From Dysgonomonadaceae bacterium zrk40 (GTDB lineage Bacteria; Bacteroidota; Bacteroidia; Bacteroidales; Dysgonomonadaceae): DNA of 64,000 bases. Position 1 is the first letter of the stretch, and each line of letters starts with the position of its first letter. The position numbers and the translations under genes were made by a program. The notes under the pieces were generated by a model, which saw only the letters and a program-made list of their open reading frames with translations, made no database searches and was not told the DNA's origin. The DNA is taken from contig CP070276.1 in assembly GCA_016916535.1 (NCBI GenBank), positions 2,356,001 to 2,420,000 on the forward strand, given 5' to 3'. Shown piece after piece: positions 1-64,000 of the stretch.

Positions 1-1
1 C

Positions 2-2074
2 CCTGACAGGGTGGCGATGCAGGATGCCACCGCACAGATGGCCCTGTTGCAGTTGATGAATTCCGGTCGCACCAGTGTGGCGGTACCCTCCACGGTGCAT
101 TGTGATCACTTGATACAGGCCTACCGCAATGCCGAGAGCGACCTGGAGACCGCCAACGTCACCAACCGTGAGGTATACGAGTTCCTGCGGGATGTCTCCA
201 ACAGATACGGCATTGGTTTCTGGAAACCCGGTGCCGGCATCATCCACCAGGTGGTGCTGGAGAACTACGCATTCCCGGGTGGAATGATGGTGGGCACCGA
301 TTCCCACACACCCAATGCCGGCGGACTGGGAATGATCGCTATCGGTGTGGGTGGAGCTGACGCCGTGGATGTGATGGCCGGACTGCCCTGGGAGCTGAAG
401 ATGCCCAAATTAATTGGTGTGAAGCTCACCGGAAAGCTTTCCGGATGGAGCGCCCCCAAGGATGTGATCCTCAAGGTGGCCGGTATCCTCACCGTTAAGG
501 GGGGCACCAACGCCATCATCGAGTACTTCGGTGAGGGGGCTGCATCTCTCTCGGCAACAGGAAAAGGCACCATCTGCAACATGGGTGCCGAGGTGGGAGC
601 AACCACCTCCATCTTCCCCTTCGACGAGAAGTCTGCCCAATATCTTGAAAGTACCGGGCGCAAGGATGTGGCCGACGAGGCACGTCGCATCATGGAGCAT
701 CTGCAGCCTGATCCGGAGGTGATGGCCGATCCTGCACAATATTATGACCAGCTGATCGAGATTGATCTCTCCGAATTGGAACCTCATATCAACGGTCCAT
801 TTACCCCCGACGCAGCTTACACCATTTCCGAGTTTGGCGAGGTGGTGCGCAAGAACAACTACCCTCGCAAGATGGAGGTAGGTCTCATCGGTTCCTGCAC
901 CAACTCTTCTTATGAAGACCTCACCCGTGCAGTCTCCATCGTACAGTATGCACGTGAACAGGGAGTGCCGGTGAAGGCACAGTTCCTGATCAACCCCGGC
1001 TCGGAACAGATACGCTACACCGCTGAACGCGATGGTATCCTGGAGGAGTTTGACAAGGCGGGTGCCACCATCATCGCCAACGCCTGTGGCCCCTGTATCG
1101 GACAGTGGAAACGTGATGATGTGGCAGACAACCGTCCCAACTCCATCGTCACCTCTTTCAATCGTAACTTTGCCAAGCGCAACGACGGCAATCCTAACAC
1201 CCATGCTTTTGTCACCTCTCCCGAACTGGTAGCTGCACTCACCATTGCCGGTGATCTCTGTTTCAATCCGCTTACCGACACACTGCTCAACGACAAGGGG
1301 GAAGCCGTGAAATTACCCGAGCCGAAAGGCTTTGAGATGCCCCCCCTAGGATATGAGGTGAAGGATGCCGGTTACCTGGCTCCCTCCCCGGAGGCTGCTG
1401 TGGAGGTGACCATCGACCCGCAGTCGAATCGTCTGCAGAAGCTGGAGCCCTTCTCCGCCTGGGACGGGAAGGACTATGCTGACCTGCCGCTGCTCATCAG
1501 GGTGCAGGGTAAGTGTACCACTGACCATATCTCGATGGCCGGTCCATGGCTCCGCTATCGCGGTCACCTCGACAATATCTCCGACAACATGCTCATAGGG
1601 GCTGTCAACAGTTTCAATGAACAGACCAATGCGGTACTCGACCCTGAGACGCTCGAATATATGCCGGTACCGGCACTGGCCCGTAAGTTCAAGAGCAAAG
1701 GGGTAGGATCCATTGTGGTCGCTGAAGAGAATTACGGCGAAGGATCCAGCCGTGAACATGCAGCCATGGAGCCACGTCACCTCAATGTGAAGGTGATTTT
1801 GGTTAAGTCGTTCGCCCGTATTCACGAAACCAACTTGAAGAAACAGGGTATGCTGGCACTCACCTTTGTCAACAAGGAGGATTATAACAAGGTACAGGAA
1901 CGCGACAAGATCAGCGTGGTTGGCCTTAGCGAATTTGCTCCCGGCCGGAACCTTACCATTGAGTTGTTGCATGCCGATGGCACGAAGGATCGCTTCGAGG
2001 CGGCTCACACCTACAACGAGCAGCAGATAGAGTGGTTCAAGGCCGGTAGTGCTCTGAATGCGATGAGGAGATAA
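2..2074 (+). CDS. acn: aconitate hydratase, 5' partial
   Basis: Cytosolic [4Fe-4S] enzyme interconverting citrate and isocitrate in the TCA cycle. The reading frame is open to the window edge, and the residues before the first GTG (P-D-R) match the family's [15 protein letters not shown] block, so the true start lies upstream. About 690 residues are visible, near the full length of the mitochondrial/bacterial type. Cluster cysteines are seen in [10 protein letters not shown] and in [10 protein letters not shown]; the C-terminal swivel domain carries [10 protein letters not shown]. It is followed after 22 bp by isocitrate dehydrogenase and then citrate synthase, the gene set often grouped in Bacteroidales. 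Nothing is broken in the visible part. Identification is firm. Confidence 0.97.
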
Positions 2075-2096
2075 CCAAACCCCAATAAGAATAACA

Positions 2097-3359
2097 ATGC
2101 AGGTAACGAAACAGGGCGAGCGGCTTCTGGTACCCGACAGGCCGGTGATTCCCTTTATCGAGGGCGATGGCATCGGTAAAGAGATCACCCCCCATGTGCA
2201 GCAAATTATTGATGCTGCTGTGGCGAAAGCATATGGTGAAAACCGCCGCATCGACTGGCGCGAGGTACTGGCCGGCGAGAAAGCGTTCAATGCCGTGGGC
2301 AGTTGGTTGCCTGAAGAGACGATGGAGGCTTTCCGCACCCACATGGTGGGGATTAAAGGGCCGCTCACGACACCCATCGGAGAGGGGATCCGCTCGCTCA
2401 ACGTGGCACTACGCCAGGAGCTGGATCTTTACGTATGTCTGCGACCGGTACGCTGGTTTAAAGGGGTCGCTACCCCGCTGCTGCACCCCGAGAAGGTGCA
2501 TGTCACCATCTTCCGCGAGAACACGGAGGATATCTATGCCGGCATCGAGTGGGCAGCAGGTACACCGGAACTGAAGAAGGTGCTCCGATTTCTACAAGAG
2601 GAGATGGGAGTGGCGAAGATTCGTTTCCCCGAGACCACCTCGCTTGGTGTGAAACCTGTATCACTGGAGGGTACCGAGCGATTGGTTCGCGCTGCAATCG
2701 AGTATGCGTTGGAGCATGGGCTGCCTTCTGTGACACTGGTCCACAAGGGCAACATCATGAAGTTTACCGAGGGTGGTTTCAAGAAGTGGGGTTATGCCCT
2801 TGCGGAAAGGGAGTTCCCTGACCGCACCTTCACCGAACACAAGTTTCGCCAGATAGAGGCGGAACGTGGTCTGGAGCAGGCGGTAGAGGAATACAACCAG
2901 GCGGTCGCCTCGGGAAAGGTGTTCATCAAGGATGTGATCGCCGACGCGTTTCTGCAGAACACGCTCCTCAAGCCGGAGGAGTATGCCGTGGTGGCTACGC
3001 TCAACCTCAATGGCGACTATATTTCCGATCAGCTGGCGGCCATGGTGGGCGGCATCGGCATCGCGCCGGGAGCCAACATCAATTATGACACCGGTCATGC
3101 CATCTTTGAAGCAACGCACGGCACGGCCCCTGACATCGTCGGGAAGGGAAAGGCCAATCCCTGCTCCATGTTGCTCTCGGGGGTGATGATGCTGGAGTAC
3201 ATGGGATGGCACGAAGCGGGTGCACTGATCACAACCTCGCTTGAGAAACTCTTTGCGGATGGATATGCTACCGCCGACCTGGCTCGTTTCATGGAACACG
3301 GGAAAGCACTTACCACAGCTCAGTTTGCACAAAAAGTGACCGAAACCATTAAAATATGA
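2097..3359 (+). CDS. icd: isocitrate dehydrogenase, E. coli-like (type I), probably NAD-dependent
   Basis: Oxidative decarboxylation of isocitrate to 2-oxoglutarate. At 420 aa it matches E. coli Icd in length and in the substrate segment SIRSLNVALRQ-like (here GIRSLNVALRQELDLYVCLRPVRWF) and FRENTEDIYAGIEW. The cofactor loop reads HGTAPDIVGKGKANP. By alignment, D346, I347 and A353 stand where NADP-specific E. coli Icd has Lys344, Tyr345 and Val351; Asp/Ile/Ala there are the established determinants of NAD specificity. Tyr391 is replaced by Ala, while Arg395 is kept. NAD use is therefore an inference from residues; databases will probably label it NADP-type. It follows aconitase by 22 bp, in one likely operon. 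Confidence 0.93.
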   Translation: MQVTKQGERLLVPDRPVIPFIEGDGIGKEITPHVQQIIDAAVAKAYGENRRIDWREVLAGEKAFNAVGSWLPEETMEAFRTHMVGIKGPLTTPIGEGIRSLNVALRQELDLYVCLRPVRWFKGVATPLLHPEKVHVTIFRENTEDIYAGIEWAAGTPELKKVLRFLQEEMGVAKIRFPETTSLGVKPVSLEGTERLVRAAIEYALEHGLPSVTLVHKGNIMKFTEGGFKKWGYALAEREFPDRTFTEHKFRQIEAERGLEQAVEEYNQAVASGKVFIKDVIADAFLQNTLLKPEEYAVVATLNLNGDYISDQLAAMVGGIGIAPGANINYDTGHAIFEATHGTAPDIVGKGKANPCSMLLSGVMMLEYMGWHEAGALITTSLEKLFADGYATADLARFMEHGKALTTAQFAQKVTETIKI

Positions 3360-3467
3360 TGATTCGAACAAACAAAATGGCTTGAAAGACTGTTATTTCA
3401 GCATTCTCTAACCATTGCCCAACATTTTCACATTGCTAACATTTTAACAATCAAAACATATCTAAAG

Positions 3468-4823
3468 ATGAATAATGAACAAATAACGAAGACTTTATCT
3501 GACTCCATTGCCTTCACCAGCAACATTGACAAGGAACTCTTTACAAAAATGGGGGTGAAGCGCGGTCTGCGCAACGAGGATCACTCCGGTGTGCTGGCTG
3601 GACTCACTCGTGTGGGTGATGTGGTGGGCTATGAACGTCAGGAGGATGGTACCCTCAAGCCTGTACCGGGTAAACTTTACTATCGTGGGTTGGATGTGGA
3701 GGAGTTGGTGAAAGGTGTGCAGTCTGAAAATAGGCTCGGTTTCGAGGAGACTGCTTTCCTGCTGCTCTCCGGTCGGCTCCCCAGCAAAGAGGAGTTGGAT
3801 GCCGTGAACAGCTTGATTGCACAGACCATGCCGCTGAACCACCTGGCCACTATGAACATCCTTTCGCTGAAGGGGAAGAACATCATGAACATTCTTGCCA
3901 GAAGCGTCCTGGAGCTCTATGCCTACGACGATAATCCAGATGACATCTCACCCGACAACCTGGTACGTCAGTCGCTGAACCTAATAGCCAAGTTCCCCAC
4001 CATCATTGCCTATGCATACCAGGTGATGCGTCATGATCAGATGGGCCGTTCGCTGCACATCCGTCATCCCTACGAAGACCGCTCCGTGGCGGAAAACTTC
4101 CTCTTCATGATGAAGGGACGCGACAATTACACCGAACTGGATGTGAAGATCCTCGACTTGGCGCTGATACTGCATGCCGAGCACGGCGGTGGTAACAACT
4201 CCACCTTCTCGGTACGTGTCACCAGTTCTACCGAGACCGACACCTACTCGGCCATCGCTGCCGGTATCGGTTCTCTGAAGGGGCCCCTGCATGGTGGTGC
4301 CAACATCAAGGTGCAGGGTATGCTGGAAGATATGAAACAGAATGTGAGTGACTGGACCAGTAAGGAGCAAATCGATGCCTACCTGACCAAGATACTGAAA
4401 AAGGAGGCCTACGACCGTACCGGTCTCATCTATGGCATTGGCCACGCCGTCTACACCGTGAGCGACCCGCGTGCCGACCTGCTGAAGGGAATGGCACGTG
4501 AACTGGCCCGCGAGAAAGGACGTGAAGAGGAGTTCAACTTCATGGAGTTGATCGAGGAGCGTGCAGTTGATGTGTTCCTGGGCTTCAAGAAGCAGACTGC
4601 CAAGTCTCGCACCTGCATCAACGTTGACTTCTACTCCGGCTTCGTTTATGACGCCATCGGTCTGCCTGCAGAGGTCTTCACCCCGCTGTTTGCCATGGCC
4701 CGCATCGTGGGCTGGTCGGCACACCGCATCGAGGAGATGAACTTCGCCAGCAAGCGTCTGATTCGTCCGGCTTACAAGAACGTACGGGAGAAACAACCCT
4801 TTACACCCATCAACGAAAGATAA
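3468..4823 (+). CDS. gltA: citrate synthase
   Basis: Condenses acetyl-CoA and oxaloacetate to citrate. The 451-aa protein has the longer N-terminal extension usual in Bacteroidetes citrate synthases. Catalytic residues are visible: His in AEHGGGNNSTF, His in GIGHAVYT, and Asp in NVDFYSGF; substrate arginines lie near the C-terminus (SAHRIEEM). It sits 108 bp after icd and only 9 bp before the second isocitrate dehydrogenase, so gltA and that gene are surely co-transcribed. The 108-bp gap before it is AT-rich, with no perfect TAnnTTTG box and no terminator hairpin, so read-through from acn-icd is likely. Confidence 0.96.
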   Translation: MNNEQITKTLSDSIAFTSNIDKELFTKMGVKRGLRNEDHSGVLAGLTRVGDVVGYERQEDGTLKPVPGKLYYRGLDVEELVKGVQSENRLGFEETAFLLLSGRLPSKEELDAVNSLIAQTMPLNHLATMNILSLKGKNIMNILARSVLELYAYDDNPDDISPDNLVRQSLNLIAKFPTIIAYAYQVMRHDQMGRSLHIRHPYEDRSVAENFLFMMKGRDNYTELDVKILDLALILHAEHGGGNNSTFSVRVTSSTETDTYSAIAAGIGSLKGPLHGGANIKVQGMLEDMKQNVSDWTSKEQIDAYLTKILKKEAYDRTGLIYGIGHAVYTVSDPRADLLKGMARELAREKGREEEFNFMELIEERAVDVFLGFKKQTAKSRTCINVDFYSGFVYDAIGLPAEVFTPLFAMARIVGWSAHRIEEMNFASKRLIRPAYKNVREKQPFTPINER

Positions 4824-4832
4824 AGAAACCGC

Positions 4833-6053
4833 ATGCAGAAGATAAAAGTAACCCATCCGGTGGTTGAGCTGGATGGTGATGAAATGACCAGAATTATCTG
4901 GTCATTTATCAAAGAGGAACTGATCCTTCCCTATCTCGACCTTGATATCAAGTATTACGACCTGAGCATCCAGCACCGTGATGCCACCAACGACCAGGTG
5001 ACAATTGATGCTGCTGAGGCGATCAAGAAGTACAACGTGGGTATCAAGTGCGCTACCATCACGCCCGATGAGGCGCGAGTGGAGGAGTTCGGACTGAAAC
5101 AGATGTGGCGGTCACCCAACGGTACCATCCGTAACATCGTGGGGGGGACCGTCTTTCGCGAGCCGATCATCTGCTCAAACATACCCCGCTACGTGCAGGG
5201 GTGGACTGAGCCAATCATCATCGGTCGTCATGCTTTCGGCGACCAGTATCGTGCTACCGACAAGGTGATCAAGGGGAAGGGAAAGCTAACGCTCACTTTC
5301 ACTGCCGAGGATGGTGAACAGACCAGCTGGGAGGTGTATGACTTCAAGGGTGACGGCGTGGCGATGGCGATGTACAACACCGATGAATCGATTTACGGCT
5401 TCGCTCGTTCCTCTTTCCAGATGGCGCTGACCAAAGGCTATCCGCTCTACATGTCGACGAAGAACACCATCCTGAAGGCTTACGACGGCCGCTTCAAGGA
5501 TATCTTCCAGGAGGTGTACGAGACTGAATTCAAGGATGCGTTCGCAAAGGCAGGCATCACCTACGAGCACCGGCTGATCGACGACATGGTGGCATCCGCC
5601 ATGAAGTGGAACGGCGGTTTCGTCTGGGCCTGCAAGAACTACGACGGCGATGTGCAGTCCGACACCGTGGCCCAGGGCTTCGGTTCGCTTGGGATGATGT
5701 CCTCCGTGTTGGTGACACCCGATGGCAAGACGGTGGAGGCCGAAGCGGCCCACGGCACGGTAACGCGCCACTATCGCCAGCATCAGCAGGGCAAGGAGAC
5801 CAGCACCAATCCCATCGCCTCCATCTTTGCCTGGACGCGGGGACTGGCTCATCGCGGCAAGCTGGACAACAACCAGCCGCTCATCGACTTCTGTAACAAG
5901 CTCGAGCAGGTATGCATTGAAACGGTGGAGGGAGGTGAGATGACCAAGGACCTGGCACTTCTCGTGCATGGCAACGATGCACCGCGCGATAGCTGGCTCA
6001 CCACGCAGCAGTTCCTGCAGGCGCTGAAAAGGAATCTGGAGAAAAGTTTTTAG
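4833..6053 (+). CDS. isocitrate dehydrogenase, eukaryote-type (type II), NADP-dependent
   Basis: A second isocitrate dehydrogenase, 406 aa, of the subfamily that includes human IDH1/IDH2. It is only distantly related to the one two genes upstream. Family motifs include [15 protein letters not shown] at the N-terminus, [19 protein letters not shown] and [14 protein letters not shown]312 and H313 in [12 protein letters not shown] align with Arg314 and His315 of human IDH1, which bind the 2'-phosphate of NADP. It starts 9 bp after gltA and is followed by a hairpin at 6098-6123. Its likely role is NADPH supply from isocitrate alongside the NAD-type enzyme; that division of labour is inference. 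Confidence 0.94.
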
Positions 6054-6097
6054 CTATCAGCAGTCAGCATGCTGATTTCAGCAGTTTATTAGTAAAG

Positions 6098-6123
6098 AAG
6101 GGCAGTCCGTGCGGGCTGCCCTT
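6098..6123 (+). terminator. hairpin terminator after TCA gene cluster
   Basis: Perfect inverted repeat AAGGGCAG ... CTGCCCTT with a 10-nt loop, 45 bp after the type II isocitrate dehydrogenase stop. The T-run after it is poor. It lies between convergent genes (the EF-G paralogue ends at 6153), so it may serve both. Confidence 0.6.
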
Positions 6124-6152
6124 GCTGTTATGAAAACGAAAATAATTGATTG

Positions 6153-8309
6153 TCAATCTTCCTTCTCCTGCTCCTCGTAAGCCTTAAGTAGTTTCTCCTG
6201 CACATCGGAGGGCACCAGCTCATAGCTGGCGAACTTCATGGTGAAGGAGGCCCTGCCACCGGAGAGAGAGCTCAGGGAGGTGGAGTAGTTGTTCATCTCT
6301 TTCAGGGGTACACGTGCCTTCAGCTTCTCAAACCCTTTTTCACTCTCCATGCCCATGATCATGGCACGGCGTCCCTGCAGGTCGCTCATCACATCACCCA
6401 TGTAATCACCCGGAACGGATACCGTTACATCATATACCGGTTCCAGAATTTTTGGGCCTGCATTCTTAAAGGCGGTGCTGAAAGCGTTCCTTCCTGCCAG
6501 CATGAAGGAGATTTCGTTCGAGTCCACCGGGTGCATCTTGCCGTCGTAGACGATCACCCGCACGTCACGAGCGTATGAGCCGGTAAGCGGTCCCTGCTCC
6601 ATGCGACCCATGATTCCCTTCAGAATCGCCGGCAGGAAGCGGGTGTCAATGGCACCACCCACGATGCTGTTCACAAAGACCAGCTTGCCGCCCCAGTCAA
6701 GTTCAATCACCTGCGTGTCGCGGTTCTGTACTTTGAACTCCTGTCCGTTGAAGCGGTAGACTTCCGGCATGGGCAACCCTTCACTGTAAGGCTCTACAAT
6801 CAGGTGTACCTCGCCGAACTGACCGGCGCCACCCGACTGCTTCTTATGCCGGTAGTCGGCACGTGCCGTTTTGGTGATGGTCTCACGGTAGGGTATTTTC
6901 GGTTCCAGGTATTCGATCTCTATCTTATCGTTGTTTTCCAGACGCCATTTGAGGGTACGCAGGTGGAACTCACCCTGACCCGATACGATGGTTTGCTTCA
7001 GTTCCTTGGAGACCTCAACGATCCATGTGGGATCCTCCTCCTTCATGCGGGTGAGCGCCTCGCTCATCTTCTCGGAGTTGGATTCGTTCACCGCACGGAT
7101 GGCACGACGATATCGCGGTTCCGGGTATTTGATGAAGTTGAACCGGTTGTCGATCCCCTTTGCGTTGAGGGTGTTGCCGGTTCGCACGTCCTTCAGCTTC
7201 ACAGCGGCACCGATGCTGCCGGCATGCAGCTCCTCCGCCTTGGTGCGGATCTGTCCCGCCACGGTATAGAGCTGTGCCAGTCGTTCCTTCGAGGAGCGGT
7301 CGCTGTTGGCCAGGTCATCACCTTCCTTTACGGTACCCGACATCACCTTGAAGTAGGAAACTTCACCGATATGGGGTTCTACGGTGGTCTTGAAGAAGAA
7401 AAGGCTGGCGGATGCAGTGGCATCGGGTTTCACCTCTTCCCCTTCACTGTTGAGGGGAGCCGGCATTTCATTCGGCGAGGGGGCCACCATGTTGAGGAAG
7501 TTCATGACACGGTGCACCGCCATGTTTTTTTCTGCGGAAGCACAGAAGAGCGGGAAGAGAGTGTGGTCGAGCATCCCCTTGTGGATGCCGTCGCGCATCT
7601 CCTCTTCAGTGAGCGATCCCTGGTCGAAGTACTTCTCCATCAATCCCTCGTCATTCTCTGCGGCCGCTTCGAGCAGTACCTGGTAATATTCGCCGGCCCG
7701 TTCCTTCTCACTGTCGGGAATCTCCAGCACCTCCGGGGCGGTAGCTCCAGGTTTCCATTTGTAGAACTTCTGTTTCAGCACATCAACGATGCCGTCGAAG
7801 GAGCTGCCGCTGCCTGTTGGGTATTGCACCGGCACCACCTTGTTGCCGTAGAACTCGCGGAGCCCTGCCAGCGTGTTGTCATAATCGGCCTTGTCGTGGT
7901 CCATCTGGTTCACCAGCAGCACCATCGGTTTCTTCAATTCATCCACGTAGCGGAACTGATTCACGGTGCCCACCTCCACGCCGTTGGCGGCATCAATCAA
8001 CATCAGCACCATATCGGTCACATGAAGTGCGGAGATCACTCCCCCTACAAAATCATCCGATCCGGGGCAGTCGATAAAGTTCATCAACTTATCTTTCCAC
8101 TCGTAAGAGAAGACGGTGGAGAATACCGAGTAGCCATAATCCTTCTCCACCGGGAAGTAGTCGCTCACGCTGTTCTTCCCATCCACGGATCCGCGTCGTT
8201 TTATCAGACCACTCTCGAAGAGCATGGCCTCTGCGAGGGTGGTCTTACCTGATCCGGCATTGCCAATGACAGCAATGTTCTTGATTTCGTTTGTTTTGTA
8301 CACTTTCAT
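6153..8309 (-). CDS. EF-G paralogue (EF-G2-like), catalytic His replaced
   Basis: Translational GTPase family, 718 aa, with the domain order of elongation factor G. The P-loop GNAGSGKTT (residues 16-24) and base-recognition NQMD (134-137) are intact. Switch I lacks the RGITI signature (EKDYGYSV stands there), and the G3 motif reads DCPGSDDF: Ser84 replaces the histidine that activates water for GTP hydrolysis in EF-G (DTPGH). Domains IV-V are present (GGAGQFGEVHL, then GDYMGDVMSDLQGRRA). A Bacteroides EF-G paralogue, EF-G2, has been reported to work without GTPase activity; this gene resembles it, by recall and not by search. It stands alone, divergent from the Ca2+-ATPase. It is not the housekeeping fusA, having no rpsL/rpsG neighbours. 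Confidence 0.9.
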   Translation of the reverse strand: MKVYKTNEIKNIAVIGNAGSGKTTLAEAMLFESGLIKRRGSVDGKNSVSDYFPVEKDYGYSVFSTVFSYEWKDKLMNFIDCPGSDDFVGGVISALHVTDMVLMLIDAANGVEVGTVNQFRYVDELKKPMVLLVNQMDHDKADYDNTLAGLREFYGNKVVPVQYPTGSGSSFDGIVDVLKQKFYKWKPGATAPEVLEIPDSEKERAGEYYQVLLEAAAENDEGLMEKYFDQGSLTEEEMRDGIHKGMLDHTLFPLFCASAEKNMAVHRVMNFLNMVAPSPNEMPAPLNSEGEEVKPDATASASLFFFKTTVEPHIGEVSYFKVMSGTVKEGDDLANSDRSSKERLAQLYTVAGQIRTKAEELHAGSIGAAVKLKDVRTGNTLNAKGIDNRFNFIKYPEPRYRRAIRAVNESNSEKMSEALTRMKEEDPTWIVEVSKELKQTIVSGQGEFHLRTLKWRLENNDKIEIEYLEPKIPYRETITKTARADYRHKKQSGGAGQFGEVHLIVEPYSEGLPMPEVYRFNGQEFKVQNRDTQVIELDWGGKLVFVNSIVGGAIDTRFLPAILKGIMGRMEQGPLTGSYARDVRVIVYDGKMHPVDSNEISFMLAGRNAFSTAFKNAGPKILEPVYDVTVSVPGDYMGDVMSDLQGRRAMIMGMESEKGFEKLKARVPLKEMNNYSTSLSSLSGGRASFTMKFASYELVPSDVQEKLLKAYEEQEKED

Positions 8310-8760
8310 ATGATTTATTTATTTAATAAGTTAGGTGAATGTCACGTCTCAAAGGAGTGAATTTATGTGAGAATTCTCTTATATTCGTTTCATGATTAGA
8401 ATCTTATTAAGTATTTAAAGTTTACCGGCGGCTAAAACATTCAATACCTCCCTCACTCCGGTGCGAAAAAAACGTGATGGCAGGGGTGCGGCGGTATGAA
8501 AAATGACTTTGCAACGGCCTGAGACCGGCAAAGTCAACCTGTCGTGATCAGCGTTGCAATTTATAAAATAAGGATGACAAAGAGAAATGTTACGGTTATG
8601 TTTTATAACATATCAAATTGGCAGGGTAGCGAGTAGATCTGAAGGTAAACATTTACCGCTGTCAGTTGTTAATAAATCTGTCAGCCCCAACCTCTACCAC
8701 ATTCGGGAGGGTGGCAACTACACCAAAAAATAAGATATCCAACAACCTAAAGAACAATCA
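8310..8760. other. 451-bp divergent intergenic region
   Basis: Separates the EF-G paralogue (minus) from the Ca2+-ATPase (plus). It has no open frame of note and no exact TAnnTTTG box in a useful place for either gene. It contains a 31-nt perfect-armed hairpin (8505-8535) and a smaller palindrome, ATGTTTTATAACAT, at about 8599-8612. Both could be operators, because neither has a T-run. Confidence 0.6.
8505..8535. promoter_or_regulatory. inverted repeat, possible operator
   Basis: GACTTTGC ... GCAAAGTC, perfect 8-bp arms, with a further nested CGG/CCG pair inside. There is no T-run on either side, so it is not a plain terminator. It lies about 225 bp upstream of the Ca2+-ATPase and 195 bp upstream of the EF-G paralogue. 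Function unknown. Confidence 0.4.
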
Positions 8761-11454
8761 ATGAAACCCTATTACAGTCAGCCGGCAGAAGAATTGTTGC
8801 GGCAACTCAATGCGAATGCCGATACCGGACTATCGGATGAGGAAGTGAAACAACGCCTCGCAACCCATGGTCCCAATGAGCTTCAGTCGGCAAAGCAGAA
8901 ATCGCTGTTTGCCATCTTCTTCGAGCAGTTCAAGAGCAGCATGGTGGTGATCCTCTTCATTGCAGCCATCGTATCGGGTGTGATTGGCGTGATGCATCAT
9001 GAGGGGCTGACCGAGAGCTACGTGATCCTGGCCATCCTGATCATCAATGCGATCATCGGCACGGTACAGGAGCGGAAGGCACAGTCGTCGCTCGAAGCAC
9101 TGAACAGGATGAGTGCACCCCAGACCAAGGTGTTGCGTGGAGGACAGGTGGCGGAGGTGGTCTCCACCGCCATCGTGCCGGGCGACATCGTCATCCTCGA
9201 TACAGGTGACATCATCCCGGCCGATTTGAGGCTGCTGGAGGCGGTGAACATGAAGGTGCAAGAGTCGGCCCTCACCGGCGAGTCGGTGCCGGTGGAGAAG
9301 CATCACGGGCTGCTGGAGGAGGGTGAGGTGCCGCTGGGTGACCGTGACAACATGGCATTTTCTACCAGCGTAGTGACCTATGGCCGTGGAAAAGGAGTCG
9401 TGGTGGGTACCGGCATGCAGACTGAGGTGGGTAAGATCGCCCATATGCTGCAACATACCGAGAACACCGACACCCCCATGGGCAAGCGGCTCCATCAGCT
9501 GGGCCGCATCCTGGGCTACGTGGCGCTGGGCATCTGTGCCCTGATCTTCGGCGTGGGCATCCTCTATGGAAACGACTGGCTGGAGATGCTGATGATGGCG
9601 GTGAGCCTCGCAGTGGCGGCCATTCCCGAGGGGCTGCAGATCGTCTCCACCATCGTGCTGGCCATAGGCGTACAGCGACTGGTGAAGCAGAACGCCATCG
9701 TGCGTACCCTCCCCTCAGTGGAGACGCTGGGCAGCACCACGGTGATCTGCTCCGACAAGACCGGTACGCTCACACAAAATAAGATGACCATCGTGGAAGG
9801 ATGGAGTGGCGGCAACCGAATCGACTTCCGCAATGCACCGCTGCCGGAGGAGCTCGACAAAGATGAACGGATGCTGCTGATGAGCTCGCTGCTCTGTACC
9901 GATGCCCATCTGAAGATGACGGAAGTGGGAACCCACGAGACGGCAGGTGATCCCACCGAGACTGCCATCGTGGATGCGGCCTTGGAGCTGAAAATGAACA
10001 AGAACGAACTGGAAAAGCAATACCCGCGACAGGAGGAGGTTCCTTTTGACTCAGAACGAAAACGTATGGCCACCATCAACCGGATGGAGGAGGGTCAGCT
10101 GCGCGTCAACGTGAAGGGAGGACTCGACGAAGTGCTGGCAGTCACCACAAATATCCTGATGCATGGCAAGGTGCGTCCCCTTACCGACGAAGACCGGTCG
10201 ACCATCCTGGAGGAGAACCATCGCATGGCACAGTCGGCACTGCGTGTGTTGGCAGTAGCCTATCGCGACATCGACGCACTGCCTGCCGAGGTGAGCGCTG
10301 AGACGGTAGAAAAGGAGCTTGTATTTGTTGGTTTGCTCGGACTGATAGACCCTGCCCGTCCCGAGGTTGTGGAGGCTGTGATGAAGTGCCGTACGGCCGG
10401 CATCCGTCCCGTGATGATCACCGGCGACCACAAGGTGACCGCTGTGGCCATTGCCGATGAGATTGGTATTTTCAACGAAGGAGATCGTGCAATCACCGGC
10501 AGCGACCTGGCTGCGATGCCCGACGAGTCGCTGCGGCGTGATGTGAAGGACTATTCAGTATACGCGCGGGTGGCACCCGAGCACAAGGTACGCATCGTGC
10601 AGGCCTGGCAGTCGCAGGGCCAGATTGTGGCGATGACCGGTGACGGTGTGAACGACGCCCCGGCACTGAAGCAGGCCGACATCGGTGTCTCAATGGGTAT
10701 CGTGGGCACCGAGGTGGCCAAGGATGCCTCCGACGTGATCCTAACCGACGATAACTTCGCCACCATCGTGGGGGCAGTGGAGGAGGGACGCCGCATCTAC
10801 GACAACATCCTCAAGGCAATTCAATTCCTGCTCTCGGCAAACGTAGGCGAGGTGCTGCTGATCTTCATCGCCTCCATCTTCAACATCGGCAACCCGCTCA
10901 CCCCGATCCTGATCCTCTGGATCAACCTGGTGACCGACAGCTTGCCGGCACTGGCCCTCAGCATGGATCCTGCGGAGAAAGATATCATGACCCGTCGTCC
11001 GCGCGATCCAAAACAGGGATTCTTCACCAAGGGGATGATCTGGCGCATCTTCTACCAGGGTGCCACCATTGGCCTCATCTCATTGGCTGCCTATCTGATT
11101 GGACGTCGCGATGGCATAGAGGCAGGCCTGGAAGACCCGGGAGCATTGGGACGCACCATGGCATTTGCCGTATTGGGATTCTCCCAGCTGTTGCACGTGC
11201 GAAATCTGCATTCCAACAAACGCTCATCTTTCCGTACCAGTATCTTCAGCAACCTGCCATTGCTGGGCGCTATCTTCCTTTCGGCCCTGCTGCTGCTGGC
11301 GGTATTGCTGATTCCGGCCGTAAGCCGCATCTTCGGGGTGATTCCGATGGACAGCATCCATTGGCTCTATGTGGGTGCACTCTCACTGGTTCCAATCCTG
11401 GTGGTTGAACTGGTTAAATTGGTGCGGCTCAACCATACGAAAGATGAATACTGA
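8761..11454 (+). CDS. cation-transporting P-type ATPase, Ca2+-type (P2A)
   Basis: Integral inner-membrane pump, 897 aa, full length for bacterial SERCA/PMR1-like ATPases. Visible in order: N-terminal cation ATPase domain; actuator loop with LTGESVPVEK; fourth membrane helix with AAIPEGLQ, typical of the Ca2+/Mn2+ pumps; phosphorylation motif CSDKTGTLT with Asp332; KGGLDEVL in the nucleotide domain; and MTGDGVNDAPALKQADIG at the hinge. C-terminal helices include NLVTDSLPALALSMDP. Expected role is ATP-driven Ca2+ (or Mn2+) export. It is single, with a strong hairpin terminator after it, and is not part of the following oad operon. Substrate is a family inference. Confidence 0.92.
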   Translation: MKPYYSQPAEELLRQLNANADTGLSDEEVKQRLATHGPNELQSAKQKSLFAIFFEQFKSSMVVILFIAAIVSGVIGVMHHEGLTESYVILAILIINAIIGTVQERKAQSSLEALNRMSAPQTKVLRGGQVAEVVSTAIVPGDIVILDTGDIIPADLRLLEAVNMKVQESALTGESVPVEKHHGLLEEGEVPLGDRDNMAFSTSVVTYGRGKGVVVGTGMQTEVGKIAHMLQHTENTDTPMGKRLHQLGRILGYVALGICALIFGVGILYGNDWLEMLMMAVSLAVAAIPEGLQIVSTIVLAIGVQRLVKQNAIVRTLPSVETLGSTTVICSDKTGTLTQNKMTIVEGWSGGNRIDFRNAPLPEELDKDERMLLMSSLLCTDAHLKMTEVGTHETAGDPTETAIVDAALELKMNKNELEKQYPRQEEVPFDSERKRMATINRMEEGQLRVNVKGGLDEVLAVTTNILMHGKVRPLTDEDRSTILEENHRMAQSALRVLAVAYRDIDALPAEVSAETVEKELVFVGLLGLIDPARPEVVEAVMKCRTAGIRPVMITGDHKVTAVAIADEIGIFNEGDRAITGSDLAAMPDESLRRDVKDYSVYARVAPEHKVRIVQAWQSQGQIVAMTGDGVNDAPALKQADIGVSMGIVGTEVAKDASDVILTDDNFATIVGAVEEGRRIYDNILKAIQFLLSANVGEVLLIFIASIFNIGNPLTPILILWINLVTDSLPALALSMDPAEKDIMTRRPRDPKQGFFTKGMIWRIFYQGATIGLISLAAYLIGRRDGIEAGLEDPGALGRTMAFAVLGFSQLLHVRNLHSNKRSSFRTSIFSNLPLLGAIFLSALLLLAVLLIPAVSRIFGVIPMDSIHWLYVGALSLVPILVVELVKLVRLNHTKDEY

Positions 11455-11491
11455 TTACTGAAGAAAAGTCAAAGCAATTTAAAAAAAATAT

Positions 11492-11541
11492 AAATATGCT
11501 CATCTTGGTGTACAATGTGCATCAATGAGCATATTTTTTTG
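11492..11541 (+). terminator. rho-independent terminator after Ca2+-ATPase
   Basis: Twelve-base perfect arms AAATATGCTCAT (11492-11503) and ATGAGCATATTT (11525-11536) followed by a T-run, about 40 bp after the ATPase stop. Confidence 0.85.
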
Positions 11542-11549
11542 TATTTTTG
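11542..11549 (+). promoter_or_regulatory. -7 box of oadGAB promoter
   Basis: TATTTTTG matches the Bacteroidetes -7 consensus TAnnTTTG and directly abuts the preceding terminator. It lies 97 bp before oadG. No good -33 TTTG was seen. Confidence 0.5.
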
Positions 11550-11645
11550 GGTATCTAAGTGCACACGCTTTCCCGAGATCCGTTATAGTTCCAACAATTC
11601 AGGTTATGCCGGGTTATCATCTCTGGGGTGTAAAAACTAAATTCT

Positions 11646-11900
11646 ATGGAAAATATAAATGAGGCCTTAACCCTGCTGGCAATAGGGATGATCATGGTAT
11701 TTCTTATCCTCACCCTTGTGGTGGGGGTGGGCAACCTGGTAATCGGGATTACCAACCGGTATATCAGGGAAGCAACACAGCCGGCAAAGGCTACCGGTGG
11801 GGGTAAGGCAATTCAACCCCGCAAACTGGCAGCAATCGCTGCCGTGGTAGATGTGATCACCCGTGGAAAAGGGAGGGTCGACTCCATCGAGAAGCGATAA
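11646..11900 (+). CDS. oadG: oxaloacetate decarboxylase gamma chain (OadG-like)
   Basis: Small membrane subunit of the biotin-dependent sodium-pumping decarboxylase, 84 aa. One N-terminal membrane segment (about residues 8-34, LLAIGMIMVFLILTLVVGVGNLVIG) is followed by a basic, Ala-rich cytoplasmic tail (PRKLAAIAAVVDVITRGKG). Gamma chains are poorly conserved, so the call rests on topology, length and position: it is the first gene of oadG-oadA-oadB, 27 bp before oadA. It would anchor alpha to beta and help assembly. A methylmalonyl-CoA decarboxylase delta-like role is the alternative. Confidence 0.85.
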   Translation: MENINEALTLLAIGMIMVFLILTLVVGVGNLVIGITNRYIREATQPAKATGGGKAIQPRKLAAIAAVVDVITRGKGRVDSIEKR

Positions 11901-11927
11901 GAACCAAAACAAATCAAACAATATTTT

Positions 11928-13841
11928 ATGGCAAAAGAGATTAAATTCAGTCTCCTTTACAGAGACATGTGGCAATCGTCAGGAAAGTATGTCCCCACGG
12001 TGGAACAGCTCACCGAGGTGGCTCCCGCGATCATTGAGATGGGTTGTTTCGCCCGCGTGGAAACCAATGGCGGCGGCTTCGAACAGATTAACCTGCTGTT
12101 CGGTGAAAACCCCAACAAGGCGGTGCGCGACTGGACACAGCCCTTCAACGATGCAGGCATCCAGACCCACATGCTGGAGAGGGGATTGAACGGCATCCGG
12201 ATGAGCCCCGTGCCATCGGATGTACGGCGACTAATGTTCCGGGTGAAGAAGCAGCAGGGCACCGATATCGCCCGTTCGTTCGACGGTCTGAATGATCCCC
12301 GCAACCTGAAGGATTCTATTGTTTTCGCGAAGGAGGCAGGCATGATCTCACAAGCGGCGCTCAGCCTCACCGTCTCACCCGTACACACGGTGAAATACTA
12401 CACCGAACTGGCTGATACGCTGATCGGGATGGGTGCCGATGAGATCTGCATCAAGGACATGGCAGGCGTGGGACGTCCCGCCACCATCGGGCGGATCATC
12501 AAGCAAATCAAGGAGAAACATGCCAACATTCCTGTCACCTACCACGGTCATGCCGGTCCCGGTTTCCAGATGGCTTCCATCCTGGAGGCGGCTCATGCCG
12601 GTGCGGAGTATATCGACGTGGCAATGGAGCCTCTCTCCTGGGGTACCGGCCATGCCGACCTGCTGGCGGTACAGGCCATGTTGAAAGATGCCGGCTTCAA
12701 GGTGCCTGAGATCAACATGAAGGCCTATATGAAGGTGCGTTCCCTCACGCAGAAGTTCATGGATGATTTCCTGGGTTACTACATCGACTCCAAGAACAGG
12801 GTGATGAACTCGCTGTTGATCGGTCCCGGTCTGCCCGGTGGCATGATGGGCAGCCTGATGGCCGACCTGGAGAACAACCTCGCCTCTCTGAACCGCTGGA
12901 AGGTGAAGAACGGCCAACCCGAGCTGACGCAGGATGACCTGTTGGTCAAGCTGTTCGACGAGGTGACCCATGTGTGGCCCATGGTGGGTTATCCACCATT
13001 GGTGACCCCCTACAGCCAGTACGTGAAGAACCTGGCGCTGATGAACGTGTTGCAGCTCGAGAAGGGCAAGGAGCGCTGGTCGATGATCGCCGACAACATC
13101 TGGGATATGATCCTCGGCAAGTCGGGCAAGCTGCCCGGTGAGCCGGCCCCCGAGATCGTGGCGATGGCGAAGGAGCAGGGCCGTGAATTCTACACCGGCA
13201 ATCCTCAGGAGCTCTACCCCGACAAGCTGGACAGCTTCCGTGCCGAGATGAAACAAAACAACTGGGAACTGGGCCAGGATGAGGAGGAACTCTTCGAACT
13301 GGCGATGCATCCCGAACAGTACCGTGCCTACAAGTCGGGTGAAGCCAAGAAGGCTTTCGAAGCTGACCTGGCAAAACGCAAGGCAGAGGCAAGCGCACCT
13401 GCTGAAACAAACGGGGCTCCTGCTGCTGCAGTAACCTCATCCGTAGCAGAGAGTCAGTCATTCATGCCGAAGCAGCTGGTGGTGAATGTGGACAACGAGG
13501 AGTTCGTGGTTAACATCTCCTATCCGGGGAGTGGCAACAGCAGCGCACAAGCAGCACCAAAAGAGAATGCCCCCGCTGCCCCGGTGGCAGCAGCCCCGGT
13601 AACGGGTGATGTGAAGGAGGTGCTCTCACCGCTGGAAGGGAAGTTCTTCCTCACCAAGGAGTCGTCAGAGAGCCCGCTGAAGGTGGGAGATAGCGTGAAG
13701 GAGGGCGACCTGATCGGCTACATTGAGTCGATGAAGACCTACAACGCCGTCACTGCCGAGGTGAGTGGCAGGGTTACCGAGATCTGCTTCGACAACGGTG
13801 CCTCGGTCGATGAGGATGACACGCTGGTTAAACTGCAATAG
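11928..13841 (+). CDS. oadA: oxaloacetate decarboxylase alpha chain / carboxyltransferase with biotin domain
   Basis: Carboxyltransferase that moves CO2 from oxaloacetate to biotin, 637 aa. The N-terminal TIM barrel holds SLLYRDMWQSSGKYVP and the metal-site region VTYHGHAGPGFQ; then come the PYC/OADA domain, an Ala/Pro-rich flexible linker (about 490-565) and a C-terminal biotinyl domain. The biotin lysine is K603 in GYIESMKTYN; Ser-Met-Lys-Thr replaces the textbook Ala-Met-Lys-Met, a variant I recall from Bacteroidetes. It starts 27 bp after oadG and ends 2 bp before oadB. It could also act on other 2-oxo acids, but with OadB and OadG beside it a sodium-pumping decarboxylase is the best reading. 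Confidence 0.93.
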   Translation: MAKEIKFSLLYRDMWQSSGKYVPTVEQLTEVAPAIIEMGCFARVETNGGGFEQINLLFGENPNKAVRDWTQPFNDAGIQTHMLERGLNGIRMSPVPSDVRRLMFRVKKQQGTDIARSFDGLNDPRNLKDSIVFAKEAGMISQAALSLTVSPVHTVKYYTELADTLIGMGADEICIKDMAGVGRPATIGRIIKQIKEKHANIPVTYHGHAGPGFQMASILEAAHAGAEYIDVAMEPLSWGTGHADLLAVQAMLKDAGFKVPEINMKAYMKVRSLTQKFMDDFLGYYIDSKNRVMNSLLIGPGLPGGMMGSLMADLENNLASLNRWKVKNGQPELTQDDLLVKLFDEVTHVWPMVGYPPLVTPYSQYVKNLALMNVLQLEKGKERWSMIADNIWDMILGKSGKLPGEPAPEIVAMAKEQGREFYTGNPQELYPDKLDSFRAEMKQNNWELGQDEEELFELAMHPEQYRAYKSGEAKKAFEADLAKRKAEASAPAETNGAPAAAVTSSVAESQSFMPKQLVVNVDNEEFVVNISYPGSGNSSAQAAPKENAPAAPVAAAPVTGDVKEVLSPLEGKFFLTKESSESPLKVGDSVKEGDLIGYIESMKTYNAVTAEVSGRVTEICFDNGASVDEDDTLVKLQ

Positions 13842-13843
13842 GC

Positions 13844-15052
13844 ATGGGAGATATTTTTTCCAACATCGCGGAGATGACCGGGTTCAGCACCATGGGGTGG
13901 GAGACCATCCTGATGTGGCTGATCGCCTTTGTGCTGCTCTACCTGGGCATCAAAAAACAGTATGAACCGTTGCTGCTGGTACCCATCGGCTTCGGTGTGT
14001 TGCTGGCCAACCTGCCGGGGGCAGGGCTGGGCATCGTAGACACATCGCTGGTGCACAACGCCGACGGCAGCTACATGAGCCTGCTCGATATCGCCGACCA
14101 GCATGGCATCATGAACTTCCTCTATTTTGCCCTGATCAAGACCGGTATCCTGCCCCCCATCATCTTCATGGGGGTGGGTGTGCTGACCGACTTCGGACCA
14201 ATGTTGCGCAACCTGAAGCTCTCCCTCTTCGGGGGAGCGGCTCAGCTGGGCATCTTCTCGGTGCTGATGGGTGCGGTGCTGATGGGCTTCACCCTGCCGG
14301 AGGCTGCCTCACTCGGCATCATCGGCGGTGCCGACGGCCCTACGGCCATCTACACCACTATCAAGCTGGCACCTCACCTACTAGGGCCGATCGCCATCGC
14401 CGCCTACTCTTACATGGCGCTGGTGCCGGTGATCATCCCCTTCATCGCGAAGCTGCTGATGACCGAGAAGGAGTTCAAGATCCACATGAAGAAGATGGAC
14501 AAGCAGTATCCGCCGAAGCATGAGATCAAGCATATGAAGACAGTGAAGATCATCTTTCCCATCGTGCTGGGGGTAATCGTCTCGGTGTTGGTGCCCTCCT
14601 CGGCACCGCTGCTGGGGATGTTGCTCTTCGGCAACCTGGTGAAGGAAATAGGTTCCAGTACCGGTCGACTAGCCGATGCTGCCTCCGGGCCCATCATGAA
14701 CACCGCTACCATCTTCCTCGGCCTTACTGTGGGGGCAACCATGACCTCAGAGGTGTTCCTTTCGTTTCAGACGCTGGGTATCATTGTGGGGGGGCTGCTC
14801 GCCTTTGGTGTCTCGGTAGCGGGGGGTATTTTTGCCGTGAAAGGATACAATCTTTTCTCGAAGAAGAAGATCAACCCGCTGGTGGGTGCTACCGGACTGA
14901 GTGCCGTGCCGATGGCTTCACGCGTAGCCAACGATGTGGCGTTAAAGTATGACAAATCGAACCATATCCTGCAGTACTGCATGGCCAGCAATGTCTCCGG
15001 CGTGATTGGATCGGCCGTGGCTGCCGGCGTGCTGATCTCATTTCTGGGATAA
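13844..15052 (+). CDS. oadB: sodium ion-translocating decarboxylase beta chain
   Basis: Multi-spanning inner-membrane subunit, 402 aa, that decarboxylates carboxybiotin and couples this to Na+ export. The family signature GGADGPTAIY is present with Asp164, in the region where the essential aspartate of the Klebsiella enzyme lies; a second conserved stretch is NTATIFLGLTVGATM. Hydrophobic segments run throughout. It follows oadA by 2 bp, showing translational coupling, and is the last gene of the operon. A large palindrome begins about 45 bp downstream. Together with the predicted Na+-type V-ATPase at the other end of the window it suggests a sodium-motive energy economy. Confidence 0.95.
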   Translation: MGDIFSNIAEMTGFSTMGWETILMWLIAFVLLYLGIKKQYEPLLLVPIGFGVLLANLPGAGLGIVDTSLVHNADGSYMSLLDIADQHGIMNFLYFALIKTGILPPIIFMGVGVLTDFGPMLRNLKLSLFGGAAQLGIFSVLMGAVLMGFTLPEAASLGIIGGADGPTAIYTTIKLAPHLLGPIAIAAYSYMALVPVIIPFIAKLLMTEKEFKIHMKKMDKQYPPKHEIKHMKTVKIIFPIVLGVIVSVLVPSSAPLLGMLLFGNLVKEIGSSTGRLADAASGPIMNTATIFLGLTVGATMTSEVFLSFQTLGIIVGGLLAFGVSVAGGIFAVKGYNLFSKKKINPLVGATGLSAVPMASRVANDVALKYDKSNHILQYCMASNVSGVIGSAVAAGVLISFLG

Positions 15053-15074
15053 TTTCTTACCTTGTACCCAACGA

Positions 15075-15122
15075 AAGTTTCGACTTCCAAAGATTTCATG
15101 CACAGCTTAAGTTTCGACTTCC
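15075..15122. repeat. imperfect direct repeat at palindrome edge
   Basis: AAGTTTCGACTTCC occurs at 15075-15088 and again at 15109-15122, with related sequence (AAAGATTTCATG versus GATGTTTCGTG) after each. The second copy lies inside the left arm of the palindrome at 15098-15261. Confidence 0.6.
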
Positions 15123-15261
15123 GATGTTTCGTGACCCATTCCAGCTCACATGAGCTAAAAGAGTAGAACTCGCTTCGCTCAAACATCTACTCTTTTTTTA
15201 CGCTCCTTGCGAGCGATGGGTCCCCACAAAACATCAATAGGTCTCGACTTAAGCTGTGCAT
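15098..15261. repeat. 164-bp imperfect palindrome with side hairpins (MITE/REP-like)
   Basis: The ends ATGCACAGCTTAAGT and ACTTAAGCTGTGCAT are perfect 15-bp inverted repeats, and homology continues inward through GATGTTTyGTG, ACCCAT and AAAGAGTAGA, so the whole element can fold on itself. Each arm holds its own small hairpin (AGCTCACATGAGCT on the left, CGCTCCTTGCGAGCG on the right), giving a three-lobed structure. No ORF lies inside. It fills the gap between convergent oadB and the aminotransferase gene. Resemblance to a miniature transposable or REP-like element is inference; no second copy was found in this window. Confidence 0.75.
15157..15197. terminator. central hairpin of the palindrome, bidirectional terminator
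   Basis: AAAAGAGTAGA (15157-15167) pairs perfectly with TCTACTCTTTT (15186-15196), flanked by A- and T-runs, between convergent genes. It probably ends both oadGAB and the aryl-pyruvate operon. Confidence 0.7.
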
Positions 15262-15298
15262 ATTTTGTAGCAACCCTAAAAAGGTGCACAGTAAAATC

Positions 15299-16537
15299 TT
15301 ACTTCTCGATGTTCTCGCGAATGGCCTGGGCGATGAGGGGGATGCCGCGGCGGATGGTTTCCGCATCGGTATTGCAGAAGGAGACCCGCATGTGGTCGTT
15401 CTGTAGTCCCGCGGGATCAAACGTCTTGCCGGTTACGAAGACCACCCCTTTTTCAATGGCTCTCTTCAGAATGGTGGTGGAATCGGTCCCCTTTGGCAGC
15501 TGCAGCCAGGTGTAGAAGCCTCCGCGCGGTCGCTCGAAGGTGACATATTCGGGTAGGTGTGCTTCCAGTTCCGCGATCATCGTTTCCCCTCTTTTTTTGT
15601 ACTCCTCCCGCACGCGGGCAGCATAACGGTATATCTCCCCGCTGCGGATGAACTTGTCCGCCAACACCTGCGAGAGAGAGGGGGAGCAGGCGTCGATCGA
15701 CTGCTTGATCAGTTCACACTTGCGGTAGATCGCCTCCGGTACCAGCATCCATCCCAGTCGCAGGCCGGGGCCCAGGATCTTGGAGAAGGAGCCGGTGAAG
15801 CAGATGTCAATCCCCTGTGGGTTGATCGCCTTGAGGTTCTTCATCTCCTGTAGATCCTCCTCGTGAAACCAGATGTCACTGTATACATCATCTTCGATCA
15901 CCGGTATGTTCCTTCCTTGCAACAGCGCGATCATCTGTTGCTTCACCTCCATCGAGTAGATGATGCCCGCCGGGTTGTGGAAGTTGGGTGCAAAATAGAG
16001 GAACTTGGGCAGCGGAGCATCACTGTTCAGCTCCTTTGCCAGCAATGATATATCCATCCCGTCGCCCCTAAGCGGGATGGCTTGCAGCTCCGCCTGACAA
16101 GCGCGAAAGGCAGAAAGTGCCCCGATAAAGGAGGGGTTCTCCACCACTACCCGGTCCCCCGGGTCAATAAATGCCCTCGCCAGGATATGAATCGCCTGCA
16201 GCGATCCGGTGGTGATCAGCAACCGGTTTTCCTTCACCGGCAGTCCCTTTGTTTCCAGGTAGCCTGAGAGTGACTCGAGCAGGGAGGGGAGTCCGCTCGT
16301 GGGACCGTACTGCAAGGCGGTTTGCTTCTCACTTTTGGTGAGGCTGTTGTAGATGCGATCCATCTCGTCGAGCGGGAAGAGTTCGTTGCCCGGCATCCCC
16401 CCGGCGAAAGAGATGATGTCGGGGGCGGAGGCGAGGCTCATCAGGTCCCGTATCTCGGAGGAGTTGAGTGCTGCGCTGCTTTGCGCGAAGCGAGGCTGAT
16501 TGCTTGCCTGTAAACCGGGAGTGGTCATGCTGTTCAT
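15299..16537 (-). CDS. PLP-dependent aminotransferase (fold type I, aromatic/2-aminoadipate-like)
   Basis: Cytosolic aminotransferase, 412 aa, class I/II. Substrate loop and PLP-site motifs are visible: SFAGGMPGNELFP near the N-terminus, YGPTSGLPSLLESL, NFHNPAGI, and the Schiff-base lysine in GSFSKILGPGLRLGWM. It resembles the LysN/MocR-type group that acts on aromatic amino acids, 2-aminoadipate or branched substrates. It is the last gene of the iorA-iorB-paaK-ACT operon, 11 bp after the ACT gene. That context points to conversion of Phe/Tyr/Trp to aryl-pyruvates feeding IorAB. Substrate is inferred from neighbours, not from sequence alone. Confidence 0.88.
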   Translation of the reverse strand: MNSMTTPGLQASNQPRFAQSSAALNSSEIRDLMSLASAPDIISFAGGMPGNELFPLDEMDRIYNSLTKSEKQTALQYGPTSGLPSLLESLSGYLETKGLPVKENRLLITTGSLQAIHILARAFIDPGDRVVVENPSFIGALSAFRACQAELQAIPLRGDGMDISLLAKELNSDAPLPKFLYFAPNFHNPAGIIYSMEVKQQMIALLQGRNIPVIEDDVYSDIWFHEEDLQEMKNLKAINPQGIDICFTGSFSKILGPGLRLGWMLVPEAIYRKCELIKQSIDACSPSLSQVLADKFIRSGEIYRYAARVREEYKKRGETMIAELEAHLPEYVTFERPRGGFYTWLQLPKGTDSTTILKRAIEKGVVFVTGKTFDPAGLQNDHMRVSFCNTDAETIRRGIPLIAQAIRENIEK

Positions 16538-16548
16538 TTCTGTCGCGT

Positions 16549-16974
16549 TTACATTTGATAAAGATCGCTGCCGGAGAGTAATTCCAGCTTGTGTTGCTGC
16601 AGCACGGCGCCCACGCGACTGATGTCAGCACTGCGGATTACTGCCAGTGCCACGTTGCTGTTGGAGAAGGCGTACATGTAGTCCACGTTGATCTGTTCAT
16701 CAGTAAGGATCTGCAGGATCCGGTGGAGAGACCCGGCCCGGTCGGGCATCTTCGCACAGACCACCTCGGTGAGGCCCACCGTGAAGCCGGCCTGTTCGAG
16801 TGCTTCCTTGGCTCTCTCCGGTCGTCCCACCACCATGCGTACCATGCCATAATCGGCAGTCTCAGCCACGGTGAGGGCTGTGATGTTGACGTCGTTCTCT
16901 GCCAGGATGCGGGTCAGCTCTGTAAGTCGTCCCGACCGGTCTTCCAGGAACACGGATAATTGTTTGATCAGCAT
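16549..16974 (-). CDS. tandem ACT-domain protein
   Basis: Small cytosolic protein, 141 aa, made of two ACT domains and nothing else: residues about 3-65 (LSVFLEDRSGRLTELTRILAENDVNITAL) and about 70-135 (AKMPDRAGSLHRILQILTDEQINVDYMYAF). ACT domains bind amino acids, so this is probably an amino-acid sensor or an allosteric partner of an operon enzyme. It sits between paaK (42 bp upstream) and the aminotransferase (11 bp downstream). Similar ACT proteins accompany phenylacetate-CoA ligase and IOR genes in other anaerobes. No DNA-binding domain is present. Confidence 0.88.
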   Translation of the reverse strand: MLIKQLSVFLEDRSGRLTELTRILAENDVNITALTVAETADYGMVRMVVGRPERAKEALEQAGFTVGLTEVVCAKMPDRAGSLHRILQILTDEQINVDYMYAFSNSNVALAVIRSADISRVGAVLQQHKLELLSGSDLYQM

Positions 16975-17016
16975 AATGTTTTTGCTTTCAGCGGTTTGAA
17001 AATTCGTTTTCGCGGG

Positions 17017-18315
17017 TTATAAGTGACGTTCGTCGATGATCCGCTGCGCCTTTCCTTCTGAGCGTGCGATGCTGTAGGGTTCCACCAGGCGGATGGTGGC
17101 GCTGATGCCCAGGAGGCTGCGGATGCTGTGGTCGATGCGCCGGCGGATGCCCTCCAGTTCGCGGATGCTGTCGGACCAGTTCTGCTGATCCACCTCCACC
17201 CGTATCTCGAGCGTGTCGAGGTTGTGCTCCCGCCGCACGATGAGCTGGTAGTGGGGAGTGGTCTCCGCTATCTCCATCAGCACCGACTCCACCTGTGAGG
17301 GGAAGACGTTGACGCCGCGGATGATCAGCATGTCGTCGGTACGTCCCAGGCACTTCTCCATTCGCACCAGCGTACGCCCACAATCGCATTTCGTGCGGTG
17401 CAGCCGTGTCAGGTCGCGTGTGCGGTAGCGCAGCAGCGGCATCGCCTCCTTGCTCACCGTCGTGAAGACCAGTTCGCCCAGCTCCCCGTCGGGCAGCACC
17501 TCCAATGTTTCAGGATCGATGATCTCCGGGATGAAGTGATCTTCGAACACATGGTTGCCGCATTGACATTCACACTCCATTGAAACGCCGGGGCCAATCA
17601 CTTCGCTCAGCCCGTAGATGTCGTAGGCTTTGATGTGCAGCAGTTTCTCAATCTCACGACGCATCTCACCGGTCCAGGGTTCCGCCCCAAACACCCCGAT
17701 GCGAAGGCGCACATCGTCGGGTGAGATGCCCTCTTTGAGGAGGCTTTCCCCCAGGTGTGCCGCATAGGAGGGGGTGCAGGCCAGCACCGATGCCCGGAAG
17801 TCGGTCATGAACTGCAACTGTTTCTTTGTGTTGCCTGTGGAGATGGGAATCACGGTGGCACCGATCTTCTCGGCGCCGTAGTGCAGTCCCAGTCCCCCTG
17901 TAAAGGGGCCGTAGCCATAGGCGATCTGGATGGTGTCGCCACTGTGGACACCGGCCATGGTGAGGCTGCGGGCCACCACCTCCGCCCATAACTCAATGTC
18001 GGCACGACTGTAACCCACCACGGTGGGCTTGCCGGTGGTGCCGCTGGAGGCATGTATCCGCACCACCTCGCTTTGGGGCAGGGTGAACAGACCGAAGGGA
18101 TAGTTGTCGCGCAGGTCCGTCTTGGTGGTGAAGGGGAGCAGCTTCAGCTGCTCCACGCTCCTGATGTCGCCCGGTTCCATGCCGAGTTCCATCAGTCGGT
18201 TGCGGTAGAAGGGCACGTGGTTGTAGATCCGTCGGACCATTGCCTGCAGGGCGCTTCCCTGCAGCTCTTGCATCTGTTGCCTGTCGGCACACTCTCGTTG
18301 TGGGTTCCAGATCAT
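17017..18315 (-). CDS. paaK: phenylacetate-CoA ligase family (aryl-acetate-CoA ligase)
   Basis: Adenylate-forming enzyme of the PaaK family, 432 aa, full length. The ATP-binding P-loop is [16 protein letters not shown]; later come [22 protein letters not shown] and the C-terminal AMP-binding subdomain starting near [17 protein letters not shown]. It joins aryl-acetates to CoA, or may be run in a recycling direction in a fermenter. Its start overlaps the iorB stop by 4 bp (ATGA), which ties it to the indolepyruvate oxidoreductase whose product is aryl-acetyl-CoA. Substrate (phenyl-, hydroxyphenyl- or indole-acetate) cannot be read from sequence. Confidence 0.92.
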
Positions 18316-18902
18316 CTTACTGTTTGTTTCAATCGGTTCTGTGCAGCACCCAGCCTGAAGGCTCTCAGGTTGGTTGCGACGATGTTCTCTCCTTTCTTTG
18401 CAAAATAGGCGGTGATTGCCTTCTCCAGCACCTTGCTTTCAATACCCAGATAGGGTGCTGCCGCTCCCAGCATCACCAGGTTGGAGCTTTTACTGCTGCC
18501 GGCATCCCTGGCCAGCGTAGTGGCATCGACCAGCAGGTGGAACCCTGTGGCGTTGATGACCCTGTGCAATGCATCAACGGATGGGTAACCGTCAATTTCA
18601 CCCTGTGGCTCCGTGGCGGTGATGATGAGACCCTTCGGAGAGAGGAAGTGGAGATGGCGGAGCGCCTCCATCGGTTCCAGTGAGAGGATCAGATCTGCTT
18701 TGCCCAACGGGATCAGATCTGACCAGATCGCTTCGGATGAGATGCGCAGGTGCGATTCCACGGCGCCACCGCGCTGGCTCATACCGTGTACCTCCGCCTG
18801 CTTCACCTGCAGTCCCAGTTCCATTGCTGCCAGGTCGATGATGGCGGCGATTGTGAGGATTCCCTGGCCTCCCACGCCGGCAATGATGATATCTTTGTGC
18901 AT
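18312..18902 (-). CDS. iorB: indolepyruvate oxidoreductase beta subunit
   Basis: Gamma-type domain subunit of 2-oxoacid:ferredoxin oxidoreductases, 196 aa. The start [20 protein letters not shown] carries the GxGGQG motif of the family, followed by [17 protein letters not shown]. It pairs with IorA to oxidise aryl-pyruvates to aryl-acetyl-CoA with ferredoxin as acceptor. It lies 57 bp after iorA and overlaps paaK by 4 bp. The gap to iorA is almost entirely a heptamer repeat. Identification is firm. Confidence 0.93.
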
Positions 18903-18914
18903 ATGATTAGGGAT

Positions 18915-18963
18915 CAGTTGTCAGTTGTCAGTTATCAGTTGTCAGTTGACAGTTGTCAGTTAT
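18915..18963. repeat. seven tandem 7-bp repeats (CAGTTGT-like)
   Basis: Seven consecutive heptamers from 18915: CAGTTGT, CAGTTGT, CAGTTAT, CAGTTGT, CAGTTGA, CAGTTGT, CAGTTAT. They fill most of the 57-bp iorA-iorB gap, and the last unit forms the iorA stop codon (TAA at 18962-18960 on the minus strand). Array length could vary by slippage and so change spacing or the iorA C-terminus. Confidence 0.9.
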
Positions 18964-20585
18964 CGGTTTTTTGTTTTGCGGATGTGGATGCACTCCCGTT
19001 GCGCGATGATCACCGAGACACCTTCGTATTCGAGCTCTTCGCGAATGATTGTGATGTTCTCCTCCATGTTTTTCCGGAGCGGCACGATGGAGCGGATATG
19101 TGCTTCATCCACACCAACACCTTTGCAGATGTCAAAGAAGCGACCGGTGCCGGCTGAATCTTGTCCCCCGGTCATGGCGGTGGTGCCGTTGTCGGAGATG
19201 ATCACCGTGAGGGGGGAGCGGTCGTTCACAGCGTCAAGCAGTCCCGTGATGCCGGAGTGGGTGAAGGTGGAGTCGCCAATCACGCAGAGGGCGGGACGGA
19301 GCCCCGCATCGGCGGCACCCTTGGCCATGGTGATGGAAGCTCCCATATCCACGCAACTGCTGATGGTGCTGTAGGGCGGCAGCGCCCCCAGCGTGTAGCA
19401 TCCGATGTCACCGAAGACATGCTTTTCAGGGTAATCGTTCATCACCCGGTTGATTGCTTCGAACAGGTCGCGGTGGCTGCATCCCTTGCAGAGCATGGGA
19501 GGGCGTGGTACCACCAGCGGATAGGTTACTGGTTGATAAATGACTGCCGGTTGTTTGGTATCATGCCGGGTGTCATTTGCACATCCCATAAATTCGAGCA
19601 AGGCCTTCTCCAGCAGGGCAGGTGATAACTCTCCCGTGCGGGGCAGTGTACCATCGAGCCGTCCTCGAAAACGGTTGTCACCCGAGAAACCACGCAGCAG
19701 CTCCTCCTGGAGCGGGTAGCCCTCCTCGGCGATGAGGATCTCGCTGTACTGTGCCGTGAACTGTTTCACCATCTTCTCCGGCAGCGGGTATTGCGATATT
19801 CTCAACAGCGGGATCTCTAGGTTGTGGGAGGTGATCACCTCCATGGCGTAGTTGACGGCGATGCCGAAGGCGATCACCGCCCGCTCACCGCTGCCTGATA
19901 TCATACGGTTGTAGGGCGACTGTTCCGAGATTTGTCGCAGCGCATCCTGCTTGGTGAGCAGCAGGTGGTAGTTCTTCCGGGCGTTGGCCGGCAGCAGGAT
20001 CCACTTGTTCCTGTCTCTTTCGGGGTTGAGTTTGTTTTGCGCGCGTGGCTCGGCGGGAGTGACCACCGCCCGCGAGTGCGACAACCGCGTGGTGATGCGC
20101 AGCATCACCGGCAGCCTCAATATTTCCGAGAATTCGAAGCCGTAGCTGACCATCTCGTAGGCCTCCTGCTGGTTGGAGGGTTCCAGGATGGGTATCATGG
20201 CGAACCGGCCATAGTAGCGGCTGTCCTGCTCGTTTTGTGAGGAGTGCATCGAGGGGTCGTCGGCCACCACCAGCACCAGTCCGCCGAGCACCCCCGTGAT
20301 GGCCGCGTTCATGAAGGCATCGGCCGCCACGTTGAGGCCCACGTGCTTCATACATACCAGGCTTCGCCTGCCCGAGTAGGAGACACCCAGTGCCGCCTCG
20401 AAGGCGGTCTTCTCGTTGGTTGCCCAGCGGGAGTGCACACTGGCCTGATTGCCTTCTGTTGCGCGTTGGATGTACTCGGTGATCTCGGTGGAGGGAGTGC
20501 CCGGGTAGGCGTAGACACCCGATATGCCCGCGTCGATTGCGCCCTGTGCCACCGCTTCTGCCCCCAATAACAGTTTTTTCTCCAT
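18960..20585 (-). CDS. iorA: indolepyruvate oxidoreductase alpha subunit, no C-terminal ferredoxin domain
   Basis: TPP-dependent large subunit, 541 aa from the chosen ATG (MEKKLLLGAEAVAQGAIDAG). A GTG at 20639 would add 18 residues of unlikely composition. The pyrimidine domain begins with YAYPGTPSTEITEYI; the TPP/Mg2+ motif is GDSTFTHSGITGLLDAVNDRSPLTVIISDN. The protein ends soon after IIAQRECIHIRK. Classical archaeal/clostridial IorA continues from this point into two [4Fe-4S] clusters; no CxxCxxC motif exists here, so a separate ferredoxin must take the electrons. It is first in the operon, with a TACTTTTG promoter box at 20688-20681. Confidence 0.9.
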   Translation of the reverse strand: MEKKLLLGAEAVAQGAIDAGISGVYAYPGTPSTEITEYIQRATEGNQASVHSRWATNEKTAFEAALGVSYSGRRSLVCMKHVGLNVAADAFMNAAITGVLGGLVLVVADDPSMHSSQNEQDSRYYGRFAMIPILEPSNQQEAYEMVSYGFEFSEILRLPVMLRITTRLSHSRAVVTPAEPRAQNKLNPERDRNKWILLPANARKNYHLLLTKQDALRQISEQSPYNRMISGSGERAVIAFGIAVNYAMEVITSHNLEIPLLRISQYPLPEKMVKQFTAQYSEILIAEEGYPLQEELLRGFSGDNRFRGRLDGTLPRTGELSPALLEKALLEFMGCANDTRHDTKQPAVIYQPVTYPLVVPRPPMLCKGCSHRDLFEAINRVMNDYPEKHVFGDIGCYTLGALPPYSTISSCVDMGASITMAKGAADAGLRPALCVIGDSTFTHSGITGLLDAVNDRSPLTVIISDNGTTAMTGGQDSAGTGRFFDICKGVGVDEAHIRSIVPLRKNMEENITIIREELEYEGVSVIIAQRECIHIRKTKNR

Positions 20586-20680
20586 ATGCTCTGTCTCACC
20601 GGTCAGCAGTGTGGCGTTGGTAGTTGTCCGATTGCCCACCTCTTGATGCCGGAATGAAATTAAAAGATTGCGATAAGTTG

Positions 20681-20688
20681 CAAAAGTA
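20681..20688 (-). promoter_or_regulatory. -7 box of iorAB-paaK operon promoter
   Basis: TACTTTTG on the minus strand fits TAnnTTTG. It lies 95 bp upstream of the iorA ATG and would leave a leader of about 90 nt. Confidence 0.55.
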
Positions 20689-20904
20689 CAAAAAATATCA
20701 GCTTCGGGTTACAGAATATCATAATTAGAATGTTTCCAGATAACGACTCGTTTTTCAGAACAAATCGGCCTATAATTCGCAAGGAATGGGCGTCTGCCTC
20801 TCCCATAAATATAAGAATTGACTGGGAGAGGTGTGGGATAGGCATAAGAGGGGCACAAGCCCGGTACCCGTCCATTTGTTGCGAATTAGAGTTCTGTATG
20901 AAGA
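20689..20904. other. intergenic region between iorA promoter and pnp terminator
   Basis: AT-rich sequence without a convincing gene. Short open frames on both strands have no recognisable motif or initiation context. With the promoter on one side and the terminator on the other, the iorA-pnp gap totals 422 bp. Confidence 0.5.
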
Positions 20905-20936
20905 CAAAAAAAAACTGCCTCAATCAATGAGGCAGT
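20905..20936 (-). terminator. rho-independent terminator after pnp
   Basis: On the minus strand ACTGCCTC-attgatt-GAGGCAGT is followed by a run of eight or more T. It lies about 70 bp downstream of the pnp stop. Strong stem and U-tract. Confidence 0.9.
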
Positions 20937-21007
20937 CACCAATATGTTAGATGTCAATCTTTTGGAGTTTCAGGAAGGGTTGCTTCCCTGCTCCGTGTCG
21001 ACTTCGT

Positions 21008-23140
21008 TTACTTATCGTTTCTTTCCGGACGGGGCAGCAACACCTTGCGGGAGAGCTTGAACTTGCCGGTGCGGGGATCCACATCGATCAGCTTCACGCG
21101 GATCTTGTCACCCTCCTTGATGCCGGCATCTTCCACCTTCTCCAGGCGTTTCCAGTCGATTTCGGAGATGTGAAGCAGTCCGTCCTTACCAGGGAGGAAC
21201 TCGCAGAAGGCGCCATAAGGCATCACCGAACGCACGGTGGCTTCATACTCCTCACCCACTTCGGGAACAGCCACGATGCCCTTGATCTTGAGCATGGCGG
21301 CATCGATGGATGCCTTGTTGGTGGCTGAGATTTCCACGCGGCCGCGGTTGTTGATCTCCTCGATGGTGATGGTGGCACCGGTCTCTTCCTGCATGCCCTG
21401 GATGATCTTTCCACCCGGTCCGATCACGGCACCGATGTAGTCTTTTGGTATCTCGATCACCTCGATGCGGGGAGCGTGCGGTTTCAGGTCGGTACGCGGT
21501 TCGGAGAGCGTCTCCATCATCTTGCCCATGATGTGCTCGCGACCAGCCTTTGCCTGCGCCAGCGCATTCTCGAGGATCTCATAGGAGAGACCATCCACCT
21601 TGATGTCCATCTGTGTGGCGGTGATACCATCTCTGGTACCGCACACCTTGAAGTCCATGTCGCCCAGGTGGTCTTCGTCGCCCAGGATATCGGAGAGGAT
21701 GGCGTAGTTCTGCCCCTTGTTCTCGGAGATGAGACCCATGGCAATGCCGCTCACCGGTTTCTTCAGTGTGACGCCGGCATCCATCATGGCGAGGGTACCC
21801 GCGCAGACGGTGGCCATTGAGGAGGAGCCGTTCGACTCCAGGATATCGGATACCACGCGGATCACGTAGGGGTATCCTTCCGGGATCATCTTTTTGAGGG
21901 CGCGGTGCGCCAGGTTGCCGTGGCCGATCTCGCGACGGCCGGTACCGCGTTGCGGACGGGCTTCGCCAGTGGAGAAGGGGGGGAAGTTGTAGTGCAGCAG
22001 GAAGCGGTCAGTACCATGTTCCAGCACATTGTCGATGATCTTCTCGTCGAGCTTGGTGCCGAGGGTCACTGTGGTGAGCGACTGCGTTTCGCCGCGGGTG
22101 AAGAGGGCCGAGCCGTGGGGTCCCGGAACGAAGTCCACTTCGCTCCAGATGGGCCTGATCTCGTTGGTTTTGCGGCCGTCGAGACGCTTTCCCTCGTCGA
22201 GGATAGAGCGGCGCATCGCCTCTTTCTCCACGTCGTGGTAATATTTGCCGGCAAGCGCTGCTTTGGCATCACGTTCCTCTTCGGGCAGTGATTCCAGGAA
22301 TTGGTTCAGCACCGCCTCGAACGCTTCGATGCGTTCATGTTTGTTGGGGTTCTGGGAGGCAGCAACCACGTAGGCAGGTGCATAGCACTTGTCCCATACC
22401 AACTTGCGCAGCTCCTCGTCGTTCTCTTCGTGACAGTAGGCACGTTTTTCGGTTTTGCCGACCGCTTCGGTCAGTTCCATCTGGATGCGGCAATGTTTCT
22501 TGATCTCCTCGTGGGCGAACTTGATGGCATCGAGCATCTCTGCTTCCGACACCTCGTTCATCTCGCCCTCCACCATCATGATGTTGTCGAGGGTGGCACC
22601 CACCATGATGTCCATGTCGGCCTGGGCTAACTGCTGGATGGTGGGGTTGATGACAAACTCACCGTTGACACGTGCAACACGCACCTCCGAGATGGGACCG
22701 TTGAAGGGGATGTCCGAAACGGCGAGTGCTGCCGATGCTGCCAATCCGGCCAGTGCATCGGGCATGTTCTCCGTATCGGCAGAGAAGAGGATCACATTCA
22801 CGAAAACCTCCGCATGGAAATCGTCCGGGAAGAGAGGTCTCAGCGCACGGTCGATCAAACGGCTGGTCAATATCTCAGAGTCGGAAGGTCTTCCTTCTCT
22901 TTTCAGGAAGCCTCCGGGGAAGCGTCCCGAGGAGGCAAATTTCTCGCGGTAATCAACCGACAGGGGCATGAAGTCGGTTCCCGGGGTGGCATCTTTGGCT
23001 GCGCAAACAGTGGCCAGCAGCATCGTGTTGCCCATACGAAGGGTCACGGAGCCGTCTGCCTGTTTTGCCAGCTTCCCCGTTTCGAGCGTGATCGTGCGTC
23101 CGTCTGACAGTTCGATCCGCTTAACAATTGGATTCATCAT
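21008..23140 (-). CDS. pnp: polyribonucleotide nucleotidyltransferase (PNPase)
   Basis: Phosphorolytic 3'-5' exoribonuclease of the RNA degradosome, about 710 aa. Start is placed at the ATG-ATG pair ([22 protein letters not shown]), since the upstream extension [13 protein letters not shown] is not family-like. Two RNase PH domains are visible: LLATVCAAK...[14 protein letters not shown], then [20 protein letters not shown] with [12 protein letters not shown]. Next a KH domain ([23 protein letters not shown]) and an S1 domain ([31 protein letters not shown]). Single gene with its own promoter box (23184-23177) and terminator. Confidence 0.97.
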
Positions 23141-23176
23141 AAATATCTGTTGTAATCTTCTAAGTGAAAAATTACA

Positions 23177-23184
23177 CAAAGGTA
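23177..23184 (-). promoter_or_regulatory. -7 box of pnp promoter
   Basis: TACCTTTG on the minus strand matches TAnnTTTG, 37 bp upstream of the chosen pnp start. Confidence 0.6.
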
Positions 23185-23315
23185 CATAAAGTTTTGGTTA
23201 CTTGGTGCATTCGGCACTGTAAATTAGTGTAACAATCCCGACGCACATCTACCCCTCAACGCATCACCTGTTGTGTATGCACCTCCCTAATGTGAGTGAG
23301 CGTGCAATTAAAAAG

Positions 23316-23345
23316 AGAGGAGTGTCCGTTGCGGGACACTCCTCT
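23316..23345 (-). terminator. rho-independent terminator after the OmpA-family gene
   Basis: AGAGGAGTGTCC ... GGGACACTCCTCT; on the minus strand it is followed by TCTTTTTAATT. It lies about 20 bp after the OmpA-family stop. Strong 12-bp stem. Confidence 0.9.
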
Positions 23346-23363
23346 GTGTAAATAAGCAATCAG

Positions 23364-24473
23364 TTAGTTCATTTCCGTTACCTCCACACGACGTGCCTGG
23401 ATGGTGAGTGCCTCCTCACCGCTTGTCTTGGGATCTTCACCCATGCCGGCGGTGGTCATGCGGGCAGCGTTGATGCCCTGACCCACCAGGTAACTCTTCA
23501 CAGCTTCCGCTCTTCTCACCGAGAGGGCGTCGTTGTAGGCGTTGGGTCCCTTGTGGTCGGTATAGCCGATGATGTTCACCTCCGTATCGCTGAACTCTTT
23601 GAGTACGGAGACGATGGTGTTCAATTCGGTCGCATACTTATCGGTATCCACTACATCACTGTCGAAGGCAAAGTGAATCGATGGCAATGCCGGGAATTCC
23701 TTCACCACTACCGGTGCCGGCTCAGGCTTCGGTGCGGGTGCGGGTGCGGGTGCCGGTTCCGGAGCGGGCGGTGGTACTGGTTTCGGATCGTAGTAGACCG
23801 GTTCGGTACGTCCGTAGCTCTTGCCTAGGTTGATCTTGAAACCAGCCAGCGCGTTGAACTGCCAGTCGGGATTGTCAGCCCTTTTCGAGTTGAAATGATC
23901 GTCCAGGATGCTGGCACCCCCCTCGAGGGTGAAAGCCAGCGCGTCGCTGATGCGGAAGTTAAAGCCAAGGCCTGCACGTCCTGCCAGGAAACCGCGGTTT
24001 TCGGTCCAGAGGTACTCCAGGTCATAGTCGCCGGTGTTCAGTGCCGTGGCACCATTCTCAAAGCCGTAGGCATAACCACCGCCGGCAAAGAGATAGGGGC
24101 TCACCGCCCGTTCCGGCTTGAAGCCGCCGAAGAGCGTACCCAGGTCGAACAGCAGGTCAAGGTTGCCCTGCACGAACTGGAAGTCGTACACCTGTGCGGG
24201 AGCCACCCAACCCCCTTTACCCTGCCATCCGGAAGCGCCGAGGCGCATGCCGAAGAGGGGACTGAACTGGTAGCCCAGGTTCACTGCTCCCGCGGGTGAG
24301 ATCAGATCCTTGAAGGCCGCTTCACCGAGCGTGTGGGCTGCACCTGCCTGCCACTGCGTAAAGAAGTGGGGCTTGAAGAAGGTCTTACCCTCCTCCTTGA
24401 TCTCTCTTTCCTGAGCAAACGTCACCATCGGTAGCAGGACGCATGCGATCAGGTAGATAAAAAACTTTTTCAT
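23364..24473 (-). CDS. OmpA-family outer-membrane protein
   Basis: Porin-like barrel plus peptidoglycan-binding domain, 369 aa. A signal peptide (MKKFFIYLIACVLLPMVTFA, cut before QEREIK) precedes an N-terminal barrel domain (about 30-240) with aromatic beta strands. A Pro/Ala/Glu linker follows (about 245-275, alternating PAPAP). The C-terminal OmpA domain (about 280-369) has IHFAFDSDVVDTDKYATELNTI, INIIGYTDHKGPNAYNDALSVRRAEAVKSYLVGQG and AARMTTAGMGEDP. Its role is envelope stability, tying outer membrane to peptidoglycan. Single gene with its own terminator. The GCGGGT-type repeats coding the linker may vary in number. Confidence 0.93.
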   Translation of the reverse strand: MKKFFIYLIACVLLPMVTFAQEREIKEEGKTFFKPHFFTQWQAGAAHTLGEAAFKDLISPAGAVNLGYQFSPLFGMRLGASGWQGKGGWVAPAQVYDFQFVQGNLDLLFDLGTLFGGFKPERAVSPYLFAGGGYAYGFENGATALNTGDYDLEYLWTENRGFLAGRAGLGFNFRISDALAFTLEGGASILDDHFNSKRADNPDWQFNALAGFKINLGKSYGRTEPVYYDPKPVPPPAPEPAPAPAPAPKPEPAPVVVKEFPALPSIHFAFDSDVVDTDKYATELNTIVSVLKEFSDTEVNIIGYTDHKGPNAYNDALSVRRAEAVKSYLVGQGINAARMTTAGMGEDPKTSGEEALTIQARRVEVTEMN

Positions 24474-24612
24474 AGACTTTACTTTTAAATTATGGTAAAA
24501 CAGTTGATAATAATGCGTTCGCTTACGTAGTTAAGATTTTCTGTACAATATTAACAATATAGCCCGATAAATGTTTATTTTTCCCCACATTTCGTTAATA
24601 GAAACCACACAA

Positions 24613-24644
24613 AAAAAGAGGTGCCCAATGGACACCTCTTTTTT
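24613..24644. terminator. bidirectional terminator after the collagen-like lipoprotein gene
   Basis: AAAAAAGAGGTG ... CACCTCTTTTTT hairpin between the lipoprotein gene (ends 24663) and the OmpA gene promoter region. On the minus strand it ends the lipoprotein transcript. Confidence 0.85.
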
Positions 24645-24662
24645 ATTAAGAAAGCGGGTTAA

Positions 24663-27470
24663 TTACTGTACACTTTTTGTAGCGGAAGTCGGACGAACGA
24701 CTACGTTTACAATCGTTTCTACATCACCCCACTTGTAAGATACGGTTACAGGAACCTTCAGTGTGAACTCGTTTACAAGTGCAGCACCATTGTTCGTGTA
24801 TGTCAATGCACCGTTCGGATAATCTGCAACAGGTAATGTTGTATCGAACGCAACTTCAATCGTTGAAGGAAGTTCGGTCAGTTCAGTACCACCAGAAGTC
24901 ATTAATCCAACAGGTACAATGTTGTCTACATCTACTGCTACTCCGGTAACATCATAGAAGCCGTAGTAGTTTTCGTGGTCAGGTTCGAAGTAGTAAGCAT
25001 CGGTATTCTTGGCATAGTTTCTCCAGTCAGAGAGACGTACTACATCGCGGATATCGAGGATTGAACCTTCTGCACCAAAGTCAACACCATCAACGAAGTT
25101 GTCAGCAGCATTTCCTTCAATGTTCACCGGACGGAGGAAGTGTACATCGAATTCACCTTCGAAGTCACCAGTCAGTTCCACTGCATGTCCACAGTCGTTC
25201 ATCACAACCATGTAGAGAGTTGCTTTCATGAATTCCGGACCCTTGTTGAGCAGATACTTGCCAAGGTCGCTGTCTTCGTTGTAAGCAAGGATATCGCCAT
25301 CAGCTGTAGTCTGAGCAAGAATTTCTGCAACAACTTCTGTTGTAGCACCATCGTCATCAGAAGCAAGCAGTTGCTTACCATCTGTGCTTACAGAGACAGT
25401 GATACCGTCAACAGTCTTGATGGGCTGAACATCCTTGAAGAAGTATTCGTAGGTGTAACCTGCGTAGTCTTCATCTGCAGCTTCAAGATCAAGCAACTGA
25501 CCAGTAGTTACGAATGCATTGTTGATGTTGTTTTCAAACGTTGCATTGGCAGGATCATCATCTGTTGTCGATGTCGGTACAGCCACGTTGTGCTGGATGT
25601 AGGTCAGGTTTGCATCCCAGTAGTTGGTCAGCAACAGGTCAGAGATATCTGCTGTGGGCTGGCTTACTTCTGCGGTGAAGGTTACCTGAATTACGTTCGG
25701 ACCGTAGGTATAGGTACCGGACTTGGTAATTGTTTCACCGATGTTATCCCAAAGTTCAGCTTCGGTAACAGTCCATACCAAGTTGAATGATTCAGTGTCG
25801 TTCAGGTCTTCTTCTTCGGTAATTGTTCCAACACCTTCAGTTTCTTGTGCCCATACATAGTTATCATGGAAGAATGTCTTGGTCACCTTGGCAACAGCAT
25901 AGAAGTTTTCATTCATTTCCTGTGTACCAACTCTCAGTACGAAGTCTTCGCAACCAGCTTCAACGCCACCGTCTACTACGAAGGTAACCGGATCAATTGG
26001 TTCAGGCTGAGCTTCCACGATGTTGATCTTGATGAAGCCTTCTGCCACGAGGCAGTCATCGTTCATCAAAGAAACATGTACAATCGGGGTACGATTGATG
26101 GATGCAGGGTTGGGTTCGTTGATGTCATACACGCGGGTGGAAACTTCAGAACCTACCAGGTTGATAAATTCTTGCTGGTCGGTATCGTTGTCTCCCTGGA
26201 GGAATTCAATCACTTCACCTTCTTCGTCCAACAGGTCGAATTCATACTCAAGTCCGTATGTATCAAGGTTGAGCCAAGCTTCAACTTCAGGAGCCCATGT
26301 ATTGACAACATCGAGCAGGTCAAGCGTTTCGTTGTACACCAATTCAACAACGGGAAGGTCTTCCACATCAAGAGCCTTGGCGTCGTCAAGGAGTGCCGGG
26401 AATTCGTAAGTTGACCAGGCTACACCTTCTTCAACTTCATCCTGTACATTGACGAGCATGAGTTCAGAGATAGGATCAGACATTACCGTCATCCAGTCAG
26501 AGTTCGCTTCTCCACCAGTGGTAGAGGGAACGATCAGCATCAACTGGTCGATCTTATCGCTCCAAGGTTCTTCAATCTCTGCGGTATTGATTTCAACGGC
26601 AACGGTAAGGATACCATCTTCAAGAGATACAAAGGTAGCTTCCGGAGCGATATCAGCAGATCTTGTTGCATAAGGATATACAACAGTCGGGTTGTTGTAT
26701 TTGAAATAGATTCCTTCGGTATCGATCATGTCAATCGAAGCGTTGCTCGGGCTCACCTGGAAGCGGGCCATTGTAGCAGGAACAATCTCGCCACATTCTT
26801 CTGTTACCAGTGGAGAGAAATTCAAAATCGGAAGTGATCCAGTTGGCATTACAAAGTCTGGAATCAGGGTGAGGTAAGCGATGGAGAGGTTACCCAAAGC
26901 GATGGGGCCGTCAGCACCTTCCACATTGTAAAGTGTTACACCACCGTTTTCCCATACTGCAGTGATGGTACCGGCAGGTAACCATGTCATTTCAGTAACG
27001 GTATCGGTTTCTCCCTCTACCATATGCCAGAAACCATCAGCATGTGGGTAGTAATAAGCACCGTCAGCACCGTCAGCACCGTCAGCACCGTCAGCACCCT
27101 TAGATGCCATGCCGGTGTCTACACCGTCGATAAACCAGTTTCCGTTCTCACCAATGGTGATAACCGATCCGTCAGCACCGTCAGCACCGTCAGCACCGTC
27201 AGCACCGTCAACACCGTCAACACCGTTGGTGATGTTGTAAGACTGACCGTTGCTAAGGGTTACAGTGATACCGTTTGCAGTAGAGCTAACATTGGTAATC
27301 ACAGAACCACTTTCTACAGCAGCATTCACGGCATCAACCGTAGTCTTCAGAGATGTAATCTGGTCCTGAAGGTTGTTGATGTCGTCATCATAATCTTTAC
27401 AAGATGTAACTGTCACGAAAGCGCCAATTACTGCAAAGATGAATAACTTAAATAATAACTTTTTTTTCAT
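24663..27470 (-). CDS. large surface lipoprotein with collagen-like GAD repeats (DUF4988/PL29-N-like)
   Basis: Secreted lipoprotein, 935 aa. The signal peptide ends in the lipobox VTSC (Cys24), followed by KDYDDD, an acidic stretch like the Bacteroidetes surface-export signal. Next a short coiled coil (INNLQDQITSLKTTVDAVNAAV, typical of proteins with the DUF4988/PL29-lyase N-terminal domain), then two blocks of Gly-Ala-Asp triplets (about 81-101 and 123-137). About 750 residues of acidic, beta-rich, Thr/Val-rich sequence follow, in which I recognise no enzyme motif. No SusC/D partner is adjacent. Probably an exposed adhesin or glycan-interacting protein; function unknown. The calls of lipoprotein and repeat are firm, the family name less so. 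Confidence 0.85.
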   Translation of the reverse strand: MKKKLLFKLFIFAVIGAFVTVTSCKDYDDDINNLQDQITSLKTTVDAVNAAVESGSVITNVSSTANGITVTLSNGQSYNITNGVDGVDGADGADGADGADGSVITIGENGNWFIDGVDTGMASKGADGADGADGADGAYYYPHADGFWHMVEGETDTVTEMTWLPAGTITAVWENGGVTLYNVEGADGPIALGNLSIAYLTLIPDFVMPTGSLPILNFSPLVTEECGEIVPATMARFQVSPSNASIDMIDTEGIYFKYNNPTVVYPYATRSADIAPEATFVSLEDGILTVAVEINTAEIEEPWSDKIDQLMLIVPSTTGGEANSDWMTVMSDPISELMLVNVQDEVEEGVAWSTYEFPALLDDAKALDVEDLPVVELVYNETLDLLDVVNTWAPEVEAWLNLDTYGLEYEFDLLDEEGEVIEFLQGDNDTDQQEFINLVGSEVSTRVYDINEPNPASINRTPIVHVSLMNDDCLVAEGFIKINIVEAQPEPIDPVTFVVDGGVEAGCEDFVLRVGTQEMNENFYAVAKVTKTFFHDNYVWAQETEGVGTITEEEDLNDTESFNLVWTVTEAELWDNIGETITKSGTYTYGPNVIQVTFTAEVSQPTADISDLLLTNYWDANLTYIQHNVAVPTSTTDDDPANATFENNINNAFVTTGQLLDLEAADEDYAGYTYEYFFKDVQPIKTVDGITVSVSTDGKQLLASDDDGATTEVVAEILAQTTADGDILAYNEDSDLGKYLLNKGPEFMKATLYMVVMNDCGHAVELTGDFEGEFDVHFLRPVNIEGNAADNFVDGVDFGAEGSILDIRDVVRLSDWRNYAKNTDAYYFEPDHENYYGFYDVTGVAVDVDNIVPVGLMTSGGTELTELPSTIEVAFDTTLPVADYPNGALTYTNNGAALVNEFTLKVPVTVSYKWGDVETIVNVVVRPTSATKSVQ
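27058..27227. repeat. 9-bp coding repeats (GCACCGTCA) in two blocks
   Basis: Units of GCACCGTCA (Gly-Ala-Asp or Asp-Gly-Ala on the coding strand) repeat at about 27058-27098 and 27166-27227. Near-identity at the DNA level suggests recent expansion. Changes in copy number keep frame and would alter only the length of the collagen-like segments. Confidence 0.9.
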
Positions 27471-27671
27471 ACACTAAAAAATTTAATAATAATAAATTAA
27501 GATATTGCACTTTTCTGTTCCCTATTTGATTTTAAAGTCTTTTTATTGTTTGTTCAATAGTCAACTCCACAAGTGTCGGGCGGAGTTTGTTTTGTTGTCT
27601 TGTTTCTTCGATCGTTCTGTTTTTCATAAACTGTTACCTGATACTCCTCCTTTCTTTACGCGTGTGATTGA

Positions 27672-28049
27672 CTATTCAGTTTTCTCGAAATGCATCTTTT
27701 GTAATGTCTCCTTAAACTCCGGCGAGGGTGTGAACACCACTCGCATATTCTTGATATGGGCGGCTGTGAAACTATCCGGTTCCGACACCCCTTCGCTCGA
27801 TAAAGAGAGACGCAGCGTGCCGAAATTGTTCAGGTTTACGCTGTAGCCCTCAGTAAGGTATCGGGGGATCTCATCCACCATATTCTCGATCACATTCATC
27901 ACATCACCGCGTGAGAGGGAGGATTTGCCTGCGATCCCCTTGCTCAACTGGTAATTGTTGATGGTTCCCGCCTTGACCGGACTGGCATACCACTTTCGTG
28001 TTGTTCCCGGTTCGAGCGGATTGGCTTTTTGAATCAGTTTATACTTCAT
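27672..28049 (-). CDS. HU-like DNA-binding protein, Bacteroidetes type
   Basis: Histone-like protein of 125 aa, longer than classical HU (90 aa). The N-terminal residues MKYKLIQKANPLEPGTTRKWYA form the extra strand seen in this Bacteroidetes family. The HU core follows: LSRGDVMNVIENMVDEIPRYLTEGYSVNLNNFGTLRLSLSSEG, then the end VRVVFTPSPEFKETLQ-like. Such proteins bend DNA and often sit near polysaccharide or surface loci, but no such locus is next to this one. Single gene. Its target and role cannot be told from sequence. Confidence 0.88.
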   Translation of the reverse strand: MKYKLIQKANPLEPGTTRKWYASPVKAGTINNYQLSKGIAGKSSLSRGDVMNVIENMVDEIPRYLTEGYSVNLNNFGTLRLSLSSEGVSEPDSFTAAHIKNMRVVFTPSPEFKETLQKMHFEKTE

Positions 28050-28646
28050 AGACGTATGTGGTTAATATTTTCTCCACTGCATTGGCGGCTTTACGACTCA
28101 TCGTGATTTTTTTTTTGCTTCTGTTGTTTCGTCCCTCATCCGTTTGTAACAAAATTGCTGAACGTTTAAAAACTTTGCTCTGACCGTTTGTCGTTTGTCG
28201 CTTGCCGTTCCTGTTTTTTGGGCTCCGACCGCTTGGAGATTTTTATCTCTCCTTATCACCGCCACTTTTTAATGGTGGCAAACATACGCTTTTCTATTGC
28301 TTTACGTTAGGATTTATGACCAAAATTGTAGGATAAACTACGCTTTAACATTTTATTATATTAGTGCATTTTGCGCAAAGACAAATGCTAAAATGCATAC
28401 AAATAAGTTAATACCTGTGCTGTTACCCGGTTTTGATCTAAATCATGTCACTGTCGCTTTTTTATTGACCTGTTTTTATGGGATCTTATCCCTGGTTTAA
28501 TTGTCTCTATTTCAAAAAACTCCGCTGTTCCGCTACCGTACGGGTGAGGGCAACAGCGAAAAAATTTTTTACAAATATACAACTTTGTTGTTGAAAACAA
28601 AAAAAGTTTAATAAAATATGGAGTGCCTTCCCCGATATTTTTCGAT
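28050..28646. other. 597-bp intergenic region, no gene
   Basis: AT-rich, with T-runs and short reiterations (GTTTGTC near 28187-28205). A small inverted repeat GCCAC ... GTGGC lies at 28261-28279, and the terminator of the regulator gene sits at 28513-28558. A 67-codon plus-strand frame (28297-28500) has no recognisable content. This gap is unusually long for the window, and any promoter for the HU-like gene must lie here. Confidence 0.55.
28513..28558 (-). terminator. terminator after hybrid regulator gene
   Basis: On the minus strand CGCTGTT ... AACAGCG, with an internal ACCCGTACGGTA pairing, followed by GGAGTTTTTTG. It lies about 90 bp after the regulator stop. Confidence 0.75.
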
Positions 28647-30377
28647 TCATCCTTCATTGAGGCTGGGAAGTCGCTGGTATTGAGTAGGTGTAACACCTGT
28701 ATGCTTTTTAAAAATTCGTGAAAAATAATTGACGTCGTAAATGCCGCACTCGGCGGCTACCTCACCAATGGCTTTCTGTTGTGACGCGAGGATTTTCCTG
28801 GCGTGTGCCATTTTCACCTGCAGGATGTAGGTGGAGGATGGTTTCCCTGCCACACTGTTCAAACGCCTGTTCAGCTGCGAGAGACTGAGGGCGAGCTCTT
28901 CTGCTAGCATCTTGGGGGAAAATGCCTGGTTCCTGATCTCACGGTGGATGATGTCGGTCACCTGCCTCAAAAACTCCAGCTGCTGACTCTCCGGTTCATC
29001 TTTCATCTCGTTGACCGGTTGTGCACGTTGGTATTTCTCCCGCAGCAGGTTCCTTGATTCCAGCAGTTTCTCCACCCTCAACTGCAGCTCCTCGGCACGG
29101 AATGGCTTGCTGAGGTAGGCATCGGCACCGCTTTGAAGTGCCTCCAGTCTGTCGTCAAGCGTGTTGCGGGCAGAAAGGAGGATTACCGGGATATGGTTCA
29201 ACAGGGGGGATGAGCGAAACGAACGGCACAGCTCCAGCCCGCTTTTTTGTGATGTGTTGCTGTCAGCAATCACGATGTCGGGAATATGTTTCAGTGCCAG
29301 TTCGTGTGCCATCGTACCTCCGGGGACAACGAGGAGGTTGTATCGGTTGGGATGGAACAATGTGCCGAGATAACCTGCCATGTCGTTGTTCTCCTCCACA
29401 AGGAGGATCAGCTCACGGGGGTCATTTGCATGGATGGAGGGATTGACGGAATTGCTTGTCATCACCAACTCCGTCTCATATTCCTCCTTTGAGGGGTCGA
29501 ATGCAAGCGGCCGGGGAGTCTCTTCCGGAGGAGCGGCAGCTTTTTCGTTCCGGATGGGAAGCTGAAGGGTGAAGGTGGTGCCTTTGCCCTCACTGCTGTT
29601 CACCCTGATGCATCCTTTCAATCTTGTCACCAACTGTTTGCTGAGCATCAGTTCTGTTTCTGTTTTAACCGGCTCCCCGTTGATGTCTTCGTGATAACAG
29701 GGCTCAAACAAAGATGGCAGCTCTTGCTTGCTGATGCCTTTGCCATGGTCCACCACCTTGATGACGTAATTCTTTTGATTCCCCCGTTGCCGCTCCACGA
29801 TGAGAAAGATCCTGGAACCCTCACGGCTGCTTTCCAACGCTTTGTTGAGCAGTAGGTGCAGTATCTGTTCGAGATGAGCGGGGTGGAAGTCGGTTTCTAT
29901 TTGTGTCTCTTCACTGAAAAAGACCAGCTCAACACCTTTCTTGCGGGTCACAAGCAGGTATGATTCGGCAACCATCTCCAGGAATGCCACTACGTTTCCA
30001 TGCTTCCAGGCATCGGGTGCATCTGCGGTCTCATAACCGGTCACCACCTGCATTCGGTTGGCAAGGTCGTTCAGTATCCTGCCTTGCCGCTCAATGGTTC
30101 CCAGGTAGGTGTGGTTGTTGTTGCCCGTTTGATTCCCCTCCCGGAGGTGCCGGCTCAGTCCCTGAATGATGGTAAGGGGGGAGCGAAATTCATGTACCAA
30201 TCCCCGCAAGAAACGTGTACGCATCTTCTCGCTTTGCTGCATTCGGGACAAAGCACGGGTGCGTTGCACCAGCAGGATAGACAAGGTGATTGCAATTGCT
30301 GCAAGCAGTAGGATGATGAGCATCACGGGCATCGAGACACCCGTGTTGTCAGGTAGATAGATTGTTAGTTTGTTCAC
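28647..30377 (-). CDS. hybrid histidine kinase - response regulator - AraC regulator without a periplasmic sensor
   Basis: One-piece signalling protein, 576 aa, GTG start (ATG at residue 16 is possible). Order: one membrane helix (about 17-38); dimerisation domain with phospho-acceptor His in GLVHEFRSPLTII; ATPase domain with N-box LLLNKALESSREG, DHGKGI and GTTFTL; receiver domain with acidic pocket VEEN, phospho-acceptor Asp in VIADSN and Lys in LSKPF; AraC-type HTH with VAAECGIYDVNYFSRIFKKHTGVTPTQYQ. All phosphorelay residues are present. Bacteroidetes hybrid two-component regulators normally carry a long periplasmic propeller domain; here almost nothing precedes the helix, so the input is unknown. 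No glycan locus adjoins. Confidence 0.93.
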   Translation of the reverse strand: MNKLTIYLPDNTGVSMPVMLIILLLAAIAITLSILLVQRTRALSRMQQSEKMRTRFLRGLVHEFRSPLTIIQGLSRHLREGNQTGNNNHTYLGTIERQGRILNDLANRMQVVTGYETADAPDAWKHGNVVAFLEMVAESYLLVTRKKGVELVFFSEETQIETDFHPAHLEQILHLLLNKALESSREGSRIFLIVERQRGNQKNYVIKVVDHGKGISKQELPSLFEPCYHEDINGEPVKTETELMLSKQLVTRLKGCIRVNSSEGKGTTFTLQLPIRNEKAAAPPEETPRPLAFDPSKEEYETELVMTSNSVNPSIHANDPRELILLVEENNDMAGYLGTLFHPNRYNLLVVPGGTMAHELALKHIPDIVIADSNTSQKSGLELCRSFRSSPLLNHIPVILLSARNTLDDRLEALQSGADAYLSKPFRAEELQLRVEKLLESRNLLREKYQRAQPVNEMKDEPESQQLEFLRQVTDIIHREIRNQAFSPKMLAEELALSLSQLNRRLNSVAGKPSSTYILQVKMAHARKILASQQKAIGEVAAECGIYDVNYFSRIFKKHTGVTPTQYQRLPSLNEG

Positions 30378-30395
30378 GACTGTTTTCAGTTAGCA

Positions 30396-30403
30396 CAAAA
30401 GTA
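30396..30403 (-). promoter_or_regulatory. -7 box of hybrid regulator promoter
   Basis: TACTTTTG on the minus strand, 19 bp upstream of the GTG start. The closeness supports the GTG start and a short leader. Confidence 0.55.
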
Positions 30404-30512
30404 ACAGCATTTTTCACATGCAATATTAGCACTTATTTTGAGAATGACAAAAGAAGTGCTTAAAATTATGCTTGTAAACAGGCGGAATAAAAATCTGGTG
30501 AACCGCTCACTC

Positions 30513-31265
30513 CTAATTGATACGCACTGTGAGGGAGAGGTTGAGCATGGGCCACCAGTTGAGCGTCTCCTGTGATACCGGCAGTTCGAGCTCCTCGGCC
30601 ATGCGGTTCACCCAATCGCGTCCGGCCTCGTTGAGGTTATCGCTATCCAGGCGGTATTTGCCCTGGTAGACCGCACCCAGCTCAAACCTGACGCCCACCC
30701 GGTTCTTCGGGATGGTTCTGCCCAGGGCCACACCAATATAGGGTTTCAAGCTGTTCCCCATGGTCAGCAGGGCGTCAAAGCTACCGTCGCTGTTGGGTTG
30801 AAAGACGATATCCTCGTAGGTGAGGGAGGGTTCCTCGCCCATTGCAGCGGAGATTGTTTCGTAGTCGTGAATCAGTCCCTTCCCATCAACGCTGTTGCTG
30901 CCGACGTAAAAGCCGCCGGTCAGACTGAAGATGCTGTTGCGCACCGGGTAATAGTCGAGCATCAGTTTAAAATTGGGGAAGGTGATGGAGGCCTCGGTGA
31001 TTTCTGCCTCCACCGTGGGAGTGATGCCATATTCCTCGTAGCCTTCGATCTCCGCTTCAAACGAAGCAACATCCTGACGGCTGTAACCAAGATAATCGAA
31101 GCCGGCACGCAGTGAGAAGTGTGGAGAGAGGTTGGTGGCTGCCTGCAGGCCTACGCCATAGAGACCTCCGTTGATGCCTGCCGACCAGTGTGTGAAGGGG
31201 CGTTCCTGTGCATGGATGGCGATGATGCAAAGCCCGAGGAGGATTGTAAAGATAAATTTTCTCAT
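30513..31265 (-). CDS. outer-membrane beta-barrel protein of unknown function
   Basis: Secreted protein, 250 aa. The signal peptide MRKFIFTILLGLCIIAIHA is followed by QERPFTHWSAGINGGLYGVGLQAATNLSPHFSLRAGFDYLGYS, a glycine/aromatic alternating pattern of a small barrel. Further strands include FKLMLDYYPVRNSIFSLTGGFYVGSN and LKPYIGVALGRTIPKNRVGVRFELGAVYQG, and the last strand LNLSLTVRIN ends in an aliphatic/aromatic pattern. It looks like the outer-membrane-protein-beta-barrel families common in Bacteroidetes (about eight to ten strands). No partner gene is adjacent. Function unknown. Confidence 0.8.
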   Translation of the reverse strand: MRKFIFTILLGLCIIAIHAQERPFTHWSAGINGGLYGVGLQAATNLSPHFSLRAGFDYLGYSRQDVASFEAEIEGYEEYGITPTVEAEITEASITFPNFKLMLDYYPVRNSIFSLTGGFYVGSNSVDGKGLIHDYETISAAMGEEPSLTYEDIVFQPNSDGSFDALLTMGNSLKPYIGVALGRTIPKNRVGVRFELGAVYQGKYRLDSDNLNEAGRDWVNRMAEELELPVSQETLNWWPMLNLSLTVRIN

Positions 31266-31340
31266 ATCAGGTGCAGCTAAAAGGTGAATGATTCAGGAAA
31301 CAATCACACATATATAAGATTTAACAATCATTCCAACTTT

Positions 31341-31368
31341 TTTGTTTTCCAAAAAAAGAGTAAGTTTG
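31341..31368 (+). promoter_or_regulatory. promoter of thioredoxin-fold lipoprotein gene
   Basis: TTTG at 31341-31344 and TAAGTTTG at 31361-31368 (TAnnTTTG), 16 bp apart and 19 bp before the start. The spacing is slightly short of the usual 19-21. Confidence 0.55.
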
Positions 31369-31387
31369 CACCCTTAATTGAAATGAT

Positions 31388-32548
31388 ATGAAGAAACAGG
31401 GATTCATTGTTTTTATACTCCTGCTCGGGGTTCTCATGATCACCGGATGTACGCAAGGCGACCGGTTCACGGTGGAAGGAAATATCGTTGCTGCCGAAGG
31501 TGATACACTCTACCTGGAACAGCGGGCACTTGCCGGTGTGGAGCTGCTCGACTCGGTGGTACTTGACAAGGAGGGTGCGTTTCGTTTCCGGCAGCCGGCG
31601 CCGGACAATCCTGAGTTTTATCAACTCCGTCTGGGTGGCCTGATGGCAGCCTTCGCGGTGGACTCGTCTGAGACACTCCGTGTGACAGCTGACGGTTCGG
31701 ATCTCTATCGCTCTTTCAAGGTGATGGATTCGCCCACCAACGATCAGCTTCGGCAGGTGGATCGTTTGGTGATTGATGCTGCAGCCGCTCTCAAGCAACT
31801 GGAGGAGGAGCACAAGGCGGGATCGATCGACGACATGGCTTTCATCAGCCAGCTCGACTCCGCCCTGCTCAATTATAAGGGGGAGATTTCTAAACTGATC
31901 CTGGGCAATCCCACCGGTGCAGCCGCTTACTATGCCCTGTTCCAAAAGATCAACAACTTCCTGATTTTCGATCCTTACGACCGTCGCGATTACGCCATGT
32001 TCGGGGCGGTAGCCACCTCCTGGAATCGTTTTTACCCGGAGAGCGATCGTACCCGCCACCTCTACGAGTTCACCATGAACGCCCTGAAGGTGCGACGTCA
32101 ACAGGAGCAACAGGCTGAACTGCTTGAGAACGCAGTGCCGGAGACCGGTACGGGATTGCCCGACATCGTGCTCCCGGTGGTGAGTGGTGAGAAAGTGAGT
32201 CTCTCCTCCCTGCAAGGGAAGGTGGTGCTGCTCGATTTCACGGTGTATGGATCCGACTTCTCTCCCCGGCACAACATCGACTTGAATGCGCTCTACGAAC
32301 GTTACCGCGAGAGTGGGCTGGAGATCTACCAGATCTCGTTCGACTCGGATGAGCATTTCTGGAAAACAGCTGCCAGCAACCTGCCCTGGATCGCCGTGCG
32401 TGATCCCCAATCGGTGAACAGCCGCCTGCTCCCGCTCTACAACGTGAGAGAGCTGCCCACAGCCTTTATCATGAATCGGGACGGTGATCCGGTGGTGCGT
32501 ATCGAATCGTATGCCAGCCTTGAGGAGGAACTGAAAAAGTTGCTCTGA
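31388..32548 (+). CDS. TlpA/AhpC-TSA-fold lipoprotein lacking the CXXC redox site
   Basis: Envelope lipoprotein, 386 aa. The lipobox ITGC gives Cys21 after a hydrophobic signal. The N-terminal domain (about 28-110) looks like the DUF4369 domain that precedes many Bacteroidetes thiol-disulfide proteins (FTVEGNIVAAEGDTLYLEQ); a helical middle and a thioredoxin-like C-terminal domain (about 255-386, LPVVSGEKVSLSSLQGKVVLLDF) follow. Where TlpA/ResA have WCGPC this protein has TVYGSDFSP, with no cysteine, so it cannot do thiol-disulfide exchange at that site. The cis-Pro loop (ELPTAF) is kept. Probably a binding or scaffolding relative. It starts just after its promoter; greA follows from a separate one. 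Confidence 0.85.
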   Translation: MKKQGFIVFILLLGVLMITGCTQGDRFTVEGNIVAAEGDTLYLEQRALAGVELLDSVVLDKEGAFRFRQPAPDNPEFYQLRLGGLMAAFAVDSSETLRVTADGSDLYRSFKVMDSPTNDQLRQVDRLVIDAAAALKQLEEEHKAGSIDDMAFISQLDSALLNYKGEISKLILGNPTGAAAYYALFQKINNFLIFDPYDRRDYAMFGAVATSWNRFYPESDRTRHLYEFTMNALKVRRQQEQQAELLENAVPETGTGLPDIVLPVVSGEKVSLSSLQGKVVLLDFTVYGSDFSPRHNIDLNALYERYRESGLEIYQISFDSDEHFWKTAASNLPWIAVRDPQSVNSRLLPLYNVRELPTAFIMNRDGDPVVRIESYASLEEELKKLL

Positions 32549-32564
32549 AACTTTTTCCCCAATT

Positions 32565-32596
32565 TTTGTTTTTATGGAATAAAGTTTTTATCTTTG
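32565..32596 (+). promoter_or_regulatory. greA promoter, near-consensus
   Basis: TTTG at 32565-32568, 20-bp spacer, TATCTTTG at 32589-32596: the best match to the Bacteroidetes -33/-7 consensus in this window. It implies a greA leader of about 100 nt. Confidence 0.75.
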
Positions 32597-32609
32597 TGGT
32601 AATTACATC

Positions 32610-32675
32610 ATGGAAAAAGGGAGTTCCGGTCTTGTTGAAAAAGGCCGGAATTCTTTTTCTTTGTGTTGTTTATAA
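32610..32675 (+). CDS. possible 21-codon leader peptide in greA 5' UTR
   Basis: ATG at 32610, TAA at 32673-32675, 21 residues (begins MEKGSSGLVEKG, ends SLCCL). The frame spans the terminator-like hairpin at 32621-32663, so ribosomes on it could alter folding. No clear ribosome-binding site is visible, and composition gives no single repeated regulatory codon. It may be chance. Confidence 0.3.
   Translation: MEKGSSGLVEKGRNSFSLCCL
32621..32663 (+). promoter_or_regulatory. attenuator-like hairpin in greA leader
   Basis: GAGTTCCGG (32621-32629) pairs with CCGGAATTC (32645-32653), nine pairs with one G-U, followed by TTTTTCTTTG. It lies between the promoter and the greA start, in the transcribed leader. 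It has the form of an intrinsic terminator. E. coli greA also has a leader terminator that yields GraL RNA; functional equivalence here is inference. Confidence 0.6.
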
Positions 32676-32704
32676 CAAGTATCAAAACAAAGAAATTACA
32701 CGTT

Positions 32705-33175
32705 ATGGCAGTAACCTACATGACCGAAGATGGACTTCGGAAATTGAAAGAAGAACTGATAGAGCTGGAGTCAGTGCAACGGCCTGAGATCTCACGTCAG
32801 ATTGCAGAGGCACGTGACAAAGGTGATCTGTCGGAAAATGCGGAGTATGATGCCGCCAAGGAGGCACAGGGAATGCTGGAGGCCAAGATTGCACAGTTGA
32901 AAACGCTGATCGCAAGTGCCCGGCTCATTGATGAAAGCAGCATCGGCACCGATGAGGTGCAGATCATGAACAAGGTGACCATTCGCAACCTGCAAACAAA
33001 GAAGTCGATGACTTACACCCTTGTTTCGGAGAGCGAAGCGGACCTTAAAAGCGGTAAGATCGCGGTCAGCACCCCCATCGCACAGGGACTGATGGGCAAG
33101 AAGGTGGGTGACGTGGCCGAAATCAAGGTTCCTTCCGGAACAATGACATTTGAAATAGTGGAAATATCAATCTGA
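32705..33175 (+). CDS. greA: transcription elongation factor GreA
   Basis: Cleavage factor that rescues backtracked RNA polymerase, 156 aa from the chosen ATG (MAVTYMTEDGLRKLKEEL); upstream in-frame codons are not family-like. The N-terminal coiled coil carries the acidic tip in GDLSENAEYDAAKEAQ, holding the conserved D-x-x-E-N-x-E-Y; the C-terminal FKBP-like domain ends SEADLKSGKIAVSTPIAQGLMGKKVGDVAEIKVPSG. The HIT gene follows after 5 bp, so the two are co-transcribed. The leader contains a terminator-like hairpin. Confidence 0.97.
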   Translation: MAVTYMTEDGLRKLKEELIELESVQRPEISRQIAEARDKGDLSENAEYDAAKEAQGMLEAKIAQLKTLIASARLIDESSIGTDEVQIMNKVTIRNLQTKKSMTYTLVSESEADLKSGKIAVSTPIAQGLMGKKVGDVAEIKVPSGTMTFEIVEISI

Positions 33176-33180
33176 AAAAA

Positions 33181-33579
33181 ATGGCAACCATTTTCAGCCG
33201 GATCATCTCAGGGGAGATCCCATCCTACCGGGTGGCCGAAGATGATCGTTTTTTTGCTTTTCTCGACATCAACCCGATGCAGGCGGGGCATACCCTGGTG
33301 GTGCCCAAACAGGAGACCGATTACCTGTTCGATTTAGATGATGCACTCTTGGCCGACATGATGCTTTTTGCCAAAAGAGTGGCAAGGGCGATTGAAAAAG
33401 CGGTGGAGTGCCGCCGCGTGGGAGTGATGGTGATCGGCCTCGAGGTGCCGCATGCCCACATCCACCTGATCCCGATTCAACAGGAGGGAGACATGAGTCT
33501 TGCCCGCAAGAGAGTAGAATTGACAGAAGAGGAGTTCAAGCAAATCGCGTTGCGGATAGAAGCCGCATTTGATGCGTGA
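33181..33579 (+). CDS. HIT-family nucleotide-binding hydrolase
   Basis: Histidine-triad protein, 132 aa. N-terminal IFSRIISGEIPSYRVAEDDRFFAFLDINPMQAGHTLVVPK is typical of the HinT/Fhit-like branch. The catalytic triad HAHIHLIPI has three alternating histidines followed by hydrophobics. Family members hydrolyse nucleoside phosphoramidates or dinucleoside polyphosphates in the cytosol. It begins 5 bp after greA and ends before a strong terminator (33618-33655). Precise substrate unknown. Confidence 0.93.
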   Translation: MATIFSRIISGEIPSYRVAEDDRFFAFLDINPMQAGHTLVVPKQETDYLFDLDDALLADMMLFAKRVARAIEKAVECRRVGVMVIGLEVPHAHIHLIPIQQEGDMSLARKRVELTEEEFKQIALRIEAAFDA

Positions 33580-33617
33580 AGTTTTGTGCTGCAGAGCACA
33601 AGGAGAAAACAGACGAA

Positions 33618-33655
33618 GAGGCTGTCTCAATTTACAAATGAGATGGCTTTTTTTT
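33618..33655 (+). terminator. terminator of greA-HIT operon
   Basis: GAGGCTGTCTCA ... TGAGATGGC followed by eight T. It is the same sequence family as the terminators at 33855-33899 and 60366-60400. Confidence 0.88.
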
Positions 33656-33720
33656 ATCCCACCCACTAAGATTCGCCTTAGTTGGCTTTTTACTGCGTAT
33701 CAATTCAGTCGTAACTGACT

Positions 33721-33754
33721 CTAATCTGGTTCGAATCTATTAGAACGAGATTAG
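33721..33754. repeat. inverted repeat overlapping the 11-bp array
   Basis: CTAATCTGGTTCGAAT (33723-33738 region) and ATTAGAACGAGATTAG pair at 14 of 16 positions with almost no loop. The right arm is the first repeat unit of the array and part of the next. Confidence 0.6.
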
Positions 33755-33793
33755 AACCATATTAGAACCATATTAGAACGAGATTAGAACCTG
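33739..33793. repeat. five tandem 11-bp repeats (ATTAGAACnnn)
   Basis: Units ATTAGAACGAG, ATTAGAACCAT, ATTAGAACCAT, ATTAGAACGAG, ATTAGAACCTG without gaps. The first eight bases are invariant and the last three vary. The 11-bp period places units on nearly the same helical face. Confidence 0.92.
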
Positions 33794-33854
33794 TAGCGAA
33801 GAAGGTAGGCTGTTTCTTCCTCAAATAGGGCTACTCAAACTGTAACCTATAAAC

Positions 33855-33899
33855 AAAAAAAGGCTATCTCATTTTATATCATGAGACAGCCTCTTTTTT
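33855..33899. terminator. bidirectional terminator before coaA end
   Basis: AGGCTATCTCAT (33861-33872) and ATGAGACAGCCT (33881-33892) with A- and T-runs outside. On the minus strand it lies 12 bp after the coaA stop. Confidence 0.88.
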
Positions 33900-33910
33900 G
33901 TTGAGTGTAG

Positions 33911-34861
33911 TCAGATTTTCCGGATACGGACGCCCCTGACAAAATGGCACTCTCCCTTCTCCAGAATCAGGTCGGCCCGGAAGCGGGTGGGGAGGATGTT
34001 CTGCTGCAGGTTTACCAAGTTGATCTCATCCCACACCTCATTGGCGAACTTCATCAGCTCCTCTTCCGAGTAGGTGGCGTATCGGTGGAAATAAGACTCA
34101 GGGTTTCGGAAAGCAGTCTGCTGCAGCTTCTTGAACCGTTCGAGGTACCACTCCCGTAAGTTGCGCTCGCTGGCATCCACATAGATGGAGAAGTCGAAGA
34201 AGTCGGAGACGAACACCCTCCGCTTTGGTTTCTTGGCCGTGTTCACCTGTAGCACATTGATTCCCTCCACGATCAGGATATCGGGACGTTCAATGGTCTG
34301 TATCTCTCCCTCCAGCACATCATAGTAGAGGTGCGAATAGAGTGGCACCTCCAGGAGCTCCTTCCCCGATTTCACGCTGGCCAGGAAGGCCAGCAGCCGT
34401 TTGGCATCATAACTTTCGGGAAAACCCTTCCGGTTAAGGATGCCCCGTCGCTCCAGCTCTGCATTGGAATAGAGAAAGCCGTCGGTGGTAATCAGTTCTA
34501 CTTTTGGTGCACCGGGTGTCATGGAGAGCAGCTTCTGCAATACCCTCGCCGTGGTGCTCTTCCCCGCGGCCACGCTGCCGGCGATGCCAATGATGTAAGG
34601 TATAGGGTGGCTGGTGTTGTGGAAGAACTGATCGCGCTCGTTGTGCAGGTTGCGGTAGTGCGTCAGGTGGATCTGCAACAGGCGGATCATCGGGATGTAG
34701 ATCTCCTCCACCTCTTTTGTAGTGAGCGGTTCGTTGAGGGCCTGCAGCCGTGTGAGATCGATGTCGGAAACGGGAAACATGGGATGTTCATCCAACATGC
34801 TCCACGCCTTACGCGTGAAGGCACGAAAGGGTGAGTAGGTAACCTCGTAGGTTTTGTTCAT
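33911..34861 (-). CDS. coaA: pantothenate kinase, type I (CoaA)
   Basis: First step of coenzyme A synthesis, ATP-dependent phosphorylation of pantothenate in the cytosol. 316 aa from the ATG at 34861 (MNKTYEVTYSPFRAFTRKAW); the extra upstream frame is not family-like and would run past the promoter. The Walker A motif is GIAGSVAAGKSTTARVL; ELITTDGFLYSNAELERRG and VEGINVLQ are family landmarks. Length equals E. coli CoaA. A TATATTTG promoter box lies 25 bp upstream. Single gene. Confidence 0.95.
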   Translation of the reverse strand: MNKTYEVTYSPFRAFTRKAWSMLDEHPMFPVSDIDLTRLQALNEPLTTKEVEEIYIPMIRLLQIHLTHYRNLHNERDQFFHNTSHPIPYIIGIAGSVAAGKSTTARVLQKLLSMTPGAPKVELITTDGFLYSNAELERRGILNRKGFPESYDAKRLLAFLASVKSGKELLEVPLYSHLYYDVLEGEIQTIERPDILIVEGINVLQVNTAKKPKRRVFVSDFFDFSIYVDASERNLREWYLERFKKLQQTAFRNPESYFHRYATYSEEELMKFANEVWDEINLVNLQQNILPTRFRADLILEKGECHFVRGVRIRKI

Positions 34862-34885
34862 CTCTGTTGATAGCTTTTCTTGCTG

Positions 34886-34893
34886 CAAATATA
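34886..34893 (-). promoter_or_regulatory. -7 box of coaA promoter
   Basis: TATATTTG on the minus strand, 25 bp upstream of the ATG. It supports the start at 34861 rather than the longer frame. Confidence 0.6.
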
Positions 34894-34904
34894 CGGAAAA
34901 AGTA

Positions 34905-34942
34905 CAAAAAAGGGAATCCCACTTACGAGGATCCCCTTTTTT
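34905..34942 (-). terminator. terminator after htpG
   Basis: AAAAAAGGGAATCC ... GGATCCCCTTTTTT, one A-C mismatch, 28 bp downstream of the htpG stop. Near-symmetric, so active in either direction. Confidence 0.82.
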
Positions 34943-34969
34943 ATGCAATTATCTCTGTTGTTGTCCGGT

Positions 34970-36859
34970 TCAGATCATTTCGAAGCTCCGTTTCACGAAG
35001 CTGTTCAGCGACTCACCCTTCAGCAGACCACCGGCCAGCAGTGCCAGGTCGACCATATGCTTCAGCTTCGTGTCGGCTGTGACCGTTGTCTCCAGTTCCT
35101 CCTTCGATTCGCTTAGGGTGATCAGCTGTTTGATGTAAGAGTGATCGGCATTGAGTACCAGCTGATAGCTGTCGGGCATCTCACCATAGAACGCCATCTG
35201 TTGCTGCATGGCGGCCATCTCTTTCATGCGGCGGGAGAACTCGTTCTGGGTGATCTGCACCGGTTTGGAGCTTTCACCCAGAGCCTTGAAGTCGACGTTG
35301 AACTCAGTCTTCTCGATGACCGGCAACTGTGACTTCACCACTTCGGTCAGTGTCTCCTTCTGCTTGTCGCTCAGCTCCGGTGCACTCTTCTCTTCTTTTT
35401 CGATGATGTGCTCAATGATGTCGCTGTCTACCCGTACGAAGCGGATTTTCTCCAGCTTCTGCTCCAGTAGTCCCATCCAATGTACATCGAGCTGTCCATC
35501 CATCAACAGGACATCGTATCCCTTCTCACGGGCCGCCTCGATGGGAGCATACTGCTCCTGATGGTCGCTGGCGTAGAGCCAGATGAGGTCGCCGTTCTTG
35601 TCGGTCTGTGACCCCTTGGTCAGTTCCTTGTATTCTTCAATTGTGTAGGACTGCTGCTCACTGTTCTTCACCAGTGCGAACTTGGCGGCACGGTCGTAGA
35701 ACTTCTCTTCAGAGAGCATCCCATATTCGATAAAGAGCTTCAGGCTCTCCCACTTCTCCTCGAACTGGGGACGCTCTTTTTTGAAGAGTTCCTCGAGCTT
35801 GTCAGCTACCTTTTTGGTGATGTGGTTGGAGATCTTCTTCACGTTCTGATCGCTTTGCAGGTAGGAGCGGGAGACATTCAGCGGGATGTCGGGTGAATCA
35901 ATCACTCCGTGCAGCAGTGTGAGGAACTCCGGTACGATCCCCTCCACCGAGTCGGTGACGTAAACCTGATTGCTGTAGAGCTGTATCTTGTTGCGCTGCA
36001 GGTCTATGTTGCTCTTGATTTTCGGGAAATAGAGGATACCGGTCAGGTTGAAGGGGTAGTCCACGTTGAGGTGGATCCAGAAGAGTGGCTCGTCGGTGAA
36101 CGACATGGGATAGAGGGTGCGGTAGAACTGGAGGTAATCCTCATCCTTGAGCTCTGTCGGTTTTTGTTTCCAGAGCGGGTTCACCTCATTTACCACGTTG
36201 TCTTCTTCGGTGTCCACATATTTGCCATCCTTCCACTCCTGCTTTTTGCCGAACACCACCGGTATGGGCAGAAACTTGCAGTACTTCTTCAGAAGTGATT
36301 CAATCTTCTCTTTCTCCAGGAACTCCTTGTTCTCATCGTCGATGTGGAGGATGATGTCGGTGCCGCGATCCTCTTTTTTCACCTCCTCCATGGTGTACTC
36401 AGGTGAGCCGTCGCACGACCACTTCACTGCGGGTGCTTCCTGGTTGTGTGATTTTGTGACGATCTCCACTTTCTTCGCCACCATGAAGGTGGAGTAGAAG
36501 CCCAGCCCGAAGTGACCGATGATGGCGTTGCTGTTGTCCTTGTATTTATCGAGGAAGTCGTTGGCCGAAGAGAGGGCAATCTGGTTGATGTATTTGTCCA
36601 GTTCTTCGGCGGTCATGCCGATACCACGGTCGGAGAGGGTTACGGTTTTCTTTTTCTTGTCGACCGAGACCCTTACGGAGAGGTCGCCCAGTTCACCTTT
36701 GAACTCGCCCACATCGGCAAGTGTCTTGAGCTTCTGTGTGGCATCGACGGCATTGGAGACGATCTCACGCAGGAAGATTTCATGATCACTGTATAGAAAC
36801 TTTTTGATGATTGGGAAGATGTTGTCGGTGGTGACACCGATTTGTCCTTTTTGTGCCAT
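34970..36859 (-). CDS. htpG: chaperone HtpG (Hsp90)
   Basis: Cytosolic ATP-dependent chaperone, 629 aa. The GHKL ATPase domain is clear: LREIVSNAVDATQKLK (catalytic Glu and Asn), SDRGIGMT, IGHFGLGFYSTFMVA. The middle domain has FPKIKSNIDLQRNKIQLYSNQVYVTD and NVSRSYLQSD, and the C-terminal dimerisation domain ends SLNSFVKRSFEMI. All domains are complete, with no truncation. Single gene between coaA and the ECF sigma gene, terminator at 34905-34942. Heat-shock control is likely for the family, but no operator was recognised in the 330-bp upstream region. Confidence 0.96.
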   Translation of the reverse strand: MAQKGQIGVTTDNIFPIIKKFLYSDHEIFLREIVSNAVDATQKLKTLADVGEFKGELGDLSVRVSVDKKKKTVTLSDRGIGMTAEELDKYINQIALSSANDFLDKYKDNSNAIIGHFGLGFYSTFMVAKKVEIVTKSHNQEAPAVKWSCDGSPEYTMEEVKKEDRGTDIILHIDDENKEFLEKEKIESLLKKYCKFLPIPVVFGKKQEWKDGKYVDTEEDNVVNEVNPLWKQKPTELKDEDYLQFYRTLYPMSFTDEPLFWIHLNVDYPFNLTGILYFPKIKSNIDLQRNKIQLYSNQVYVTDSVEGIVPEFLTLLHGVIDSPDIPLNVSRSYLQSDQNVKKISNHITKKVADKLEELFKKERPQFEEKWESLKLFIEYGMLSEEKFYDRAAKFALVKNSEQQSYTIEEYKELTKGSQTDKNGDLIWLYASDHQEQYAPIEAAREKGYDVLLMDGQLDVHWMGLLEQKLEKIRFVRVDSDIIEHIIEKEEKSAPELSDKQKETLTEVVKSQLPVIEKTEFNVDFKALGESSKPVQITQNEFSRRMKEMAAMQQQMAFYGEMPDSYQLVLNADHSYIKQLITLSESKEELETTVTADTKLKHMVDLALLAGGLLKGESLNSFVKRSFEMI

Positions 36860-37189
36860 ATATCTTTTTTTTTATTGGGTTATTGCAACGCTGATAAATT
36901 TGCAAATAGTGTGCCATAGTTTCGCTTTGCGAATTGGGCCAGGAGGGACCTTTAATCGCTAAACTTTATACCCTCTCTTGTTATATTGATATTATTTATC
37001 GTATATTGATGAACTTCTTCCGCCTGAATATTCCCAATATCCCATGTGGGAATCAATGGAATATCACTTTTTATTTCACAATTAACAATCATTAATCGTT
37101 TTTCGTTCCACAAACACTCTTTCTTTTGAATAGTTATTTTTATATTTGCAAGGACAACGGTCATTTAACACAATAAAAAGTTATCGCTT
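36860..37189. other. 330-bp divergent intergenic region
   Basis: Separates htpG (minus) from the ECF sigma gene (plus). It holds a TATATTTG box at 37141-37148 for the sigma gene and a small palindrome CCCATGTGGG near 37050. A 70-codon minus-strand frame (36952-37164) has no recognisable motif and overlaps the promoter, so it was not called. No CIRCE-like heat-shock repeat seen. Confidence 0.6.
37141..37148 (+). promoter_or_regulatory. -7 box of ECF sigma gene promoter
   Basis: TATATTTG, 42 bp before the sigma-factor start. Confidence 0.55.
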
Positions 37190-37708
37190 ATGAAGACAAA
37201 GAAATCTTTCGAGAAACAGTTGTTGAGTCTGCAGGATAATATGTTCAATTTTGCACTTACGCTGACTGCCGACCGGGAAGAAGCAAAGGATCTGTTGCAG
37301 GAGACTACGCTCCGGGTTTTGGATAACAGGGAGAAATATTATGAGAACGTAAACTTCAAGGGCTGGGTGTTCACCATCATGCACAACATCTTTGTGAACA
37401 ACTACCGCAAGATTGTGAGAAGCCAGACCATCATCGACAAAACAGAAAACCTCTATCACCTCAATCTCCCGCAGGACTCCGGTTTCGATACCCCTGACGG
37501 AGCCTACACCATCAAGGAGATCAACAAGGCGATTAACAGCTTCACAGAGGAGTACAAGGTGCCCTTCTCGATGCATGTCTCCGGATTCAAATATGAGGAG
37601 ATTGCCCGTCACCTCTCGTTGCCCATCGGTACGGTGAAGAGCAGGATCTTTTTTGCCCGCAAAAGATTGCAGGAGATGCTGAAGGATTTCCGCTACTACT
37701 CAGAATAA
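37190..37708 (+). CDS. ECF-type RNA polymerase sigma factor
   Basis: Sigma-70 family factor of extracytoplasmic-function size, 172 aa. Region 2 (about 12-75) contains ALTLTADREEAKDLLQETTLRVL and FKGWVFTIMHNIFVNNYRK; region 4 (about 115-165) contains FSMHVSGFKYEEIARHLSLPIGTVKSRIFFARKRLQEML, the HTH that reads the -35 element. No anti-sigma factor, TonB receptor or SusC/D pair lies next to it, so the usual partner-switch regulation is not visible. It has its own promoter and terminator. Its regulon is unknown. Confidence 0.94.
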   Translation: MKTKKSFEKQLLSLQDNMFNFALTLTADREEAKDLLQETTLRVLDNREKYYENVNFKGWVFTIMHNIFVNNYRKIVRSQTIIDKTENLYHLNLPQDSGFDTPDGAYTIKEINKAINSFTEEYKVPFSMHVSGFKYEEIARHLSLPIGTVKSRIFFARKRLQEMLKDFRYYSE

Positions 37709-37733
37709 TCAACAGACAACGATAAATTGTTTT

Positions 37734-37761
37734 AAACCTCTTTCATTGAAAGAGGTTTTTT
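37734..37761 (+). terminator. terminator after ECF sigma gene
   Basis: AAACCTCTTTC-att-GAAAGAGGTTT followed by T. Perfect 11-bp stem, 26 bp after the stop. Confidence 0.92.
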
Positions 37762-37779
37762 CATTTCCGACAAATGCGG

Positions 37780-37787
37780 TATCTTTG
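37780..37787 (+). promoter_or_regulatory. -7 box of Ca2+/Na+ antiporter promoter
   Basis: TATCTTTG, 48 bp before the antiporter start and just after the sigma terminator. Confidence 0.6.
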
Positions 37788-37834
37788 CAACTGAAAAATT
37801 GATTGTTCAGGAATAGGTTTTATAAATAGAATAT

Positions 37835-38773
37835 ATGGAAATTGTCTGGTTGTTGCTTTCACTCGTGATTCTTTATTTCGGTGCCGAAGGGCTGGTGTCG
37901 GGCGCTGCCTCGCTGGCCAAACGGATTGGTATCAGTCCCCTGGTGATCGGGCTTACCATCGTTTCGGTGGGAACCAGTGCACCGGAGCTGCTGGTGAGCG
38001 TGAAGGCAGCCCTCAACGGTCAGGGTGCCCTCTCGGTAGGGAACGTACTGGGGTCTAACTTTTTCAACGTGGGGCTCATCCTGGGCATTTCTGCCATTAT
38101 TTACCCGCTGGCGGTGAAGCGACAACTGCTCAAGCTCGACGTGCCGGTGATGATACTCTCCTCGCTGCTCTTCTTTTTCTTTTTCCTCGATTTTACCATC
38201 TCCCGACTGGAGGCATTGGTCTTTGTGTTGATCCTGATTACCTATATCACCTATATGTTGATCACTTCGAAAAAAGAGAAGCCTGCACAGAAAGGGGATG
38301 AGGAGGATGAGATCAAGATGAGCAAGCACTGGCTGCTCGACATCCTTTTCATCGGGGTGGGACTGGCCGCGCTGGTCTACGGTTCCGACCTGCTGGTGGT
38401 GAATGCGGTGATCATCGCCGGATGGCTGGGTATGTCGGAGGCACTGATTGGCCTCACCATAGTGGCGGCAGGCACCAGCATGCCGGAAATGGCCACCTCA
38501 GTGGTGGCAGCGCTCAAGAAACGTTCCGACATCGCCATCGGCAACGTGGTGGGGTCGAATATCTTCAATATATTCCTGATCCTGGGTGTTACGGGCCTAA
38601 TAACTCCTCTGCATACCAGTGACATCAACTATGTGGATGGTCTCTTCAACCTGGGCATCGGTGTGCTGCTCTGGCTTTTCATGAAACGGAGTTCCCGCAT
38701 CAAGCGGGCACAGGGAGCTATCTTCCTCCTGTTCTACCTGGTCTACTTTGCCTACAAGCTGTTTCTTATTTAG
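37835..38773 (+). CDS. calcium/sodium antiporter (CaCA family, YrbG-like)
   Basis: Inner-membrane exchanger, 312 aa, with the internal duplication of the family. The first alpha repeat carries GTSAPELLVS and GNVLGSNFFNVGLILG; the second carries GTSMPEMATS and GNVVGSNIFNIFLILG. About ten hydrophobic segments, with a charged cytoplasmic loop near residues 148-165 (KKEKPAQKGDEEDEIKMSK). It would export Ca2+ using the Na+ gradient, complementing the P-type Ca2+-ATPase at 8.8 kb. Its 3' end overlaps the 3' end of lon by 8 bp, tail to tail. Confidence 0.93.
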   Translation: MEIVWLLLSLVILYFGAEGLVSGAASLAKRIGISPLVIGLTIVSVGTSAPELLVSVKAALNGQGALSVGNVLGSNFFNVGLILGISAIIYPLAVKRQLLKLDVPVMILSSLLFFFFFLDFTISRLEALVFVLILITYITYMLITSKKEKPAQKGDEEDEIKMSKHWLLDILFIGVGLAALVYGSDLLVVNAVIIAGWLGMSEALIGLTIVAAGTSMPEMATSVVAALKKRSDIAIGNVVGSNIFNIFLILGVTGLITPLHTSDINYVDGLFNLGIGVLLWLFMKRSSRIKRAQGAIFLLFYLVYFAYKLFLI

Positions 38774-41231
38774 CAACAGCCAGATTCTTCGCATTGGCCA
38801 CTTTCTCGGGTAGCAGAGCTGCGTCAAGCACCTCCTTCACGTCACTCACATAGTGGAAGGTGAGTCCTTTCACGTAGTCAGCTTTGATCTCCTCAATATC
38901 TTTTTGGTTCTCCTTGCAAAGAATGATATCGCTGATGCCGGCCCGTTTGGCTGCCAGGATCTTTTCGCGGATGCCACCTACCGGCAACACCTTACCCCGC
39001 AGGGTGATTTCACCGGTCATGGCCACGTTCGCACGTACCTTGCGTTGTGTGTAGACCGATGCCAGTGAAGTGATCATGGTGATACCCGCCGAGGGTCCAT
39101 CCTTGGGAATGGCTCCTTCGGGCACATGGATGTGTGTGTTCCAGTTGTCGAACAGCTCCGGATCGATTTCCAATTCCTCCGCGTGGGAGTGGATGTACTC
39201 CATGGCCAACATGGCCGACTCCTTCATTACATCTCCCAGGTTGCCGGTGAGGGTCAGCTTGGCACCCTTGCCACGGCTGAGTGAGCTCTCCACGAAAAGA
39301 ATCTCTCCTCCTACGGCAGTCCAGGCCAGGCCGGTCACCACGCCGGCGTATTCGTTGCCCTGGTATCGGTCGCGACTGTATTGCTCCACACCCAGGTATT
39401 CACGGATATCCTGCACTTTCAGCGAGCGGGGGTAGGGCTCCTCAGCCGCCACACGACGGGCCACGCGGCGCATGATCTTGGCGATCTTCTTGTTCAGCTC
39501 TCTCACACCCGACTCGCGCGTGTAGTTTTCGATGATGCGTTGCAGTGTGGGCTTGGGGATGTTGAATGCTCCTTTTTCGATGCCGTGGTTCAACAGCTCC
39601 TTGGGCACCAGGTGACGGTGGGAGATTTCTATCTTCTCCTCGGTGATGTATCCCCCCACGTTGATCAGCTCCATGCGGTCGAGCAGTGGTTGCGGGATGC
39701 TGTTCAGGTTGTTGGCCGTTGCAATGAAGAGTACCTTCGAGAGGTCGTAATCGATGGAGAGGTAGTTGTCGTGGAATGCCATGTTCTGTTCCGGGTCGAG
39801 CACCTCCAGCAGTGCCGAGGAGGGATCACCGCGGAAGTCGTTGCCGATCTTGTCAACTTCGTCGAGTACGAACACCGGGTTGGAGGTGCCTGACTTCTGT
39901 ATGTTCTGGATGATGCGCCCCGGAATGGCTCCAATATAGGTGCGGCGATGACCGCGGATCTCCGCCTCATCGTGCAGTCCCCCCAGCGATACCCGTACGT
40001 ACTTGCGGTTCAACGCCTCAGCGATTGACTTGCCCAGAGAGGTCTTGCCCACCCCCGGGGGGCCGTAAAGACAGAGGATGGGCGATTTGAGATCGCCCTT
40101 CAACTTGAGCACCGCCAGGTGCTCAATGATACGCTCCTTCACCTTCTCCATGCCAAAGTGGTCGCGATCCAGAATCTTCTGCGCATGCTTGAGGTTGAAA
40201 TTGTCTTTCGTATATTCGTTCCAGGGCAACTCCAGGATGGTCTGCAGGTAACCGTATTGCACCGAGTAGTCGGGCGACTGCGGGTTGAGCCGCTCCAACT
40301 TCTGCACCTCTTTCTCAAAGGTCTCGGCAACAGCCGTGCTCCACTTCTTCCCGTGTCCCTTTTTACGGAACTCATCAATCTCGATCTGCTGGGTGTTGCC
40401 TCCCAGCTCCTCCTGGATGGTTCTGATCTGCTGTTGCAGGAAGTACTCCTTCTGCTGTTGATTGAGATCCTCCCTTGTCTTCATCTGGATGTTCATCTTC
40501 AGCTCCAGGATCTGTGACTCCCGGTTGAGGATCATCAACAGACGGTAGGCCTGCTCCTTTTCGTCGCGGATACTCAGTAGCTCCTGCTTCTCCCGGCTGT
40601 CGATCGGTAGGTTGGTGCCGCAGTATCCAATCAGCATGTCGGAGAAGGCTTCGCTCAGGATGGTTTGAATCAGCTCCTTGGGTGGCTCTCCCAACATCTG
40701 CAGCATGTGCACCATTGACTCACGGATGGAGTCGAGAATTGCTTTGTATTCCTTGTCATCTTTTGGTGCCTTGATGGTCTCCATCAGGTGGTAGGTGCCC
40801 TTCATGAAGGGCGTTTTTTGGGTGAGTTCCTGCCACTCGAATCGTTTCTTAGCCTGTACGATGATGCTCATGTTATCGTCAGCAAGCTCGATCACGCGGA
40901 TCACCTCTGCCAACACCCCCAGACGATAGAGGTCTTCGGCTTCGGGATCTTCCACGCTGGCATCCTTCTGGCATACCAGTCCGATGTAGCGTTGTTTCTT
41001 ACCCAGTGCCTTTATCAGTGCAAGCGACTTTTTTCTTCCAACCGAAATGGGAAGCGTGCTGCCGGGAAAGACGATTGTGTTGCGCAGTGGCAGCAACGGC
41101 AGTGTCTCTTTCAGTCCAGATTCGTCTATATCAGTATTGCCATCAATAAAGTCGCTGGCGATAAATGAGATCACGTTCGATTCACTCTCCTCGGTATGTA
41201 TGCTGTTTTTTTTGAATGGATTCATATTCAT
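38766..41231 (-). CDS. lon: ATP-dependent Lon protease
   Basis: Cytosolic AAA+ serine protease, 821 aa. N-terminal substrate domain [23 protein letters not shown]; Walker [14 protein letters not shown] (about 390), Walker [13 protein letters not shown], sensor motifs. The C-terminal peptidase holds catalytic Ser in KDGPSAGIT (about 713) and Lys in [22 protein letters not shown] (about 755). Complete. It degrades misfolded and regulatory proteins. Divergent from the trmN6-like gene; its 3' end overlaps the antiporter gene by 8 bp with no room for a separate terminator, so convergent transcripts must overlap. Confidence 0.97.
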
Positions 41232-41243
41232 TGTTTATCTCTG

Positions 41244-41272
41244 TTGTCAGAACAGAAAATTGGCTATATTTG
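41244..41272 (+). promoter_or_regulatory. promoter of trmN6-like gene
   Basis: TTG at 41244-41246, 18-bp spacer, TATATTTG at 41265-41272; 62 bp before the chosen start. Confidence 0.6.
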
Positions 41273-41333
41273 TTTTCCTGTAACAGATGATTAAACAAAT
41301 TCCGTGCCAAAGCGGCACGAAGAAGTGAGCGCA

Positions 41334-42047
41334 ATGTCGAACCCCTTTTTTAAGTTTAAACAATTCACCGTTTATCACGACCGTTGCGCCATGAAGGTGG
41401 GTACTGACGGTGTCCTGCTCGGCGCATGGGCTTCTGTGGATGGGTGTACCCATCTGTTGGATGTGGGTACCGGCTCTGGTTTGATCGCGTTGATGCTTGC
41501 ACAACGGTGCAGGAATGCTTTTGTAACTGCGATTGATCCCGATGAGGATGCCATAAAGCAGGCTGAAGAAAATGTGAAGGCATCTCTCTTCGCCGAGAGA
41601 ATCACTGTTGTGGGCACACGTTTCCAGGATTTCACAATCAAAACATCAAAACGTTTCGACCTGATTGTCTGCAATCCCCCGTTTTTTGCCCGGTCATTGC
41701 TGCCACCGGATGCTGGAAGAGCCAATGCACGACATTCCGTCAGCCTCTCACTTGAAGAGCTGATGCAAGGTGCTCACCGCTGCCTCTCACCGGAGGGACA
41801 TCTGGCCCTTATTCTCCCTGCCGAAAGGCTCGTTGAAATGGCAGCGTTGTCTGCTCATTTCGGGTTCCAGTTGCGACGGCTGACACACGTGGTCCCTTCC
41901 TCCGGGAAGCCGGTTCGCAGAATACTGGCTGAGTTTTCACGCTCTCCCGGCGAGCCGGTGGAAACTGAGCTACTGCTGGAGGTGTCTCGCCATCACTATT
42001 CACCCGCTTATATCGAGCTGGTTCGTGACTTCTATCTCAACCTCTGA
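41334..42047 (+). CDS. trmN6: tRNA1(Val) A37 N6-methyltransferase-like
   Basis: SAM-dependent N6-adenine methyltransferase of the YfiC/TrmN6 family, 237 aa from the ATG at 41334 (MSNPFFKFKQFTVYHDRCAMKVGTDGVLLGAW). That N-terminal block is the family signature, so the longer frame starting at 41304 was not used. SAM-binding LLDVGTGSGLIALMLAQ and catalytic CNPPFF are present. In E. coli it methylates A37 of tRNA-Val; the target here is by analogy. Single gene with its own promoter. Confidence 0.9.
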   Translation: MSNPFFKFKQFTVYHDRCAMKVGTDGVLLGAWASVDGCTHLLDVGTGSGLIALMLAQRCRNAFVTAIDPDEDAIKQAEENVKASLFAERITVVGTRFQDFTIKTSKRFDLIVCNPPFFARSLLPPDAGRANARHSVSLSLEELMQGAHRCLSPEGHLALILPAERLVEMAALSAHFGFQLRRLTHVVPSSGKPVRRILAEFSRSPGEPVETELLLEVSRHHYSPAYIELVRDFYLNL

Positions 42048-42109
42048 ACGTGGAGAAAGGATAAGGCAGAGCAATATAGAAATTGTTTAATATATAAGCC
42101 AAAATATAT

Positions 42110-42117
42110 TATCTTTG
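42110..42117 (+). promoter_or_regulatory. -7 box of sialidase gene promoter
   Basis: TATCTTTG, 22 bp before the chosen sialidase start. Confidence 0.6.
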
Positions 42118-42138
42118 TTGCATAGCAATCCCAAGAAT

Positions 42139-43773
42139 ATGAAAAAAATTATTTTAATCGCATTGACAATGGTAATGGCTCTTCTCTCAGTTGAGGGAGC
42201 AGATACCCTTCGGGTGAAGCAGACCCGAATTCCGATACTGATTGACCGGGAAGACAATGTCCTGTTCTACATTCGTCTGGAAGCATCGGAAAGTAAACAA
42301 TTGGATGAGATAGCTCTCCGTTTCGCTCAAGAGACAGATATGAAGGCGGTGAAGGCTGTCAGACTCTGGTATGGCGGCACCGAAGCACCGCAGCACAGGA
42401 ATACGCTTCGCTATGCCCCCGTGCAATATGTTTCAAGTCACGACCGTGGCAGGACAAGGGTGGCCAATCCTTCCTATTCACTGGAGGTGCAGGAAATCGC
42501 AACACCCGAGAGGGAGGTGCTTTTCAAGCCTGCCTATCCCCTTTTTCCCGGCATCAATTTCTTTTGGGTGAGCCTGGAGATGCATCAGGATGCATCGCTA
42601 CTCACCACAGTGGATGTGGAGATGGTCTCTGCCGAGCTCGACGGTGTAATGGCGCCCCTGTTGTTCGCAAACGAAGCTGTTACCCACCGCATGGGAATTG
42701 GCGTACGTCACGCCGGTGATGACAATGTGGCAGCTTACCGCATCCCCGGATTGGTGACTACAAACAAAGGAACATTACTGGGTGTGTATGATGTGCGTTA
42801 CAACAGCAGTGTTGATCTGCAGGAATATGTGGATGTGGGGCTGAGTAGAAGTACTGATAAGGGACAGAGTTGGGAGAAGATGCGTTTGCCTCTCAGTTTC
42901 GGGGAATATGGAGGACTGCCCAAGGCGCAAAATGGCGTGGGTGATCCTGCCATCTTAGTGGATGAGCATACAGGTACCATCTGGATAGCTGCGCTCTGGA
43001 CACATGGTATGGGTAACGGTCGTGCATGGGTCAATTCAATGGACGGTAATGAAATTCACAGCACGGGACAGTTGGTGCTCACAAAAAGTTGTGACGACGG
43101 CAAGAGCTGGTCGGAGCCGATCAACATCACCCCACAAGTGAAAGATCCCTCCTGGAACCTTCTGCTACAGGGACCCGGAATGGGGATCACCATGCAGGAC
43201 GGCACACTGGTATTTCCGATACAATATATTGATTCCACCAGGGTTCCCAATGCCGGAATCATGTATAGCAAAGATAACGGTGAGAGTTGGACCATCCATA
43301 ACCATGCCCGCACCAACACCACCGAGGCTCAGGTGGCAGAGGTAGAACCGGGAGTGTTGATGCTTAACATGCGGGATAACCGTGGCGGTAGCAGGGCGGT
43401 ATCCATTACCCGCGATCTTGGAAAAACATGGGTAGAGCATCCCTCTTCGCGGAGCGTGCTGCAGGAGCCTGTCTGCATGGCGAGTCTGATCAACGTCCCC
43501 GCATCGGAGAACCTGCTGGGTCGTGACATCCTTCTATTCGCCAATCCCAATTCCACACAACACCGCAATCAAATCACCATCAAGGCCAGTCTCGACGGAG
43601 GGTTGACCTTCCCGGAGGAGCATCAGCTGCTGCTTGATGAGGATTTTGGCTGGGGTTACTCCTGCCTGACCATGATTGATGAAGAGACGGTAGGAATACT
43701 CTACGAGAGCAGCGTAGCACACATGACTTTTCAGGCGGTGAAGCTGACAGATATCGTGAAAACCATATTTTAG
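42139..43773 (+). CDS. exo-alpha-sialidase (GH33), secreted
   Basis: Releases terminal sialic acids from glycoconjugates, probably in the periplasm or outside. 544 aa from ATG 42139; signal peptide MKKIILIALTMVMALLSVEG. An N-terminal beta-sandwich of about 150 residues, carbohydrate-binding-like, precedes the six-bladed propeller. The propeller has the YRIP motif (AYRIPGLV) with catalytic Arg and Asp boxes STDKGQSW, SCDDGKSW, SKDNGESW and TRDLGKTW plus a weaker SLDGGLTF. No lipobox. No nan catabolic genes, sialate esterase or SusC/D pair are nearby, so it is an orphan here. Confidence 0.93.
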   Translation: MKKIILIALTMVMALLSVEGADTLRVKQTRIPILIDREDNVLFYIRLEASESKQLDEIALRFAQETDMKAVKAVRLWYGGTEAPQHRNTLRYAPVQYVSSHDRGRTRVANPSYSLEVQEIATPEREVLFKPAYPLFPGINFFWVSLEMHQDASLLTTVDVEMVSAELDGVMAPLLFANEAVTHRMGIGVRHAGDDNVAAYRIPGLVTTNKGTLLGVYDVRYNSSVDLQEYVDVGLSRSTDKGQSWEKMRLPLSFGEYGGLPKAQNGVGDPAILVDEHTGTIWIAALWTHGMGNGRAWVNSMDGNEIHSTGQLVLTKSCDDGKSWSEPINITPQVKDPSWNLLLQGPGMGITMQDGTLVFPIQYIDSTRVPNAGIMYSKDNGESWTIHNHARTNTTEAQVAEVEPGVLMLNMRDNRGGSRAVSITRDLGKTWVEHPSSRSVLQEPVCMASLINVPASENLLGRDILLFANPNSTQHRNQITIKASLDGGLTFPEEHQLLLDEDFGWGYSCLTMIDEETVGILYESSVAHMTFQAVKLTDIVKTIF

Positions 43774-43816
43774 GTAAAAAAGCGTCGAACCTCACTCATA
43801 AGTCACAAAATTGTAG

Positions 43817-43824
43817 TAATTTTG
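43817..43824 (+). promoter_or_regulatory. -7 box of hpt promoter
   Basis: TAATTTTG, 20 bp before the GTG start of hpt. Confidence 0.5.
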
Positions 43825-43844
43825 GCGTTTTAAATTCCAGAATC

Positions 43845-44381
43845 GTGAAAGAAGTAATCACAATCAAAGACAGAGACTTTGAGTTGTTCATTGAGCAAGA
43901 GGTAGTTGAACAGGGGATAAAACGCATCGCCGGTAAGATGAACGCCGACCTGGAGGGAAAGAACCCAATATTTGTGGCTGTTCTTAACGGTGCTTTCATG
44001 TTTGCCGGAGAGCTCATGAAGGAGGTGAACATCGCGAGTGAGATCACCTTCGTGCGCCTGGCTTCATACCATGGAACAACCACCACCAATGATGTGAAGG
44101 AGGTGCTCGGCCTCAACGAAAGCATTGAGGGTCGGTGTGTGGTGATTGTTGAAGACATCGTGGATAGCGGCAACACTATGGTTTCTCTTCTGGAACAGAT
44201 GAAAGCACTTCGTCCCAGTGAGGTTCGGATTGCCACCCTCCTCTTCAAACCCGCGGCATTGAAACAAAAATTACATCTGGATTATGTTGCACTGGAGATT
44301 CCCAACGATTTTATTGTGGGGTATGGTCTTGATTATGACGGATACGGCCGCAACCTGAAGGATATTTACAAGGTGAAATAA
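43845..44381 (+). CDS. hpt: hypoxanthine phosphoribosyltransferase
   Basis: Purine salvage: hypoxanthine or guanine plus PRPP to IMP/GMP, cytosolic. 178 aa, GTG start (no in-frame ATG upstream; protein begins with the normal KEVITIKDRDFELFI). The PRPP motif VVIVEDIVDSGNTM and LNGAFMFAGEL are typical. Single gene with a close promoter box. Length and motifs fit the family. Confidence 0.95.
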   Translation: MKEVITIKDRDFELFIEQEVVEQGIKRIAGKMNADLEGKNPIFVAVLNGAFMFAGELMKEVNIASEITFVRLASYHGTTTTNDVKEVLGLNESIEGRCVVIVEDIVDSGNTMVSLLEQMKALRPSEVRIATLLFKPAALKQKLHLDYVALEIPNDFIVGYGLDYDGYGRNLKDIYKVK

Positions 44382-44484
44382 ACAGCCTTATACCATGCGT
44401 GACAACGAATGTGAAATTTCCTGCGAATAAGACGTAGAACCATTAATAAATCTATTTTTCCTAATTTTATAGGCGAAAAAGGAG

Positions 44485-44511
44485 TTGGTTTAAAAAAAAT
44501 GCCTATTTTTG
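44485..44511 (+). promoter_or_regulatory. promoter of tonB-like gene
   Basis: TTG at 44485-44487 and TATTTTTG at 44504-44511, 16 bp apart; 50 bp before the start. Confidence 0.55.
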
Positions 44512-44560
44512 CATTAGCAGCAGACTTGTAACAAACTGAAGTAGATAAAAATTTTTCAAA

Positions 44561-45259
44561 ATGGACAAAGATGAAGTAAAAAAATCGCCAAAAGCGAATT
44601 TGGAAGTACATCGGAACACCTTTATCCTGATGGGATTAGTGGTGGGTCTGTCACTTCTTTTCTTCGCTTTTGAATGGTCCACACAAACCAGAAAACTGGA
44701 CGAGACTGTCCTCGTTCAGGATGTGTTGGCCGAAGAAGAAATTGAGATTACTCGTCGTGAGCCCACTCCTCCTCCTCCCCCTCCACCACCGGAACCGGAA
44801 ACACCCGAGATTATTGAAGTGGTAGAGGAGAAGGTTGAAACGAAGCTGGAGATCAAGACCGAGGATGACCAGTCGCAACGACAGATGCAAACCTATGTTC
44901 CGCCCCCACCTCCCAAGCCAAAGCAAGAAGAGGTGACCGAAGAGATCTTCGTGGTGGTAGAAGACCAGCCACTCTTCCCAGGTGGTAATGCCGCCATGAT
45001 GAAGTTTCTCAGTGACAATATCAAGTATCCAGTGATTGCACAGGAGAACAATATTCAGGGACGTGTGATCTGTAACTTTGTAGTTGAAAAGGATGGCAGC
45101 ATTACCGACGTACAGGTTGTGCGTGGTGTGGACCCCACGCTCGACAGAGAAGCAGTCAGGGTGATACAGCAGATGCCTAGATGGAAGCCCGGTAAACAGC
45201 GTGGACAGGCAGTACGTGTCCGTTTCACCCTTCCGGTGGTATTCCGCCTCCAGAACTGA
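44561..45259 (+). CDS. tonB: TonB-family energy transducer
   Basis: Links the proton-motive force at ExbB/ExbD to outer-membrane receptors. 232 aa: short cytoplasmic start; one membrane helix (about 24-42, LMGLVVGLSLLFFAFEW); acidic/proline-rich periplasmic segment (PTPPPPPPPPEPETPE, then PPPPPKPKQEE); C-terminal TonB domain (about 140-232) with FPGGNAAMMKFLSDNIKYPVIAQENNIQGRV and VVRGVDPTLDREAVRVIQQMPRWKPGKQRGQAVRVRFTLPV. Single gene, strong terminator after it. The exbB-exbD-exbD locus lies 3 kb downstream and may be its partner. Confidence 0.93.
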   Translation: MDKDEVKKSPKANLEVHRNTFILMGLVVGLSLLFFAFEWSTQTRKLDETVLVQDVLAEEEIEITRREPTPPPPPPPPEPETPEIIEVVEEKVETKLEIKTEDDQSQRQMQTYVPPPPPKPKQEEVTEEIFVVVEDQPLFPGGNAAMMKFLSDNIKYPVIAQENNIQGRVICNFVVEKDGSITDVQVVRGVDPTLDREAVRVIQQMPRWKPGKQRGQAVRVRFTLPVVFRLQN

Positions 45260-45279
45260 TTTAGAAATATTGTATTGCG

Positions 45280-45314
45280 AAAAGCTGCTTTTGTGAACCA
45301 GAAGCAGCTTTTTT
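45280..45314 (+). terminator. terminator after tonB-like gene
   Basis: AAAAGCTGCTT ... AAGCAGCTTTTTT, 11-bp stem and T-run, 20 bp after the stop. Confidence 0.92.
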
Positions 45315-45347
45315 GCTCATTTGTACCTTTCATCCATACCGACTGTT

Positions 45348-46325
45348 ATGAATCAGAAGATATCACTTTTTGAGAAGAAAATCGGTGACGCCATCGGAGA
45401 GGTGTTGCTCCGTGAGAAGCCTGAATCGTTGTTCGACCCAGTCCGCTACATCCTATCCATCGGCGGAAAGCGTTTGCGTCCCCTGCTCACCCTACTGGCT
45501 GCCGATATGTTTGGGGCTGACCCGGAAGTAGCATTAGAGCCTGCTTTGGCGGTGGAGATCTTCCACAACTTTTCCCTGTTGCATGATGACCTGATGGATC
45601 AGGCTGATATTCGACGGGGCATGCCTACCGTACATCGGAAGTGGAATGCCAACAGTGCCATCCTCTCGGGCGATGCCATGATGATTGAATCATACCGCCA
45701 TGTGGCAAATGTTGCTCCCCACTTGCTCCCTCAAGTGCTCGACATCTTTTCTAACATGGCTATGGATGTTTGTAAGGGACAGCAGTACGACATGGATTTT
45801 GAATCACGGCTCAACGTGCAGGAGGATGAATATCTTGAGATGATTCGCCTCAAGACAGCGGTGCTGCTGGGCAGTGCGCTCAAGTTAGGAGCAATTCTGG
45901 CTGAGGCTCCACCGGAAGATGCTGACCATCTTTATCGCTACGGGGTTCACATAGGCATTGCTTTTCAATTGAAGGATGATCTTTTGGATATATATGGTGA
46001 TCCTGTCACCTTCGGGAAGAAGATAGGTGGAGACATCCTTGCAAACAAAAAGACCTACCTGCTGATCAAGGCTCTTCATAATGCCGATAAAACCCAACGA
46101 GCCGCACTTGAACAATGGATTACCGCTACCAATTATGTTGCAGAGGAAAAAATTACTTTTGTTAAAAATCTTTACGATCAATTAAATTTGAAACAGCAGG
46201 CTGAGAATCTCATTGAAAAGTATTACCTTGCATCTTTAGATCTGCTCTCCTCAATCAGGGTAGCAGAAGATCGGAAAATGGATTTACTCCGGTTGTCGGA
46301 AAAGCTGATGTACCGCGAGAAATAA
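45348..46325 (+). CDS. polyprenyl synthetase (trans-isoprenyl diphosphate synthase)
   Basis: Builds farnesyl/geranylgeranyl or longer isoprenoid diphosphates from IPP and allylic primers. 325 aa from ATG 45348 (MNQKISLFEKKIG); the upstream extension overlaps the tonB terminator region and is not family-like. First Asp-rich motif DDLMD inside FHNFSLLHDDLMDQADIRRG, second DDLLD in AFQLKDDLLDIYGD; also GGKRLRP and LKTAVLLGSALKLG. Phe at position -5 from the first DDxxD favours a short-chain product, but chain length is a guess. It begins a run with the following unknown gene and tatD. Confidence 0.93.
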   Translation: MNQKISLFEKKIGDAIGEVLLREKPESLFDPVRYILSIGGKRLRPLLTLLAADMFGADPEVALEPALAVEIFHNFSLLHDDLMDQADIRRGMPTVHRKWNANSAILSGDAMMIESYRHVANVAPHLLPQVLDIFSNMAMDVCKGQQYDMDFESRLNVQEDEYLEMIRLKTAVLLGSALKLGAILAEAPPEDADHLYRYGVHIGIAFQLKDDLLDIYGDPVTFGKKIGGDILANKKTYLLIKALHNADKTQRAALEQWITATNYVAEEKITFVKNLYDQLNLKQQAENLIEKYYLASLDLLSSIRVAEDRKMDLLRLSEKLMYREK

Positions 46326-46344
46326 AAAAGATCTACCCTATAAA

Positions 46345-47040
46345 ATGCCCTATCGCAGACTACCCAATACCGACAATGCACGCATCAAAGCCCTGAGGTC
46401 CGCAATCGAGAAGGCCGCTGAGACCGATTACCAACAGTTGCCACTCTCACCTGGTCACATCACCGAAGCCCAAAAGGTGCTGGCCAGGCTGGAACGTTTG
46501 ACGGAGCGGTACCAACAGATGTACGCCGTACAGGTGAAAGCCAACAAGCAGTTTATATTGAAGGTGAAAAATGTACGGATGTATCTTTCTCACTTTGTGC
46601 AGGTGTTGTATTTCTCGGTGATGCGTGCTGAAATTAAAGAGGATCAGCTCTCCTACTACGGATTGGAAGGTGAGAAGTTGGTGGTGCCAGACTTAACCAC
46701 TCACGAACAAATACTATCATGGGGAGAGAAGATTATAGAGGGTGAGAACAACCGAATTTCCCGTGGTGGCGTCCCCATATACAACCCCTCCATCGCCAAG
46801 GTAAAGGTGATGTTTGCACTCTTCCGTGAAGCTTACCAGAACCAATTGTTGCACAAGAAAGCCACCAACCGCGTGTTGGGTGAGATTGCAGAATATCGTG
46901 TGACGGCTGACAATTTAATCTCCCGGATATGGGATGAGGTTGAGAACAACCATCTGAATCTTCCGGCTGATAAGCGTCTTGAAATTAACCGTGAATACGG
47001 CATCGTCTATTATTACAGGAAAGGAGAGACGGTGGAATGA
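46345..47040 (+). CDS. conserved-looking protein of unknown function
   Basis: 231 aa, not recognised. No signal peptide, no membrane helix; basic N-terminus (MPYRRLPNTDNARIKAL) and mostly helical pattern. A middle section YLSHFVQVLYFSVMRAEIKEDQLSYYGL and GVPIYNPSIAKVKVMFALFREAYQNQLLHKKA could form a helical bundle. It lies 19 bp after the prenyl synthase and overlaps tatD by 4 bp (ATGA), so it is a real gene in an operon. Codon use is like its neighbours. It may be a Bacteroidales family of unknown role; I would not assign one. Confidence 0.85.
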   Translation: MPYRRLPNTDNARIKALRSAIEKAAETDYQQLPLSPGHITEAQKVLARLERLTERYQQMYAVQVKANKQFILKVKNVRMYLSHFVQVLYFSVMRAEIKEDQLSYYGLEGEKLVVPDLTTHEQILSWGEKIIEGENNRISRGGVPIYNPSIAKVKVMFALFREAYQNQLLHKKATNRVLGEIAEYRVTADNLISRIWDEVENNHLNLPADKRLEINREYGIVYYYRKGETVE

Positions 47041-47846
47041 CATTGATCGATACCCATGCACATCTTTTCACCGATGAGTTTCGGCCTGATCTGGATGAGG
47101 TGGTGAAACGGGCTCAGGTTGCCGGTGTGGAGCTGATACTGCTTCCAAACATAGATGAAACTACCATCTCTGATCTGAAAAACGCAACTGCAAGCCATCC
47201 GGCTCATCTACTTCCGATGATGGGGCTTCATCCCACCAGTGTGACAAAGGAGTGGAAGCAACAACTGGAGGTCATTGGTCGCGAACTCGATCAGAATTGT
47301 TACGTAGCGGTGGGTGAGATTGGTGTCGATCTCTACTGGGATCAATCACTACGTGAGGAGCAGCTCAGCGCCTTTGAGGAACAGCTCAGATGGAGCATCG
47401 AAAAGGATCTGCCGGTCTCCATCCATTTCAGGAATGCGCTCAACGAGGTGATTCAATGCATCGAAAGGGTAGGTCCTGAACGCCTGCGGGGAGTCTTTCA
47501 CAGCTTCGGTGGTTCGAAAGAGGATCTACAACAGATCCTTTCGCTGAAGAACTTCATGGTGGGTGTCAATGGTGTAACCACCTTCAAGAATGCCGGCGTG
47601 GCAGAAACGCTTGCCATTTGTCCACACGAGAAGTTGATCCTGGAGACCGATTCCCCCTATCTGACACCGGTGCCTTTTCGGGGCAAGAGAAACGAATCAT
47701 CATACATCACCTTTATTGCCCGACGAGTGGCTTCTATATGGCAGATCAGCGAAGAGGAGGTGGCGGCCATCACCACCCGCAATGCATCTCATCTTTTCAG
47801 ACGGATAGGGGAGGGCGTGCAACCATCTGCGGGAAATAAACAGTGA
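47037..47846 (+). CDS. tatD: TatD-family metal-dependent DNase
   Basis: TIM-barrel hydrolase, 269 aa. Metal ligands are seen in IDTHAHLF (first two His), VGEIGVDLYWD (Glu), SIHFRNA (His), VFHSFGGS (His) and LETDSPYLTPVPFRGKRNE (Asp). Family members act as 3'-5' DNases or deacylases in the cytosol and take part in DNA repair or quality control. Start overlaps the preceding unknown gene by 4 bp. Full length. Confidence 0.94.
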   Translation: MTLIDTHAHLFTDEFRPDLDEVVKRAQVAGVELILLPNIDETTISDLKNATASHPAHLLPMMGLHPTSVTKEWKQQLEVIGRELDQNCYVAVGEIGVDLYWDQSLREEQLSAFEEQLRWSIEKDLPVSIHFRNALNEVIQCIERVGPERLRGVFHSFGGSKEDLQQILSLKNFMVGVNGVTTFKNAGVAETLAICPHEKLILETDSPYLTPVPFRGKRNESSYITFIARRVASIWQISEEEVAAITTRNASHLFRRIGEGVQPSAGNKQ

Positions 47847-47903
47847 AAGAATGTTTTATTCAAATTAATCCTGATCGGAGTAGTATATGTAGGATAAATT
47901 CAG

Positions 47904-47911
47904 TATTTTTG
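47904..47911 (+). promoter_or_regulatory. -7-like box upstream of tRNA-Ser
   Basis: TATTTTTG, 68 bp before the tRNA. A weaker box, TAATTTG, lies closer (about 47946-47952). Either could drive the tRNA. Confidence 0.4.
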
Positions 47912-47978
47912 CCCTCCAAATGGGATGCAAATAAAATATTTTTTGTAATTTGCACCCGTTTTTGGAAACAACTCATAG

Positions 47979-48066
47979 GGAGAGGTGCTCGAGTGGTTGA
48001 AGAGGCACGCCTGGAAAGCGTGTATACGCCAAAAGTGTATCGCGGGTTCGAATCCCGCTCTCTCCG
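47979..48066 (+). tRNA. tRNA-Ser (anticodon GGA)
   Basis: 88 nt without encoded CCA. Acceptor GGAGAGG pairs with TCTCTCC (last pair G-U); D arm TCGAGTGGTTGAAGAG; anticodon loop CTGGAAA with GGA; long variable arm (GTATACGCCAAAAGTGTATC) typical of class II serine tRNAs; T arm GCGGG-TTCGAAT-CCCGC. Discriminator base G, as expected for tRNA-Ser. Confidence 0.97.
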
Positions 48067-48188
48067 CAAGTTTTATGTAGAAAAGAGATAGATTTATTCA
48101 TCTGACTGTTGCACAGAAAACCCAACAAAACAACACGTAATACAACAAAAAACAACTAAAGATCATTAATCAAAAATTTGAACACACA

Positions 48189-48992
48189 ATGAAAAAGTTA
48201 TTTGCAATTTTAGCAATCTTCGGAATGATGTCTGTAGGATTGTCATCGGTTCTTTTGGCACAAGAAACCACTCCGGCTGAACAAACAGAAGAAGTTGTTA
48301 CCGCACCTGTAGAAACAGCCTCCACTGCAGTTGAGGAAACATCCACCGGCGGATTTCATCAGGCACTGAAGACAAAATTCATTGAAGGTGGTGCCAGCTT
48401 TATGAGCTTGATCATGATCGCTCTGATCCTTGGTCTTGCGTTCAGTCTGGAAAGAATTATCTATCTCAGCCTGGCTGATGTGGACCCCGATTCTTTGCTC
48501 GATAAAGTGGGAGACGCATTAGACAGAGGTGATGTAGAGGCAGCCAAGGACATCGCCCGCAATACAAGAGGACCTGTTGCATCAATCGTATACCAGGGAC
48601 TGCTTCGTTTGGACCAGGGTGCTGATGTGGTGGAACGCTCCATCGTTTCATACGGCGGCGTACAGTCCGGTCTGCTTGAAAGAAACCTTTCCTGGATCAC
48701 CCTCTTCATCGCCATTGCTCCTTCACTCGGATTCTTGGGTACAGTAGTAGGTATGGTACAGGCTTTCGATGACATCCAGAGAGCAGGTGACATGAGCCCG
48801 ACAATTGTAGCCGGCGGTATGAAGGTTGCCCTTATCACCACAGTAGGTGGTTTGATCGTAGCCCTGATTCTGCAGGTGATCTACAACTTTATCCTCAGCA
48901 AGATGGAAGGCATCCTCAACAAGATGGAAGATGCTTCAATCAAATTCCTGGATCAGGTGATCAAATACAACGTTAAATACAAAAACTTGTAA
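48189..48992 (+). CDS. exbB: ExbB/TolQ/MotA-family proton channel protein
   Basis: Inner-membrane component of the TonB energising complex, 267 aa. Unusual for E. coli but common in Bacteroidetes, it starts with a signal-like helix and a Thr/Glu-rich periplasmic stretch (to about residue 55). Three membrane helices follow (about 70-92, 168-190, 210-235) with the family motif APSLGFLGTVVGMVQAF and ALITTVGGLIVALILQ. First gene of exbB - membrane protein - exbD - exbD, with spacings of 5, 40 and 2 bp. Confidence 0.93.
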   Translation: MKKLFAILAIFGMMSVGLSSVLLAQETTPAEQTEEVVTAPVETASTAVEETSTGGFHQALKTKFIEGGASFMSLIMIALILGLAFSLERIIYLSLADVDPDSLLDKVGDALDRGDVEAAKDIARNTRGPVASIVYQGLLRLDQGADVVERSIVSYGGVQSGLLERNLSWITLFIAIAPSLGFLGTVVGMVQAFDDIQRAGDMSPTIVAGGMKVALITTVGGLIVALILQVIYNFILSKMEGILNKMEDASIKFLDQVIKYNVKYKNL

Positions 48993-48997
48993 GCAAT

Positions 48998-49477
48998 ATG
49001 GCTGTTACAAAAATACACAGAACCTCCAAGACCGCTCTCATCATAGGTGTCCTGATATCTATTGCGGTGATGGCGTTGTTCTACCTGGGAGGTCAGGTTC
49101 CGGCGTACGAGAAGATCGCCGCTGATATGAGTCAGCCAAAGTTTACTGACTTGGTTTTATACTGGGCCTATATCCTCTTTGCAATCACCATCGTGGTATT
49201 GTTACTTTTTGCGGTATTCTCCTTTTTCAAGAAATTGAAAGAGAGTCCCAAGAAAGCAATGGGCGGTCTGCTTGCACTGGTGGGCATCGGAGCACTTCTG
49301 CTCGTGACCTATTCCATTGGTGACGGCACCCTGCTGAATATCCCCGGTTATGACGGTCCAGACAATAAGCCCGCAACATTGAAGCTGACGGATATGTGGC
49401 TTTACAGTGGCTATATCCTGTTGGTAATTACATTTCTTGCAATTTTGGTATTGCCCCTTTTCAAGAAAAAAGGCTAA
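48998..49477 (+). CDS. small membrane protein between exbB and exbD
   Basis: 159 aa with four hydrophobic segments (about 13-31, 50-75, 87-105, 132-154) and short loops. No known domain recognised. It lies 5 bp after exbB and 40 bp before the first exbD, so it is almost certainly translated with them and may be an accessory subunit of the ExbBD motor in Bacteroidetes. Conserved position is recalled, not checked. Function unknown. Confidence 0.85.
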   Translation: MAVTKIHRTSKTALIIGVLISIAVMALFYLGGQVPAYEKIAADMSQPKFTDLVLYWAYILFAITIVVLLLFAVFSFFKKLKESPKKAMGGLLALVGIGALLLVTYSIGDGTLLNIPGYDGPDNKPATLKLTDMWLYSGYILLVITFLAILVLPLFKKKG

Positions 49478-49517
49478 ACGGCAGCCAGTACATTAAAGAA
49501 AAAGAAAGGTTAATTTT

Positions 49518-50147
49518 ATGGCAAAAACAACTAGAAAAGTTCCGGCACTCAACGCAAGTTCCATGGCGGACATTTCTTTCCTGTTGCTGACCTTCTTCCT
49601 GCTGGTATCCAATATGGACGTCGATTCCGGATTGGCACGCCGTCTACCACCACCACCACAGACCGAGGAACAGACTACGGTCGACGTGCAACGCAGAAAC
49701 CTGCTGGTGGTACTGGTGAACGCTCAAAACGAGACAATGGTCCAGAATCAACAAGGAAGTGAATGGTACTCCAACGCGGAAGAATTGCGTGGTACCGGGA
49801 GTAAGGTTGCGCTCAAGGACAAGGTGAAGGAGTTCGTACTGAACACTTCAAACAGTGAACAGCTTCCGGAATTGACTGAAGAAGATTTTGGCGCTCCCAT
49901 CGGCATTGTGCCGGTTACGGATCAGCATGTAATCTCCATTCAGAATGATGCCACCACCAGTTATAAGACCTATATCGCCGTGCAGAACGAAGTGGTAAGG
50001 GCTTACAATGAGCTGAGGGAGGAAGGTGCCCGGAAATATTTCAATACCTCATACGATGAGCTGACGGATGATCAGCAGGGACAGATCAACGATCTCTACC
50101 CGCAACGTATCTCTGAGGCAGAACCTAAAAACTACGGAGGACAATAA
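49518..50147 (+). CDS. exbD: ExbD/TolR-family protein, long form
   Basis: Biopolymer-transport subunit, 209 aa, longer than usual (about 140). The N-terminal membrane helix holds the proton-carrying Asp in SSMADISFLLLTFFLLVSNMD; the periplasmic part has an insertion of about 60 residues (QQGSEWYSNAEELRGTG...DVHV-like region) before the normal TolR fold end. Start context: ATG at 49518 after a purine-rich stretch. It couples ExbB proton flow to TonB. Second exbD follows after 2 bp. Confidence 0.92.
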   Translation: MAKTTRKVPALNASSMADISFLLLTFFLLVSNMDVDSGLARRLPPPPQTEEQTTVDVQRRNLLVVLVNAQNETMVQNQQGSEWYSNAEELRGTGSKVALKDKVKEFVLNTSNSEQLPELTEEDFGAPIGIVPVTDQHVISIQNDATTSYKTYIAVQNEVVRAYNELREEGARKYFNTSYDELTDDQQGQINDLYPQRISEAEPKNYGGQ

Positions 50148-50149
50148 TT

Positions 50150-50611
50150 ATGGGAAAATTTAATAAGGGTGGCAAGAAAGAGATGCCTGCATTGAACTCT
50201 TCGTCGATGCCCGATATTGTATTCGCCATTCTGTTCTTCTTCATGGTGACCACCACCATGCGTTCAGAGACGCTGATGGTGCGGATGAAATTGCCCACAG
50301 CTTCCGAAGTACAGAAACTGGAGAAAAAGTCACTGGTGACTTACATCAACATCGGTCCCCCGATGGAAACGCGACTGGGTACTGGTACCCAGATGCAGCT
50401 GAACGACCGGTTTGCACAGGTTTCGGAAATTCAGGATTACATTGCCCAGGAAAAGGCAAGTATGAACGAAGCTGACCAGCCGCTGATGACCGTATCAATC
50501 AAGGCCGACGAAGAGACTCGCATGCAGTACATCACTGATGTGAAGCAGGCGTTAAGACAGGCCTATGCATTGAAGATCAGCTATTCTGCCCGCCAGGGAC
50601 AGAACAAGTAA
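50150..50611 (+). CDS. exbD: ExbD/TolR-family protein, short form
   Basis: Second ExbD, 153 aa, with the proton-carrying Asp in SSSMPDIVFAILFFFMVTTTM. The periplasmic TolR-like fold contains VSIKADEETRMQYITDVKQALRQAYALKISYSA. Having two different ExbD subunits per operon is normal in Bacteroidetes and suggests a heteromeric motor. Last gene of the operon, followed by a bidirectional terminator. Confidence 0.93.
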   Translation: MGKFNKGGKKEMPALNSSSMPDIVFAILFFFMVTTTMRSETLMVRMKLPTASEVQKLEKKSLVTYINIGPPMETRLGTGTQMQLNDRFAQVSEIQDYIAQEKASMNEADQPLMTVSIKADEETRMQYITDVKQALRQAYALKISYSARQGQNK

Positions 50612-50623
50612 TCACTCACAATC

Positions 50624-50661
50624 AAAAAAAACCGAATCGCATCTGTGGTTCGGTTTTTTTT
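50624..50661. terminator. bidirectional terminator, exbD / sulfatase maturase
   Basis: AAAAAAAACCGAA ... TTCGGTTTTTTTT between convergent genes; stem of five G/C-rich pairs plus A-T extension. Confidence 0.85.
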
Positions 50662-50680
50662 GTGGGTTTAAAGAAGGAAA

Positions 50681-51919
50681 CTAGCGTGATGCCTGCCTGG
50701 TACGTGCCCATTCCATCACATTGGCCGGTGGGCGTCCCGCAAGCAGCTCCTGCTTCATGAAATCCATATAGGGAGCCACATGGCTGTAATAGCGGTAATA
50801 ACCGCTACAGAGGTAATTGAGACCCTTGTTGCCATATTTGTCGCGTATAAAACGGTTCTTGGGACACTCCCCGTAGCAGGTGAATAGCATGTCGCATTCG
50901 CGGCACTGCCGGGGAAGGGTGTCAAACTTGTTATTCCCGAAAGAGAGCTGTTGCTCCGAGTACATCAGTGAGGCAAGCGGTTTATCGTATATGTTCCCCA
51001 GCCGGTATTCGGGAAAGACGAAGTGATCGCACGAGTAGACATCGCCGTTGAACTCCATGGCTCCGGCATGACCGCATGTCTTGGCCATGGTACAAACACC
51101 CGGCTGTTCACCCACCCAGTTTGCCAATGTGGAGTCGAAGATCTGGATAAAAATCCTCCCCACATCCTCTTTGATCCATTCGTCAAACAGATCACAGAGA
51201 AACTTGCCCCACTTATCAGCAGGCACGGTAAAAGGTGCCAGCTCCACATCCTCCTCCTCATCTGCCGCGGTGGCCAGTTTCAAGGATGAATTGTTGTTTT
51301 TGCGGATTCGTTCCACAATGGGGGTGAACTGAAGGTAACGGCAATCAATCTCCTTGAAGAAACGGTAAAATTCAAGCGGGTAGTCCACGTTGTAATCGTT
51401 CACCACTGCCAGACAGTTGAATTCCACGCCGTGCTTCTTCAGCAATTCAATGCCACGCATCACACGCCGGAAAGAGGGACGGCCCATCTTATCACGCCGG
51501 TACTCATCGTGGAACTCCTGCGGACCGTCGATCGAGATGCCTACCAGGAAGTTGTTCTCCTTGAAGAAGATACACCACTCATCGGTCAGCAACGTCCCGT
51601 TGGTTTGTATGGAGTTGTCTATCTGACGTCCTCCAGCATATTTCTTTTGTAGCTCCACCGCTTTTCTGTAAAATGAGAGGGGACGCATCAGCGTTTCTCC
51701 TCCATGCCATGTGAACATCACCTGCGGCTGTGTCTGAGATTCGATGTATTGTTTCGTGAACCGTTCGAGGAGCTCTTCGCTCATCACCTGGTTGTTTTTT
51801 TTCGGAAAGAGGTTCGCTTTCTCCAGATAGTAACAGTATTCACAGTCGAGGTTGCACTTGGAACCTACCGGCTTCAACATTACGTACATCGGTTTGGCGA
51901 AAGGGGCAAAAGTAGACAT
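50681..51919 (-). CDS. radical SAM enzyme, anaerobic sulfatase-maturating type (anSME)
   Basis: Converts a Cys or Ser of sulfatases to formylglycine under anaerobic conditions; cytosolic. 412 aa. Radical SAM cluster Cys22-x3-Cys26-x2-Cys29 in GSKCNLDCEYCYYLEK; SAM contacts TWHGGETL; SPASM/auxiliary cluster cysteines in GVCTMAKTCGHAGAMEFNGDVYSCDHF and RQCRECDMLFTCYGECPKNRF. Length and motifs match anSMEs of Clostridium and Bacteroides. No sulfatase gene is in the window, so it probably serves sulfatases elsewhere. TATCTTTG box 21 bp upstream of the start. Confidence 0.93.
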   Translation of the reverse strand: MSTFAPFAKPMYVMLKPVGSKCNLDCEYCYYLEKANLFPKKNNQVMSEELLERFTKQYIESQTQPQVMFTWHGGETLMRPLSFYRKAVELQKKYAGGRQIDNSIQTNGTLLTDEWCIFFKENNFLVGISIDGPQEFHDEYRRDKMGRPSFRRVMRGIELLKKHGVEFNCLAVVNDYNVDYPLEFYRFFKEIDCRYLQFTPIVERIRKNNNSSLKLATAADEEEDVELAPFTVPADKWGKFLCDLFDEWIKEDVGRIFIQIFDSTLANWVGEQPGVCTMAKTCGHAGAMEFNGDVYSCDHFVFPEYRLGNIYDKPLASLMYSEQQLSFGNNKFDTLPRQCRECDMLFTCYGECPKNRFIRDKYGNKGLNYLCSGYYRYYSHVAPYMDFMKQELLAGRPPANVMEWARTRQASR

Positions 51920-51939
51920 ATCGATTTTATTGATGTTGC

Positions 51940-51947
51940 AAAGATAA
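51940..51947 (-). promoter_or_regulatory. -7 box of anSME promoter
   Basis: TATCTTTG on the minus strand, 21 bp upstream of the start. Confidence 0.6.
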
Positions 51948-52015
51948 ACAAAACGGTCTACCTATCGGTTTAGAGCGTGACAATATTGAATAATTACATA
52001 ACAAGAAAATAGAAA

Positions 52016-52432
52016 ATGAGAAAGAAAGAAGATTTGTTACATCTGGGATGGTTGATTTTGAGAGCGGGTATTGGTATTTCCATCATGTTGCACGGTATAC
52101 CCAAGTTGATGGGTGGAGTGGAAACATGGACATATATTGGCGGAAGCATGTCGATTTTCGGTATCACCTTTGCCCCTGCGTTCTGGGGATTCATGGCAGC
52201 CGTTGCTGAAGCAGTAGGGGGTGCTCTTTTTGCACTTGGCCTGCTTTTCCGTCCCGCTGCCCTGATGCTGACAGGTACCATGGTCGTGGCGCTCGCTACT
52301 CATCTTGCGGCAGGCGATGATTTCATGGTGTTCGGTCATGCGCTCGATTTGCTGATCGTCTTTGTCGGAGCAATTCTGATCGGTGCCGGTAAGTACTCGC
52401 TCGACGCCAAGCTGTTGCCAAAGATCGCATAG
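52016..52432 (+). CDS. DoxX-family membrane protein
   Basis: Small inner-membrane protein, 138 aa, four hydrophobic segments: about 10-30, 50-72, 77-97 and 107-125. Family-like pieces are LILRAGIGISIMLHGIPKLMGG and FAPAFWGFMAAVAEAVGGALFALGL. DoxX-like proteins have been linked to thiosulfate:quinone oxidoreductase and to redox stress, but most, as here, have no proven role. Single gene, with hairpin after it. Confidence 0.88.
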   Translation: MRKKEDLLHLGWLILRAGIGISIMLHGIPKLMGGVETWTYIGGSMSIFGITFAPAFWGFMAAVAEAVGGALFALGLLFRPAALMLTGTMVVALATHLAAGDDFMVFGHALDLLIVFVGAILIGAGKYSLDAKLLPKIA

Positions 52433-52457
52433 TGATCGGTTGATAGATACATCACAA

Positions 52458-52490
52458 AAACCCCTTCACCTTTGACGGTAGAAGGGGTTT
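52458..52490. terminator. terminator shared by doxX and SRP RNA
   Basis: AAACCCCTTC ... GAAGGGGTTT hairpin. On the minus strand it is followed by TTTTTGTG and would back up termination of the RNA gene at 52504-52607; on the plus strand the T-run is weaker (TTTGTTGTT). Confidence 0.8.
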
Positions 52491-52503
52491 GTTGTTGGTC
52501 CTA

Positions 52504-52607
52504 AAAAAGGGTAAGCGATCTATATCGCGCCGCTACAACCAAATACCCTTGCTTCGGTCAAGACCTGGGGGATTCAATGGGAGCTGGCCGTATAGGACTT
52601 ACCCTTG
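52504..52607 (-). ncRNA. ffs: signal recognition particle RNA (4.5S, small bacterial type), candidate
   Basis: About 104 nt on the minus strand. The ends AAGGGTAAG (52606-52598) and CTTACCCTT (52515-52507) form a perfect 9-bp terminal stem, followed by TTTTTT. The core reads CCCCAGGTC, a 10-nt apical hairpin, then GAAGCA, exactly the spacing of the E. coli domain IV CAGG ... AGCA symmetric loop; flanking AATCCCC/AGGGTATT continue the helix. The apical loop is UC-UUGACC-GA instead of the GGAA tetraloop. A near-consensus promoter (52640-52610) starts at the expected place. ffh lies 5 kb away. No protein frame covers it. Confidence 0.75.
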
Positions 52608-52609
52608 TG

Positions 52610-52640
52610 CAAAGATACATCTTTTTATTTAGATACAAAA
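52610..52640 (-). promoter_or_regulatory. promoter of SRP RNA gene
   Basis: Minus strand TTTTG (52640-52636), 18-bp spacer, TATCTTTG (52617-52610). Transcription would begin within a few bases of the terminal stem. Confidence 0.72.
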
Positions 52641-52676
52641 GGATGAAATTGATTTTTCCTATTCACTCTCTTTTTT

Positions 52677-52684
52677 TATCTTTG
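52677..52684 (+). promoter_or_regulatory. -7 box of pepT-gcvT promoter
   Basis: TATCTTTG, 50 bp before pepT; divergent from the SRP RNA promoter. Confidence 0.6.
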
Positions 52685-52733
52685 TAGGAAGATCAATACT
52701 TAAACGAAGAAAAAATCAGTTCAAGAAATCATC

Positions 52734-53954
52734 ATGGATATAGTAGACCGGTTTATCAAGTATGCCCGCATCGATACACAGTCGGATGAGAACAACACCC
52801 AGACTCCGAGTACCCAAAAGCAATTCAACCTGGCCAAGGAGGTTGAGAAGGAAGCCCTTGAGATGGGGCTTACAGATGTGACTCTCGACAACAACTGTTA
52901 CCTCATGGCCACCCTCCCGGCCAACACGAAGAAGGATGTACCGGTGATTGGTTTCGTCGCTCACTTTGATACCAGTCCCGACATGAGTGGCGAAAAGGTG
53001 ACGCCACGCATCGTGAAAGCTTACGATGGCAAGGATATCCTGCTCAACGAGCAGAACAATGTTGTGCTTTCACCGGCCGACTTCCCCGAGTTGTTGCACC
53101 ATGTGGGGGAGGATCTGATTGTCACTGACGGGAATACACTTTTAGGGGCTGATGACAAGGCTGGTATAGCTGAGATCATGAATGCCATGCAATACCTGAT
53201 TGAGCATCCCGAAATTGAACATGGCAAGATTCGCATTGCCTTCACACCCGATGAGGAGATTGGTCGTGGTGCAGACAAGTTCGATGTGGCGAAGTTCGGT
53301 GCCCGCTGGGCTTACACAATGGATGGCAGCGAGGTGGGAGAACTGGAGTATGAGAATTTCAATGCTGCCTCGGCAAAGATTGAGATACAAGGACGCAACG
53401 TACATCCCGGATATGCAAAGGGGAAGATGATAAATGCCCTGCATGTGGCCAACGAGCTGGTAGCGATCTTGCCCGAAGGGGAGCGACCGGAGCACACCGA
53501 GGGTTATGAAGGGTTCTTTCACCTGATTGGCATCAATGGTACGGTGGATGAAGCGAAGGTCTCCTTTATTATCCGTGACCACGACAGGCTGAAGTTCGAA
53601 GCACGTAAGCGATTGATGAGCGAAGTGGTGGAGCGTCTCAACAAACGTTATGACAACCGTCTCACACTGGAGATGAGGGATCAGTACTACAACATGAAGG
53701 AGAAGGTTGAACCGGTGATGCATGTCATCGACTACGCTTTCCGTGCCATGGAGGCGGTGGGTGTGAAACCAAACATCAAACCAATTCGCGGTGGTACCGA
53801 CGGTGCGCGCCTCTCGTTCATGGGGCTACCCTGTCCCAATATCTTTGCCGGTGGAATGAATTTCCACGGCAGGTATGAGTTTCTGCCCATCCCGTCGCTG
53901 CGAAAAGCATCCGACGTAATCGTGAAGATTGCTGAGCTGGTTGCACGCGGCTGA
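52734..53954 (+). CDS. pepT: peptidase T (tripeptidase)
   Basis: Zinc aminopeptidase of the M20 family that removes N-terminal residues from tripeptides in the cytosol. 406 aa, same as E. coli PepT. Metal/catalytic sites: [14 protein letters not shown] (His, Asp), [16 protein letters not shown] (bridging Asp), [20 protein letters not shown] (catalytic Glu-Glu), [15 protein letters not shown], and [23 protein letters not shown]. It fits a peptide-fermenting lifestyle. gcvT follows after 26 bp. Confidence 0.96.
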
Positions 53955-53980
53955 GTTACTACTTTAATCCAAATCATAAT

Positions 53981-55066
53981 ATGAAAACAACACCATTTAC
54001 CAACCAGCACATTGCTCTGGGAGCAAAGATGCATGAGTTTGCAGGCTACAACATGCCCATTGAGTACAGCGGAATCATCGATGAACATCTTACGGTGGTG
54101 AATGCCGTGGGTGTGTTTGACGTGTCGCACATGGGTGAGTTCTGGGTGAAAGGACCAAAAGCGCTATCTTTCCTGCAGCAGATTGCAAGCAACGACGCAG
54201 CCCGTCTGCAGCCGGGCAAGGCTCAGTACAGTTGTTTTGTAAACGAACAGGGTGGCATCGTGGATGATTTTATCCTGTACCAGTACGATGAGGAAAAATA
54301 CATGATGGTGGTCAACGCCGCCAACATTGAAAAAGACTGGGAGTGGTGTCAAAGGCATAACAGCATGGGTGCTGAGCTGGAGAATGCTTCGGAACATATG
54401 GCCTTGTTGGCTGTACAGGGTCCTCATGCAATGGAGACGATGCAGAAACTCACCACCGCCGATCTCTCGGCCATCCCCTACTATTCATTTGTGACTGCAC
54501 GTTTTGCAGGTGTAGATAACGTCATCATCTCCAACACCGGATACACCGGTGCCGGAGGCTTCGAGCTCTATTTTTATCCCGAAGAGGGAGGTAAGATATG
54601 GAATGCGCTTTTTGAAGCGGGTGATGCTTATGGTATTAAACCAATAGGTTTGGGTGCACGTGATACGCTTCGTCTGGAGATGGGCTTTTGTCTTTACGGA
54701 AACGATCTGGATGACAGCACCACCCCTCTGCAGGCTGGACTGGGCTGGATCACCCGCTTCACCCCTGAGAAAATGTTCATTGGGCGTGAGGTTCTTGAGA
54801 AAGAAAAAGCAGAGGGTGTCTCTCGTAAGCTTTGTTGTTTTGAGTTGACAGAGAAGGGGATTCCACGGCATGGTTATGAAATAACGAACGATAAGGATCA
54901 TTCCATTGGTGTTGTTACGTCGGGTACGATCTCACCGATTCTGAAAACAGGAATCGGCATGGGATACCTCAAACCGGAATATGCCACCCCCGGCACAGAA
55001 ATATTCATCAGCGTGCGCAACAGAAAGCTGAAAGCCGTGGTGGTTAAACCCCCTTTCCGGAAATAA
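53981..55066 (+). CDS. gcvT: glycine cleavage system T protein (aminomethyltransferase)
   Basis: Transfers the methylene group from the aminomethyl-lipoyl H protein to tetrahydrofolate, releasing ammonia; cytosolic. 361 aa. Family landmarks: [25 protein letters not shown] at the N-terminus, [10 protein letters not shown] with the catalytic Asp region, [47 protein letters not shown] and a C-terminal barrel. It lies 26 bp after pepT; gcvH and gcvP are not in the window. folD, another one-carbon gene, is 2 kb downstream on the other strand. Confidence 0.96.
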
Positions 55067-55102
55067 TTTGCTGGTTCTTACCATTATTTCACGAATTAAC
55101 CC

Positions 55103-55110
55103 TATTTTTG
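55103..55110 (+). promoter_or_regulatory. -7 box before flippase-like gene
   Basis: TATTTTTG, 51 bp before the next start. Confidence 0.5.
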
Positions 55111-55160
55111 TGGCCTGATGCTGCGCGTATCGGGCCATTGTTGTTTAGAGCCACCCCCTT

Positions 55161-56156
55161 ATGGCAAAAAAAGCGAAGATTGCTCAAAATATTTTTTTTC
55201 TGCTCGGTGCCCTGGCGCTGGGCTTTATGATATACAAGACAGGGATCGACAATATCATGCGCGATATCAGGCAGACCGGTTGGTGGTTTGTACCCATCAT
55301 CGGGCTTTGGGTAGTGGTCTACCTGATCAATACCTACTCCTTTTATCTGATCCTGCATGATGGAAGTGAGGAGACCAAAAAGATCGGGTTCATGCGGCTG
55401 TTCAAGTTGGTGATCAGTGGCTTTGCCATCAACTACATCACTCCCTTCGGACTGATGGGTGGTGAACCCTATAAAATCATCGAACTGCAATCCACCCTGG
55501 GAATACAGAAAGCGACCTCCTCTGTACTGCTCTCCACCATGATGCACTTTGTCTCTCATTTCATCTTTTGGATGATATCCATCCCGCTGCTGCTTTTCCT
55601 GGTACCGGTGCTTTCCGATGTGGTGGAGCTGGGTATGATTCTTTCCACGGCCACCTCATTCCTTCTGTTGTTATGGGCTTACAGGGTTTATACCCGGGGT
55701 GGGGTAGACAGGGCTTTGATGCTGGGAGGCAGGCTTCCTTTTATCGGGAAAAGCCTGAGAGCATACCGCAGGAACAACCAGGAGAAAATTAACCAGATGG
55801 ACACCCTGATTGCCGACCTCTACCGCAACCGCAAGAAAGATTTTGTTGCATCTCTCTCCCTGGAAATATTCTCCCGTTTTTTTCTTTGCCTGGAAGTGAT
55901 CCTGATGATGCGTGCAGTGGGTATGCCTATCTCTTATGGGAAGAGTGTGATGATTGAATCGATCCAGTCGCTGATAGGGAACATTCTTTTCTTTATGCCG
56001 ATGCAGATGGGCTCCCGCGAGGGAGGCATCGTAATCGTATTCGGCATTCTCTCGCTGCCTCTCTCGTATGGTGTATTTGTGAGTCTCTGCAAGCGGATCA
56101 GGGAGATCTTTTGGACAGTGGTAGGTATCCTGCTGATCAAGGTGAAAAAATATTGA
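55161..56156 (+). CDS. YbhN/UPF0104-type membrane protein (lysylphosphatidylglycerol-synthase TM-like)
   Basis: Inner-membrane protein, 331 aa, seven to eight hydrophobic segments beginning IFFLLGALALGFMIYKTG. Family motifs are INYITPFGLMGGEPYKIIEL and FFMPMQMGSREGGIVIVFGIL, shared with the flippase-like domain of MprF but without its synthase domain. A role in lipid transport across the membrane is likely for the family; the substrate is not known. It follows gcvT by 94 bp with its own promoter box. It ends 9 bp before the convergent SDR gene. Confidence 0.9.
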   Translation: MAKKAKIAQNIFFLLGALALGFMIYKTGIDNIMRDIRQTGWWFVPIIGLWVVVYLINTYSFYLILHDGSEETKKIGFMRLFKLVISGFAINYITPFGLMGGEPYKIIELQSTLGIQKATSSVLLSTMMHFVSHFIFWMISIPLLLFLVPVLSDVVELGMILSTATSFLLLLWAYRVYTRGGVDRALMLGGRLPFIGKSLRAYRRNNQEKINQMDTLIADLYRNRKKDFVASLSLEIFSRFFLCLEVILMMRAVGMPISYGKSVMIESIQSLIGNILFFMPMQMGSREGGIVIVFGILSLPLSYGVFVSLCKRIREIFWTVVGILLIKVKKY

Positions 56157-56165
56157 GAGGAAACG

Positions 56166-56930
56166 TCAGACGTAAATCATTTTCTTGGTCATCCCCCCGT
56201 CCACGGTGAAGTTTTGTCCCGTGATGAAGCTGTTCTCCGGATTCATCAGGAAGAGGACCATGCGGGCGATATCCATCGCATTGCCCACACGGCCGGCAGG
56301 ATGCTGCAGGTGATCTTCCTCCGTAATCATCACCTGTTTCGTCAGAGATTTTTTCTTCAATGCCGAAACATCAATCCAGCCCGGACTGATACTGTTAACC
56401 CGTACGTGGGGACCCAGGCTCATCGCCATGGCATGGGTGAGTGCGCAGATGCCTCCCTTGCTGGCCGAATAGGATTCAGTGTGGGGCTCTGACTGAAAAG
56501 CGCGTGTGGAGGAGATGTTGACAATCGATCCCTTTGTTTCCCGGATTGAAGATGCCAGATGTTTGCTGCATAGGAAGGTGCCGGTGAGATTGGTGGCGAG
56601 AGCCCTGTTCCACTCCTCCAGGGTAAGTTCTTCCATCGGTTTGAACAGCTCGTATACCGCATTGTTCACCAGTCCGTAGACGGGGCCGTACTGCTTCACG
56701 GCGGCTCGTATGGAGGAGCGGACGCTCACCTCGTTCGACACGTCGGTGATGTGGAAGGAGACGCTGCGCCTGCGGAACGATGGTTTCAACTCTTCCATCG
56801 CTTCACTGTCGATGTCGAATACCGATACACTGTATCCCTCCTCCAGCAAGAGTTGCATCACCACCCGTCCGATGCCTTGTGCACCGCCGGTGACTACGAC
56901 ATGAGGTTTTGCTTTTTTCATAGGGTGCAT
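56166..56930 (-). CDS. short-chain dehydrogenase/reductase (SDR)
   Basis: NAD(P)-dependent oxidoreductase, 254 aa, classical SDR. Cofactor motif VTGGAQGIGRVVM, NNA in GLVNNAVYE, catalytic Ser in NISSTRAF and Tyr-x3-Lys in YSASKGG; C-terminal ITGQNFTVDGGMTKKMIYV. Asp after beta2 (SVFDID) favours NAD(H). Substrate unknown. It begins 29 bp after folD and may be the last gene of ffh-folD-SDR. Confidence 0.93.
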   Translation of the reverse strand: MHPMKKAKPHVVVTGGAQGIGRVVMQLLLEEGYSVSVFDIDSEAMEELKPSFRRRSVSFHITDVSNEVSVRSSIRAAVKQYGPVYGLVNNAVYELFKPMEELTLEEWNRALATNLTGTFLCSKHLASSIRETKGSIVNISSTRAFQSEPHTESYSASKGGICALTHAMAMSLGPHVRVNSISPGWIDVSALKKKSLTKQVMITEEDHLQHPAGRVGNAMDIARMVLFLMNPENSFITGQNFTVDGGMTKKMIYV

Positions 56931-56959
56931 CGAATTGGGGAATGTCTCCCAACAAAAAA

Positions 56960-57841
56960 TTATGCGTAAATTGACTTCTTACCTGCCAGCAGGGTGTTGC
57001 GCATCAGCGAGACGATGGTCATCGGTCCCACACCACCCGGTACGGGAGTGATCCAGGAGCACTTGGGTGCCACTTCGCTAAAGGCCACGTCGCCCGTCAG
57101 TTTGAAGCCCGATTTTGTCTTGTCGCTCGGCACCCGTGTGGTGCCCACGTCGATCACCACCGCGCCCTCTTTCACCATATCACCCTTTAGGAATTCCGGT
57201 ACGCCCAGTGCGGCGATGATGATGTCGGCTTGCAGGCAGATCTCTTTGATATTTTTGGTGCGACTGTGGCAGACAGTCACCGTACAATCGCCCGGGATTC
57301 CCTTTTGCATCATCAGCATCGATACCGGTTTGCCCACGATGTTGCTTCGTCCCAACACCACGCAGTGCTTTCCGCGGGTCTCAATGTTGTAGCGCTTGAG
57401 CAGTTCCACGATGCCCGCCGGTGTTGCAGAGAGGAAACAGGGGAGTCCGAGGGCCATGCGACCCACGTTCACCGGGTGAAAGCCATCCACATCTTTGTGG
57501 TACTCGATTGCCTCGGTGATCCGCTCCTCGTGTATATGCTTTGGCAGCGGCAGCTGGACGATGAAGCCGTCGATGTCGGGATCACTGTTGAGCCGCTCCA
57601 CGCAGGCGAGCAGCTCTTCCTCGGTAACATCTTCCTCATAGCGGATCAGGGTGGAGTGAAACCCTACCTCCTCACAGCTACGCACCTTGTTGGCCACATA
57701 GGTCTCGCTGCCGCCGTCGTGACCCACGAGTACCGCTGCCAGGTGAGGTGTCTTCCCTCCGTTGGCCTTGATCTGTGCCACCTCTTCGGCGATCTCCTTT
57801 TTTATTTCAGTTGCTGTTGCCTTTCCGTCGATCAGTTTCAT
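56960..57841 (-). CDS. folD: methylenetetrahydrofolate dehydrogenase / cyclohydrolase
   Basis: Bifunctional one-carbon enzyme giving 10-formyl-THF from methylene-THF, with NADP. 293 aa. Catalytic region [16 protein letters not shown] with the Lys, PLPKHI, dinucleotide region [20 protein letters not shown], and the C-terminal motif [21 protein letters not shown]. Start overlaps the ffh stop by 4 bp, so the two are translationally coupled. With gcvT 2 kb away it fits glycine-derived one-carbon flow. Confidence 0.96.
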
Positions 57842-59163
57842 CTTCTTCTCATATTACGCATGGCCTGTTTGCCTCCACCGGAGGTCATCATCCGCATCAT
57901 CTTACGGGTCTCGTCGAACTGTTTGATCAGTTTGTTCACCTCCTGCACATTGGTGCCGCTCCCCTTGGCGATGCGGGCACGGCGGCTACCGTTCAGAATC
58001 TCCGGGTTGGAGCGTTCTGCCGGTGTCATGGAGCGAATGATCGCTTCGATCCCCTTAAAGGCATCGTCGTCGATATCCAGGTCCTTGATCTGCTTACCCA
58101 CACCGGGAATCATAGATGCCAGGTCTTTCAGGTTACCCATCTTCTTAATCTGCTGAATCTGGGCAATGAAGTCGTTGAAGTCGAATTGATTCTTGGCAAT
58201 CTTCTTTTGCAGGCGGCGCGCTTCTTCCTCGTCATACTGTTCCTGTGCCTTCTCCACCAGTGAGACGATGTCGCCCATCCCAAGGATACGGTCGGCCATA
58301 CGTTCCGGGTGGAAGACATCGATGGCGTCGAGTTTCTCGCCCGTACCGACGAACTTGATCGGCTTGTCGACCACCGAGCGGATGGAAAGCGCCGCACCGC
58401 CGCGGGTATCACCATCAAGCTTGGTGAGCACCACCCCGTTGAAATCGAGTCGTTGGTTGAACTCCTTGGCAGTGTTCACCGCATCCTGACCGGTCATGGC
58501 ATCCACCACGAAGAGGATTTCCTGTGGGTTGACTGCCTTCTTGATCGACTCGATCTCCTGCATCATCTGCTCGTCGATGGCCAGACGACCGGCCGTGTCG
58601 ATGATCACCAGGTCCTTGCCATGCTGGCGGGCATACTGGATGGCATTCTGCGCGATCTTCACCGGGTTCTTATTCTCCTCCTCTGCGTAGACCGAGACGC
58701 CAATCTGTTCACCCAACACCTTGAGCTGCTCGATGGCAGCCGGACGATAGACGTCCCCGGCTACCAGCAAGGGTTGCTTCCCCTTCTTGCTCTTGAGCAT
58801 GTTGGCCAGCTTGCCGGAGAAGGTGGTCTTACCCGATCCCTGCAACCCGGACATCAGAATCACCGCCGGGGTGCCCTTGATGTTGATGTCGACCGCCGTC
58901 CCGCCCATAAGGGTGGCCAGCTCGTCGTGCACAATCTTCACCATCATCTGCTCCGGCTTCACTGCGTTGAGCACATCCTGTCCCAGTGCTTTTTGCTTCA
59001 CTGTCTCGGTAAACTCTTTCGCGGTTTTGTAGTTTACGTCGGCGTCGAGCAGTGCACGGCGTACCTCCTTCAGGGTCTCGGCCACGTTGATCTCGGTGAT
59101 CTTGCCTTCCCCTTTCAGTATTTTAAACGACCTCTCCAGTCTGTCACTTAAATTTTCAAACAT
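57838..59163 (-). CDS. ffh: signal recognition particle protein Ffh (SRP54)
   Basis: GTPase that binds signal sequences and SRP RNA and delivers ribosomes to FtsY. 441 aa. N domain, then G domain with [15 protein letters not shown] (G1), [20 protein letters not shown] (G3), [14 protein letters not shown] (G4); C-terminal M domain, Met-rich, with the RNA-binding [11 protein letters not shown]-type end. First gene of ffh-folD-SDR, promoter box at 59199-59192. Its RNA partner is probably the gene at 52504-52607. Confidence 0.97.
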
Positions 59164-59191
59164 AGTCCTTTATGCAGTTTTAATACGGATA

Positions 59192-59199
59192 CAAAGATA
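59192..59199 (-). promoter_or_regulatory. -7 box of ffh-folD promoter
   Basis: TATCTTTG on the minus strand, 29 bp upstream of the ffh start. Confidence 0.62.
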
Positions 59200-59318
59200 A
59201 TGAAAAAAGCCAAATCATAGGGACTCCCCAAAGATGAAATAGAGAGGTCTCATACGGGTGTTGTGAATTTAGTGTGAATTAATCCGGCAGCCGGGAGTAA
59301 CTATTGGGAAGAATTGAT

Positions 59319-59326
59319 TAATTTTG
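59319..59326 (+). promoter_or_regulatory. -7 box of CDF gene promoter
   Basis: TAATTTTG, 93 bp before the start of the CDF gene. Confidence 0.45.
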
Positions 59327-59418
59327 CCGAATAATCTGCCTGCCATCACAACATGTTTGCATACTGTCTCTAACAGTAGATAGAAGATCGGATGTGATGG
59401 GAGATAATTTTTACTTCA

Positions 59419-60339
59419 ATGAATAGAAAATCGCTTAACAAATATCTCTACCTCTCACTGGCAGCTGCGACGATAACCATTCTGCTGAAGTTTTATGCTT
59501 TCCATGTCACCGGCTCAATGGGATTGCTCTCCGATGCACTGGAGTCGTTCGTCAACCTGTTCGCCGCGCTCTTCGCGTTGCTGATGCTTCATCTCTCGCG
59601 CAAGCCTGCCGATCAGGAGCATGAATTTGGCCACGGCAAGGCGGAGTACTTCTCCAGCGCCGTGGAGGGGGCACTGATCCTGATTGCTGCCTTCACCATC
59701 ATCCGTTCAGCCCTGCCCCGGATCATTGAACCCCAGCCACTGGAGAATATCACCACCGGATTACTCTTCTCCTTGCTGGCCTCACTGGTGAACCTGGTGG
59801 TAGGAGTTGTTCTGATCAACAACGGCAAAAAGAAAAAGTCTCTGCTCGTGGAGGCTGACGGCAGACATCTGATGACAGATGTCTATACCAGTGTGGGGGT
59901 CATCCTGGGGATCATCCTGGTGGAGCTCACCGGCTGGTTGATCATCGACCCGATTATCGCCATCCTGGTTGGCCTCAACATCATCTATTCCGGTTACAGG
60001 CTACTCCACCGGTCGGCACGAGAGCTGATGGATGCCTCCATTCCGGAGGATGAACTGGAAAGGGTGACCACCTATCTCGATTCTCTAAGCGAACGGGAGA
60101 TTGAATATCACTCCCTGCTGACCCGCATGTCGGGACCGCGTCGCTTCATCTCGATGCACCTGCTGGTGCCGGGCGATTGGAGCGTGAAGCGGGGGCACGA
60201 CTGTGCCGATGAGGTGGAGGAGACCATCATCGCCATGTTTCACGAGCCGGTTACCGTCTCCACCCATATCGAGCCGGTGGAGGATCCCGCCTCGATGAGG
60301 GACATAGGGATTGATCGTGTCGATATAGACATCAGCTGA
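59419..60339 (+). CDS. cation diffusion facilitator (CDF) family transporter
   Basis: Inner-membrane divalent-metal exporter (Zn2+, Fe2+, Mn2+ or Cd2+), 306 aa. Five to six membrane segments in the first 200 residues. Transport-site motifs: SDALESFVNL (helix 2) and HEFGHGKAEYFSS between helices 2 and 3, then LMTDVYTSVGVILGI (helix 5 region). The cytoplasmic C-terminal domain (about 205-306) has RRFISMHLLVPGDWSVKRGHDCADEVE. Metal choice cannot be read reliably. Single gene, terminator at 60366-60400. Confidence 0.93.
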   Translation: MNRKSLNKYLYLSLAAATITILLKFYAFHVTGSMGLLSDALESFVNLFAALFALLMLHLSRKPADQEHEFGHGKAEYFSSAVEGALILIAAFTIIRSALPRIIEPQPLENITTGLLFSLLASLVNLVVGVVLINNGKKKKSLLVEADGRHLMTDVYTSVGVILGIILVELTGWLIIDPIIAILVGLNIIYSGYRLLHRSARELMDASIPEDELERVTTYLDSLSEREIEYHSLLTRMSGPRRFISMHLLVPGDWSVKRGHDCADEVEETIIAMFHEPVTVSTHIEPVEDPASMRDIGIDRVDIDIS

Positions 60340-60365
60340 CAACAGGGGGGTGCCGGTAATTAAAA

Positions 60366-60400
60366 GAGGTTGTCTCATCATTGAGGCAGTCTCTCTTTTT
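60366..60400 (+). terminator. terminator after CDF gene
   Basis: GAGGTTGTCTCA-tcat-TGAGGCAGTCTC then CTTTTTT. All 12 positions pair if G-U is allowed. Same family as 33618-33655 and 33855-33899. It also lies just after the convergent ntpK gene. Confidence 0.85.
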
Positions 60401-60418
60401 TGATTTGTAGTAGCAGAT

Positions 60419-60895
<477 letters not shown>

Positions 60896-60978
60896 TTATT
60901 TGTTTATCTGTTGGTTTCTGAATACTAGGTAGTTTCTTTTATTTTCTTGTTGTCACGTTGCTGTCAAACTTTTCATCT

Positions 60979-62793
60979 CTACTTTTTAAAAGGTTCGTAT
61001 CGTTTCCCTCCACCGGTGAATTCCGCATTCTTGTAGAACTCCACGAAGGTGAGTCGCATGGGGTGCACGATCGCACCCAGCACGTTCATGAAGATGTTCA
61101 TGGCATGGCCGAAGAGGAAGATGATCAGGAAGACCAGCGACCCGGTCACCACGTTGTCCGGCTTCAGACCGAGGGCCAGGCTGTTGAAGACGCTGGCCAG
61201 GATGCCTCCCGAGAGACCCAGAGCGAAGAGACGGACATAGGAAAGCACGTCGCCAAGCAATCCGGTTGCCATGTTGTAGGTGTCGTAGAGTCCCAGTCCC
61301 AGGTTGAGCAGCGGGTTCTTGCCCGGAGCATTGAAGAAGAGTATCAGGATGGCTGAAGCACCCAACACCGCCATGTGAACCGTTCCCCCCATCGGCATCA
61401 CGTTTGGTAAAAGTACAGCCATGATCACGCTCAGCAACAGTATGACCCATCCGATGGTGGAGAGGGCGTGCATGAATCCGAATTGACGGATGCGGTTGAA
61501 GATCTTCAGGAACATGCCGAAGAGGATCTGTATCACCCCTAGGATCAGGGAGAGCACGAACATCTGCTGATTGTCGAAGTAGACCTGATCCTTCATCTTC
61601 TCGAAGAAGGGGATATGGGTCTCGTAAATATTGAAGCCGAAGAACCCACCTGTAAGAAGGCCGCACACCATGGTGGACGCTCCCAGGATCTGCACCAGCC
61701 TCATCATCCCCTTCATGGTTTTGCCGATCTTCTTCATGAAGATCATCGCCAGGGTGGAGACCACCAGCAGGAAGGTGCCGTAACCGATATCGCCCAGTGA
61801 GAGACCGAAGAAGATCATGTAGAAGGGAGCGAAGAAGGGGGTGAGGTCGATTTCGTTGTACTTCGGCAGCATGTAGAGTTCTGCGATCGGCTCGAAGAGA
61901 CGGGTGAAGCGGTTGTTGGCAAACATGATGGGGACATCATCTTCCGGTTGTGGCTCCGCCGTCTCATAGTAAGCCTCCTGTGCTTCCAGGTAGGCTGTGA
62001 TCTCTTGCTCCTTGGCGGCGGGGGCCCACCCTTGCAGCAGCAGCAGCTTCTCATCAGCTACACGGGTGGCGCTGTGAGCCACGCGTGTGAAGAAGATACG
62101 GGTGTTCAGCTCTTTTATTGCTGCCTCCAGTGAGGGCAAATCGGCTGTCAACTGCCTGAGAGCCTCTTCTTTCTCGCTGATTCGCTTTTTCAGGGCAACA
62201 ATCAGCTTGTCGAGCTCCAGCAGCGACAACTCGGGATGCTTCATCTCCTCCAGGTTGAGCTGGTCGGCCAGACCGGTTTCTTTGGTGATGGTGACGAAAT
62301 AGCTCTTCGAACCCTCGCGGTGGATGATCATGGCGTTGTAGCGCTCCTCCCACTCCGGATTGTATGCTTTATCCGGAACGACGAGAAGGTTGACGTGGTA
62401 TCCCGCCTCCTCCAGCCGTTCAATGTTTTCCGGGTCAAAATTGCCCCAGGGGCGCAGTGCCTCACGTTCCCGCTGACTCACCTGCAGTTGTTGTGCGAGC
62501 GTCGATTTATCGTTCTCAATCTCAGCGATCCGATCGGGGAGAAGCACTCCTTCTTCCACGCTGGCAGTATTGGGGTGCAGGGGCGACTTCTTGTCGGTCA
62601 CCTTCTCCAGCACCTTTTTGGCTTCGTTCAGTCGGCGTGTCTCTGTCAGGAACTGTTGCAGCTCCTCACTGTCGAGTGCCTTGCGCTCCTGTTCCACCAC
62701 ATGGATCATCCCCAGCTCCCGCAGCTCATGCAGGAAGGTGTTGTAGTCGTTGTGGAAGACCAGGAAACTGAATTTCTTCATTCTTGCTACCAT
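60979..62793 (-). CDS. ntpI: V/A-type ATP synthase subunit I (stator a-subunit)
   Basis: Membrane stator, 604 aa. The N-terminal half (about 1-320) is soluble with coiled coils (SEKEEALRQLTADLPSLEAAIKEL); the C-terminal half has about seven to eight helices beginning FAPFYMIFFGLSLGDIGYGTFLLV, with the conserved Arg-bearing segment LGDVLSYVRLFALGLSGGILASVFN that faces the rotor Glu. Start overlaps the subunit D stop by 7 bp; an internal ATG four codons in (MKKFSFLVFH) is possible. It holds the ion channel with subunit K. Confidence 0.93.
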   Translation of the reverse strand: MVARMKKFSFLVFHNDYNTFLHELRELGMIHVVEQERKALDSEELQQFLTETRRLNEAKKVLEKVTDKKSPLHPNTASVEEGVLLPDRIAEIENDKSTLAQQLQVSQREREALRPWGNFDPENIERLEEAGYHVNLLVVPDKAYNPEWEERYNAMIIHREGSKSYFVTITKETGLADQLNLEEMKHPELSLLELDKLIVALKKRISEKEEALRQLTADLPSLEAAIKELNTRIFFTRVAHSATRVADEKLLLLQGWAPAAKEQEITAYLEAQEAYYETAEPQPEDDVPIMFANNRFTRLFEPIAELYMLPKYNEIDLTPFFAPFYMIFFGLSLGDIGYGTFLLVVSTLAMIFMKKIGKTMKGMMRLVQILGASTMVCGLLTGGFFGFNIYETHIPFFEKMKDQVYFDNQQMFVLSLILGVIQILFGMFLKIFNRIRQFGFMHALSTIGWVILLLSVIMAVLLPNVMPMGGTVHMAVLGASAILILFFNAPGKNPLLNLGLGLYDTYNMATGLLGDVLSYVRLFALGLSGGILASVFNSLALGLKPDNVVTGSLVFLIIFLFGHAMNIFMNVLGAIVHPMRLTFVEFYKNAEFTGGGKRYEPFKK

Positions 62794-63401
62794 ATGCTAC
62801 CCTCCTCCTCTTTTCTTTTCTCCTGGTGACTACGCATGATCTTCTGCGACGATTTAGAGAGGTTCTCCTCATCTTCCAGGTATCGCTTAATCTTCAGGAT
62901 TGCCTCCTGATAACCGGGTATCTGCACCTTCTCAAAGAGATTCACCTTCTGGGTGGTCTTCTTACGGGCATATTCGAGCCTTTTCAGTTTGATCTCATTG
63001 AAGTCTCTCCGGATACCGATCTCCGCCAGCTCCTCCACGGTTTTCACACCATCAAGGAACCATTTGGGCCGGTTGAAGAGGCTGAATGGTTTGGTCTCGA
63101 ACAGCACCTTCTCGAGGATGGGGAGGACCACGCCGGCAATTTTTTTTCTGTTGAGCTCCACATCCTTTACCCGTATCAGTGTAGGGTCGAACTCACTCCA
63201 GAGGGCTACCATCTTATCGTACGAATGTATTCTCTTTTCCAGTTCCTCGTCCAGCAGTTCGATCTCCTTTTTGGCTTTCTTCACCTCCATACGCAGCGCC
63301 GTCTCCTTGTTCTGTAGGGTGGGGAGCGCACGTATCCTCACCTTCAGCTGTTTCTCCAGCTGCTGGCGGGAAGTTTTGTTATATTGAAACCTGATTGCCA
63401 T
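62787..63401 (-). CDS. ntpD: V/A-type ATP synthase subunit D (central stalk)
   Basis: Coiled-coil shaft that rotates inside the A3B3 head, 204 aa from ATG 63401 (MAIRFQYNKTSRQQLEKQLKVR). The frame also has an in-frame TTG one codon upstream, not used. Long heptad helices at both ends (KETALRMEVKKAKKEIELLDEELEKRI and EAILKIKRYLEDEENLSKSSQKI). The start shares one base with the subunit B stop (TGATG), showing coupling. Length fits the family. Confidence 0.93.
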   Translation of the reverse strand: MAIRFQYNKTSRQQLEKQLKVRIRALPTLQNKETALRMEVKKAKKEIELLDEELEKRIHSYDKMVALWSEFDPTLIRVKDVELNRKKIAGVVLPILEKVLFETKPFSLFNRPKWFLDGVKTVEELAEIGIRRDFNEIKLKRLEYARKKTTQKVNLFEKVQIPGYQEAILKIKRYLEDEENLSKSSQKIMRSHQEKRKEEEGSIW

Positions 63402-64000
63402 CAATGCCAGTATTTATCCACCAATTCCTTCTTCATATTCACTTCACTTGGTTTGAAGTGGGTTGAAAGCAGCTTCCAGGTCTTGTCGAGCATCTCCTCC
63501 GTGTCGAGGTTTACATCGATAGCCAGAATGAATTTGGAGTAATCTTTCGCGAATGAAAGGGTGCGCTCATCGTAATCGGTCAGATCGAAACCGTTCTCCA
63601 TCTTAGTTTTGGCGTTGGCTGCATCGGAGTAGAGACGTACCGCCGCGTTCATCACCTGCGGATGATCCTCTCGGGTCTTCTTACCTTGTACCAGCTGTTT
63701 GAGTCGCGATAGCGAGCGGAACGGGTCTACCACCACCTTGCCCACGTCGCTGTCACGCCGCAGGAAGAGCTGCCCCTCGGTGATGTAACCGGTGTTGTCG
63801 GGTACCGCGTGGGTAATGTCGCCTCCCGAGAGGGTGGTGACCGCCACGATGGTGATGGATCCTCCGGTGGGGAACTGTGCCGCCTTCTCGTAAATCTTCG
63901 CCAGGTCGGAGTATAGCGATCCCGGCATCGAATCCTTCGATGGAATCTGGTCCATACGGTTGGAGACGATTGAAAGCGCATCGGCATAGGAGGTCATGTC
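63401..64000 (-). CDS. ntpB: V/A-type ATP synthase subunit B, partial (C-terminal part)
   Basis: Non-catalytic nucleotide-binding head subunit. About 200 C-terminal residues are visible and the frame runs off the window at 64000; the first visible ATG is not the true start. Landmarks: SYADALSIVSNRMDQIPSKDSMPGSLYSDLAKIYEKAA, GSITIVAVTTLSGGDITHAVPDNTGYITEGQLFL and VVDPFRSLSRL. Order B-D-I-K is that of Bacteroidetes V/A-type clusters; subunits E and A are expected upstream, beyond the window. Confidence 0.96.
   Translation of the reverse strand, partial: DMTSYADALSIVSNRMDQIPSKDSMPGSLYSDLAKIYEKAAQFPTGGSITIVAVTTLSGGDITHAVPDNTGYITEGQLFLRRDSDVGKVVVDPFRSLSRLKQLVQGKKTREDHPQVMNAAVRLYSDAANAKTKMENGFDLTDYDERTLSFAKDYSKFILAIDVNLDTEEMLDKTWKLLSTHFKPSEVNMKKELVDKYWH

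Follow-up and report, generated by a model that had tools for sequence, protein, structure and literature searches.

The greA gene of Dysgonomonadaceae bacterium zrk40 is preceded by a terminator-like hairpin, which raises the question of what this structure does and what could control it. In this work, we examined the locus in a stretch of 64,000 nucleotides of contig CP070276.1 (hereafter the window), taken from a genome of 3.47 Mb, together with the upstream regions of greA in related bacteria. The comparisons of sequence described below led us to regard it as rather probable that the greA leader is a promoter-proximal intrinsic terminator that serves as an attenuator and is controlled by RNA polymerase and its factors. 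The features of the locus are as follows.

31388-32548, plus strand: gene for a thioredoxin-like protein, the 5' neighbor of greA
32565-32568, plus strand: TTTG, predicted -33 element of the greA promoter
32589-32596, plus strand: TATCTTTG, predicted -7 element of the greA promoter
32610-32675, plus strand: 21-codon frame MEKGSSGLVEKGRNSFSLCCL, with ATG at 32610 and a TAA ending at 32675; probably not functional as a peptide
32616-32658, plus strand: terminator-like hairpin with arms 32616-32633 and 32641-32658 and loop 32634-32640
32621-32628 and 32646-32653, plus strand: conserved hairpin core, GAGTTCCG and CGGAATTC
32654-32663, plus strand: U tract TTTTTCTTTG, putative termination site, in conserved alignment columns
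32705-33175, plus strand: greA, the gene proposed to be under control, matching TIGR01462 and both Pfam GreA domains

The greA Gene, Promoter, and Hairpin

The identity of greA follows from the TIGR01462 score (181.9 bits; cut-off 139). The gene is followed by a HIT-domain gene, and its product shares 91 and 93% identity with the closest named records, which are from a Bacteroidetes MAG (GWC2_46_850) and a Proteiniphilum, respectively. The residues D41 and E44, which we take to be the catalytic residues of GreA, are both present; their retention would only allow autoregulation by a catalytically active GreA.

Promoters of Bacteroidetes have the consensus TTTG, about 20 nt, and TAnnTTTG. An earlier sequence-only reading of this DNA had described a near-consensus promoter (TTTG-N20-TATCTTTG), which is indeed found at 32565-32596, and the greA transcript would start near 32601-32604. 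This promoter was not reported by a 2-kb scan with sigma-70 rules and is of another type. In the 48 nt 5' of the hairpin, 136 of 148 distinct leaders contain a TAnn(n)TTTG box (shuffle expectation, about 6%).

Downstream of the promoter, the greA 5' leader contains a terminator-like hairpin followed by a U tract. The same reading had noted this hairpin with nine pairs; its presence was confirmed, and it is stronger than had been described, with 18 pairs and a 7-nt loop. The hairpin starts about 20 nt past the promoter. The final five stem bases on the 3' side are U, followed by CTTTGTGTTG. Three versions of the leader folded 5.1, 5.1, and 6.5 standard deviations below dinucleotide shuffles, and none of the 200 shuffles was as stable in any of the three. 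Among the 51 terminator-like hairpins on both strands of the window (-11 kcal/mol or lower, with at least 6 T in 8), the greA hairpin ranks first in stability. When 2 kb were scanned with a simple consensus, three terminator-like sites emerged against an expected 2.6, so the bare count of such sites does not exceed chance.

Conservation and Covariation of the Hairpin

We collected the greA upstream regions of 89 family loci, which came from 90 genomes with a GreA match (G082, with a partial match, was omitted), and of 80 wider loci, which are the top 80 among at least 590 relatives. Scanning for hairpins yielded candidates in 158 of 170 regions, a total in which the window's own region is counted twice. 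Of 84 script-trimmed cores, 53 well-formed hairpins were aligned by sequence (alignment A1), and the remaining 31 were left out, mostly shortened by trimming.

The sequence-only reading had staked its proposal on conservation of the stem among relatives, and the stem proved to be conserved and to covary. Pairing is kept in 91.5% of the cells of A1, and 11 of the 16 pairs have changed on both sides within these 53 sequences. None of 500 shuffles reached the observed value on four measures and one did so on a fifth, although kin sequences can beat shuffles without structure and the reference structure was taken from one of the 53. Versions of the structure slid along the alignment scored far lower. 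The top of the stem fits worse, with pairs 19-32 and 20-31 broken in 20 and 18 sequences, respectively, and the upper stem and loop are free to vary. At its foot, the 3' arm remains rich in U, and the 5' arm alternates between A and G. All 53 leaders have at least one G-U pair among five lower pairs. These G-U pairs may be a by-product of the need for a U-rich 3' arm and for a stem whose opposite-strand version is weak, or they may serve in recognition. Throughout A1, the stem is followed by a U tract.

A covariance model (R1) detected the element in 88 of the 89 family loci (E <= 0.01), many of which are in its own alignment; the single miss (L109) has a hairpin that is visible by the hairpin scan. 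The leader in the window scores 60.9 bits on the greA strand and 20.6 bits on the opposite strand. Among the 80 wider Bacteroidota loci, R1 matched 43 (E <= 0.02), always on the greA strand and within about 180 nt of greA. Of these, 15 are in the model alignment and four (L003-L006) are on contigs whose lengths match those of family genomes, which leaves 24 independent matches. The 37 wider loci with no match at this threshold include most of the Flavobacteria records and a group with a small gene 5' of greA. Among more distant genomes, 33 of 34 others from the class and 22 of 24 from other classes have a hairpin with a T tract within 180 nt. This count demanded no promoter, took the loci whatever their upstream gene, and dropped 11 of 69 loci with no usable protein match. 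Given the rate among control ORFs (see below), some of these distant hairpins will be ordinary terminators, and a few, such as those of L222, L226, and L233, do not resemble leaders. Farther out, the sequence seems to drift while the arrangement is retained.

Association of the Hairpin with greA

In the genome that holds the window, the next R1 site after the greA leader scores 25 bits, and a search for the pattern GAGTTCCG...CGGAATTCTTTT gave a single occurrence. Matches to R1 at E <= 0.05 are present in 94 of 101 family genomes. Second sites in the family reach up to 41 bits, and several of them lie on both strands at one place, as palindromic terminators would give.

For a comparison that does not depend on the motif, we scanned for hairpins at or below -8 kcal/mol that are accompanied by a T tract. 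Of 109 loci, 90 gave a greA row, and 88 of these had at least 60 nt of intergenic DNA. Such hairpins precede 83 of these 88 greA genes vs. 70 of 179 neighboring ORFs; when a promoter box within 45 nt 5' of the hairpin is also demanded, the counts are 70 of 88 vs. 6 of 179. The control ORFs were defined mechanically, such that false genes are among them, and one of the six control matches (L049) is the hairpin of the same locus's greA leader, the control ORF there probably being greA with another start. The conservation of this hairpin before greA in many relatives suggests that these bacteria may tune greA through premature termination of a share of its transcripts, as is reported for Escherichia coli.

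Position of the Hairpin in the Leader

In the genus, the distance from the promoter box to the loop center is nearly fixed (median 39.5 nt; standard deviation 1.0; 32 leaders with a box), whereas that from the loop to the greA ATG varies with a standard deviation of 15.3 nt and reaches 141 nt. The hairpin thus tracks the transcript start rather than the start codon. Across 136 leaders, the distance from the box to the hairpin core has a median of 22.5 nt and a minimum of 2 nt, so many leaders have hardly any RNA before the stem. Folding of the stretch from the putative start to the loop in the same leaders gave a median of -2.1 kcal/mol and, taken overall, no antiterminator as an alternative structure. 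A fold of -5 kcal/mol or lower can form there in 14 of the 136, so antiterminators may still exist in places.

Comparison with Known Leaders

The greA leader of E. coli contains an intrinsic terminator, the hairpin of which begins after 19 nt of RNA (PMC6829880). According to that study, GreA raises termination in its own leader and thereby lowers its own expression, and a catalytic GreA is required; this autoregulation was not recapitulated in vitro, and a further factor is suspected (PMC6829880). Like the terminator-like hairpin in the window, this terminator lies a few dozen nucleotides past the greA start, and GreA dependence and a short RNA (GraL) are reported for E. coli (PMC6829880), whereas the leader in the window is known from its sequence. 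The promoter types also differ, and no sequence relation or homology to GraL was found with R1: the best score in a 7-kb E. coli greA region is 11.9 bits, on the strand opposite greA. The description of the leader in the sequence-only reading, as an attenuator-like element resembling GraL and built independently of it, agrees with this result and with the conserved hairpin and U tract.

Attenuators before greA-family genes were predicted by genome comparison in Proteobacteria, bacilli, and Clostridia, and each greA- and rnk-leader in that account has a clear antiterminator (PMC2965389, main text). These leaders likewise place a 5' terminator before greA-family genes, but most of the Bacteroidota leaders have no room for an antiterminator; the main text of PMC2965389 contains no word starting with Bacteroid or Flavobacter. 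The nearest parallel in logic is the rimP-leader, a lone terminator with a conserved stem sequence before a transcription-factor operon (NusA). It has no visible antiterminator, and its authors argue for direct protein control (PMC2965389, main text). The rimP-leader differs in its gene and in its motif, which is GGGc...gCCC (PMC2965389) compared with about GAGUYCYG...CRGGAUUCUUUU here.

The available texts of studies on Flavobacterium psychrophilum (PMC9723704), the B. thetaiotaomicron atlas (PMC10994844), and RbpB (PMC11697453) do not mention greA, and the whole word greA does not occur in PMC7815308. In the literature searched, supplements aside, we found no Bacteroidota greA leader with a sequence of its own and mostly free of an antiterminator. 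The covariance models of Rfam 15 gave no match at the gathering score at the greA leader in the window and 28 loci; a known Rfam element was rejected on this basis, and the 15 matches listed are far below the gathering scores of their families. Attenuators in greA leaders are known in other phyla; the version described here has a sequence of its own and mostly lacks room for an antiterminator.

Proposed Mechanism and Alternative Explanations

In the model that we favor, RNA polymerase would initiate near 32601, and the hairpin would be made in the first 60 nt of the greA transcript. At the U tract, the polymerase would either free a short transcript of some 55-63 nt or continue into greA, and we infer that it stops at the hairpin with some efficiency, thereby setting greA expression. 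Which of the two occurs would depend on the polymerase, on its state and its bound factors, either GreA (as negative feedback) or factors of the NusA/NusG type, and most likely without a ribosome or ligand. The scant RNA before the hairpin in most relatives and the unconserved short frame (see below) point to the polymerase and its factors as the most likely agents. The leader is perhaps a terminator-only attenuator tied to its promoter and part of a GreA feedback like that of GraL; that the level of GreA itself sets read-through, as the analogy with E. coli would have it, is possible but falls somewhat short of probable.

The 21-codon frame over the hairpin noted in the sequence-only reading is real and ends 29 nt before the greA ATG (32705). 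Its translation could decide whether the hairpin forms, and such control is favored by the extent of the frame, which covers the hairpin in the window, and by an ATG kept at this position in 33 of 34 genus leaders. This ATG (32610-32612 in the window) sits 7-17 nt 5' of the conserved TTCCG-type core, and the frame that follows it is not kept. Relative to the stem, the genus ATGs fall into three phases (8, 4, and 21 leaders), their stops vary, four of the frames end within the hairpin, and six extend beyond the greA start. Outside the genus, an ATG is found in 12 of 54 leaders of the family's other genera and 20 of 69 of other Bacteroidota, although the hairpin is retained. Comparison of phase, stop, and ATG across the genus, family, and Bacteroidota thus revealed no conserved peptide, and control through translation of this frame, part of the sequence-only proposal, was rejected as very unlikely.

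The hairpin could also be merely the 3' terminator of the upstream gene, whose end lies 68 nt 5' of the hairpin in the same orientation, and it could block read-through from that gene as well. Yet the promoter sits between that gene and the hairpin. Divergent upstream neighbors are informative here because no other gene needs a terminator there; with such neighbors, the hairpin is present at 28 of 31 greA genes vs. 27 of 99 controls, and the hairpin with a box at 24 of 31 vs. 5 of 99. A promoter box lies between the hairpin and the ATG in just 6 of 148 leaders, close to the chance rate of about 8%, and a second promoter 3' of the hairpin was rejected for this reason. On the divergent neighbors and the promoter position, we rejected a role solely as upstream terminator, which we consider highly improbable. 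Protection of the greA mRNA by a 5' hairpin, or pausing of RNA polymerase without termination, would suit a stable hairpin near the 5' end with a variable upper stem and loop, but protection does not need the U tract that is kept throughout the alignment; we regard this explanation as unlikely. Quite unlikely, too, is that the leader serves mainly as the source of a trans-acting small RNA. Action in trans is described for GraL (PMC6829880), and an RNA of 55-63 nt would arise here; against this, no Rfam family matches, and the loop and the stretch before the hairpin differ between genera, such that there is no widely conserved seed.

Attenuation governed by the polymerase and its factors bears on a problem that is open even in E. 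coli, where self-control of GreA requires both the leader and a further factor that remains to be found (PMC6829880). A widespread leader that is mostly a hairpin at a fixed distance from its promoter, with no conserved peptide, would narrow the candidates to the polymerase and the factors present at the terminator, and the Bacteroidota leaders offer many natural variants for testing. For gut Bacteroides, which have transcript maps, the model leads one to expect a short RNA together with an early stop that is regulated. A broader idea, which we put forward as speculative and rather doubtful, is that premature termination upstream of greA works as a minimal feedback device across the phylum, in which promoter, hairpin, and U tract suffice for the polymerase to report its own need for GreA, and in which the conserved lower-stem sequence of Bacteroidales (GAGU/AUUC, with G-U wobble) is a recognition feature for the polymerase, GreA, or another elongation factor. 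If so, the same design would have arisen in several phyla from unrelated sequences.

Small Genes Upstream of greA and Other Observations

Six loci (L053, L054, L060, L064, L068, and L074) have a conserved small gene directly 5' of greA that encodes roughly 32-60 residues ending like RKAIIANEILNRKY. The copy in L060 has no Pfam match, and R1 found no leader on the greA strand at these six loci (E <= 1). In three of these loci, L054 (near 722), L060 (near 2823), and L068 (near 2842), the small gene is preceded by a hairpin that has the loop GGCTGTGAAGTT and is flanked by TAGGTT on its 5' side and a T tract on its 3' side. The same hairpin also occurs away from greA in L007 (near 2353), L011 (near 2342), and L027 (near 1596 and 1990). 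No Rfam match was found for those in L007, L054, L060, and L068.

In the window, the stop codon of the thioredoxin-like gene lies within an inverted repeat (32533-32556) that is weak, A/T-rich, and accompanied by a T run. It appears in the centroid fold only (z -1.6) and might be that gene's own terminator. An ordinary Bacteroidales small SRP RNA (RF04183; 120.3 bits) lies on the minus strand at 52505-52611.
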